Shown here one piece after another: positions 1-37,110 of a DNA stretch of 37,110 nt. The notes below the pieces were generated by a model. It made no database searches. It was given only the letters and a program-made list of their open reading frames with translations, and was not told the DNA's origin. The translations under genes were made by a program, and so were the position numbers. This DNA is from a bacterium (GTDB lineage Bacteria > Spirochaetota > UBA4802 > UBA5550). Numbering within the stretch: the first letter of the stretch is position 1; the number at the start of each line of letters is the position of its first letter. Location: NCBI GenBank assembly GCA_024224995.1, contig JAAENB010001175.1, positions 1-37,110 of the forward strand. Reading direction: 5' to 3'.

Positions 1-1
1 C

Positions 2-181
2 GAGGCCGACAGGTTTGCCGTAGAAACAACAAAAGAAGCCGATCCCATGGCAGACGCGTTAAAAAAATTATCGGTCGATAATCTTTCAAACCTGCAGCCC
101 CATCCCTTATTTGTATTTCTGAATTATTCTCATCCACCGGTATTGGAACGGTTAAAGGCTATTTATGAGATCAAAATTTAG
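2..181 (+). CDS. M48-family (Ste24/CAAX-type) zinc endopeptidase, 3' end only
   Basis: The window opens inside a plus-strand reading frame that runs 59 codons to a TAG at 179-181. The visible tail begins E-A-D-R-F-A and continues through K-L-S, N-L, P-H-P, F-V-F-L, Y-S-H-P-P and L-E-R-L-K-A-I. In Ste24-type M48 metallopeptidases the ExxD helix supplies the third zinc ligand, and the (H/Y)-S-H-P-P-x-x-x-R motif near the C-terminus is family-typical, so the fragment is the C-terminal end of such an integral membrane protease. The HExxH motif and the membrane segments lie outside the window. The gene converges on the PHP gene of the opposite strand and the two coding regions overlap by 30 bases (152-181). 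Family assignment is fairly secure; substrate is unknown. Confidence 0.8.
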   Translation, partial: EADRFAVETTKEADPMADALKKLSVDNLSNLQPHPLFVFLNYSHPPVLERLKAIYEIKI

Positions 182-1048
182 CACTATATTCTTAATAGTT
201 TCCTCAGTGCCATGACTATCAACGGAACCTAACGATATTGAGGGCTTGTTTTTACCATGAAAATCACTCCCACAGGTAAATCCAAGCCCATACTCTTTTG
301 CGATATTAAAATAAAACGTAGTATCGGCAGCGCTATGATAGCTGCTAAAAACCTCAATCCCCGCAATTCCCCTGCTGATAATACCCGGTAAGAGATCTTC
401 ATTTTCTTTTAAAGACTCTCCCGGATGAGCGATAACCGGAATTCCACCACTTTGCTTTACCATCGCAATTGCTTCATCCAGGTTGATATAGGTCTTCTCA
501 ATGTACGCCGGCTTATTCTTAGTAAAATAATCTCGATAAAAATTCAGGAAGGGCATATCGCTTCTGTCCCCGCCTGCCCGGTACGGAGCCAGCCTTTCAT
601 TGGCAAAATTTTCCTCTTTTGCCAGCAGGACTTCAGCAACCAGTTCAGGCGAGGGGATTTGATCCCCTGCCGCATCAAAAACCTCTTTTTCGCTTACGGC
701 AAAACCACTTTTCTGCAATGCTCGTATTGATTTTGGAATTGCCTCTTTTTCCTGCGCAAGACATTGCCTTTCCAGTTCAATAAAAGAAAAATCATTTATC
801 TCGATATTATAGCCCAATACATGAAGGTTTATTTCATTATAAACACAATCAATCTCTATTCCCGGAACTACTGTTACCCCGGCCTCCGCGCTCAGCGCAA
901 CAGCCTCCGCTGCTCCCCGGATACTGTTATGGTCGGTAATTGAAATTACTTCTATTTTCTCTTGCTTACTCAGCACGATGATTTCAGCCGCAGACAGCTC
1001 GCCATCAAGACTGACATTTGAATGAATATGTAGATCAATTGTACTCAT
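152..1048 (-). CDS. PHP-domain metal-dependent phosphoesterase
   Basis: A 298-residue protein with the four PHP motifs in order: D-L-H-I-H-S near residue 5, I-T-D-H-N near 38, G-I-E-I-D near 63, and late A-H-P-G-E and G-S-D-F-H-G. These build a multi-metal phosphoesterase site like that of the YciV/RNase AM (TrpH) group, which hydrolyses nucleoside 3',5'-bisphosphates or short RNA 5' ends. Length matches that group. It is the last gene of the ten-gene minus-strand run, 24 bases after the GH35-like gene. The ATG at 1048 is preceded by a G-rich stretch (GGGGGTG) rather than a classical ribosome site. It could be housekeeping, or act on a phosphorylated intermediate of the cluster; the sequence does not decide. 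Confidence 0.85.
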   Translation of the reverse strand: MSTIDLHIHSNVSLDGELSAAEIIVLSKQEKIEVISITDHNSIRGAAEAVALSAEAGVTVVPGIEIDCVYNEINLHVLGYNIEINDFSFIELERQCLAQEKEAIPKSIRALQKSGFAVSEKEVFDAAGDQIPSPELVAEVLLAKEENFANERLAPYRAGGDRSDMPFLNFYRDYFTKNKPAYIEKTYINLDEAIAMVKQSGGIPVIAHPGESLKENEDLLPGIISRGIAGIEVFSSYHSAADTTFYFNIAKEYGLGFTCGSDFHGKNKPSISLGSVDSHGTEETIKNIVLNFDLINSL

Positions 1049-1072
1049 GCGACACCCCCAAAAAAAATATTA

Positions 1073-3253
1073 TTAATTCGGTATATTTAAAACAGCATCA
1101 GCTGGGATAAGAACCCTCTCAATGTTCTCATTTTTTTTGATATATAAAACATCACCGGGCTGCTCATTTGTATATGCATGGTCATTTAACCATATTTCAA
1201 CAGTTTCAGATGAATTTTCATATTCATTTATTCCCTTAGCAAAATAGGCGGTTACCTCATTATTCTCGATCCGTATAATAGCTGCTGATTTCTCCGGCAG
1301 CCTGATCTTTACCGCATCATATCCCCCTGAGTTATTTTTTACCTGGAGAGCATGAGTCATGGCTTCTCCCGACCTGGAAAGAACAAACAAATGTCTAATA
1401 TCATTACAGTAATGACACCATGCTTGCGTTTCACTGCTTGTCGATATCACATCATAGTCATGAACAATCCTGTCAAGCAGATCAATAAAAACAGAAGATA
1501 CGTCATTGTTATTCTCAAACAGGTTACCCCCGATAAAACAAACTCTTTCCTTTTCTATATAAGAAAACAACTCATCTTTTAAAATAGTACAGGGGGTCAA
1601 TGTGTCGTTATACTCCGGAACTTCCCTTAACAAAATAAGTGTTCCTCCCTGTTTTACATACTCAAGCAGTTTTTTTTGCGACAGTTCATCCATAAAAAAA
1701 CCGCCAACCAGGGTAACAACGGGATTCTGCAATAATTCCTCAACACTGAGTGCTTGCAGATTAAGCAGGTTAAAATCATAGTTTCTGCTTCTCACTGTAT
1801 GTTGAAAAGCATCAAGGCCTTTTAATCCGCATCGGGGTGGATGGACGCCCAATTTTTCCCATTCTTTTTTATCGCTGCACCAGGACGCCAGGTATGAATA
1901 AGGTAGATATAATAAATATGATACTGCTTTTGTTGTTTTGGAATTAAGTATCTCTTCTCCGAATTCACGCAAATAAGAATTTAATAATTGTAGAACCCGG
2001 TATTTGTGTGTAACCTCCCCTTTTTCCGTTACGGGGCTGCAATCAGGATAGGGTTTTTCCTGAATAGTGTCAACATTATTATCCCAGCTTTCTGTTCTTA
2101 CTCCTGTATACACATTAAATCCCGTTGCTCCGTTCGCAACAGTAAGTATGGTTTGATAGCAGGGTATTACCGGGTATTTATACCGGGAATCATACATTTT
2201 TGAAAAACCCCAATTTTCTTCAAGGTTGGGCCCTCGTTTTCGTTTAATCAGTGTCAGGTAGCGGTTAAATGCCACATCATCATAAGAAACAGCTCCGGTC
2301 CAATTAGTGAACCCATAGTGTACATTATTCCAGATTTCGGGCTGCACTCTTGTGAGCCAATAATCAAGACCTTCTTCACCCGGTAAAGGCGCGTGCATAT
2401 TTACCAGGTACGGGATACCTGTTTTAATATAAGCCCCATACTCCTTATAAACAGCTTTCATAAAGTATGATTGATATTCAGACCAATCAAGATAAACAAG
2501 CACGCCACTCGGTTCTTCCGGCTGCTTCCATGCGCTGGGAGGTTGAATATCATCAAACGATTGATATTGTGCCGCGTGTAATTGATTATAGTTTGCTATT
2601 CTGATATATTTTTGCCTGAGCATTTCTCTGAATAAGTCCAGACTGCTTTTTGAATAATCATAGGCCAGGGGAGAAAGTTTTACATCGGAATATATCCCTT
2701 CATTGAATAATTGAACTGCCAGTATATTTCCTTCCGGGTAGTAATTAGGCCGTATTATTTCATTATCGATAGCACTGAACCATGTTTTTACCAGTGATTT
2801 AAAATTTTCATTCAGGGGAGCGGGGAGAGGATCGCTTGTATATCTCTTTTTATAATCGCAATCCAGCATATACTCTATATCTTTATTTTCATCGGGATTA
2901 ACCAGCGCCGGTAAGCCATCGTAAGTAACTTCCGCGTGTACAAAAGGACCGGGTTTAATTGAAAGGAACAATCCTAATTCACTACAGGTTCGAATAAAAG
3001 ATTTAACATCCCTGTTACCCTGTGTTCTGCCGTCAAAATCAAAAACAACATTTTCCTGTCCCTGGTGAGATACCAGGTGATGACGCCAGGGAATATAGCA
3101 GGTGATAATATCAATATGCGCCTCTTTTAATGTTATCAACCTGTCTTTCCAGTTCTCTTTTTTATCTCTATAGTAAGGATAATCCGCGGACAAAAAAAAT
3201 TTCTTTTGATTGTTGATATAATATATACCATTTTCAATTTTTATTTCTTTCAA
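1073..3253 (-). CDS. Glycoside hydrolase family 35-like protein (beta-galactosidase type)
   Basis: About 726 residues. The N-terminal half has the GH35 TIM-barrel landmarks: A-D-Y-P-Y-Y-R near residue 23, Y-I-P-W-R-H-H near 53, K-P-G-P-F-x-x-A-E near 100, and Q-L-F-N-E near 185, where N-E is the usual acid/base pair. A later G-P-N-L-E-E-N-W-G (about 342-350) is the best candidate for the nucleophile strand. The C-terminal half looks like a glutamine-amidotransferase-fold/trimerisation region plus beta domains. I start it at TTG 3253 because AAAGGAG lies 7 bases upstream; the longer GTG start at 3298 falls inside a palindromic repeat and has no ribosome site. No signal peptide is seen, so it is probably cytoplasmic. 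It may trim a glycosidic bond of the cluster product or precursor; substrate unknown. Confidence 0.75.
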   Translation of the reverse strand: MKEIKIENGIYYINNQKKFFLSADYPYYRDKKENWKDRLITLKEAHIDIITCYIPWRHHLVSHQGQENVVFDFDGRTQGNRDVKSFIRTCSELGLFLSIKPGPFVHAEVTYDGLPALVNPDENKDIEYMLDCDYKKRYTSDPLPAPLNENFKSLVKTWFSAIDNEIIRPNYYPEGNILAVQLFNEGIYSDVKLSPLAYDYSKSSLDLFREMLRQKYIRIANYNQLHAAQYQSFDDIQPPSAWKQPEEPSGVLVYLDWSEYQSYFMKAVYKEYGAYIKTGIPYLVNMHAPLPGEEGLDYWLTRVQPEIWNNVHYGFTNWTGAVSYDDVAFNRYLTLIKRKRGPNLEENWGFSKMYDSRYKYPVIPCYQTILTVANGATGFNVYTGVRTESWDNNVDTIQEKPYPDCSPVTEKGEVTHKYRVLQLLNSYLREFGEEILNSKTTKAVSYLLYLPYSYLASWCSDKKEWEKLGVHPPRCGLKGLDAFQHTVRSRNYDFNLLNLQALSVEELLQNPVVTLVGGFFMDELSQKKLLEYVKQGGTLILLREVPEYNDTLTPCTILKDELFSYIEKERVCFIGGNLFENNNDVSSVFIDLLDRIVHDYDVISTSSETQAWCHYCNDIRHLFVLSRSGEAMTHALQVKNNSGGYDAVKIRLPEKSAAIIRIENNEVTAYFAKGINEYENSSETVEIWLNDHAYTNEQPGDVLYIKKNENIERVLIPADAVLNIPN

Positions 3254-3280
3254 AAAATTACTCCTTTTATTATTTGTTCC

Positions 3281-3314
3281 CCTGTAGAGACACCGCACGC
3301 GGCGTCTCTACAGG
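3281..3314. repeat. 34-base palindromic intergenic repeat (GTAGAGAC type)
   Basis: Two 16-base arms (3281-3296 and 3299-3314) are inverted copies with a single mismatch around a 2-base loop; the outer arm reads CCTGTAGAGAC. Related AGACGTTGC/GCAACGTCT palindromes occur at 28071-28093 and 28221-28240, so this is one copy of a dispersed small palindrome family. It sits between the dehydrogenase stop and the GH35-like ribosome site, so it would form a strong hairpin within the operon mRNA. Confidence 0.85.
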
Positions 3315-3321
3315 CCGCAAT

Positions 3322-4365
3322 CTAATTCTCACCATTCGACAACAAGATTGTCTTCATGGAACTGATAGTGCTCCGTTCACCGGTCTCAAGATCGTAGCCC
3401 AGCAAATCTCTAAAAGCTTCTTTCCACTTATTTATGGGAAGTTTCTTCGTAATAAGCATTTCCAGGTCCGGAAAACTTTCAGCATACTCAAGCGCGGTTC
3501 CTGTCATTTGATGAACTTCACCGGTTCCAATAATACTGATGCCATTTGACAAAAAATGCATTGTATTAAAGGAAAAGTTATAGGTTTCATCAAAAGCCAA
3601 TGGAACGATCCGTCCGCCTTTTTCAATTAAGTTAACAGCAGTATCCAACTGGTTGCCCACGCTATCGAGTATTACGGTAAATTTTTTCCCGCCATTGATA
3701 CGCAAGATCTCTTCCTCGGTTAATTCATGAGGCAGATAAACATAGTCCGCGATTTTGTTCGCGATTTCTTTTCGATAGGGACTTATTTCCGTTGCCACCG
3801 TAAGCCGGGCAAGTCGTTTACTAACCATCTGGCATAACATTCCAATTGTACCGGAACCAAGAACCAATACCGAATCTACAGGTTTTACCCGGGCTTTTTC
3901 AAAAATGTTCATAATACAGGTAAGGGGTTCAACAAGAATAGCCGTTTCCCAACTCATCGCAGGCGGGATTTTATACATGAACCGTTCTTCACCAACATAA
4001 TAATCCGTATAGGTTCCATGAGCACCGATGCCAAGCTGAAAATCATCAAAGGTATCGCAAAAGCAGGTTAATCCTTTTCTGCAATAATCACATTTTCCGC
4101 AAAATTGAGTTGGATCAATAACAACACGGTCTCCAACAGAAAGATGCTGAACCCCATCCCCTGTTTCAACAACGGTTCCAACAGCCTCATGGCCAATAAC
4201 CATACCCGGGGTCGCGCTGATTTTTCCTTTTAAAATATTTAAATCCGTACCACAAACTCCGGTACCAAATATTTTAACTTTTACCTGGTCCCGTAACTCA
4301 ATTTGAGGTTCCATAATATCCTGTAATTCAAAAGTATTATTCTCCGTAAAAACAAGTGCTTCCAT
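3322..4365 (-). CDS. Zinc-dependent medium-chain dehydrogenase (polyol/threonine dehydrogenase-like)
   Basis: A 347-residue MDR protein. Catalytic zinc ligands are visible as C38 (G-V-C-G-T-D) and H59-E60 (G-H-E); the structural zinc lobe has C89, C92, C95 and C103. A G-S-G-T-I-G nucleotide loop near residue 170 indicates NAD(P). The family oxidises secondary alcohols of polyols, sugars, cyclitols or threonine to ketones. It follows the IMPase-like gene by about 12 bases and stands two genes after a class III aminotransferase, an arrangement that fits oxidation of a hydroxyl followed by transamination. I prefer the second ATG (4365) since AGGAGG is 5 bases upstream of it but only 2 from the first ATG (4368). 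Exact substrate unknown; cyclitol dehydrogenases of aminocyclitol pathways are plausible relatives. Confidence 0.85.
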   Translation of the reverse strand: MEALVFTENNTFELQDIMEPQIELRDQVKVKIFGTGVCGTDLNILKGKISATPGMVIGHEAVGTVVETGDGVQHLSVGDRVVIDPTQFCGKCDYCRKGLTCFCDTFDDFQLGIGAHGTYTDYYVGEERFMYKIPPAMSWETAILVEPLTCIMNIFEKARVKPVDSVLVLGSGTIGMLCQMVSKRLARLTVATEISPYRKEIANKIADYVYLPHELTEEEILRINGGKKFTVILDSVGNQLDTAVNLIEKGGRIVPLAFDETYNFSFNTMHFLSNGISIIGTGEVHQMTGTALEYAESFPDLEMLITKKLPINKWKEAFRDLLGYDLETGERSTISSMKTILLSNGEN

Positions 4366-4377
4366 CATATCCTCCTT

Positions 4378-5316
4378 CTATCTATCCCATTTTATACTAT
4401 TCAGGAGTTTTTGATGTAACTCCTTTGTTGAAGCAGCAATACATGATTGCTGGTTTTCATAGCTTAGATCCATTAGTAGTGTATCCTGTAATGAATTACC
4501 ATAGGCATCAGTAATTACAACGCCCGTTTTTTCGGCCAAAAAAACACTTGCCGCAATATCATAGGGAAACAGGTGCAGTACTTGTCCATTGCCTACCCGT
4601 TGAAAATCGGGCAGCAATTCAGGGGAGTCTTTTAACAGGCGGTTTCCAATATCCACATACGCGTCGAGCTGGCCGGTAATAATCCGTGAAATTGAATATG
4701 ATGCGCTGTTGAATATGAAAATACCTCCTGTATTCGCCGATGAATCTACTAAATGACCATACGCGCTGGTCATCATATGTGCCGGGTGACCATTAAACTC
4801 AATTGTCCAGAACATGTTCCGTATGTCTTTTGTGTCACTTAAGTTTGGCATCCTGTTTGTATACCCGTCATATACGAGATCATCACTATAAATATCCCCG
4901 TAAATATACGCGCCACTTTTTAATTCTTTTAACAGGGCAAACTCTATGTCTTTTATCCGGGCATCATCGGAAAAGCGAGCCATAGCTATGGAAATACAGG
5001 ACATTTCAAGACCGGCAGCAGCGGGCCGTGTACCGTCAATAGGATCAACAATTAATACATATTCGGGGTCATCTCCGATTATGTTTAATCCGCCATCTTC
5101 GGTATAAAACGCGACTGGTATATCTTTATCCGTAATATAATCCAGAACAGCTCGCTCTGCCACTTCATCGATGTTAAACTGAGCATCACCGCCGGGAGAA
5201 TACCCGTTTACCTGGCGGTTCTTTAACATTCCCCGGCAATCCGATATTTTTTGAAATACAAAATCTGCCAGATCAAGAATATATTGTTTTACATTTTGTT
5301 TTACACTACTATTCAT
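4378..5316 (-). CDS. Inositol monophosphatase / FBPase-superfamily phosphatase
   Basis: A 312-residue protein with the lithium-sensitive phosphatase signatures: G-Y-S-P-G-G-D-A-Q-F-N-I-D near 38-50, T-E-D-G-G near 72, the metal motif D-P-I-D-G-T at 91-96, and P-Y-D-I-A-A with E-K-T-G in the C-terminal part corresponding to the W-D-x-A-x-G motif. Such enzymes remove phosphate from inositol phosphates, fructose 1,6-bisphosphate or related sugar phosphates with Mg2+. Its start overlaps the stop of the aminotransferase gene (ATGA, 5313-5316), implying translational coupling. The first Glu of the usual S-E-E loop is kept (E73) and the second is Asp. In this context it most likely dephosphorylates the sugar or cyclitol intermediate that the dehydrogenase and aminotransferase act on; that is inference. 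Confidence 0.85.
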   Translation of the reverse strand: MNSSVKQNVKQYILDLADFVFQKISDCRGMLKNRQVNGYSPGGDAQFNIDEVAERAVLDYITDKDIPVAFYTEDGGLNIIGDDPEYVLIVDPIDGTRPAAAGLEMSCISIAMARFSDDARIKDIEFALLKELKSGAYIYGDIYSDDLVYDGYTNRMPNLSDTKDIRNMFWTIEFNGHPAHMMTSAYGHLVDSSANTGGIFIFNSASYSISRIITGQLDAYVDIGNRLLKDSPELLPDFQRVGNGQVLHLFPYDIAASVFLAEKTGVVITDAYGNSLQDTLLMDLSYENQQSCIAASTKELHQKLLNSIKWDR

Positions 5317-6566
5317 TTAATATCTCCTAAAACTTTTTCAAGTATATCACATAATTCTTCAGCCTCACTGACCGTAATGTTCAAGGGCGGGCGGATTTTA
5401 AATACATTTCCAAAACCATACCGTGATGTTCGGATAATCAATCCATAATCCATTGCTCTATTAGCCAGAAGATTGGTTAAGGCGACATCAGGCATCCCGT
5501 CCTCATCAATTAATTCAACACCGATCATGAGTCCTAAACCTCGAATATCCCCAATAAAAGAATATTTCTCCTGCATTTTATACAGACGATCCAGGATATA
5601 TTTACCGGATACTTTAACATTTTCCAGAAATCCTTCCTTTGTAATAATATCAAGCGTCACATTAGCGGCAGCCGCTGCCATAACATTCGCTCCAAAGGTA
5701 AAAGAATGATGATAGCCGTCCAGACCCACCAGTTTTGCTTCGGTTAAAATTGCTGCTACCTGGAACCCGGTACCGCCAAGCCCCTTTGCAACGGTAATAA
5801 TATTTGGATTAACATTAAATGAGTCGGCAGCAAACATTTCTCCTGTTCTGCCAAGACCGGTCTGGATTTCATCAAAAATCAAAAGAATACCTCTCTCATC
5901 ACACAATTTTTTCAATGCCTTGAAGTATCCTTTTGGAGGAATTATGTTTCCCCCGTTTCCTGAAACAGGCTCCACAATGAGGCATCCGACCTGCCCGTTA
6001 CTACCGTAATCAATAAAGTCATTAATCCTTTCAACACAGAGAAAATTGCAGGTTCCGTATTTTTGTTTATAAAAACATCGATAGCAATAGGGATCGGGAA
6101 CCTGGATACCTCCGGGGTAATTTCCCGCGAATGGTTCCTTGCGAAATGAGTTTCCCGAAAGGTTCATCATCATATATGACTGCCCCAGGTGGCTGCGAAA
6201 CAGTGAGATCACTCCACATTTCTTTGAATGGAATTGAGCTATTTTAATAGCGCCTTCATTCGCCACTGAACCTCCCGAAACTTTCAGGTGAACTTTTTGT
6301 ATATTGTCCGGACTAATCTCAATCAGCTTTTTAACCAGGTCATTAACCGGTTTTGTCTGAAAGCTGGAAGTTACATGGATCAATTCATCCGACTGTTTCT
6401 TTACCGCGTCAATAACTCTCTTATTACTGTACCCCAGGTTAAGATTAAACGTTGCCGACGCGCAGTCAATATATTTGTTTCCTTCAGAGTCATAGAGATA
6501 AATCCCTTCACCTCTCACGATCATCTTATCTTGCACGGAATAATAGATATGCTGTCTTGCATTCAT
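5313..6566 (-). CDS. Class III PLP-dependent aminotransferase
   Basis: A 417-residue fold-type I enzyme of the ornithine/GABA aminotransferase class. The phosphate cup (S-G-G-S-V-A-N-E, about 97-104), the PLP aspartate in I-F-D-E-I-Q-T-G-L-G-R-T-G (D232) and the Schiff-base lysine K261 (V-A-K-G-L-G) are present. A Cys-rich insertion at 161-177 (C-Y-R-C then C-N-F-L-C) resembles a feature of some family members acting on amino sugars or dialkylglycines. It transfers an amino group to a ketone or aldehyde, probably that made by the zinc dehydrogenase two genes downstream. ATG 6566 has GAGGAAA 6 bases ahead. Product identity (amino sugar, aminocyclitol or amino alcohol) cannot be read from sequence. 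Confidence 0.88.
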   Translation of the reverse strand: MNARQHIYYSVQDKMIVRGEGIYLYDSEGNKYIDCASATFNLNLGYSNKRVIDAVKKQSDELIHVTSSFQTKPVNDLVKKLIEISPDNIQKVHLKVSGGSVANEGAIKIAQFHSKKCGVISLFRSHLGQSYMMMNLSGNSFRKEPFAGNYPGGIQVPDPYCYRCFYKQKYGTCNFLCVERINDFIDYGSNGQVGCLIVEPVSGNGGNIIPPKGYFKALKKLCDERGILLIFDEIQTGLGRTGEMFAADSFNVNPNIITVAKGLGGTGFQVAAILTEAKLVGLDGYHHSFTFGANVMAAAAANVTLDIITKEGFLENVKVSGKYILDRLYKMQEKYSFIGDIRGLGLMIGVELIDEDGMPDVALTNLLANRAMDYGLIIRTSRYGFGNVFKIRPPLNITVSEAEELCDILEKVLGDIK

Positions 6567-6610
6567 TTTGTTTCCTCAATAAAATAAATTTTTTAAGTTA
6601 AGTACCCATA

Positions 6611-7411
6611 TCAGGATACTGCATTTTCTTTAAAGAACCGGATGGTCTCTTGCGCGACAATATTCTTTTGTTGATCAATGGGAATAATATGATAACTGTC
6701 ATCAAGAAAGACCTTACGTACTTTTTGTGATTTAATTTTTTTTTCTATGTAATTCGCGTTTTTAATACTTGCCGTATCATCCTCAAGAGCATGAAGAATT
6801 AACGTTGGAGTCTCAATACCGGGTATTGCTTTCTTTGTGGCCTTGATTAATTTTGAAACTTCATACATACTAACCATTGGCAAATCAAAAGAAGCAGCGG
6901 AACTTTGTTTGTTTTTATTATCCATAAAAGTCTGGAATTGAGTCCGTAATTCATCATTTTTAATTCCATAGGGATATTTTTCTTCAAAAGACATGAAGTG
7001 ACGAAAAGGGGGCAGGTACGCTAATGGAAGCAGCACCCGGTACCAGGGCAGATTCCAGCCATCATAAAAAAGGGTTGTAGACATAAGAGACAAGCCCGAG
7101 ACCTCAAGCTTTGTTGACATATATAAAGCCAGAAGAGCCCCCATGCATGAACCGGCGATAAATACGGAATCAGACTCCTGCTTCAGCTCATTATAACTCT
7201 TTTCTACTGTTGAACACCATTCTGTCCAGGTGGCTTTTTTTAACTCATCAACTGTTTTACCGTGTCCGTCAAGACAGGGAGCCAAAACGGTGAATCCCGC
7301 TTTATGAAGCTGCCCTGCGACGTATTTTAACTCAAATGGACTGCCGCCCAGTCCATGAATAAACAAAACTGCGTCTTTTCCGCTTTTGAGATTAATCGAA
7401 TATTCACTCAT
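6611..7411 (-). CDS. Alpha/beta-hydrolase with cysteine nucleophile (esterase/acyltransferase candidate)
   Basis: A 266-residue Est30/carboxylesterase-like fold: oxyanion motif F-I-H-G-L-G-G-S near 17-24, nucleophile elbow A-G-S-C-M-G-A (86-92), acid in L-E-D-D (211 or 212) and H241 in S-Y-H-I-I-P-I-D. Read against G-x-Nu-x-G, the nucleophile position is C89, not Ser; the codon is TGC at about 7145-7147. Cys at this place is known in dienelactone hydrolase and in PHA synthases, which transfer acyl groups through a thioester. Placed in an operon with FAAL and ACP, it is a candidate acyl transfer enzyme, though simple hydrolysis is equally possible. ATG 7411 has GGAGG 7 bases upstream and clears the preceding gene; a longer frame to 7546 would overlap it and has no ribosome site. 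Confidence 0.8.
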   Translation of the reverse strand: MSEYSINLKSGKDAVLFIHGLGGSPFELKYVAGQLHKAGFTVLAPCLDGHGKTVDELKKATWTEWCSTVEKSYNELKQESDSVFIAGSCMGALLALYMSTKLEVSGLSLMSTTLFYDGWNLPWYRVLLPLAYLPPFRHFMSFEEKYPYGIKNDELRTQFQTFMDNKNKQSSAASFDLPMVSMYEVSKLIKATKKAIPGIETPTLILHALEDDTASIKNANYIEKKIKSQKVRKVFLDDSYHIIPIDQQKNIVAQETIRFFKENAVS

Positions 7412-7452
7412 TGTATATCCTCCATCTATTATTTCTTTCATTAATCCTTTCA

Positions 7453-8445
7453 TTAATTCCTTAATCCGTGATTTAGGAAAATCCATTCGGGCATATTCTC
7501 CCCGGAAACTTCTTTGTGTATACCCGACCTTGTATAGGGATGACACACCCAGGGAATAGAATATTTTTTTAACCGTTCATCCTTGCATCCGCATACGGTC
7601 ATGGTAGCCCCGTACGTACCGCATATCTCCTGAAACATTTCCAGTTTTTCAACCTTTTGCTCAAAAGGAAAAGAGAAAAGAGACTCTTTCGTTGATACGG
7701 TTGGAGTCCTCTCCGATAAAGCCAGCATTGACTCATTAAGATATGAATTATTTTGCAAAGAATTCTTCATCTCATCAGAAAGAACCAGGTACCCGAGATT
7801 GGCTTCCGTAACACCAAGCGCGGTTACATCCTTGATTATTTTTTCAATATTTTCCGGTCTATCGTCAATCACCGGGAAAAGAGGATCGATCCGTACTACC
7901 AGTGATCCCAGGCCCTGTATTTTTTTCAACCTGCTAAAATTCCGGAGTCTTTCTTCATATGATGGAGCCCCGGGTTCAATAATATCATTTCTCTTTTTAT
8001 CTGAATTGGCTATCCCAATCTGGACTTCCATTAAATCGGGCCGTATCTTTATAACATCCAGCATTTCATTGGTGAAAACTCCCTTTGTAATAAAAAGTAT
8101 TTTCACATTATGTTCGAAGAGTTTTTTTAAAACAGCCATAGATGATTGAGCAGCCGCTTCATCCGCAAGGGGATCCGAAGCATAACACATATACACTACA
8201 GGAGGGAATTTTTCCTGTTCCATAAATTCATCCAGCTTTAAAGGCAGGACATCGCCTTTATAATCCGGATTGAAACGTTTATAAATCATTAGCTCCAGGG
8301 GAGAAAAAAGACAATAGATACAACGATGCGCGCATCCAAGCGAAACATCCATGGTGTACCCATTACAGGCATGTGGTTCATGCCGTACATTTGCCTGTAA
8401 ATCATGGCGAATGCCGTAATTTACTTTGTTCACTTTAAGTTTCAT
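7453..8445 (-). CDS. Radical SAM protein, spore-photoproduct-lyase-like
   Basis: A 330-residue radical SAM enzyme. The cluster motif is C38-A-H-R-C42-I-Y-C45, the standard CX3CX2C that binds the 4Fe-4S/SAM centre. The surrounding G-C-A-H-R-C-I-Y-C and the later Y-x-S-D-P and I-T-K-G stretches resemble the SplB/Rv2578c-like group rather than methylthiotransferases. A C-terminal pair C-G-C-K-D-E-R-L may hold another metal site or structural role. It lies in the FAAL operon between two alpha/beta hydrolases, 40 bases after one and 41 before the other. SplB-like proteins outside spore formers are mostly uncharacterised; a DNA-repair or a biosynthetic radical role cannot be separated here. ATG 8445 has AGGAAGG upstream. 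Confidence 0.8.
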   Translation of the reverse strand: MKLKVNKVNYGIRHDLQANVRHEPHACNGYTMDVSLGCAHRCIYCLFSPLELMIYKRFNPDYKGDVLPLKLDEFMEQEKFPPVVYMCYASDPLADEAAAQSSMAVLKKLFEHNVKILFITKGVFTNEMLDVIKIRPDLMEVQIGIANSDKKRNDIIEPGAPSYEERLRNFSRLKKIQGLGSLVVRIDPLFPVIDDRPENIEKIIKDVTALGVTEANLGYLVLSDEMKNSLQNNSYLNESMLALSERTPTVSTKESLFSFPFEQKVEKLEMFQEICGTYGATMTVCGCKDERLKKYSIPWVCHPYTRSGIHKEVSGENMPEWIFLNHGLRN

Positions 8446-8485
8446 TTAATAAACCTTCCTGTTAATAATATTTTTTTATATAGTA

Positions 8486-9331
8486 TTACTGCATTGTATG
8501 CGTAACCCAATTGCGAACAGTGTTAAGCACTTTCTTTCTCTCCGGCTCAACCTCATTCATTGTTTCATGCAAAAGTGATTCAAAAAGATATAATTTCTTG
8601 TCTTCCGAAATTACAGTATTGTATAAGAATTCACTTCCTCTATAGTGAGCCATAGGATCTTCTTTCCCGTGAAAAACCATGAGAGGTTTATTTATCCGTG
8701 GACTGTTTTTCATACAGTCTTTGCAGGTTTTGATAAGCTCTGTGTAAAACCGTACCGTAACCCTGTCATGAACAAGAGGATCTTGTATAAATTCGTCCAC
8801 AACAGACTTATCCTGTGATATGCCGGCAGGATCAATACCCGTTACAAGAGAAAACCGTGGAGCAACTGCGGATAAAAATGTTGCTACAGTTTTCTTCCAT
8901 AGAGGAACCCCGGAAGCAAAAATTAGAAAGGGCGCTGAAAGTATAAGATGAGAAATATCGTCCGGATAGGCCAGGGTATATTTTAAGGCCACCAGCGCTC
9001 CCATACTGTGAGCCAAAAAATAGCAGGGAAGTCCCGGTTTCTTTTGTTTCACGAAATCAATGAGAAGTTTAACATCAGAAACATAATCGCGAAATGAATT
9101 CACATGACCTCTTTTGCCACTCGATAAACCGTGGCCACGGTAGTCAAGAGCGTAAAACGATATATGCGCGTGGCTTAGCGCATTAACAATATTACTATAC
9201 CGCCCCGAATGTTCCCCATGGGCATGTAAAATAATAATTACCGCTTTTGGACTCGGCGAATCCCAGCTTCGAAAGTGTATTCGGACATTGTCGCCTTCAA
9301 GATAACCCGAATTTTTATGATACGATTCCAT
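8486..9331 (-). CDS. Monoacylglycerol lipase / lysophospholipase-like serine hydrolase
   Basis: A 281-residue Hydrolase_4 family protein. It has H-A-H-G-E-H-S-G-R-Y near residue 36, Y-R-G-H-G-x-S-x-G-K-R-G-H near 63-75, the nucleophile elbow A-H-S-M-G with Ser, an acid in H-G-K-E-D-P and a catalytic His in L-L-H-E-T-M-N-E. This is the usual monoglyceride lipase/lysophospholipase layout, acting on acyl esters of glycerol or lysophospholipids; no signal peptide is visible, so it is cytoplasmic. It starts 9 bases after the FAAL stop with AGGAGG ahead of the ATG, so it is co-expressed with the acyl-activation genes and may supply or remove the fatty acid. Confidence 0.85.
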   Translation of the reverse strand: MESYHKNSGYLEGDNVRIHFRSWDSPSPKAVIIILHAHGEHSGRYSNIVNALSHAHISFYALDYRGHGLSSGKRGHVNSFRDYVSDVKLLIDFVKQKKPGLPCYFLAHSMGALVALKYTLAYPDDISHLILSAPFLIFASGVPLWKKTVATFLSAVAPRFSLVTGIDPAGISQDKSVVDEFIQDPLVHDRVTVRFYTELIKTCKDCMKNSPRINKPLMVFHGKEDPMAHYRGSEFLYNTVISEDKKLYLFESLLHETMNEVEPERKKVLNTVRNWVTHTMQ

Positions 9332-9340
9332 AACAACCTC

Positions 9341-11098
9341 CTAGTTTGACATAAAATGAATATGTACAAATTCAAACTTGTTCAACAAAAAACTTTGTCT
9401 GCATGAACTGCGTTGAATTTTGCCGCTTGACGTTTTCAATATTGCGCCGGTATTAATCAATGCTATTGAATGCGTCTCCACCCTGAGATTCTTTAAAATA
9501 TTTTTGTAAATCGCTTCACAAATCTCATTCACGTTTTCCCGGTTATAATCTTTTTTTACCTCCTGGACGATTGCCAGTTGTTCTTCATTTTCAATTTCAA
9601 TTGAAAATGCGGCATTACACCCAAAACGCAGTTCCGGGTGGCTTTCTTCCGCTATCTTTTCAATATCATTTGGATAGTAGTTTTGCCCCCTTATTATAAT
9701 AAGATCCTTAACCCGGCCCGTTATGTATAATTCGTTGTTGTGAATAAACCCAAGGTCTCCGGTTTTGAGAAATGGCCCTTCAGCATTGGCCAGGTACGAC
9801 ATAAAAACTTTTTTTGTTTCTTCCGGTTTCTTCCAGTAGCCTTTTGCAACACTGCCGCTTTTTATCCGGATTTCACCTATTTCATTTTCTTTGCATTGTA
9901 TCCCGGTTTCCGGGTTTACAACAACAGTCTTCCCATCCCCCAGGAGATACCCGCAGGAAACAAGCCGTTTGCTGTTCTGTTCTTGAACAGGACTGGTTAC
10001 CCGGTTTGATTTTAAGGCCTCCGAATCTACTTCTTTTATTACCGGACTGCATTGCTTATCTCCTCCTGAGACGATCAATGTTCCCTCAGCCAAACCATAA
10101 CAGGGATATGTCGTTTCGGGTTGATAACCACAGCTTGAAAATGTTTTTGAAAACCGTTCAATTGTATCATGCCGTACCGGTTCGGCTCCGTTAAAAGCTA
10201 CCGACCAGGTGCTTAGATCCAGTTTTTCACGTTCCTCCGGAGTAATCTTGCGAGCACAAAGATCATAAGAAAAATTCGGCCCGCCGCTGGTAGTACCTTT
10301 GTATTCGGAAATTGTTTGAAGCCATCGATACGGTTTTTGAATAAAATCAAAATGAGAAAACAGTACCGCCGACAATCCTCCATACAGAGCCTGGAGTATA
10401 ACCCCAATAAGACCCATGTCGTGATATGGCGGTAGCCAGCTCACCAGGCGGCTTTGAAACGTATGCTGGAAATTATCATAGATCAACTTTTCATTATGCA
10501 AAAGATTACCATGAGAAACCATAACCCCTTTCGGGTTGGCGGTAGAGCCGGAAGTGTACTGCAAAAAGGCGATTGAATCACCGGTTAAGTCAATGTGCCG
10601 GTAATCACGTATCCCTGAATCTTCAATTGTGTCAGTTGGCAGCCACGTCAATTTTCCCAGATCCTCAAAATGCACATTAATTTTGGGATTGGATATTATA
10701 CTATTCATAATTGAATGAGTGGTTAAAACAATTTCTGCCTGAGAATCGGACGCAATTGTTTTAAGGCGAGGAGCCATTTTCACCGACAACGGCGGATACA
10801 GGGGAACAGCAATTACACCGGCAAACAGGCATCCCAGGAAAGCCGTAATGTACTCCAATCCCGGGGGGAAAAAAAGCAACGCACGCTGAGAAATACCCTG
10901 GTGCTCCTGTAAAAAAGAAGCAATAGCTAAAACCTTTTTATATAATTCTTCATACGTAAAAGTCTCTTCACTTCTTGTATTTCCGGAAAAATTCAAGAAG
11001 GTATATGCTTGTTTTGTGGGATGAATAGCAACACGATCATCTAACAACTCAATAAACGTACTATAGGTTTTACTTTTTTTAGATATATGTACAGGCAT
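9341..11098 (-). CDS. Fatty acyl-AMP ligase (FAAL)
   Basis: A 585-residue adenylate-forming enzyme. Motifs in order: V-P-L-Y-P-P (98-103), phosphate loop Y-T-S-G-S-T-A-N-P-K-G (181-191), W-L-P-P-Y-H-D-M-G-L-I-G (221-232), S-G-G-P-N-F-S-Y-D-L (271-280), Y-G-L-A-E-G-T (334-340), T-G-D-L-G-F, and the C-terminal S-S-G-K-I-Q-R with the catalytic lysine near 560. P-P-Y-H-D-M-G and G-G-P-N-F-S/A are diagnostic for FAALs as opposed to acyl-CoA ligases: they make acyl-adenylates and pass the acyl group to a carrier protein rather than CoA. The partner carrier is encoded 14 bases upstream. ATG 11098 has GGGGGAGG ahead. This is the clearest anchor for a lipid-type secondary pathway in the operon. Confidence 0.93.
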   Translation of the reverse strand: MPVHISKKSKTYSTFIELLDDRVAIHPTKQAYTFLNFSGNTRSEETFTYEELYKKVLAIASFLQEHQGISQRALLFFPPGLEYITAFLGCLFAGVIAVPLYPPLSVKMAPRLKTIASDSQAEIVLTTHSIMNSIISNPKINVHFEDLGKLTWLPTDTIEDSGIRDYRHIDLTGDSIAFLQYTSGSTANPKGVMVSHGNLLHNEKLIYDNFQHTFQSRLVSWLPPYHDMGLIGVILQALYGGLSAVLFSHFDFIQKPYRWLQTISEYKGTTSGGPNFSYDLCARKITPEEREKLDLSTWSVAFNGAEPVRHDTIERFSKTFSSCGYQPETTYPCYGLAEGTLIVSGGDKQCSPVIKEVDSEALKSNRVTSPVQEQNSKRLVSCGYLLGDGKTVVVNPETGIQCKENEIGEIRIKSGSVAKGYWKKPEETKKVFMSYLANAEGPFLKTGDLGFIHNNELYITGRVKDLIIIRGQNYYPNDIEKIAEESHPELRFGCNAAFSIEIENEEQLAIVQEVKKDYNRENVNEICEAIYKNILKNLRVETHSIALINTGAILKTSSGKIQRSSCRQSFLLNKFEFVHIHFMSN

Positions 11099-11112
11099 TG
11101 TTCCTCCCCCTT

Positions 11113-11376
11113 CTATGCGTTACTATACAACTCATTTGCTTGTATTTTATTATTCACCATCACCATTAAATTATTAAAGCTATCAATGCTGATCATATCT
11201 TCAAACTCAAAACTGATCTTAAACTGTTCTTCTATGGCATCAAAAATCTTTAATAATTTAATTGAGTCGATCTCGAAGACCTCATCACTCTCTTCAATAT
11301 GTTTTTTTTCAATACCGCATATTGTAGATACAATCTCCATAAGCTCATCCTTTATTGAAATACCATCAACATACAT
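11113..11376 (-). CDS. Acyl carrier protein
   Basis: An 87-residue acidic, helical protein with the phosphopantetheine site E-I-D-S-I-K-L-L-K-I; Ser38 would receive the 4'-phosphopantetheine arm. Length and the D-S-(I/L) motif match acyl or peptidyl carrier proteins. It is the first gene of the minus-strand run and immediately precedes the FAAL, whose acyl-AMP it presumably accepts. GGAGG stands 6 bases ahead of ATG 11376. This is probably a dedicated carrier rather than the housekeeping AcpP, since no fab gene is nearby and the typical D-S-L-D is D-S-I-K. Confidence 0.88.
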   Translation of the reverse strand: MYVDGISIKDELMEIVSTICGIEKKHIEESDEVFEIDSIKLLKIFDAIEEQFKISFEFEDMISIDSFNNLMVMVNNKIQANELYSNA

Positions 11377-11726
11377 ATTACGCCTCCAGCGATTCTATAT
11401 TTTAGCCGACACATAACAAGCCATTAGACCATGAGCCCGTTTGAGTCAGAACTATTCATAACAAAAGACCGCAATTGGCTTCAGACAAAACTTTTTCATA
11501 AAGGTGAAGGAACAATTCCGGTATTATTAATATTTATTGATGAAATAATAAATTGAGGATCAATTGAGTGGGAAAATAGATGCTTACGGATAAATTTTTT
11601 AACAGTTTTATTTTTCTGTTCACAAAAAGAAGAAAAATAAAACATAAATAGTACAATAATACAAATTCTGTAAATATTTATAAAAAAATATTGATTTTTT
11701 TACCATATTTACAATAACATGCACTA

Positions 11727-11823
11727 GATGGGTTGCGATAAATTTTCTTTAACACGGCAAATTAATTGATCCCATCACAACAGCTGCTTGTTCCAGCAAG
11801 TAGCTGTTGCTTATTTATTTTTT
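11727..11823 (+). ncRNA. Candidate small RNA ending in an intrinsic terminator
   Basis: GATGGG (11727-11732) can pair with CCCATC (11771-11776), and this closing helix is followed directly by a 13-bp terminator hairpin and a T-rich tail. A weak TTGATT/ATAACA box pair at 11691 and 11714 would place a start near 11725. Together they outline a transcript of about 100 nucleotides with no coding frame. This is structure-based inference only; I do not recognise a known RNA family or riboswitch. Confidence 0.3.
11778..11823 (+). terminator. Intrinsic terminator without an upstream gene
   Basis: Arms CAACAGCTGCTTG (11778-11790) and CAAGTAGCTGTTG (11797-11809) pair over 13 positions with one G-T pair around a 6-base loop, and are followed by TTATTTATTTTTT. 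The T-tract is on the plus strand only, so it would end a rightward transcript, yet no plus-strand gene precedes it. Confidence 0.7.
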
Positions 11824-11882
11824 CTTTGATAAATTTAAATGAATTTTATAGTATTAAATAAGTACTCCTTTCACTTCCGATT

Positions 11883-11902
11883 TTTTCCCTTTCCAGGGAA
11901 AA
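11883..11902. repeat. 8-bp perfect hairpin TTTTCCCT/AGGGAAAA
   Basis: TTTTCCCT and AGGGAAAA flank a 4-base loop. It has no T-tract and might be a protein-binding palindrome or part of a small RNA in this spacer. Confidence 0.45.
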
Positions 11903-11984
11903 TATTATTTAAAATAAAATATTTAAACTCTAATATAAAAACAGGTTAAATATGCCCATTCGGTTTTGTAAAGAAAAAAATATA

Positions 11985-12018
11985 AAAAGTACCGGTACAA
12001 TTATGTACCGGTTTTTTA
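11985..12018. terminator. Bidirectional intrinsic terminator
   Basis: ACCGGTAC (11991-11998) and GTACCGGT (12005-12012) form a perfect 8-bp stem with loop AATTAT, with an A-run on the left and TTTTTT on the right. It would end any rightward transcript coming out of the spacer before the VOC promoter. Confidence 0.7.
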
Positions 12019-12193
12019 AATCGATACCAAAAAAATCAAAATTCTACTTCGTGACACTGTTCATATAACAGAATATAGGTTATAAAATATAATTATCGAT
12101 CATTTTTTCTTCGAGTGACTACTCAGTTGTTGAATAAAAATCTTTCTTGACTTTTTAACTTGAACCGGGGATTTTATCGGGAGAGGTATACAA

Positions 12194-12583
12194 ATGAAAA
12201 TTGAACATATTGCTCTATGGACAACTAATATAGAAAAGATGAAAATTTTTTATACCGCTTATTTCAATGGAACGGCAAATGAAAAATACACAAACCATAC
12301 AAAGAACTTTGAATCATATTTTATCACTTTCGATTCAGGAACCCGTCTTGAAATAATGCAGCAGCCCTCCATCCCATTGAACCAAAACAATGTTGAAACT
12401 CAATATATTGGGCTCATCCACATTGCTTTTTCAACAGGAAGTAAAGAAAATGTTAACCAATTAACCAATACCTTAAGAAAAGACGGCTACCAGGTAGTGA
12501 GCGAGCCACGGGTAACCGGTGACGGGTACTATGAAAGCTGCGTACTGGATCCAGACAACAATAGAATTGAAATTACTGAATAA
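12194..12583 (+). CDS. VOC-superfamily (glyoxalase-like) metalloprotein
   Basis: A 129-residue protein with paired beta-alpha-beta-beta-beta modules. The candidate metal ligands H5, E53 (R-L-E-I-M), H76 (I-H-I-A-F) and E126 (N-R-I-E-I) match the glyoxalase I pattern. The family covers lactoylglutathione lyases, epimerases, dioxygenases and resistance proteins, so the activity is open; length fits single-domain dimers. GGGAGAGG stands upstream of ATG 12194. It is the first gene of a plus-strand trio divergent from the FAAL operon and followed 20 bases later by a methyltransferase gene. Confidence 0.85.
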   Translation: MKIEHIALWTTNIEKMKIFYTAYFNGTANEKYTNHTKNFESYFITFDSGTRLEIMQQPSIPLNQNNVETQYIGLIHIAFSTGSKENVNQLTNTLRKDGYQVVSEPRVTGDGYYESCVLDPDNNRIEITE

Positions 12584-12603
12584 TTTTTTGGTGGATATAA
12601 CAC

Positions 12604-14202
12604 ATGCAAATAAAAAACTCTGGGCAGCCTGTCCCTTTTTCGGAGTGTGATCTCTGGGACCGGCAAAAAGACTTCTACTCGAACGAAGGAGTTAACGCCT
12701 GGCTCAACAAGATCCCATTTTATATAACCAGCAATCCCGCGATTGCTCAAAGCTACGCGAATATTATAACCCGGTTTATGCAGGATTATAAGAATAAAAA
12801 AGAGTATATACCGTCAAAACCATTTTATATTCTTGAGCTGGGCACGGGATCGGGAAAATTCAGCTTTTATGTGATAAAAAAGTTAAAGGAATTACAGCAG
12901 TCTTTACAGCTTACCGGAATTTCTTTTGTTTATGTCATGAGTGATTTTACCGAAAGCAATATTGAATTCTGGAAAGAGCATCCCCAGCTGCAGGAATTTT
13001 GCAAAGAAGGAATACTCGATTTCGCGCTTTTTGATATCGGGAACCAGGAAGAAATCTGCCTGGTCAATAGCGGAATTACTATTCAAGCAGGCGGAAATGA
13101 AGAAGGTTCAAACCCTCTTATTGTTATATCAAACTATGTGTTTGATTCCATTCCCCAGGATATTTTTTCCATAGAGAATGGCTCTCTTCATATTGGCAAA
13201 CTGAACAGGTCTCCTGTTGTAGAGGAAACGCAGGATATGAATGACACCATTACCCTGAACCAGGGATCTACGGGCTTCGCGTATCATCCGGTCAAATTGC
13301 CGTATTATCCTGATGAGCACATAAACGGAATACTCTGGCATTATAAAAAAAATATTAACAACCATGCTGCCTGGCTTCCTATTGGGGCATTGCAGTGCAT
13401 TAAAAATCTACAAAAATTATCAAACAATAAGCTGCTTCTCATCTGTACGGACAAAGGATCCTATAAATCCTATTCTCATGATAAGCGGTATCTTCCGGAT
13501 ATAACCCTGCATAATTCCTGTTTCTCTATTAGCGTGAATTTTGACGCGCTGGAACAGTATTTCAAACGCCTGGGAGGAGATTGTTATCACCAATTATATC
13601 ACCCTGATTTCATTACTCTTAATACTTCGGTTTTTGTATTGGGGTCTGACTTTGACGCGCTTCCGGAAACAAAGCACGCGGCCAATGAATATCTTAACCG
13701 GCCCGGATTTATTGATATCTACGGGCTCTTTAAACATATTGAAGATACAAAAAATTCCTGCTCTCTTGATACTCTGTTGTCATTGCTGAAAATGACCGGG
13801 TGGGATCCCGAAGTATTTCAACGATTAATCAATGTGATATTTGAAATAAAAAATACCACTCCATGGCCAATAAACACCATTACAGAAATTCGGGATGCCA
13901 TACCGTTCATTGCGGAAAATATCTATTACCTGCCGGGAGAAGATGATCCTTTTTCTTCGCTGGCCCAATTTTTTCAGGAAGGACGGGATTTTCGCCAGGC
14001 AATACGCTATTATCAAAAATCTATTGAACTCTACGGAAAAAAAGACACCACTTTTTTCTATATGGGTCTTTGTTATTATTACCTGGAAGACCTCGACAAC
14101 GCGCTCAAGATGTACCAGGAAGCGGTGGAACTAAAACCGGATAATGTTGTGGCACGGGGGTGGGTTTCCCAGATCCGTTATGAGCAAAAAAAATTAAAAT
14201 AG
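12604..14202 (+). CDS. MidA-like SAM-dependent methyltransferase with C-terminal TPRs
   Basis: A 532-residue protein. The motif I loop I-L-E-L-G-T-G-S-G-K-F at 76-86 binds SAM; V-M-S-D-F-T lies at the acidic loop, and V-I-S-N-Y-V-F-D-S-I-P-Q-D resembles the N-E-x-x-D-x-x-P strand of MidA/NDUFAF7, a family including protein arginine methyltransferases. The last 90 residues hold TPR-like helices (G-R-D-F-R-Q-A-I-R-Y-Y-Q-K-S-I and Y-Y-L-E-D-L-D-N-A-L-K-M-Y-Q-E-A-V-E-L), a fusion that suggests a protein or large-complex substrate. The usual MidA Asn-Glu dyad is replaced by S-N-Y, so activity may be altered. It is 20 bases after the VOC gene and 7 before the next methyltransferase-like gene. Confidence 0.8.
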   Translation: MQIKNSGQPVPFSECDLWDRQKDFYSNEGVNAWLNKIPFYITSNPAIAQSYANIITRFMQDYKNKKEYIPSKPFYILELGTGSGKFSFYVIKKLKELQQSLQLTGISFVYVMSDFTESNIEFWKEHPQLQEFCKEGILDFALFDIGNQEEICLVNSGITIQAGGNEEGSNPLIVISNYVFDSIPQDIFSIENGSLHIGKLNRSPVVEETQDMNDTITLNQGSTGFAYHPVKLPYYPDEHINGILWHYKKNINNHAAWLPIGALQCIKNLQKLSNNKLLLICTDKGSYKSYSHDKRYLPDITLHNSCFSISVNFDALEQYFKRLGGDCYHQLYHPDFITLNTSVFVLGSDFDALPETKHAANEYLNRPGFIDIYGLFKHIEDTKNSCSLDTLLSLLKMTGWDPEVFQRLINVIFEIKNTTPWPINTITEIRDAIPFIAENIYYLPGEDDPFSSLAQFFQEGRDFRQAIRYYQKSIELYGKKDTTFFYMGLCYYYLEDLDNALKMYQEAVELKPDNVVARGWVSQIRYEQKKLK

Positions 14203-14209
14203 GATTATT

Positions 14210-14902
14210 ATGGCTATCAGTTATAAAGACGTTGTCCCCTGGGGAAGGTCATTCGGTGAATACCGGAATATGTTTAATCTCACTGACGCGGACCTGAACA
14301 AAAAAATACTTGGATGCGGAGACGGTCCAGCTTCATTTAACATGGAAATGACGGAGAAGGGGAAACACGTAGTTTCAATTGATCCCATTTATCAATTCAG
14401 TACCGCGCAGCTCAGGGAGCGCCTTGACGAGACCTATGATGATGTCATTGGCCAAACTGAGAAAAATAAAGAAAAATTTATCTGGAAAGAAATTCCATCG
14501 GTAGAGGCGCTGGGAGAGATCCGCATGTCGGCAATGAAGCAGTTTCTTGCTGACTTTGAACAGGGAAAAAGCGAAAAAAGATATATATACGCAGAATTAC
14601 CGGTAATTTCTTTTGAAGATAACACATTTGACCTGGCATTAAGCTCCCACTTCCTCTTTTTATATTCCGACAATCTTTCACTCGATTTCCACCTGGAATC
14701 GATACGTGAAATGTGCCGGGTGGCAAAAGAAATACGGATATTCCCTTTATTAGACGTTAACGCGAACCGCTCTTCATATGTTGATAGCATAAAAGAAGAA
14801 TTTGCCGGTGAAAAAAGGGCCGTTAGCGTAATTGAAGAAAAAGTTCCTTATGAGTTCCAAAAAAACGGGAATACCATGCTTAAGATTAGTTCGGGCTCTT
14901 AA
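14210..14902 (+). CDS. SAM-methyltransferase-like protein of unknown function
   Basis: A 230-residue protein with W-G-R-S-F-x-E-Y at the N-terminus, a Rossmann loop I-L-G-C-G-D-G-P-A-S-F-N (33-44), V-S-I-D-P-I-Y as the acidic-loop strand and F-D-L-A-L-S-S-H-F-L-F-L-Y as the motif IV region. This is a class I methyltransferase fold of a conserved but uncharacterised group. It lies 7 bases after the MidA-like gene and must be co-translated with it. No ligand-specific residues can be assigned, and the substrate is unknown. It is followed by a repeat-rich spacer, so the operon ends here. Confidence 0.75.
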   Translation: MAISYKDVVPWGRSFGEYRNMFNLTDADLNKKILGCGDGPASFNMEMTEKGKHVVSIDPIYQFSTAQLRERLDETYDDVIGQTEKNKEKFIWKEIPSVEALGEIRMSAMKQFLADFEQGKSEKRYIYAELPVISFEDNTFDLALSSHFLFLYSDNLSLDFHLESIREMCRVAKEIRIFPLLDVNANRSSYVDSIKEEFAGEKRAVSVIEEKVPYEFQKNGNTMLKISSGS

Positions 14903-15253
14903 GAAACTGGATCTTAAACAGGGCTTGTTGCTGCTTGCCCCCTATCCCCCTGTGGGGGCACCATCTCCCCCTAACCCCCCGAGGGGGAAGAAGATGCTGA
15001 AAAAAGGTTTCTAAACCCAAAAAGGTACAGAGTCTTTCCAAAAACTCTTGCGCCCCCTTTGGGGGTTGGGGGGCCGATGGAAACAGACCCCGCTATAACC
15101 ACAGTTTCTTCCGTACTTTCCCCGGCCATCCGGTGTCTGAGCGGAGCCGAAGACCCGGGTTCGCACTCATAATCATTAACAAAACACTGTTTTCGTTTAA
15201 TTATTCAGGCCTTCCGAACCGATTATATTAAGTATGGGAGGATTTGTTTCTGA
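14903..15253. repeat. Repeat-rich spacer with G/C-tract inverted repeats and a dispersed element
   Basis: No gene seen in 351 bases. It contains CCCCC-TGT-GGGGG (14946-14958), an inverted pair of mixed C/G blocks (14967-14987 and 15053-15073, about 65 bases apart), and a minus-oriented copy of the TACGGAAGAAACTGT element at 15101-15125. The pair of inverted blocks resembles the ends of a small non-autonomous element. The hairpins probably also end transcription of the methyltransferase operon. Confidence 0.7.
15101..15125 (-). repeat. Dispersed element TACGGAAGAAACTGT, copy 1
   Basis: On the minus strand it reads GGGGAAAG followed by TACGGAAGAAACTGT. The same 15-mer occurs on the plus strand within 27996-28019 and 36967-36989, each time after a gene end. 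Upstream flanks of copies 1 and 3 also share GACACC and GCCGGG, so the element is longer than the core. Confidence 0.8.
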
Positions 15254-17956
15254 ATGAATTTTATAGATAACATATATTTTAACTTTATATCATTTGGAGC
15301 GCTAATATCCACTTTATTTCTGCTTACTCTTGGCATATCGCTTATTCGCATCAAAAACCGGTCAAAAGCAACCTTTCATCTCGCGGTCGTTTTTTTATGG
15401 GAAGCGGTCCATAACCTGGGCTACATTTTCGCCTTTTCAGTATATGATCCCATTGTAGCCTATCACCGCTGGCTTTCAATAATAGGGGTGCTGCCGGCTA
15501 TTGCTCATACAGCCCAATTTTTCTTTTACTATCCCAATGAAAAAAACCCTCGCCTTGCCAGAATTTTTTTGATAGCAATGTATACCACATCAATCGTACT
15601 CTCAGGTCTTTTTATTAGAAAATCATTAATTGTCGATAAAATATTTTTTACCGACGGGCAATTCTGGAACGTCAATGAAAAAACAATAGGTACTACTGTT
15701 GCCCTGTGCATAATATTATTCATCCTTTTGTATATCGGAATAGCAATCTGGCGAATTATTACCGAATTAAACACCACACGCAAAAAAAACATTACCGCAA
15801 TGCTCATATCAACATTCATCGTTGTTCTGGCTCCCGCGATTCTTAATTTCCTGTCAAAATCGGGACAGATGTCAAAAGCGACATTTCATACGCTCTGGTG
15901 CCTTATTACTATTTTTGGATGGTTCTTTGTTGTAATTGTTTATATAAATACAACAACCGATAAAACAAGCTTTATGGACAAAATAATCGGGATAAGTTAT
16001 GTCACGCTCCTGGTCATTATGCTTGTTATTGGTTATTTTACCCTGCACGACAGGGAGAACGCGTATGATGATGTACATATGCAGCAGCTGCCCCGTATGC
16101 TTCTTGACAACGATTACCGCACGGATGACCTGGAATACATTATCGCCTATCCCCATTCGGAAGCACCTTCTTTTTTAGAAAAAAAAGAAGGCATATCTAT
16201 CGATTTTCTTAAAAACTATGATAATAAAAAAAATGATAAGCTGCTCATAACGGGCTTTCTAAAAAAAGATAAAGAAAAACAGCTTCATTATAAAGCATAC
16301 ACGCTCTATGTCTCAAAACAGAAAACCCTTTATGAAGCCGGTTTTTCCTATAATAGCTACCGCCAGTTTGTGCATATTGCTTCGCTCAAACTAATTGGTA
16401 TACTCATAGGAACTCTCCTGGTTATTCTTGTTGGATTCAGGTTTTTCTTTTTTGGAACCCTGGTAAGTCCCTTGAGAACCCTTATTGAGGGGCTCAAAGA
16501 TGTTGGGAAAGGAGACCTGGATATAAATATCCCGGTAAAAGTTAAGGATGAGATTGGTTATTTAACTCATAATTTCAACACTATGGTAAATACGATCAAA
16601 TCAGGAAAAGAACAGATTGATGATTTTATAGACAACCTTGAAGCGAAAGTTGACGAAAGAACCGCGGAACTCCAAAAAACACTGAAAGAGATCCGGACCC
16701 TGAAAGTGCAGCAGGATGGAGATTACTTTCTAACCTCACTGCTTATAGAGCCCCTGAGCAAAAACCAGGCAGCCTGTGTTAACATTGATATCGACTTTTT
16801 TGTAAAAGAAAAAAAACAATTTCAGTTCAGGAAATGGAAAAAGGAAATAGGGGGTGATATTTGCAGCTCTCACAACCTTTTTCTTAAGGGGCGGCTTTAC
16901 GCGGTGTTTCTTAATGCCGATGCCATGGGAAAATCCATACAGGGAGTGGGGGGCGCTCTTGTCCTGGGCGCTGTATTAAAATCCATTATTGACAGAACAA
17001 GGTTCTCTTCAATTGAACAGGAACAATACCCGGAACAATGGATACGGAACGCCTACACCGAACTGCAGCGGGTTTTTGAAGGTTTTGACGGGTCCATGCT
17101 CATATCCATAGTCCTGGGATTGCTTGATGATGAAACCGGCCTCATGTATCATCTTAATGCAGAACATCCCTGGACCGTGCTCTATCGCAATGGGAAAGCT
17201 TCATTTATTGAAAAGCAGCTCCTCCTTCGAAAACTGGGATTCCTGGTACAGGAAGAAGAATTTCTTTCAGTACGAACATTCCAGATGGAACCGGGAGATG
17301 TTATCATCGCCGGTTCCGACGGCAGGGATGATATTATCATGCAGGCAACAGCCGAACATAAGATAATTAATGAAGATGAAACTCTTTTCTTAAAACTTGT
17401 TGAAGAAGGAAAAGGTATCCTGCCCGATATTTATTCGGCTATTACCGGAAGGGGGGAAATAACCGATGATCTTTCTCTTCTGAGGATAGCCTTTACAAAA
17501 GACGAAAAAACAAATGAGCAGACAATAACAGAGCAAAAAAAACGGAGTAAAAAAACCGATGGAACCTCCTACTCCCTGGAAGAACTTGAAGAGGCATATA
17601 CTGCTGATAGGTATAATCCTTTTATACTCAAAGAAATGTTGAAGCAGTTAATCAGGAATAAAGATTACTCCGGGGCCGTTCTTCACGCGGAACATTATAT
17701 TGAAATACGGCCCGGAGACACGGAGTTTATTTACATCACTTCGTATTGTTTAATGAAAACAGGAAAGCTGAAAAAAGCAGGGGAACTGGGTGAACGGGTT
17801 CACCTGAGAGATCCTAAAAATATAAAATATCTTCTGCACCTGGCGAAGATTTATATGCATGTAAAAAAATATTTAGAGGCCGATCAACTTCTGGACCAGG
17901 TTCTTTTCCTGGACCCCGAAAACAGCAAAGCAGTCGATCTAAAACATACCCTATAA
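15254..17956 (+). CDS. Membrane sensor PP2C/SpoIIE-type serine phosphatase with HAMP and TPRs
   Basis: A 900-residue protein. About seven TM segments fill residues 13-260, an extracytoplasmic segment spans about 268-375, and another TM lies at 380-402. A HAMP (P-L-R-x-L-I-E-G-L-K-x-V-G-K-G-D-L, 406-450) and coiled coil to about 485 follow. The phosphatase domain (500-735) shows G-G-D-I-C (533), N-A-D-A-M-G-K-S (554-561), N-A-E-H-P-W and I-T-D-D-L-S-L-L. The aspartates for the metals are present, but D-A-M-G-K replaces the usual D-V-S-G-H-G. TPR-like helices close the protein (about 770-900). It presumably dephosphorylates an anti-sigma-antagonist or other partner in response to an envelope signal. 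An in-frame TGA directly before ATG 15254 fixes the start. Its stop overlaps the convergent gene by 6 bases. Confidence 0.85.
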   Translation: MNFIDNIYFNFISFGALISTLFLLTLGISLIRIKNRSKATFHLAVVFLWEAVHNLGYIFAFSVYDPIVAYHRWLSIIGVLPAIAHTAQFFFYYPNEKNPRLARIFLIAMYTTSIVLSGLFIRKSLIVDKIFFTDGQFWNVNEKTIGTTVALCIILFILLYIGIAIWRIITELNTTRKKNITAMLISTFIVVLAPAILNFLSKSGQMSKATFHTLWCLITIFGWFFVVIVYINTTTDKTSFMDKIIGISYVTLLVIMLVIGYFTLHDRENAYDDVHMQQLPRMLLDNDYRTDDLEYIIAYPHSEAPSFLEKKEGISIDFLKNYDNKKNDKLLITGFLKKDKEKQLHYKAYTLYVSKQKTLYEAGFSYNSYRQFVHIASLKLIGILIGTLLVILVGFRFFFFGTLVSPLRTLIEGLKDVGKGDLDINIPVKVKDEIGYLTHNFNTMVNTIKSGKEQIDDFIDNLEAKVDERTAELQKTLKEIRTLKVQQDGDYFLTSLLIEPLSKNQAACVNIDIDFFVKEKKQFQFRKWKKEIGGDICSSHNLFLKGRLYAVFLNADAMGKSIQGVGGALVLGAVLKSIIDRTRFSSIEQEQYPEQWIRNAYTELQRVFEGFDGSMLISIVLGLLDDETGLMYHLNAEHPWTVLYRNGKASFIEKQLLLRKLGFLVQEEEFLSVRTFQMEPGDVIIAGSDGRDDIIMQATAEHKIINEDETLFLKLVEEGKGILPDIYSAITGRGEITDDLSLLRIAFTKDEKTNEQTITEQKKRSKKTDGTSYSLEELEEAYTADRYNPFILKEMLKQLIRNKDYSGAVLHAEHYIEIRPGDTEFIYITSYCLMKTGKLKKAGELGERVHLRDPKNIKYLLHLAKIYMHVKKYLEADQLLDQVLFLDPENSKAVDLKHTL

Positions 17957-19054
17957 CGTTTTCTGGGATTTCCAAAAAAGATAATTCACTACATTCGAAT
18001 TGACTTCATCAAGCCCTAAGATATTGGCCGACAGGAGCTCATCAACAGTAAAGATAAAATCTTCTCCAAGTTTATCCAGGGTCAGGATAACCCGGCTGAA
18101 ATATTCCCTGGGAAGACTGTCGAGGAGCAGCACAAAGGCTTTAAGATGCCGTTCATTTTCCAGCAGCAGCTGTATGCACTCGATATCAAGATAGATAAGA
18201 ATATTCGAAATGGAAGTGAATATACTGGTAAAAAGAGAGTTATCAATATTTATTTCAAGAGCTGTCTCAAAAACATCACATATCCAGTCAGTTGTATTTT
18301 CATGCATCATATTTGAAATATTTAATTCAAGACAATTTATGGCAAAAAGAAGGGAATACAGATCACCGGGGATCTTGTTCTGTTCAATATTTTTTATATC
18401 AAACGCTTCAACATACTGAACCAGGTTCGATAATTCATCATCGGTCTTTAATAAATGCCAATTGGTAAATTTTGAATTAAATTTTTTAAGCCCGGTAAAA
18501 GCGAGGCTTTTTATTTCAAGGCAATGTTCTTCTTTGGCAACCTGATAATAAAAGTTAAGCAATTCATCTTCATTAAACGTCAATAAGGTTTTAAGAATAG
18601 CCTTTTTTAAATTTGTCTGCTCGCTAAATTCAGACACCAGGTCCGGAACATATTCACCTAATTTAAATTGTTTGATGATTATTGTATCGTCATATGAAAG
18701 AATCCTGTGAGAAAAATTTTTCTTGTACACTTCCCGGTCTAAAAAAGCTTCAAGATACAGGTTAATCCGGGCATGGAGATCATCAATAATATACTCTCGC
18801 ACACTATCATCATCGGAACCGGATTTCGCCATTTCAAAAACGACCTGGTCCATAAGCTCAATAAAGTTGATGGATGCTTCGTCAGGTTTTATTAAAATAT
18901 TAGGGGCAAAATACTCGCCAAACACCGCTCCGGCAGTCTCTGCGATTTTGCACAGTGCATCCTCTTTTGAGGAAGATGAAGTAATGAGACCATAGCAATT
19001 GTTCGCAACTTCGTATAACTGGTTTTTGTCTATCCTTGCTTCGCTTTTTATCAT
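17951..19054 (-). CDS. Helical protein of unknown function (HEAT/ARM-like character)
   Basis: A 367-residue protein I do not recognise. It is predicted from composition to be almost all alpha-helical, rich in Leu, Asn, Asp and Glu, with no signal peptide or membrane span. Repeated helical pairs with Leu/Ile spacing in the C-terminal half suggest a solenoid. It converges on the sensor phosphatase with a 6-base stop overlap and is divergent from the cyclic-nucleotide-binding gene. No ribosome site is evident before ATG 19054, so the start is uncertain. By position it could be a partner of one of the neighbouring signalling proteins; that is only inference. Confidence 0.65.
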   Translation of the reverse strand: MIKSEARIDKNQLYEVANNCYGLITSSSSKEDALCKIAETAGAVFGEYFAPNILIKPDEASINFIELMDQVVFEMAKSGSDDDSVREYIIDDLHARINLYLEAFLDREVYKKNFSHRILSYDDTIIIKQFKLGEYVPDLVSEFSEQTNLKKAILKTLLTFNEDELLNFYYQVAKEEHCLEIKSLAFTGLKKFNSKFTNWHLLKTDDELSNLVQYVEAFDIKNIEQNKIPGDLYSLLFAINCLELNISNMMHENTTDWICDVFETALEINIDNSLFTSIFTSISNILIYLDIECIQLLLENERHLKAFVLLLDSLPREYFSRVILTLDKLGEDFIFTVDELLSANILGLDEVNSNVVNYLFWKSQKTL

Positions 19055-19275
19055 AAACTAAAAATCTGGTATTAAAATTTTCCTTCGCACAACAAAAGTG
19101 ATAGTTTGGTGAATTTATGTCGAGAATTTTTTTATTTTTTTACCAGTCTATTTTGTGGTCATAGCAACGTCATTTGTACATACATTTTGACTGTATATTT
19201 TTTTTATATTACAAAGCAGCATTTTTATCTTGCCAAACTCCCAATGTGATGAGATATATGATAACGGAGGAATTT

Positions 19276-19689
19276 ATGCCAAAACAAGCAGTCTATTATC
19301 AAAATGGTGAAGTAATTATCCGCACGGGCGAAACTGAAAAAAAAATGTACATTATTATTGAAGGAAATGTTTCTATCTCTCTTGTTGACGGTCAGAATAC
19401 TATCACAGTAGCCAATTTAAGTAAAGGGGACTTTTTTGGTGAGATATCTCTCTTTAATAATATCCCCAGAAGTGCCAATGCCCTGGCTCTGGGAGATGTA
19501 AAGCTTGCCTATATTGATAATGAAGAACAACTTAGAATATTTTTACTCAAAAACCCCTCTTTTGCCGCAAAAATGGTCCATATTCTGGCTAAAAGACTGG
19601 CTAAAACCGATGAGATCCTTATTGGGAAAATAAGTGAATTGAATAAATTAAAAAATTATTATGAATCGGAAGACTCCCCTTATTTATAA
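19276..19689 (+). CDS. Cyclic nucleotide-binding (CAP_ED) domain protein
   Basis: A 137-residue single-domain protein. Beta-roll strands surround Y-I-I-I-E-G-N-V and the phosphate-binding cassette G-D-F-F-G-E-I-S-L-F-N-N-I-P-R-S-A, where the Gly-Glu pair and Arg contact the cyclic phosphate and ribose. No helix-turn-helix follows the domain; the C-terminus is a short helix and charged tail. It is therefore a stand-alone sensor, probably acting by protein contact, unlike Crp. Start is set at ATG 19276, with GGAGG at 19266-19270; an upstream extension to 19174 is hydrophobic low-complexity and lacks a ribosome site. It ends just before a 56-base palindromic terminator shared with the convergent chemotaxis receptor. 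Confidence 0.85.
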   Translation: MPKQAVYYQNGEVIIRTGETEKKMYIIIEGNVSISLVDGQNTITVANLSKGDFFGEISLFNNIPRSANALALGDVKLAYIDNEEQLRIFLLKNPSFAAKMVHILAKRLAKTDEILIGKISELNKLKNYYESEDSPYL

Positions 19690-19696
19690 GGAGGAG

Positions 19697-19752
19697 CGCT
19701 CTTCTTTCTCATAACGAGGGGTTTAAACCCCTCGTTATGAGAAAAAAGAGCG
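19697..19752. terminator. 56-base near-perfect palindrome, bidirectional terminator
   Basis: Two 28-base arms (19697-19724, 19725-19752) are inverted copies with one mismatch and meet at TTTAAA with no spacer; the core reads AACGAGGGG then TTTAAACCCCTCGTT. T-rich segments lie within both arms. It separates the stops of two convergent genes (cyclic-nucleotide-binding protein and chemoreceptor). Confidence 0.85.
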
Positions 19753-19757
19753 TGCTA

Positions 19758-21365
19758 TTATTGCAGCTTAAACTTATTAACCATATTTTCAAGATCTTTG
19801 GTGAAAAAATTCATATCTTTGATCGTATGGGAAATTTCGTCAATTGAATTTGTTAAACTCAGGGCAATTTCATTAATCGAATTGATATTATTATTTACCT
19901 GTCCCGCGCCGACAGCCTGTTCCTGGCTCGCCCTGGCGATCTGTGAGATCATATTACGCAGGTTGGTTGAAAGCTCAATTATCTCTTTTGTTGATTTATG
20001 CATTTCTCCAACAAGATGAGTTGCCCGGTCAACTTCTTTTGTGGCAATACTCATTGATTCAACTGCTCCGCTAATGTCTTCAATAACATTCCGGATCATA
20101 GCGGATATCTCTTTTGTGGCCTGTGTTGTTCTATCCGAAAGTTTGCCTACTTCATCCGCGACAATAGCAAATCCCTTTCCTTCCTCTCCGTGATGAGCAG
20201 CCTCAATAGCCGCGTTAAGAGCAAGAAGATTTGTCTGACCGGCGATCTCCGTTATTACCTGGATAATTTCATTAATTTTCTCACTTGACTCGCTTAACGA
20301 GTCAACTTTTCTTGCTGAATCATTTACGACATCACCAATCCGGCTCATCCCGGTTACCGCTTCATCAATAAATTTGCTGCTTTGTGCCGCTGTATTTATT
20401 GCCTGGTCTGCCATTTCATCGATCTTTGATGCCTTTTCAGAACTTTCGATTATAATGTTGGTCACTTCTTTGACAATCTCTGTGGATTTTGTTGTCTGAT
20501 CGAGCTGTTCTTTTGACCCGCTCGCCATATAATTGGTAATTTTACTTATAATACCACTATAATCACTAATATATTCGGAGATTTTTTTAATCTGTAAAAG
20601 AGTATCACGCAAATCTCTTACCATTTTGTCGAATGATTCTTCGAGCATCCCGGCAGTATGACCCGATTTTTTCTCTATCTGTACCGAAAGGTCACCGGTT
20701 GCCACTACCTGGGAGACTGCTGCCAGGTCACGGATCTCATCCACCTGGGCCGCTGACAGCTCCCTGCGCTGATGAAATTCTTTCCTGGTTAAATTGAATC
20801 TTACGTAGCTGATGCTTATGGTTATTACTATGGTTGATGACATAAAATAAAGATTATTAATCAGCTTATTCAGCTCATAACCCCTGTCCCCCCATATATA
20901 ATTCGCGAACAGGTACATCCCAATAATAAGCAGACTGTTTGCCGCGCCATGGACAGGTTTCCAGGGAAGCAGCAGGGCAATGACAATAATAACCAGGTTT
21001 AACCCGGCATAATAACCGGAATCAAATCCGCCAAGATTGACCGTCATTACGGTTATCATTCCCGCGATAACAATCGATACAATATAGCCATGAATAATAG
21101 AGTTAAAACCCGATTTTGTAAACCGGATCACTAAATGCTGAACTATTGTTATAACAGTTACGGCAAGACGAAATACGCCAAATGAGTGCACAAGTTCTTC
21201 AGGAGCGGTAAAATAATCGAGAACAAAAAAAAGCGGAACAAGCACGATAACGATCATTGTGAGAACTTTCAGCCAGTCGTGAGTAAGCCTGTTAACATAA
21301 CTATCAAACTTTGAGTAGTCTATTTTTTGTTCATTAGTATTTTCATTGGCATTGGGGGGTCCCAT
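19758..21365 (-). CDS. Methyl-accepting chemotaxis protein with 6-TM sensor
   Basis: A 535-residue receptor. Six TM segments occupy roughly residues 25-190 without a large periplasmic domain, then a HAMP-like region ([10 protein letters not shown]) and a long coiled-coil signalling domain. The hairpin tip reads [20 protein letters not shown], then [11 protein letters not shown], the CheA/CheW contact. H-H-G-E-E replaces the more usual R-A-G-E-x, a small variation. Start at ATG 21365 has AAAGGAA upstream; the alternative ATG 21386 has none. A TTGACT/TAGTAT promoter lies 41 bases ahead. Its membrane module resembles that of the divergent phosphatase gene. Confidence 0.9.
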
Positions 21366-21405
21366 TATAGTGTTCCTTTCGCACATGATCCCATATTATT
21401 GGAAA

Positions 21406-21434
21406 ATACTACTATAATAAGCGGGAAAAGTCAA
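21406..21434 (-). promoter_or_regulatory. Sigma70-type promoter for the chemoreceptor gene
   Basis: On the minus strand TTGACT (21434-21429) is separated by 17 bases from TAGTAT (21411-21406), about 41 bases ahead of the receptor ATG. Confidence 0.5.
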
Positions 21435-21497
21435 TTATTTTTTAAAACCTGCCTTTTGCCGGCAGGATATAATACAGTAATTATAAAAAAATAGTAT

Positions 21498-21526
21498 TTG
21501 ACACTACAGGATATGTAGGATAAACT
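21498..21526 (+). promoter_or_regulatory. Sigma70-type promoter for the second sensor phosphatase
   Basis: TTGACA (21498-21503), a 17-base spacer and TAAACT (21521-21526) would start transcription near 21533, giving a leader of about 85 bases to ATG 21619. It is divergent from the chemoreceptor promoter, 63 bases away. Confidence 0.6.
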
Positions 21527-21618
21527 TCAAGCCGTTATCCGGACACCTGAAAAACAAGTTATTCCATGCTGCTGCAAAGCCGGTTAGAACCTGATATCAA
21601 AAACATTGGGACATTACT

Positions 21619-23064
21619 ATGGCAAAAACGCTAGAAGAAGAAATAAATTTTTACATACGCAAGAACAAGCTTTCTTTTTCCCCTTACCTGGAAAAATTAT
21701 TCTATGAAGATTATTTCGACAAATCGATAACCACTATCCGAATAGCGCTCATTTTGTCATTTATTCTCTACTCCTCCTTTGGGGTTCTCGATATCTACAT
21801 TGCTCCTTTAACCAAAAAATTTATCTGGATTATTCGTTACGCAATAGTATGCCCGCTGGTAACCCTTGTATTTATTAGCAGTTTTTTCAGCTTCTTCAAA
21901 AAAATCATGAGGCCTGTCATCTGTTTCATATCAATCGCACTGGGCTTTGGGATCATTGCGATGATAGCTACTTCCGTTGATATAAATACAGGTTTGTTCT
22001 ATTACGCCGGGCTTATTCTCGTTCTTATGTGGATTTACACCTTTGTGAGATTGCCTTTTATTCTTGCCACTATAGTAGGCTGGATAATTGTCATTGGATA
22101 TGAAATATCGGCTATTTTCTTCCAGGGAATGCTGGAATCCAGCGATCTTACCACCTTTTTTATTAACAATAATTTTTTCTTTATTTCTGCCAATATTATT
22201 GGCATGTTCGTATCATATTTCCTTGAATCATACGCCCGAAAGGATTTTTTACAGCGGCTTATTATTGTTGAAAAACAAAAAGATATTGAAAACGAAAAGA
22301 ACAGGCTTAAAGACCGGAATGAGGTCATGGAAATGGATCTTAATATGGCCAGAAGTATACAACAAGAATTGATCCCTGGGAAAAATCCAAATGACAAAAT
22401 AGCTTCCTTGTTTAAACCAATGGAACCGGTTGGCGGTGACTTTTATGACTTTATCCGCTTCAGGGAGCCGGATAAAATAGGGATATTTATCAGTGATGTT
22501 TCCGGGCACGGAGTTCCGGCCGCTTTTATCACTTCCATGATCAAGAGTATCATTAGCCAGGCAGGGCGCTTTAAAGAAGATCCTGCTGAATTATTGCTCC
22601 ATTTAAATGATATATTGGCAGATAAAACTGCCGGGAACTTTGTAACAGCTTTTTACGCTATTTACAATATGAAAACCAGGCTGATTAAGTACGCCAATGC
22701 CGGACACAATTACCCCTATGTCGTTACGGATAATTCAATAGAAAGACTTAGCCAGGGCGCAAGCATGCCCCTGGCAATACTGGAAAATGAATACCTGGAT
22801 ACTCCGGAAAAACGATATAAAGATATCGAAGAGACTATCCCGGAAAACTGCAAAATCGTTTTCTATACTGACGGACTTATTGAAGCAGCCATAGATAATG
22901 ATCCTCATAAACAGTTTGAAACAGTAATTGATAAAAAACTGCTCGAACTGAAACCGCAGAACTGCGAAAATTTTATCACCAACCTCTACCAGGAACTTGT
23001 TGACTTCGCCCAAACCGAAAGTTTTGAAGATGATATCTGCATAATCTGCATTGATGTGGATTGA
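21619..23064 (+). CDS. 6-TM sensor PP2C/SpoIIE-type serine phosphatase
   Basis: A 481-residue protein: six TM segments between about residues 40 and 202, a coiled-coil linker (210-255) with S-I-Q-Q-E-L-I-P, then a canonical SpoIIE/RsbU phosphatase domain with V-G-G-D-F-Y-D (271-277), S-D-V-S-G-H-G-V-P-A-A (292-302), N-A-G-H-N-Y-P and E-D-D-I-C-I-I. All metal-binding aspartates are present, so it should be active, probably on an anti-anti-sigma or similar phosphoprotein. The N-terminal module resembles that of the adjacent chemoreceptor. ATG 21619 has only a weak GGGAC upstream. Input signal unknown. Confidence 0.9.
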   Translation: MAKTLEEEINFYIRKNKLSFSPYLEKLFYEDYFDKSITTIRIALILSFILYSSFGVLDIYIAPLTKKFIWIIRYAIVCPLVTLVFISSFFSFFKKIMRPVICFISIALGFGIIAMIATSVDINTGLFYYAGLILVLMWIYTFVRLPFILATIVGWIIVIGYEISAIFFQGMLESSDLTTFFINNNFFFISANIIGMFVSYFLESYARKDFLQRLIIVEKQKDIENEKNRLKDRNEVMEMDLNMARSIQQELIPGKNPNDKIASLFKPMEPVGGDFYDFIRFREPDKIGIFISDVSGHGVPAAFITSMIKSIISQAGRFKEDPAELLLHLNDILADKTAGNFVTAFYAIYNMKTRLIKYANAGHNYPYVVTDNSIERLSQGASMPLAILENEYLDTPEKRYKDIEETIPENCKIVFYTDGLIEAAIDNDPHKQFETVIDKKLLELKPQNCENFITNLYQELVDFAQTESFEDDICIICIDVD

Positions 23065-23165
23065 TTTGATCTAATTTGATTTAAATATAACAGTTTTTTC
23101 CTTGATAAATAATTATGGAAATTGAATTATGCTGAAATAATTATAATACAAGGAGAAACAAAACA

Positions 23166-24026
23166 GTGGAAAAGGCAGCAATTGGAGTAATCGGCGGTTC
23201 AGGACTGTATGAAATTGAAGGGGCAAAGGTACTGGAAGAAGTATCTATCGACACTCCCTGGGGAAAACCCTCGGATTCAATAACCATAACAGAGATCGAA
23301 GGGGTCAAAGCAGCTTTTCTGCCCCGGCATGGCAGAGGCCATGTCTATTTACCTCACGAAGTTAATTTCAGGGCAAATATCGCGGCTCTTAAAATGATTG
23401 GAGTTCAGGAAATAATAGCTTTTTCGGCTGTGGGAAGCCTTAAAGAAGAGATCCCCCCTCTTGACTTTGTTCTCCCGGACCAGGTCATCGACAGAACCAA
23501 ATCACGGGTCAGTTCTTTTTACGGTGATGGTGTTGCCGCTCACGTAGGTTTTGGTGAACCTTTCTGCTCCAGGCTTCATGAAATAATCAAACCTGTTGCC
23601 GGGGACATGGATATCACCCTCCATACTAACGAAACATTGATCTGCATGGAAGGTCCTGCCTTTTCATCAAAAGCCGAAAGCAATCTCTACCGGTCCTGGG
23701 GAGCCGGGGTCATTAACATGAGCACCCTTCCCGAAGCCAAACTTGCCAGGGAAGCGGAAATGTGCTACGCGGTTATCTGCATGAGTACTGATTATGACTG
23801 CTGGCATGAAGAGGAAGAAGATGTTACAATTGAAATGGTAATACAAAACGTTACAATAAATTCAAGCAATGCCAAATCAATGCTCAAAACCCTGCTTAAA
23901 AAACTGGGAGAAGAACGATCCTGCGGATGCAGTGAAGCTTCAAAATACGCGGTTGTTACTGCGGAAGAGAAAAGAAACCCTGAGCAGACAGCAAAACTGA
24001 AAAAAATATTTCCGAGTTATTATTAA
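23166..24026 (+). CDS. mtnP: S-methyl-5'-thioadenosine phosphorylase
   Basis: A 286-residue purine nucleoside phosphorylase superfamily enzyme. Landmarks are G-V-I-G-G-S-G-L-Y (8-16), P-R-H-G-R-G-H (53-59), the M-E-G-P-A-F-S-S substrate loop, I-N-M-S-T-L-P-E-A with the ribose-binding Met, and S-T-D-Y-D-C-W typical of MTA phosphorylase rather than PNP. It splits methylthioadenosine with phosphate to adenine and 5-methylthioribose-1-phosphate for methionine salvage. Translation begins at GTG 23166, 9 bases after AAGGAG; no other salvage gene is adjacent. The family's close relative MTIP (inosine-specific) cannot be fully excluded. Confidence 0.88.
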   Translation: MEKAAIGVIGGSGLYEIEGAKVLEEVSIDTPWGKPSDSITITEIEGVKAAFLPRHGRGHVYLPHEVNFRANIAALKMIGVQEIIAFSAVGSLKEEIPPLDFVLPDQVIDRTKSRVSSFYGDGVAAHVGFGEPFCSRLHEIIKPVAGDMDITLHTNETLICMEGPAFSSKAESNLYRSWGAGVINMSTLPEAKLAREAEMCYAVICMSTDYDCWHEEEEDVTIEMVIQNVTINSSNAKSMLKTLLKKLGEERSCGCSEASKYAVVTAEEKRNPEQTAKLKKIFPSYY

Positions 24027-24076
24027 ATTGTCGGGGGGCCGCCGGGGCGGTTTGTAACCCACAAGGGGTCCCCCTA
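24027..24076. repeat. G+C-rich imperfect hairpin between convergent genes
   Basis: GGGGGGCC near 24033 is imperfectly complementary to GGGTCCCCC near 24066. It separates the convergent mtnP and PilZ-like stops and may act as terminator or be a repeat of the G/C-tract type. Confidence 0.45.
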
Positions 24077-25102
24077 CAAGTGTTCATACATATAATTCTT
24101 CAAAACATCCCTTGCGGGGGCGCTCATATTTTCAAATTTGAGCGTATAATATAAAATATTTCCCTCTTCAATGGTTTTATTCGCGATTATTTTTGAAATA
24201 ATCTCAAACTGAAATTCCATCAGCTCAAACTTAATAAAATACAAATGCCGATAATCAAGTTTTTCAGTAACCCGCACTACAACCTCAAAATCGTTTATTT
24301 TGTATAAGGTCCCGCTAATTTCCTCAGCCTCTTCCGCAGGTCCGGGGTCCGCGTTGAGAACAGACGCGGGGACAATTAAATCGCAATAGGGATGCCGCAC
24401 CTCCCGCTCCCTGGAAAATTCTTCGGGAATTTCAATAGTCAGCAGTTTATTTTCCAGTTTCTTTGTATTGGTAATAAAGCTGTATTCAGCATCCCCGCTG
24501 CGCCAGAGAAAAACCTTAACAGGGTTCTCTCCTGTGAGGCTCTGAAGCCGCCTGGGGTTTCTGAACAGACGCAGGATAATTCCCTTTTCATTCACGTCCT
24601 CTGCTATTTTCCCCAGGAAAATCTCCTTCTTTTCAGTAACAAAATAGAGAAGTTGATTTTTCTCGATATTTGACATACTTTCCAGTGGTCTTTTAAAATT
24701 TGCCGGGTGATACAGCTTTTCGTAAATAATCGTTATATCTTTGCAGATCGCTGCCAGGGAATCCTCTGCCTCATTTCCCTCTCTTAAAAATTCCAGGAAT
24801 TTAGCAACAGCTGACTCAAAGAATTGAGAATATGTCAAAAGCTGGGTAGGATTCGAAAGCCTGAGTATCCCCACCATATTGTTGATAATCTTGATCTGAA
24901 AGTTTGAAAGCCCCAGGCGCTTCATTTTAAATAGAAAAAGCTGCTGATCATTGAACTTCCGGGCTTGCTGACTCCGGTAATATTTTATTAACCCGAACAG
25001 AAGAATTACCAGCGCGAAAAAAAGCAGGAGCAATATTATTTGCGTGGGTGTACCCACACTGAATTTTACCCCAAAAACCGTAGAGCCATCAGTACCATTC
25101 AT
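24074..25102 (-). CDS. Membrane-anchored YcgR/PilZ-like c-di-GMP receptor candidate
   Basis: A 342-residue protein with one N-terminal TM (about residues 20-42), a helical region to about 150, then two beta domains. The first (about 150-225) resembles the YcgR N-domain and ends in R-E-R-E-V-R-H-P, a plausible RxxxR c-di-GMP switch; the second (255-330) has PilZ-like strands but no clear D/N-x-S-x-x-G, so binding may be weak or lost. Such anchored PilZ proteins are common in spirochaetes. Start is ATG 25102 with AGGAGG 5 bases upstream; the longer frame from 25126 would overlap the promoter -10. It may link c-di-GMP to motility, since a c-di-GMP phosphodiesterase is encoded at 31289. Confidence 0.65.
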   Translation of the reverse strand: MNGTDGSTVFGVKFSVGTPTQIILLLLFFALVILLFGLIKYYRSQQARKFNDQQLFLFKMKRLGLSNFQIKIINNMVGILRLSNPTQLLTYSQFFESAVAKFLEFLREGNEAEDSLAAICKDITIIYEKLYHPANFKRPLESMSNIEKNQLLYFVTEKKEIFLGKIAEDVNEKGIILRLFRNPRRLQSLTGENPVKVFLWRSGDAEYSFITNTKKLENKLLTIEIPEEFSREREVRHPYCDLIVPASVLNADPGPAEEAEEISGTLYKINDFEVVVRVTEKLDYRHLYFIKFELMEFQFEIISKIIANKTIEEGNILYYTLKFENMSAPARDVLKNYMYEHL

Positions 25103-25465
25103 ATTGTCCTCCTGTACTATAACCATATATTGTAGAAACTACAAAGTCAAATAAAAAACAGGTGAAAGGTTCAAGGGGCAAAACAAAACATGTTGATAAC
25201 TATCGTTAAGGAATCTAAAAAATCAAATTAAATTGTGTTTTTTCAAAGGGTCAATAGGGAATACAGTTCGATATACAGGTTTGCCACGGACCTTTTCCCT
25301 GAATTTAACGGTTTTGGTCATGATTTTGACTTATTTTGTTTATATCAGGGCATTTTTTTAAGGAGTCTATATCACTCCGGGCATACCTCGCCCTTCTCCT
25401 GGCTTACCGGAGGCAGATTGGGGTTCGATTAGGGTTTTATTTATAGTATAATATAGTAATTTTGT
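25103..25465. other. 363-base spacer, promoter at one end, otherwise no gene seen
   Basis: The left end carries the PilZ-like gene promoter. The rest has CTCCGG/CCGGAG at about 25375 and 25409 as a weak inverted pair and a 65-codon plus-strand frame (25235-25432) without a ribosome site or recognisable similarity, which I do not accept as a gene. Confidence 0.5.
25122..25150 (-). promoter_or_regulatory. Promoter of the PilZ-like gene with palindromic spacer
   Basis: On the minus strand TTGACT (25150-25145) and TATGGT (25127-25122) are 17 bases apart. The spacer carries TGTAGAAACTACA (25131-25143), a possible operator. Confidence 0.5.
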
Positions 25466-25951
25466 CTATAATAGAAACTTTTGCAGGGTCTCCTGATTGG
25501 GAACTCCCCAAAACATAACAAAGGTCTTAATTCCGTCATATTTACCCTCACTGAAAATATAGTTGTGTGGATACTTATCAACATCCCCTTTTGGATCTTT
25601 GGAGAGAAGCAGATCGTCCAGATAGTTATTTATTGCGAAAGCAATGATTGCGGAAACCGACAACTTATGGACCTTACGTAAGTCGAGACAATTCTCATAC
25701 ACCGACGAGTCAAAAACGACGTGGCAGTGATACCACGGTTCGGCTCCGCTCACCGCAGGCTCGTCCTCAAGGGGACTGAGCTGGTATTTGACAGTGCCGA
25801 ACATCTTGTAGTCAAACGGATCTTTTTCCATAACCTTTTGGATAAGCAGTTCCACGAGACGACTTCGGGCAATACCCATCGTTTTGGCGGAAGATTGCAG
25901 CAGCTCGAAATTTTCCAGAGTTATATTGAAAGTAGTGTAAACCAGATGCAT
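25466..25951 (-). CDS. Putative DNA-binding protein with two ribbon-helix-helix-like segments
   Basis: A 161-residue protein. Residues 4-43 read as a beta strand (Y-T-T-F-N-I-T-L) and two helices (L-L-Q-S-S-A-K-T-M-G-I-A-R-S-R-L-V-E-L-L-I) with the G-x-x-R-S-x-L spacing of CopG/Arc repressors. A second strand-helix-helix (H-C-H-V-V-F then L-D-L-R-K-V-H-K-L-S-V-S-A-I-I-A-F-A-I) spans 75-115. If both fold so, one chain forms a pseudo-dimer. The assignment is from pattern only. ATG 25951 has CAGGAG 7 bases upstream. It lies divergent to the TetR gene, 192 bases apart. A function other than DNA binding is possible. Confidence 0.55.
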   Translation of the reverse strand: MHLVYTTFNITLENFELLQSSAKTMGIARSRLVELLIQKVMEKDPFDYKMFGTVKYQLSPLEDEPAVSGAEPWYHCHVVFDSSVYENCLDLRKVHKLSVSAIIAFAINNYLDDLLLSKDPKGDVDKYPHNYIFSEGKYDGIKTFVMFWGVPNQETLQKFLL

Positions 25952-26054
25952 AATGATTCTCCTGATGTAAAAATTTGAAGTAGAAACACAACCCCTCATT
26001 AATAGGACGAATGGGAAGGCCTTTTGATGAAATTTTTTTTTAAATTTTCGCGAT

Positions 26055-26078
26055 TTTTTTACTTTTTTACTTTTTTAC
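26055..26078. repeat. Three tandem TTTTTTAC repeats
   Basis: TTTTTTAC occurs three times in immediate succession (26055-26062, 26063-26070, 26071-26078) and is followed by further A-tracts. It lies upstream of the TetR promoter between divergent genes and would give curved DNA or a variable-length tract. Confidence 0.7.
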
Positions 26079-26108
26079 AAAAAATTTACAAAAAAACGGT
26101 CAAAAAAG

Positions 26109-26137
26109 TTGACGATAAACGAATATTCGTTTATTTT
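26109..26137 (+). promoter_or_regulatory. TetR gene promoter with embedded operator
   Basis: TTGACG (26109-26114), a 17-base spacer and TATTTT (26132-26137). The spacer is filled by the perfect 18-base palindrome TAAACGAATATTCGTTTA (26116-26133). Transcription would start at about 26144, the ATG itself, so the mRNA may be leaderless. The operator between the two promoter boxes implies autorepression. Confidence 0.7.
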
Positions 26138-26143
26138 AGAAGT

Positions 26144-26719
26144 ATGAGAATAAGGGATGATAAGAAATACGAAGCAATCAGCAACGCGGCCATTGCGTTA
26201 ATCAACAGTGAAGGGTTTGCCGCAACGTCCATGTCGAAAATTGCTAAAAAGGCAGGAGTTTCTCCGGCAACGATATATATATACTTTGAGAACAAAGAAG
26301 ACCTGTTGATTAAAACCTATATGATGGTAAAAAAAGCTTTTGCCGATGCGATCCTGGAAGGAATCGATTTAAACCAGCCGGTGAACACGGTATTTCGTAC
26401 TGTCTGGTTCAGGTACTATGATGTTATTAACCAGCATCTTGATGATTTTATTTTTACCGAACAATTTTCCAATTCACCCATTGTTGACAGGATTGACCAT
26501 GAAGAAATTGAATCCTATTTTAAGCCCTTAATTTATTTGATCGAACAGGGCCAGCAGGAAAATCTCATAAAGGAGATGCCCTTTGATATGATCGTTGCCT
26601 GCGCTTTTTTTCCTGTAGTTTTTCTTATAAAAAGCAGCTGTAAAGGAAATTTTGAACTGAACAAAGAGAACCTGGAACTGGTATACCAGGCGGCATGGGA
26701 TGCCATTAAAAAAGAATAA
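26144..26719 (+). CDS. TetR/AcrR-family transcriptional regulator
   Basis: A 191-residue repressor. The N-terminal HTH covers about 28-50: T-S-M-S-K-I-A-K-K-A-G-V-S-P-A-T-I-Y-I-Y-F followed by E-N-K-E-D-L-L, the TetR signature. The remaining helices form the ligand and dimer domain. Start is placed at ATG 26144; the frame is open to 26024 but that stretch is Phe/Lys low-complexity from A/T tracts and covers the promoter. No ribosome site precedes 26144, consistent with a leaderless message. Its operator recurs before the next gene (26739-26756), so it should control itself and the MBL-fold lipoprotein, probably in response to a lipophilic ligand. Confidence 0.88.
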   Translation: MRIRDDKKYEAISNAAIALINSEGFAATSMSKIAKKAGVSPATIYIYFENKEDLLIKTYMMVKKAFADAILEGIDLNQPVNTVFRTVWFRYYDVINQHLDDFIFTEQFSNSPIVDRIDHEEIESYFKPLIYLIEQGQQENLIKEMPFDMIVACAFFPVVFLIKSSCKGNFELNKENLELVYQAAWDAIKKE

Positions 26720-26733
26720 TTTTTTTTCTAAGA

Positions 26734-26756
26734 TATAATAAATGAATATTCGTTTA
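26734..26756 (+). promoter_or_regulatory. Second TetR operator and promoter before the MBL-fold gene
   Basis: TAAATGAATATTCGTTTA (26739-26756) differs from the operator in front of the regulator at one position, and the following TTTTA is also shared. TATAAT (26734-26739) abuts it, placing the operator across the transcription start; the -35 is poor. GGAGG and ATG 26779 follow. Confidence 0.75.
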
Positions 26757-26778
26757 TTTTAAAATCCGGAGGGAACAA

Positions 26779-27990
26779 ATGAAAATAAAAAACAAAATAA
26801 GAATATCAACAAGAAGCAAAAAACTGCTTATATTCAGCGTACCGGTTTTGCTGATTCTCATTGCAATAGGCAGTGCAGCCTGCACTACGATGTCCCGAAT
26901 ACCATTCAAAGGAGCACAAAAAATGACTATTGAACAATCAGAGAACTATAAAAACGGCCTCTTCATCAATCCATCGGGTAATGGAACCGTAATGAAAAGT
27001 AAAGCCTGGGATACAATGAAAGAATATCTCTTTGGCAAACAAGAGCGCGTTCCCAAAGAACCCCTGGATGTTTTAACAGTAGATCCCGGAACTCTGCTGA
27101 GCACAGATGAAGAGGAACTCAAGGTTACCTGGCTGGGCCACTCTTCCACAATCATAGAAATTGAAGGAAGCCTCATCTTCACGGACCCAATATTCAGCAA
27201 GCGCCCGTCCCCTGTTTCATTTGCCGGGCCAAAACGCTATCACCGGTCCTTAGCCCTGAACCCAAAGGATTTTCCTGAGATAGACCTGGTTATTATTTCA
27301 CACGATCATTATGATCATCTCGATTACGGTACTATCAAAAAGATCCATCATAAGGTGAAGCAGTTTATTACTCCATTGGGAGTGGGCGCGTACCTGGTAA
27401 AATGGGGCGTTTCTCCTGAAAAAATAACCGAACTGGACTGGTGGCAGGAAACGAAGACCATAAAAGGGCTAAAAATCGCTGCCACGCCGTCCGAACATTT
27501 CTCCGGCCGGGGCCTTTTTGATACATATGAAACGCTCTGGGCTTCATGGGTCATCAAAGGGAACAAACACCGGGTCTTCTATAGCGGAGATTCTGCCTAT
27601 ACTCCGGCATTTAAAAAGATCGGGCAAAAATACGGTCCCTTTGATATTACTCTCATGGAAAACGGCCAATACAATGAACGATGGGAGCATGTCCATATGC
27701 TGCCGGAGCAGTCTCTCCAGGCTCACCTGGACCTGCGCGGAAAGGTTATGATCCCGGTCCACTGGGGCGCCTACAACCTTTCTTTCCATGACTGGTTTGA
27801 ACCTGTAGAACGGCTCTTAAAAGCAGCAGAAAAACATCCTGTCACTATTGCAACTCCCCGCATTGGCGAAACTGTTGTTTATGATAAATATATCCCAACT
27901 GCCTACTGGTGGCTGAATCAGGGTAAAAAAGAGAAGGCTGTTGCCGGTTTAAGCAGCAGTACCGGGAAAATGGCTTTGAGTGAGAAATAA
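26779..27990 (+). CDS. NAPE-PLD-like metallo-beta-lactamase-fold lipid hydrolase, membrane-anchored
   Basis: A 403-residue protein. A basic N-terminus and hydrophobic segment (residues 15-34) end in G-S-A-A-C, a possible lipoprotein site at C35. The catalytic part shows T-W-L-G-H-S-S-T, F-T-D-P-I-F-S-x-R-x-S-P, G-P-K-R, the metal motif S-H-D-H-Y-D-H-L-D-Y near 173, S-G-D-S-A-Y and P-V-H-W-G-A-Y. This set matches the N-acyl-phosphatidylethanolamine phospholipase D branch of the MBL fold, which cleaves phospholipid head groups; a generic phosphodiesterase role remains possible. It is 59 bases after the tetR stop, with GGAGG upstream, and is preceded by a copy of the TetR operator. Confidence 0.8.
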   Translation: MKIKNKIRISTRSKKLLIFSVPVLLILIAIGSAACTTMSRIPFKGAQKMTIEQSENYKNGLFINPSGNGTVMKSKAWDTMKEYLFGKQERVPKEPLDVLTVDPGTLLSTDEEELKVTWLGHSSTIIEIEGSLIFTDPIFSKRPSPVSFAGPKRYHRSLALNPKDFPEIDLVIISHDHYDHLDYGTIKKIHHKVKQFITPLGVGAYLVKWGVSPEKITELDWWQETKTIKGLKIAATPSEHFSGRGLFDTYETLWASWVIKGNKHRVFYSGDSAYTPAFKKIGQKYGPFDITLMENGQYNERWEHVHMLPEQSLQAHLDLRGKVMIPVHWGAYNLSFHDWFEPVERLLKAAEKHPVTIATPRIGETVVYDKYIPTAYWWLNQGKKEKAVAGLSSSTGKMALSEK

Positions 27991-27995
27991 GAACA

Positions 27996-28019
27996 GGGAA
28001 AAAATACGGAAGAAACTGT
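27996..28019 (+). repeat. Dispersed element TACGGAAGAAACTGT, copy 2
   Basis: GGGAAAAAA precedes TACGGAAGAAACTGT, beginning 6 bases after the stop of the MBL-fold gene. Confidence 0.8.
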
Positions 28020-28070
28020 GCTTGCACCGGGGCCTATTTTGCGAAGATGCTCCGGCAAGGGTTTGGTTCT

Positions 28071-28093
28071 GAGAGACGTTGCAGTGCAACGCC
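28071..28093. repeat. GACGTTGC-type palindrome, copy a
   Basis: CGTTGCA and TGCAACG are perfect inverted arms around one base, preceded by GAGAGA. Related to the palindromes at 3281 and 28221. Confidence 0.75.
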
Positions 28094-28220
28094 TTTACTG
28101 GCTGGTTTCCGGCCAGGGCTATGGAGATTCCGGGAAGGGTGCGACCCCTACGCGGTGTTTATCTGGGATTCCCCTCTGTGGTGTTGACCCGGGACAAATC
28201 TCCGGGAAACCAACCCGTAA

Positions 28221-28240
28221 AGACGTTGCACGCAACGTCT
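28221..28240. repeat. GACGTTGC-type palindrome, copy b
   Basis: AGACGTTGC and GCAACGTCT are perfect 9-base arms around AC; CTCT follows. It is the cleanest copy of this palindrome family in the window. Confidence 0.8.
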
Positions 28241-28349
28241 CTCTTTCCGGAAAACCAGCCCTATTTAAAAAGAGTTTCTTGAGAGAAGTTACGAATAAAT
28301 TTGCATTTTTTCCTTTATCTTTATCCCCCATTCTATAAGATAGGGTATT

Positions 28350-29198
28350 ATGGATTTTATCATCGACTTTCATACTCATATTTTTCAACAGGATATCTGC
28401 GGCAACAGGGATTCATGCCTGGATGATGAACAATTCAGATATCTCTATAAGGATGCCCGGGCCAAACTAATTGACCATACTGTCCTTCTTGAATCAATGA
28501 AGGACTCAGGTCTTACTCATGCAGTGGCAATGGGTTTTCCCTGGATAAAAAAAGAGTATGCCCTGGAACAAAACCGTTATTTCAGTACAATAAACAAAAT
28601 TTCTCAGGGCACAATCCTCCCCTTTGGAACAGTTCCCCTGGAAGCAAAAGACGATATCGACACCTGGGTTCGAGAGATAAAGGAAATGGGGCTGTTTGGC
28701 ATTGGGGAAACAGCCTTTTATCTTGATGGGATGAACGAAACCAATTATGAATACCTTGAAAACCTTTTAAAAGGGGCGCGCAAGTACTCATTACCCCTGT
28801 GCCTGCATGTAAACGAACCCGTGGGGCATCTTTACCCGGGGAAGTATGATCCTTCGTTCTCACGCTTATATCCCCTGGTCGCGGCTTACCCCGATGTGAC
28901 CATAATTTTCTCTCACTGGGGCGGAGGCCTTCCCTTTTATGAGCTCATGCCCGAGGTTTCCAAAGCCTTTAAAAACTTTTATTATGATACTGCTGCTTCT
29001 CCATATCTTTATGATGATACAGTCTATACCGCGGCAGCAAATATTATTGGAACCAAAAAAATACTGTTTGGAAGCGATTTTCCCCTGCTACCCTTTGAAC
29101 GGTACAAAAAACCTATAGAAGAAAATATACAGGACAAAGAAGCCCAAAAGGGTATACTCGGCAATAACGCGGCCAGGCTTCTGGGGCTTACGGAATAA
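28350..29198 (+). CDS. Amidohydrolase-2 family metal-dependent hydrolase
   Basis: A 282-residue TIM-barrel enzyme. D-F-H-T-H near residue 6 gives the first two metal ligands, L-H-V-N-E-P the third, F-S-H-W-G-G the fourth and F-G-S-D-F-P the catalytic Asp; I-L-G-N-N-A-A-R-L-L-G at the end is typical of Amidohydro_2. The family includes decarboxylases and hydrolases of aromatic or cyclic acids, so the reaction is not fixed. It stands 4 bases before etfB and is probably co-transcribed with etfBA. Only a weak AGGG precedes ATG 28350. Confidence 0.85.
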   Translation: MDFIIDFHTHIFQQDICGNRDSCLDDEQFRYLYKDARAKLIDHTVLLESMKDSGLTHAVAMGFPWIKKEYALEQNRYFSTINKISQGTILPFGTVPLEAKDDIDTWVREIKEMGLFGIGETAFYLDGMNETNYEYLENLLKGARKYSLPLCLHVNEPVGHLYPGKYDPSFSRLYPLVAAYPDVTIIFSHWGGGLPFYELMPEVSKAFKNFYYDTAASPYLYDDTVYTAAANIIGTKKILFGSDFPLLPFERYKKPIEENIQDKEAQKGILGNNAARLLGLTE

Positions 29199-29202
29199 TA
29201 CT

Positions 29203-29979
29203 ATGAAGATCCTTGTTTGCGTAAAACAGGTTGTGGAAAGCACCTCTCCCCTGGAAATTGATCCGGAAAAGGGCTGGATCAGGGATTCCGGCTCAATAAG
29301 CTGCCGGATGAACCGCTTTGATGAATATGCCCTGGAAGAGGCAGTTCAGATCAAAGAAAAATTGGCCGGGGTTACAATTGATGCCCTTTCCATAGGCCCG
29401 GAGAGAGTACGATCCGTACTAACAAAGGCTCTGGAAAAAGGAGCAGACAATGCTGTTTATATACCGGACACCAGCCCCGGGTATACTCTTCCGGCAGCAC
29501 GGGCCGCCATAATAGCCTGGTACGCCTCATCCGGGGACTATGACCTTATTTTTACCGGGGTTATGGCAGAAGATGATATGGAATCCCAGGTTGGCCCTTT
29601 AACAGCAGCAAAACTGGACATCCCCTGCGCCGTATCTGTCATTAGCGAGGTTCTCTCTCCCGGTGAAAATAAAATAACAATCGAAAGTGAAATAGAAAAA
29701 GGAATCCGGGCAAAAGCGGAATTATCCCTCCCAGCCCTGCTCACAATCCAGTCCGGCATAAACCGGCCGCGATACCCATCTCTCTCAAATGTTCTCAGGG
29801 CAAAGGCACAGAAAATACCGGAGCTTATTCCGCCGGAACCGCTATTAGCAGCTATCAATCCAGGAATTTCCCTGTCCATACCCCAAAAATTAAAACAGGG
29901 AACCGTTATAGAAGGAACAACAGAAGAAAAAGCAGACAGGCTCATAAGTATTCTCCGGAGTAAATCGTTATTATCATGA
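29203..29979 (+). CDS. etfB: Electron transfer flavoprotein beta subunit
   Basis: A 258-residue protein opening M-K-I-L-V-C-V-K-Q-V, with N-R-F-D-E-Y-A-L-E-E-A near 37 and the nucleotide-binding segment G-V-M-A-E-D-D-M-E-S-Q-V-G-P near 121-134, standard for EtfB. It binds AMP or, in bifurcating forms, a second FAD, and with EtfA moves electrons between acyl-CoA dehydrogenase-like partners and quinone or other carriers. The T-x-x-x-x-x-x-Q-V-G region here reads A-E-D-D-M-E-S-Q-V-G-P. Its stop overlaps the etfA start (ATGA, 29976-29979). Confidence 0.92.
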   Translation: MKILVCVKQVVESTSPLEIDPEKGWIRDSGSISCRMNRFDEYALEEAVQIKEKLAGVTIDALSIGPERVRSVLTKALEKGADNAVYIPDTSPGYTLPAARAAIIAWYASSGDYDLIFTGVMAEDDMESQVGPLTAAKLDIPCAVSVISEVLSPGENKITIESEIEKGIRAKAELSLPALLTIQSGINRPRYPSLSNVLRAKAQKIPELIPPEPLLAAINPGISLSIPQKLKQGTVIEGTTEEKADRLISILRSKSLLS

Positions 29980-30980
29980 ACAATAAAAAAATCCTTCTCA
30001 TTATAGAGACTATCAACAATAAACCAATAGCGTCAACAATAGAGCTTATCAATTTTTCCCGGATACTTTCTCCGGATAATCCCGATGAAACAGGGATCAT
30101 TGTAAGCGGAAGCTCCATCAAAGAAACAGCCGCGGAACTGGCCCAATCCACAGGAATGGATGTACTGGCACTGGAAAACGAACATCTGGAATATTATAAT
30201 TATGATATCCTTTCACAGATTATTTCCGGCCTGATGCAGGAATCTTCACCAAAATATATCTGCCTGCTCCATACCATGCAGGGGTCGCAAACAGGAGCTT
30301 TTATCGCTGAAAAAGCCGGAATGAGGTATCTCACATCAGTTGACTCCTGCTCCGTAAAAGAAAAAAAACCGGTTTTTACCAGGTCCGTATTTAACGGAAA
30401 AATGAAAATGAACACCGGAACAGAAGAAGAACCAGCAGTAATAACACTGGAACCGGGAGCCTTTGCCCTGAAAAAGACAGAACCGGAAATTCCGGAAAAG
30501 AGTCCCGGAATTATGGAGCTTCAACAGCCTGAAATGTTACCCCGCAGGTATGTCCCTCTTGGCTATGAAGAACCCGATGAAAAGGAGAATCCCATAGAAG
30601 AAGCAGAAGTAATAGTTGCTGCCGGAAGAGGGATAGGAAAGGAAGAAAACCTGGAACTGGTAAAACAGGCAGTTACTCTTTTCAAAAATAGTGCCATCGG
30701 AGCCTCCCGGGCTATTTGCGACCGGGACTGGCTGCCCTATTCCTGCCAGGTAGGGATAACCGGGAAAACCGTAACACCCCGGCTCTATCTTGCCTGCGGT
30801 ATTTCAGGCGCCGGCCAGCATATTTCAGGGATGAAAAACTCACAAATGGTTATTTCTATTAACAATGACCCTGACGCGGCAATTTTCTCAATTTCCGATT
30901 ATATAATAGTAGAAAACCTGGCAGTATTTTTGCCATTATTTATTAATAAATACCATGAATCGAGTGAAAAAGAGCAATGA
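29976..30980 (+). CDS. etfA: Electron transfer flavoprotein alpha subunit
   Basis: A 334-residue protein. The C-terminal FAD domain is clear: V-A-A-G-R-G-I-G, G-A-S-R-A-I-C-D-R-D-W-L-P, Q-V-G-I-T-G-K-T-V-T-P, Y-L-A-C-G-I-S-G-A-G-Q-H-I-S-G-M and I-N-N-D-P-D-A-A-I-F. In most EtfA the sequence is G-Q-T-G; here Ile replaces Gln, which may tune the flavin. The N-terminal part is divergent, as usual. ATGA overlaps couple it to etfB in front and to a frameshifted cysteine-cluster gene behind. No dehydrogenase or ETF-quinone reductase gene is in the window, so the redox partners are unknown. Confidence 0.92.
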   Translation: MNNKKILLIIETINNKPIASTIELINFSRILSPDNPDETGIIVSGSSIKETAAELAQSTGMDVLALENEHLEYYNYDILSQIISGLMQESSPKYICLLHTMQGSQTGAFIAEKAGMRYLTSVDSCSVKEKKPVFTRSVFNGKMKMNTGTEEEPAVITLEPGAFALKKTEPEIPEKSPGIMELQQPEMLPRRYVPLGYEEPDEKENPIEEAEVIVAAGRGIGKEENLELVKQAVTLFKNSAIGASRAICDRDWLPYSCQVGITGKTVTPRLYLACGISGAGQHISGMKNSQMVISINNDPDAAIFSISDYIIVENLAVFLPLFINKYHESSEKEQ

Positions 30981-31155
30981 AATGCGCGCGATAAAATCGT
31001 TTCCTCCGGAGGAGCCGAATATAAAACCTGCGCTTTTCTTGCCTGGGAAGGAAACCTTTCTTTATGTGAGATCTATGAAACACGGCCGGAAACATGCAAA
31101 AACCTGGTTCCCGGTTCCACAAAACTCTGTTCTTTATGGGGCTCTCCCGAATAAA
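30977..31155 (+). pseudogene. Frameshifted YkgJ-like cysteine-cluster protein
   Basis: ATG 30977 overlaps the etfA stop as ATGA, repeating the etfB-etfA coupling, but the frame M-K-C-A-R ends at TAA after five codons. Moving to the frame from 30991 gives D-K-I-V then T-C-A-F-L-A-W-E-G-N-L-S-L-C-E-I-Y-E-T-R-P, E-T-C and S-T-K-L-C to a TAA near 31155. C-x-I-Y-E-x-R-P-x-x-C is the signature of YkgJ zinc/iron cluster proteins. The shift falls in the run GCGCGCG; one lost GC unit would restore the frame (59 residues). The usual N-terminal C-x-x-C-C is missing, so it is also truncated or divergent. It could be a sequencing error, a dead gene or slippage. Confidence 0.6.
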
Positions 31156-31288
31156 ACCCAAACAAAAAGGATTAATATCGTTGACAGGTGCAAATATTAT
31201 GATAAAATTTTATAATGAGGTATATGAACTATACGAAAGCCGGGAAACCACAGAAGAAAGAATATCTTCCGGCTAATAGAGGATCATA
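31156..31288. other. Short spacer with a possible promoter and a 25-codon frame
   Basis: TTGACA at 31180 and TATAAT at 31210 are 24 bases apart, too far for a standard promoter, although either could pair with a weaker box. A 25-codon frame starts at ATG 31199 and ends just before the ribosome site of the next gene; it has no supporting evidence. Confidence 0.35.
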
Positions 31289-32866
31289 ATGGGCGAAAAT
31301 AATGATTTAAAAACAGGCGATACTCTTTTTGATGATGACGAACTTATTTTTTCAGATGAGGTGGATGAAGACTCATCAGCAGAAAAAAGTACCAAAGCCT
31401 GGAAAATTGTAATCGCTGACGATGAAGAAGAAATACATAATATAACCAAAATGGTACTGAGTGACTATACTTTTGAAGGGATCGGTTTTGAATTTATCAG
31501 TACTTATTCGGGTGAAGAAACAAAGACAATTCTGGAAGAGCACCCCGACGCGGTTATGATTCTTCTGGATGTAGTAATGGAGACCGATGACGCCGGGCTC
31601 CAGGTCGCGAAATATATACGCGAAGAACTTAAAAATACATTTGTCCGAATAATCCTCCGGACCGGTCAGCCCGGCAAATCGCCGGAAAGAAAAGTTATAA
31701 TGGAATATGACATTAATGACTATAAAGAAAAGACCGAACTGACCAATCAAAAATTATACACAACGGTGATGTCTTCTCTCAGGTCCTACAGGGATCTCAA
31801 AATAATTGAAAGAAACCGCATTGGCCTGGAACAAATAATCAATTCATCACCTCGATTATTTGAGCACCAGTCTATTCAGCAGTTTACTACAGGAGTTCTA
31901 AGGCAGCTTCTGGACATTCTTTCCCTGGATGAAGGTATGGCAGAATTAAGACCTTCCGGTTTTGCCATTTCCAAAGAAAAGGGTGAGATGGAAATTATTA
32001 GCGCAACCGATGAATTTGAGCAGTATATCGGTAAAAACGCAGAGGAAGTCCTGCCGCAGGAGATTCAAGACTATTTACATAGAGCAATTTCAGAAAAAAG
32101 CAGTCTCTTTATTGGGAAAATATTTATTGGGTGCTTTTTCAGCGAAGACGGATCGATAAATATTATCTATCTCAACGCCCAAAAGGAACTGACAGATCTT
32201 GAGCGTGATCTTATACTTATCTTTTCCACAAATATTGGGGTAGCCTTTGACAATATCCACCTGAACAAAGAGATTGTTGAAACGCAAAAAGAAGTAATCA
32301 CTACCCTGGGTGAGGTTGTTGAAACAAGATCAAAAGAGACAGCAAACCATGTAACACGGGTCTCGGAATTTTCCAGTATCCTGGCTACACGGTTAGATCT
32401 TGATGTAACTGAAGTGGAAATGCTGAGACTGGCCTCTCCAATGCATGATGTGGGAAAAATCGGAATTCCCGACTCCATATTAAACAAACCGGGAAGACTA
32501 ACGGACGAAGAATTTGATATAATTAAAACTCACACCACTATTGGATACGAGATCCTTAAAAGTTCCAACAGGGAAATAATGAAAATGGCAACTATTGTGG
32601 CGCTTCAGCACCATGAAAGATGGGACGGAAAAGGGTACCCAAACGGGACCAAAGGAAAAGACATTCATATTTACGGACGAATTACAGCAGTTGCCGATGT
32701 ATTTGACGCGTTAACACATAAACGTGTTTATAAAGAGCCCTGGGAAGTCGAAAAAGTGGTCAATATTTTTAAAGAAGAAAGGGGAAAACAGTTCGATCCT
32801 GAAATAACCGACATTTTCCTTGAGCTTATTGATGATTTCCTCGAAATAAACGAAAAATTCAAATAG
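31289..32866 (+). CDS. REC-DUF3369-HD-GYP response regulator, c-di-GMP phosphodiesterase
   Basis: A 525-residue protein. An acidic N-terminal tail precedes a REC domain (39-155) with D45-D-E, phosphoacceptor D94 in I-L-L-D-V-V-M and T125-G-Q; a GAF-like DUF3369 region follows (about 175-325). The HD-GYP domain (335-515) has H-V-T-R-V-S-E-F, H-D-V-G-K-I-G-I-P-D near 385, H-H-E-R-W-D-G-K-G-Y-P near 441 and D-V-F-D-A-L-T. H-H-E-x-x-D-G-x-G-Y-P is the intact catalytic signature for c-di-GMP hydrolysis. GAGG precedes ATG 31289. The cognate kinase is not nearby. The GG-terminated message ends at a strong terminator. Confidence 0.92.
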   Translation: MGENNDLKTGDTLFDDDELIFSDEVDEDSSAEKSTKAWKIVIADDEEEIHNITKMVLSDYTFEGIGFEFISTYSGEETKTILEEHPDAVMILLDVVMETDDAGLQVAKYIREELKNTFVRIILRTGQPGKSPERKVIMEYDINDYKEKTELTNQKLYTTVMSSLRSYRDLKIIERNRIGLEQIINSSPRLFEHQSIQQFTTGVLRQLLDILSLDEGMAELRPSGFAISKEKGEMEIISATDEFEQYIGKNAEEVLPQEIQDYLHRAISEKSSLFIGKIFIGCFFSEDGSINIIYLNAQKELTDLERDLILIFSTNIGVAFDNIHLNKEIVETQKEVITTLGEVVETRSKETANHVTRVSEFSSILATRLDLDVTEVEMLRLASPMHDVGKIGIPDSILNKPGRLTDEEFDIIKTHTTIGYEILKSSNREIMKMATIVALQHHERWDGKGYPNGTKGKDIHIYGRITAVADVFDALTHKRVYKEPWEVEKVVNIFKEERGKQFDPEITDIFLELIDDFLEINEKFK

Positions 32867-32871
32867 ATTCA

Positions 32872-32901
32872 AAAAGGCGAGATCCGGAGATCTCGCCTTT
32901 T
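32872..32901. terminator. Bidirectional intrinsic terminator
   Basis: GGCGAGATC (32876-32884) and GATCTCGCC (32889-32897) form a 9-bp stem with loop CGGA, flanked by AAAA and TTTT. It separates convergent genes, the HD-GYP regulator and manC. Confidence 0.9.
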
Positions 32902-32908
32902 GCTATTC

Positions 32909-33985
32909 TTATTTTCCTGCTTTCTCTTTTACTATATCAACAACCTTTCTTACGTCCTGGGAAGAATCCTTATTTATCACCAGGATCTCTCCTCCTGCCT
33001 CTACCACAACAATATTTGAAAGGCCCACAACTGAAACACGCATGCCTTCGGTAAAAACAGAGCAATTATCGGAATTTACGAAAATTGCTTTATCATCAAC
33101 AGGAGTCCTGTTATTGTCACTATTGGCAGGCAGAATATCATCTATCGATTTCCAGCTTCCAAGGTCGGCCCATCCAAAATCACCTGGGATAACCACGCGG
33201 TTATCGGCATGTTCCAGGATACCATAATCAATGGATATGGACTCTACCGTATTAAAAATATCTTCTATAATGGCCCAGGTTTCGGGATCATTTGATTCCA
33301 TTTTACCGGCATCTGACTGGCTGAGCTTTTCAAAGGCTTTAACATGATCGGGCAGTAATTTGTTGAAATATTCCATAATAAGAGAGGTTTTCCATACAAA
33401 AATACCGCTATTCCAGTAATAATTTCCCGATTCAAGGTACTTTTTAGCCCGGTCAATATCGGGTTTTTCCACGAACCTGTCAACGTCACGGACATCTCCG
33501 GTCGCGCCGTCCACGGATTTGATATAGCCGTACCCGGTCTCCGGGTAGCTGGGGTTAACACCTATTGTAACAATTTTTCCTTCTTCCGCCTCTTTTACGG
33601 CTTTTTCAAGGATCGACACAAAGGTATCTTTTTGCTTAATAAAATGATCGGCAGGAAGGACGATCATAATAGAATCATCATACAGCTTTTCCAGGTAAAG
33701 AGCCGCATACAGAACCGCGGCAGCCGTATTCCTGGGTCTTGGTTCCGAAAGAACAGAGCCCTTTATTCCGGCATCGGCGATTTCTTTTCGAGACAGGTCT
33801 TCATACTTCTTTGAAGTAACAACCAGGCATTGTTCGGGCTTAAGCGGGAACAGGCGTGTTATTGTTTCTCCAAGCAATGTTCCCGAGCCTGAAAGGTTAT
33901 GGAACTGTTTTGGTTTATTATCACGACTTAAAGGCCAGAGCCTGGTGCCTGCTCCGCCTGCCATAATCATAGGAATAACTTTCAT
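32909..33985 (-). CDS. manC: Mannose-1-phosphate guanylyltransferase
   Basis: A 358-residue nucleotidyltransferase. It opens M-K-V-I-P-M-I-M-A-G-G-A-G-T-R-L-W-P-L-S-R and K-P-K-Q-F, the GTP/sugar-phosphate signature of GDP-mannose pyrophosphorylases; L-P-A-D-H, E-T-G-Y-G-Y-I, F-V-E-K-P and Y-W-N-S-G-I-F-V follow. It makes GDP-mannose from mannose-1-phosphate and GTP for surface polysaccharides or glycolipids. Its length fits the single-domain form without the isomerase (cupin) domain of AlgA-type proteins. The ATG overlaps the stop of the upstream lipoprotein gene by 4 bases, implying coupled translation. Confidence 0.92.
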   Translation of the reverse strand: MKVIPMIMAGGAGTRLWPLSRDNKPKQFHNLSGSGTLLGETITRLFPLKPEQCLVVTSKKYEDLSRKEIADAGIKGSVLSEPRPRNTAAAVLYAALYLEKLYDDSIMIVLPADHFIKQKDTFVSILEKAVKEAEEGKIVTIGVNPSYPETGYGYIKSVDGATGDVRDVDRFVEKPDIDRAKKYLESGNYYWNSGIFVWKTSLIMEYFNKLLPDHVKAFEKLSQSDAGKMESNDPETWAIIEDIFNTVESISIDYGILEHADNRVVIPGDFGWADLGSWKSIDDILPANSDNNRTPVDDKAIFVNSDNCSVFTEGMRVSVVGLSNIVVVEAGGEILVINKDSSQDVRKVVDIVKEKAGK

Positions 33986-34962
33986 TGAATACTTAATCTC
34001 CCTTTTTCATTAAATTTTAGTATTAATGGCTCTTTTTTTACCGCATCAGGGAATTTAACAAGAGCCTGGCCTTTTAAGCCAAAGCTGCCTCTTTTTTTAG
34101 TAAAGGCGTTAAGAATAGCTTTACCCAGGGCCTTTGAACTGAATTCATTATTTATCCGTAAAACTGATTTCTTACCAACATTTTTAATATCCGTGGTCTT
34201 TCCCGCAACAAGATTACTGGAATTTACCACGAAATCGTATTGCAGGTCTTTAAACATCAATTTTGCTTTGGTCTTATTTTCCATTACTATGTCAAATGAG
34301 ACCTTCATTTTTACGTCAAGGTCAGCAGGATTAATGATTTTTTTAGGTTTTCTCCCGGAAATAATGTCATTGAACATGCCAAAAACCTTGTCTTTATTCA
34401 CAAGATTTTTCCCGCTTTTTTTCATGGCGTTTGCTATCTCTTCAAGAGATGGTTTCTGCACTTTGAAGTTTGCTATCCGAATTGAGGGTTTTATTGCCGG
34501 TATTTTCTTTCTTAATTGATACTTAAATGAAATATTCTTTTTTAAGGCGGAAAACGCTTTGGGCAGCGGGATAACTATCTCCATATCAACAACACAATTA
34601 AGGTGTTCCTTTCTCGCGTAATCCCTGACAATATTTATGATATCAGTATATTTCAGGTTTACCGTGAACTTGGAGACCTCTTTTCCCCGTGACCTTATCT
34701 TAAATCCTTTGATTGCAGTTTTCATCAGCTGCTTGTTCTCAACAGAGAATTTAAGGCGAATATCATCAAGTTTTAGACCGATTGGATATGGATTGGTAAT
34801 TCCAATGTGAAAAGCAAAGGTGATATCTCTTAGACTAATGGACTCAATATCAAATTTTTCAATTTTTGCCGTGGGCTTTTTATTAAGACCCAGGGTTTTA
34901 CAGGACGATACAGCCACAACCAGTATCAAAAACGGCAATAATCTTTTTAATGTTTTTTTCAT
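33982..34962 (-). CDS. LEA-type (LEA14/WHy) lipoprotein
   Basis: A 326-residue protein with a lipoprotein signal: K-K-T-L-K-R then a hydrophobic run and V-S-S-C at 18-21 (lipidation at C21). Residues 30-150 have the LEA_2/WHy beta-sandwich look: F-D-I-E-S-I-S-L-R-D-I-T-F, I-T-N-P-Y-P-I-G-L and G-K-E-V-S-K-F; a second similar repeat (residues 210-320) has N-K-T-K-A-K-L and N-S-S-N-L-V-A-G. Such proteins are envelope lipoproteins of unclear function. AGGAGG precedes ATG 34962. It is co-transcribed with manC. Confidence 0.8.
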   Translation of the reverse strand: MKKTLKRLLPFLILVVAVSSCKTLGLNKKPTAKIEKFDIESISLRDITFAFHIGITNPYPIGLKLDDIRLKFSVENKQLMKTAIKGFKIRSRGKEVSKFTVNLKYTDIINIVRDYARKEHLNCVVDMEIVIPLPKAFSALKKNISFKYQLRKKIPAIKPSIRIANFKVQKPSLEEIANAMKKSGKNLVNKDKVFGMFNDIISGRKPKKIINPADLDVKMKVSFDIVMENKTKAKLMFKDLQYDFVVNSSNLVAGKTTDIKNVGKKSVLRINNEFSSKALGKAILNAFTKKRGSFGLKGQALVKFPDAVKKEPLILKFNEKGRLSIQ

Positions 34963-35011
34963 GTTTCCTCCTCAAAGACAGCTTTTTATATTTTTCTGAG
35001 TAAGAGCTGAT

Positions 35012-35042
35012 AAAATATGCATGCTTATCATTAAAGTGTCAA
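35012..35042 (-). promoter_or_regulatory. Candidate promoter of the LEA lipoprotein-manC operon
   Basis: On the minus strand TTGACA (35042-35037) and TATTTT (35017-35012) are 19 bases apart, about 50 bases ahead of the lipoprotein ATG. Confidence 0.45.
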
Positions 35043-35112
35043 CAAGAATTCATTGATATTTCGATAAAGAGGGGGAGGGAGGGAAAGAAACTAGTGATCC
35101 AGCATCAAATTT

Positions 35113-35427
35113 TCATCTAATTTCCCAATTTTCACGTTTTGATTTCCGAATAAGATCCATACTCCCGTGAGTTATTGAAACAATCACAACACTTGTCTCT
35201 ATAACCTTATAGACAATTCTATAATCATGAAATATAAGTTCACGTATTTTTTGATTATTAAACTCCGGAACGATCCTTCCGAGTTCCGGAAAAGATATTA
35301 GATGCTCAATAGCTTCTAATACTCTTTCAATAAAATTGATAGCATAAACAGGTGAATCCAGGGCAATAAAATCACCAATATTTTCCAAATCTTGTTGAGC
35401 TGTTACCGACCAACGGATTGCGCCCAT
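35113..35427 (-). CDS. ParE/RelE-family toxin
   Basis: A 104-residue protein of the ParE fold: I-R-W-S-V-T-A-Q-Q-D-L-E-N-I at the start, F-P-E-L-G-R-I-V-P-E, R-E-L-I-F-H-D-Y-R-I-V-Y-K-V and V-V-I-V-S-I-T-H-G-S-M-D. ParE toxins poison gyrase; RelE cleaves mRNA on ribosomes, and the sequence fits ParE better. The gene overlaps the 3' end of the upstream antitoxin gene by 25 bases. Confidence 0.88.
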   Translation of the reverse strand: MGAIRWSVTAQQDLENIGDFIALDSPVYAINFIERVLEAIEHLISFPELGRIVPEFNNQKIRELIFHDYRIVYKVIETSVVIVSITHGSMDLIRKSKRENWEIR

Positions 35428-35600
35428 TTACTCATCCTGTTTTTTACATCCTCATGACTAACAATTCGACCTTCATCTATGTCATTTAACCCTTTCTCAA
35501 CTTTCTGTTTAAAATGCAATTCCGATATAATGTCTGTAATGGTACAATCATCCGGTAATTGCTGAATTAGTTTTATAGACTCTTTTTTAACATCATACAT
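35403..35600 (-). CDS. Small antitoxin of the ParE-type pair
   Basis: A 65-residue protein with I-K-L-I-Q-Q-L-P-D-D-C-T-I-T-D-I-I-S-E-L near the start and G-L-N-D-I-D-E-G-R-I-V-S-H-E-D-V-K-N-R-M-S-K-W at the end, the pattern of short antitoxins paired with ParE/RelE toxins. The C-terminal half would bind the toxin. AGAGG lies ahead of ATG 35600, and TTGCCA/TATATT at 35639-35668 is a fitting promoter. Confidence 0.82.
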   Translation of the reverse strand: MYDVKKESIKLIQQLPDDCTITDIISELHFKQKVEKGLNDIDEGRIVSHEDVKNRMSKWAQSVGR

Positions 35601-35638
35601 GTATATACCTCTATTCAGTATTATTCATTACCTAATAT

Positions 35639-35668
35639 AATATACATAATATGAGTATCTATTGGCAA
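35639..35668 (-). promoter_or_regulatory. Promoter of the toxin-antitoxin operon
   Basis: On the minus strand TTGCCA (35668-35663), an 18-base spacer and TATATT (35644-35639), 39 bases ahead of the antitoxin ATG. Confidence 0.5.
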
Positions 35669-35799
35669 TTACTAATAGCTAAATTTCAAAAAAAAACATC
35701 TAAAAATATTGAAATTTAAATTTAGACTTCACACTATTAAAATTTTTATATTAATAACAGGATTTTTTTCTCAAAAACCCTATTTCTCCGATTAATTTA

Positions 35800-35827
35800 T
35801 TGACAGCGAAAGGGGGGCTTATAAATT
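35800..35827 (+). promoter_or_regulatory. rplM-rpsI promoter
   Basis: TTGACA (35800-35805), a 16-base spacer and TAAATT (35822-35827). A start near 35834 gives a leader of about 150 bases. In that leader, GTACC (35915-35919) and GGTAC (35944-35948) can pair, as can GAGTG (35910-35914) with CACTC (35939-35943), as alternatives. These may form the autoregulatory leader known for L13 operons; this is inference. Confidence 0.5.
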
Positions 35828-35984
35828 AATTCACTTATTGGGTCAATTTTGGGCCTCAATATTTAACCGGCATAATAACCTGTATAAAGGAATTATTAAT
35901 ATATTGGAAATGAGTGGTACCCCAATCCTGCGCATTTCACTCGGTACGATTTAACAGAAACTAGTAAGGAAAAAGGAATTAGAA

Positions 35985-36425
35985 ATGAGTAATTTACAGA
36001 CTACATACTCAATGAAAGCATCCGAAATCGATAAGAAATGGGTGATTGTTGATGCTGAAGATAAGATACTGGGAAGACTTGCAACAGAAGTTGCCATGAT
36101 CCTGCGTGGGAAAAAGAAGCCGGGATATACTCCTCATCTCGATATGGGAGATTTTGTTGTTATTATTAACGCTGAAAAAGTTAAATTAACAGGAGCAAAA
36201 TCCCTGGATAAAGACTATTTTTCACACTCACAGTATCCTGGTGGAGAAAAGTTCACAAATATCCAAAAGATTATGAAAGAGAAGCCTGAATTTGTTATTG
36301 AACACGCGGTAAAAGGTATGCTGCCAAAAACCAGGCTTGGAAGACAAGTATTTAAAAATCTCAAGGTTTACGCCGGGACCGATCATCCTCACGCGGCACA
36401 AAAACCGGAAGCAATCGAGCTATAA
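35985..36425 (+). CDS. rplM: 50S ribosomal protein L13
   Basis: A 146-residue protein of standard length. Landmarks: [55 protein letters not shown] and Y-A-G-T-D-H-P-H. It assembles early into the large subunit. AAGGAAAAAGG lies upstream. Followed 14 bases later by rpsI, the universal bacterial order. Confidence 0.97.
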
Positions 36426-36439
36426 AAAGGAGAATATAA

Positions 36440-36829
36440 ATGGCAGAACAATATTACGCAACAGGAAGAAGAAAATCGTCAATAGCACGGGTATACCTTA
36501 AACCCGGTTCCGGAAATATTTATGTAAACAAACAGCCCATGACCGACTATTTTAGAAGAGAAACTCTTGGACTGGTTGTACGACAGCCTCTTGAGTACAT
36601 TGGGCAGCTTGAAAATTTTGATGTTTATGCCAATGTTTGCGGCGGCGGCTGGTCCGGTCAGGCCGGAGCAATGAAGCTTGGAATAGCCAGATGCCTTGTA
36701 CAGGTAGACGAAAAAAATAAAGCAACTCTTCGAAAAGGAGGGTTTCTAACCAGAGACTCAAGAAAAGTGGAACGAAAAAAGCCGGGTCAGAAAAAGGCAC
36801 GGAAGAAGTTTCAATTTTCAAAACGTTAA
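36440..36829 (+). CDS. rpsI: 30S ribosomal protein S9
   Basis: A 129-residue protein. It starts [14 protein letters not shown], contains [19 protein letters not shown] and ends with the basic [12 protein letters not shown] tail whose last residues reach the ribosomal P site. The end F-S-K-R and the W in the G-G-G-x-x-G-Q loop are normal family variation. AAAAGGAG lies ahead of ATG 36440. Confidence 0.97.
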
Positions 36830-36857
36830 AATCCTGTTTTACACAGGATCAACACAG

Positions 36858-36885
36858 AAAAGGATGCCAAACGGCATCCTTTTTT
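36858..36885 (+). terminator. Intrinsic terminator of rplM-rpsI
   Basis: AGGATGCC (36861-36868) and GGCATCCT (36873-36880) form the stem, with loop AAAC and a TTTTT tail. A weaker ATCCTGT/ACAGGAT hairpin precedes it at about 36831-36849. Confidence 0.9.
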
Positions 36886-36966
36886 GCTGGAGGCCAGGGG
36901 GAAGGTAATCGGAGGCCCTGTGGGCCGGGTGATCGGTGATCGGTTAAGAATGACACCTGCGGTGCC

Positions 36967-36989
36967 GGGAAAAATACGGAAGAAACTGT
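36967..36989 (+). repeat. Dispersed element TACGGAAGAAACTGT, copy 3
   Basis: GGGAAAAA precedes TACGGAAGAAACTGT. GACACC and GCCGGG in front are shared with copy 1. Confidence 0.8.
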
Positions 36990-37023
36990 TTTTAAAAAAT
37001 GGATCGGTTTCAGCATGGGGCTA

Positions 37024-37070
37024 CCCGGGGGTGAATCCCCGGGCTACATGACTATACCCCTCCGGGGTAT
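37024..37070. repeat. Paired G+C-rich hairpins
   Basis: CCCGGGG-GTGAAT-CCCCGGG (37024-37043) and ATACCCC-TCC-GGGGTAT (37054-37070) are two perfect 7-bp hairpins in the spacer after rpsI. GGGCTAC flanks the first on both sides in related form. They belong to the repeat load of this genome; nothing coding is seen in 36886-37110. Confidence 0.7.
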
Positions 37071-37110
37071 TTCTGGTATGGGACCGAATCGCCCGCAGGG
37101 CATTGGTTGA

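What the first reader, a model, noticed from the sequence alone, without database searches (positions are those of the whole stretch)
152..11376. Ten-gene FAAL/ACP operon that may build an unknown acylated amino-polyol
The gene set is seen directly: ACP, FAAL, two alpha/beta hydrolases, SPL-like radical SAM, class III aminotransferase, IMPase-like phosphatase, zinc polyol-type dehydrogenase, GH35-like glycosidase and PHP phosphoesterase, all on one strand with gaps of -4 to 68 bases. FAALs are known to load carrier proteins for lipopeptide or lipid biosynthesis. Phosphatase, dehydrogenase and aminotransferase side by side is the logic of amino sugar/aminocyclitol formation. No polyketide synthase, NRPS or recognised N-acyltransferase is present, so the way acyl and amine would be joined is not a known route. 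The product and the whole pathway are inference.
Basis: partly seen in the sequence, partly recalled or inferred. Interest (0 to 1): 0.75.

Follow-up and report, generated by a model that had tools for sequence, protein, structure and literature searches.

The report
Azasugar operon with fatty-acid loading module
The ten genes form an operon whose core is the known bacterial three-gene set for making azasugars (sugar look-alikes that block sugar-cutting enzymes), here joined to a fatty-acid activation module, so the bacterium may make a natural fat-tagged azasugar.

Summary
The ten-gene, one-strand cluster is real: intact frames, gaps of -4 to 68 bases, and a ribosome-binding-like stretch before each gene.

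Its centre is not an unknown aminocyclitol pathway. Aminotransferase, IMPase-like phosphatase and Zn-dehydrogenase match the published azasugar three-gene cluster (gabT1-yktC1-gutB1). They show the Bacillus gene order, about 70/74/58% identity to Bacillus loci, and the aminotransferase motif with deviations (PMC8382821).

The GH35-like gene also goes with this cluster: it lies near it in 27 of 59 genome loci (none of the nine Bacillus/Brevibacillus loci), both catalytic glutamates kept in 27 of 27.

Unusual is the front half: ACP, FAAL, two alpha/beta hydrolases and an SPL-fold radical SAM protein. It was found in 0 of 59 loci. One hydrolase has Cys for the nucleophilic Ser, which would fit acyl transfer from ACP.

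Best reading: a lipidated nojirimycin-type azasugar. The azasugar core is well supported; the lipid link is inference from one contig. New variant of a known kind.

The parts
11113..11376 (-). acyl carrier protein, 87 aa, with the DSI motif (Asp37-Ser38) as predicted phosphopantetheine site
   Evidence: PF00550 E=3.7e-7; motif position
9341..11098 (-). fatty acyl-AMP ligase (FAAL), 585 aa
   Evidence: PF00501 and PF23024; FAAL subfamily models; near full-length matches to solved FAALs, e.g. 7r7g E=4.3e-163, 3kxw E=8.4e-138
8486..9331 (-). alpha/beta hydrolase 1, monoacylglycerol-lipase-like, nucleophile Ser in HSMG
   Evidence: PF12146 E=8.3e-74; Mtb monoglyceride lipase 6eic E=3.4e-41; motif
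7453..8445 (-). SPL-fold radical SAM protein, 330 aa, CxxxCxxC plus four further invariant Cys (275, 285, 287, 301)
6611..7411 (-). alpha/beta hydrolase 2 with Cys at the nucleophile position (GSCMG, Cys89), Asp211 and His241; candidate acyl-ACP acyltransferase
   Evidence: aligned on monoacylglycerol lipases with GLSMG; homologue alignment; start and residue positions
5313..6566 (-). class III aminotransferase, GabT1-type (azasugar signature)
   Evidence: 69.8% identity to the B. velezensis protein of L004; motif SGNSFRKEPFAGNYPGGIQVPDPYCYRC
4378..5316 (-). IMPase-family phosphatase, YktC1-type
   Evidence: 73-75% identity in the Bacillus loci L001-L008; nests in a Bacillota clade
3322..4368 (-). 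zinc-dependent aminopolyol dehydrogenase, GutB1-type
   Evidence: 57-59% in Bacillus and Brevibacillus loci, 65% in Anaerobacterium L013
1073..3253 (-). GH35/GLMA-like glycosidase or transglycosidase, catalytic Glu200 and Glu360 (numbered in the 741-aa frame 1073-3298)
   Evidence: PF01301, PF22369; IaSGT 7vkw E=7.5e-34; both Glu kept in 27 of 27 cluster-linked homologues
152..1048 (-). PHP-domain phosphoesterase
   Evidence: PF02811; 46% homologue directly after GH35 in L014, the only one of 59 loci with a PHP hit
11377..12193 (.). upstream region of the operon with a 22-base inverted repeat (9-base arms, 4-base loop) at 11991-12012; possible control site
   Evidence: sequence and scan; no Rfam match at gathering threshold in the window

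Best explanation
The operon is an azasugar biosynthesis operon extended by a fatty-acid activation module. Core steps, by homology to the published pathway: the GabT1-type enzyme aminates C2 of fructose-6-phosphate; the YktC1-type phosphatase frees 2-amino-2-deoxy-mannitol; the GutB1-type dehydrogenase oxidises C6; the ring closes to a nojirimycin-type azasugar. Added steps, inferred: FAAL adenylates a fatty acid and loads it on the ACP, and the Cys-nucleophile hydrolase ABH2 (perhaps with ABH1) moves the acyl group onto the amine or a hydroxyl of the aminopolyol or azasugar, giving a lipidated azasugar. The SPL-fold radical SAM enzyme modifies the acyl chain or the ring. The GH35-like enzyme adds, removes or tolerates a beta-glucosyl group on the azasugar, and PHP is a phosphoesterase of the azasugar branch. 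Shown here: gene identities, layout, membership of the three-gene cluster by sequence, recurrence of GH35. Inferred: all substrates, the acyl transfer, and that both halves serve one product.
For: Trio identity and order match the published azasugar cluster, and the aminotransferase motif matches with deviations (PMC8382821, parts 1-4 of 5 read). The phosphatase tree puts the window in a clade of 14 rows, the other 13 all Bacillota, 98/89. GH35 near the cluster in 27 of 59 loci, both Glu kept in 27 of 27; PHP after GH35 in L014. The E343G mutant of the nearest solved GH35 (IaSGT) was crystallised with deoxynojirimycin at subsites -1 and +1 (PMC8861115 passages). Acyl and azasugar halves are on one strand with a 44-base junction, similar to the 40- and 41-base gaps inside the acyl half; the scans list no promoter- or terminator-like site in it (promoter counts equal those of shuffles, so this is weak). 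FAAL and ACP are adjacent, as is usual for stand-alone FAALs (PMC11837247 passages). ABH2 has Cys where the matched lipases have Ser, with Asp and His kept.
Against: The joint layout is seen in one contig only: 0 of 59 azasugar loci have the FAAL/ACP/radical SAM half. Apart from the window's own contig, no listed radical SAM homologue shares a contig length with a listed phosphatase or GH35 homologue, except one 2204-base length too short to hold both genes (compared by eye; longest contigs only, best 120 rows for two of the three lists). The nine Bacillus/Brevibacillus loci, which hold the closest trios, lack GH35, PHP and the acyl half. An amine acylated early would hinder ring closure. Cys at the nucleophile position is in 2 of 5 homologues looked at, Ser in 3 of 5. 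No exporter is in the held part of the operon, unlike L013 and L014. No product data exist.
Confidence: 0.5

Rival explanations
1. Two independent operons lie head to tail: an azasugar operon (aminotransferase to PHP) and an unrelated lipid operon (ACP to ABH2) that happen to be adjacent, perhaps co-transcribed but with separate products.
For: The azasugar genes occur without the acyl half in all 59 loci, and the radical SAM family occurs elsewhere without a visible azasugar cluster.
Against: The 44-base junction is about as tight as gaps inside the acyl half; no terminator-like hairpin is listed in the junction.
Confidence: 0.27
2. The acyl group is a temporary handle: the aminopolyol is acylated from ACP, modified by dehydrogenase or radical SAM enzyme, and released by the second hydrolase, so the end product is a free azasugar.
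For: Two alpha/beta hydrolases are present, one with Ser and one with Cys at the nucleophile position, which could be one on, one off.
Against: The published Bacillus pathway has no acyl step (PMC8382821); no direct evidence here.
Confidence: 0.12
3. One reading: an aminocyclitol or amino sugar acylated by an unknown route.
For: The Zn-dehydrogenase shows weak similarity to scyllo-inosose 3-dehydrogenase IolM (129 bits, cut-off 450; threonine dehydrogenase scores 136.6).
Against: The trio is far closer to the gabT1-yktC1-gutB1 loci, with the azasugar aminotransferase motif. PMC8382821 states that ValM of the validamycin pathway falls in the same 40% aminotransferase cluster, but its neighbouring dehydrogenase is only 23% similar and a phosphatase is lacking.
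Confidence: 0.05

Closest known systems
gabT1-yktC1-gutB1 azasugar three-gene cluster of Bacillus velezensis FZB42 and relatives (PMC8382821)
   Same: Same three enzyme families and gene order; 69-70%, 73-75% and 57-59% identity in the Bacillus loci L001-L008; aminotransferase motif
   Different: Window adds ACP, FAAL, two hydrolases, radical SAM protein, GH35 and PHP in one operon and lacks the MFS exporter gene in the held part
Azasugar clusters with a GH35 neighbour: L013 Anaerobacterium, L014 Anaeromicropila, L012 Archangium and actinomycete loci
   Same: AT-phosphatase-DH followed by GH35 (with PHP in L014)
   Different: None has the FAAL/ACP/radical SAM half; L013 has an MFS and L014 a MATE exporter
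Stand-alone FAAL plus ACP systems (jamaicamide JamA/JamB, cylindrocyclophane; PMC11837247 passages)
   Same: FAAL next to its presumed ACP
   Different: Those feed PKS machinery; none is seen here. The review's main text holds 0 occurrences of azasugar, iminosugar, amino sugar or radical SAM
IaSGT beta-1,2-glucosyltransferase (GH35, PMC8861115 passages)
   Same: Aligned over residues 26-577 with both catalytic Glu and Asn before the acid/base
   Different: Weak similarity (E=7.5e-34); different gene context; substrate unknown
Spore photoproduct lyase
   Different: 12-14% identity; different gene context; no DNA repair role implied

Membership tests
Bacterial azasugar three-gene cluster (3GC) | Adjacent class III aminotransferase (PF00202), phosphatase (PF00459 or HAD) and Zn-dehydrogenase (PF08240/PF00107) | tested here: met
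Bacterial azasugar three-gene cluster (3GC) | Aminotransferase consensus SGNXFRXXXFPNXXXXXXXLXVPXPYCXRC | tested here: met
   Met with deviations: window SGNSFRKEPFAGNYPGGIQVPDPYCYRC keeps both ends; FAG for FPN and I for L; same length as the B. velezensis form, two residues shorter than the printed consensus. 35 of the 59 loci match my loose form of the motif, so it is not universal
Bacterial azasugar three-gene cluster (3GC) | Bacilli-type order aminotransferase, phosphatase, dehydrogenase with inositol-phosphatase-family phosphatase | tested here: met
Bacterial azasugar three-gene cluster (3GC) | Production of an azasugar | not testable with these tools
   needs expression and LC-MS
Fatty acyl-AMP ligase (FAAL) | AMP-binding fold with FAAL-type C-terminal domain and near full-length match to solved FAALs | tested here: met
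   PF00501, PF23024; FAAL models; 7r7g, 3kxw, FadD23/28/32 matches
Fatty acyl-AMP ligase (FAAL) | Loads acyl onto holo-ACP and rejects CoA | not testable with these tools
   enzyme assay
GH35 glycoside hydrolase | Two catalytic Glu at the GH35 positions | tested here: met
   Glu200 and Glu360 align with E176 and E343 of IaSGT
Spore photoproduct lyase | SPL fold and radical SAM CxxxCxxC | tested here: met
Spore photoproduct lyase | Repairs spore photoproduct DNA | not testable with these tools
   12-14% identity and biosynthetic context make it unlikely
Aminocyclitol pathway | Trio closest to enzymes of a cyclitol pathway | tested here: not met
   closest matches seen are the azasugar-type proteins and loci

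The most novel reading that the evidence does not exclude
A bacterium makes, by a dedicated ten-gene operon, a natural lipidated azasugar (an acylated or alkylated nojirimycin, the natural counterpart of synthetic N-alkyl iminosugar drugs), with acyl transfer from a FAAL-loaded ACP by a Cys-nucleophile alpha/beta hydrolase and an SPL-fold radical SAM tailoring step.
Probability: 0.42. Interest if true: 0.75.

Novelty: new variant of a known kind. Interest (0 to 1): 0.56.

Why it matters
Azasugars are lead compounds for diabetes, lysosomal storage disease and antivirals, and chemists attach alkyl chains to them to improve them. A bacterial operon that may attach a fatty chain would give enzymes for that step and a natural setting for lipid azasugars. 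The recurring GH35 neighbour gives a genome-mining handle for azasugar clusters and a candidate self-protection or glucosylation enzyme.

Tried and rejected
Aminocyclitol reading: rejected because the trio is much closer to azasugar enzymes. DNA-repair role for the radical SAM protein: the fold is SPL but identity is 12-14% and the context is biosynthetic. Viral or plasmid origin: no radical SAM relative in viral contigs; one weak plasmid match each for phosphatase and radical SAM. RNA element: no Rfam match at gathering threshold. No solved structure matched the radical SAM profile by sequence.

Search for the acyl half elsewhere: the radical SAM protein gave only weak matches in 5 of 9 genomes of my loci (best E 7.3e-10, 28%), and at E <= 1e-40 none in 398 and 249 phylum genomes (overlapping draws). 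P0266, a homologue named for C. beijerinckii, gave none in 206 genomes of the family of G565, a genome picked by a Clostridium 16S probe pattern (0 of 249, 7 of 391). These negatives are weak: no held genome was known to carry the query.

Placing the organism failed: ribosomal protein L13 is at most 63% identical among the 17 of 396 phylum genomes listed at E <= 1e-54 and 48-61% in 14 genomes of several phyla. Two of 1434 plasmid records with a FAAL hit were inspected and show other contexts.

Limits: of the 59 loci, 44 hold the full 10 kb upstream of the phosphatase and 15 are cut by contig ends; FAAL hits in L010 and L015 are NRPS adenylation domains; weak FAAL hits in L022 and L028 were not followed; tblastn with an 87-aa ACP is insensitive. 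The tree flags seven Bacillota rows (and L059) for unusual letter make-up.

Literature searches for a lipid azasugar cluster, a FAAL with azasugars or a glycosidase with the cluster: in open-licence papers only, several with capped lists; none of the listed papers appears to describe one, judged from titles and abstract starts. PMC8382821: parts 1-4 of 5 read; PMC8466323, PMC11837247 and PMC8861115: passages only. The gene names gabT1/yktC1/gutB1 were first recalled, then found in these papers. PHA synthase as a Cys-nucleophile example is recalled.
Full report
Observation. Ten intact genes run on the minus strand from 11376 down to 152, with gaps of 14, 9, 40, 41, 44, -4, 9, 68 and 24 bases and a purine-rich, Shine-Dalgarno-like stretch before each, weakest before PHP. 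I place the second hydrolase start at 7411 and the GH35 start at 3253. The contig ends 151 bases after the last gene, so further genes may be missing. No whole genome is held for the window.

The core is known. The IMPase-like protein is about 73-75% identical to proteins of Bacillus subtilis-group species. A genome scan with an alignment of 24 sequences, window included, gave 59 loci. In the Bacillus loci L001-L008 the aminotransferase, phosphatase and dehydrogenase lie in the same order, at 69-70%, 73-75% and 57-59% identity to the window. This is the three-gene cluster that Beal and Horenstein describe as the hallmark of bacterial azasugar biosynthesis (PMC8382821; parts 1-4 of 5 read). The pathway there is C2 amination of fructose-6-phosphate, dephosphorylation, C6 oxidation and ring closure, with a consensus motif in the aminotransferase. 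The window aminotransferase reads SGNSFRKEPFAGNYPGGIQVPDPYCYRC against SGNSFRKEPFPPQISFGLQVPDPYCSRC in the B. velezensis locus L004. It departs from the printed consensus at the FPN and L positions and in spacing. A phosphatase tree (58 rows, several with flagged letter make-up) puts the window in a clade of 14 rows, the other 13 all Bacillota, with support 98/89.

GH35 and PHP go with the azasugar half. A GH35-like hit lies in 27 of the 59 loci, though in none of the nine Bacillus/Brevibacillus loci L001-L009, and Pfam finds GH35 in 7 of 7 proteins that I tested. The two catalytic glutamates, Glu200 and Glu360 in the 741-aa frame, are kept in 27 of 27. They align with E176 and E343 of the GH35 beta-1,2-glucosyltransferase IaSGT. 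PMC8861115 (passages) gives these as acid/base and nucleophile, and reports deoxynojirimycin bound in the E343G mutant. In Anaeromicropila (L014) the order is AT, phosphatase, DH, MATE exporter, GH35, PHP, the window's order but for the exporter; L014 is the only one of the 59 loci with a PHP hit. I saw no mention of such a glycosidase in the parts and passages of PMC8382821 and PMC8466323 that I read.

The acyl half is what is new. ACP and FAAL are adjacent; the FAAL matches solved FAALs over nearly its full length. Hydrolase 1 resembles monoacylglycerol lipases. Hydrolase 2 resembles another lipase group, but the nucleophile Ser is Cys89 here (GSCMG), with Asp211 and His241 kept. Among five plasmid homologues examined, two have Cys and three Ser. 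A Cys nucleophile suits thioester acyl transfer, as I recall for PHA synthases; this is inference. The radical SAM protein has 100 matches at E <= 1e-15, itself included, among 1694 candidates in a 5.8-billion-protein collection; 24 of them were aligned with it, showing an invariant CxxxCxxC and four more invariant Cys. Its model folds like spore photoproduct lyase.

Linkage of the halves. For: one strand, a 44-base junction like the 40- and 41-base gaps before it, no promoter- or terminator-like site listed in it. Against: none of the 59 azasugar loci has the acyl half (44 with the full upstream 10 kb), and I did not find the radical SAM gene in the genomes sampled. So the joined layout rests on one contig.

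Mechanism. Most likely the azasugar core makes an aminopolyol or nojirimycin-type ring, FAAL/ACP supply a fatty acyl thioester, and a hydrolase-fold enzyme joins them. The radical SAM enzyme tailors the chain or ring, GH35 handles a glucosyl group or protects the producer, and PHP acts on a phosphoester. I give about 0.9 to the azasugar core and about 0.5 to a lipidated product. N-acylation before ring closure would hinder closure, so O-acylation or later N-acylation is chemically easier; this is inference.

Novelty. The trio is a new member of a known family; the FAAL/ACP extension makes it a new variant. Literature searches listed no paper that appears, from title and abstract start, to describe an azasugar cluster with a FAAL; only open-licence papers were searched and several lists were capped. 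The FAAL review PMC11837247 holds 0 occurrences of azasugar or iminosugar in its main text.

Noticed in passing
27 of the loci L012-L058: GH35-like enzyme with NEG and E-x-NW motifs sits near the azasugar cluster in 27 of 59 loci, in Bacillota, Actinomycetota, Myxococcota, Cyanobacteriota and Pseudomonadota; both catalytic Glu kept in 27 of 27.
   Followed up: partly
L010:951-10918; L015:129-8052: Azasugar-type aminotransferase and phosphatase follow a two-module NRPS; L010 also has a 3-dehydroquinate synthase II and a DeoC-family aldolase, and no dehydrogenase hit is seen in either locus (L015 is cut short): perhaps a peptidyl relative of the pathway.
   Followed up: partly
L073 and L074 (Agrobacterium plasmids): Cys-nucleophile homologue of hydrolase 2 lies in a gene row with a class III aminotransferase (26-27% to the window's), HAD phosphatase, arginase-family protein, GNAT acyltransferase and small transporters: another possible amine-acylating pathway.
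   Followed up: partly
window 11991-12012: 22-base inverted repeat with 9-base arms in the 817-base region upstream of the operon; could be an operator.
   Followed up: no
window 11778-11809: Strong terminator-like hairpin (14 pairs) on the + strand inside the same region.
   Followed up: no
window 35985-36829: Ribosomal proteins L13 and S9 place the contig on a chromosome, but the best L13 match listed in 396 Bacillota-phylum genomes is 63%; the host lineage is unplaced while its azasugar phosphatase is Bacillota-like.
   Followed up: partly
L059: A MAG labelled Diapherotrites archaeon carries a 41% phosphatase and a 33% aminotransferase homologue side by side; distant relative or misbinned contig.
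   Followed up: no
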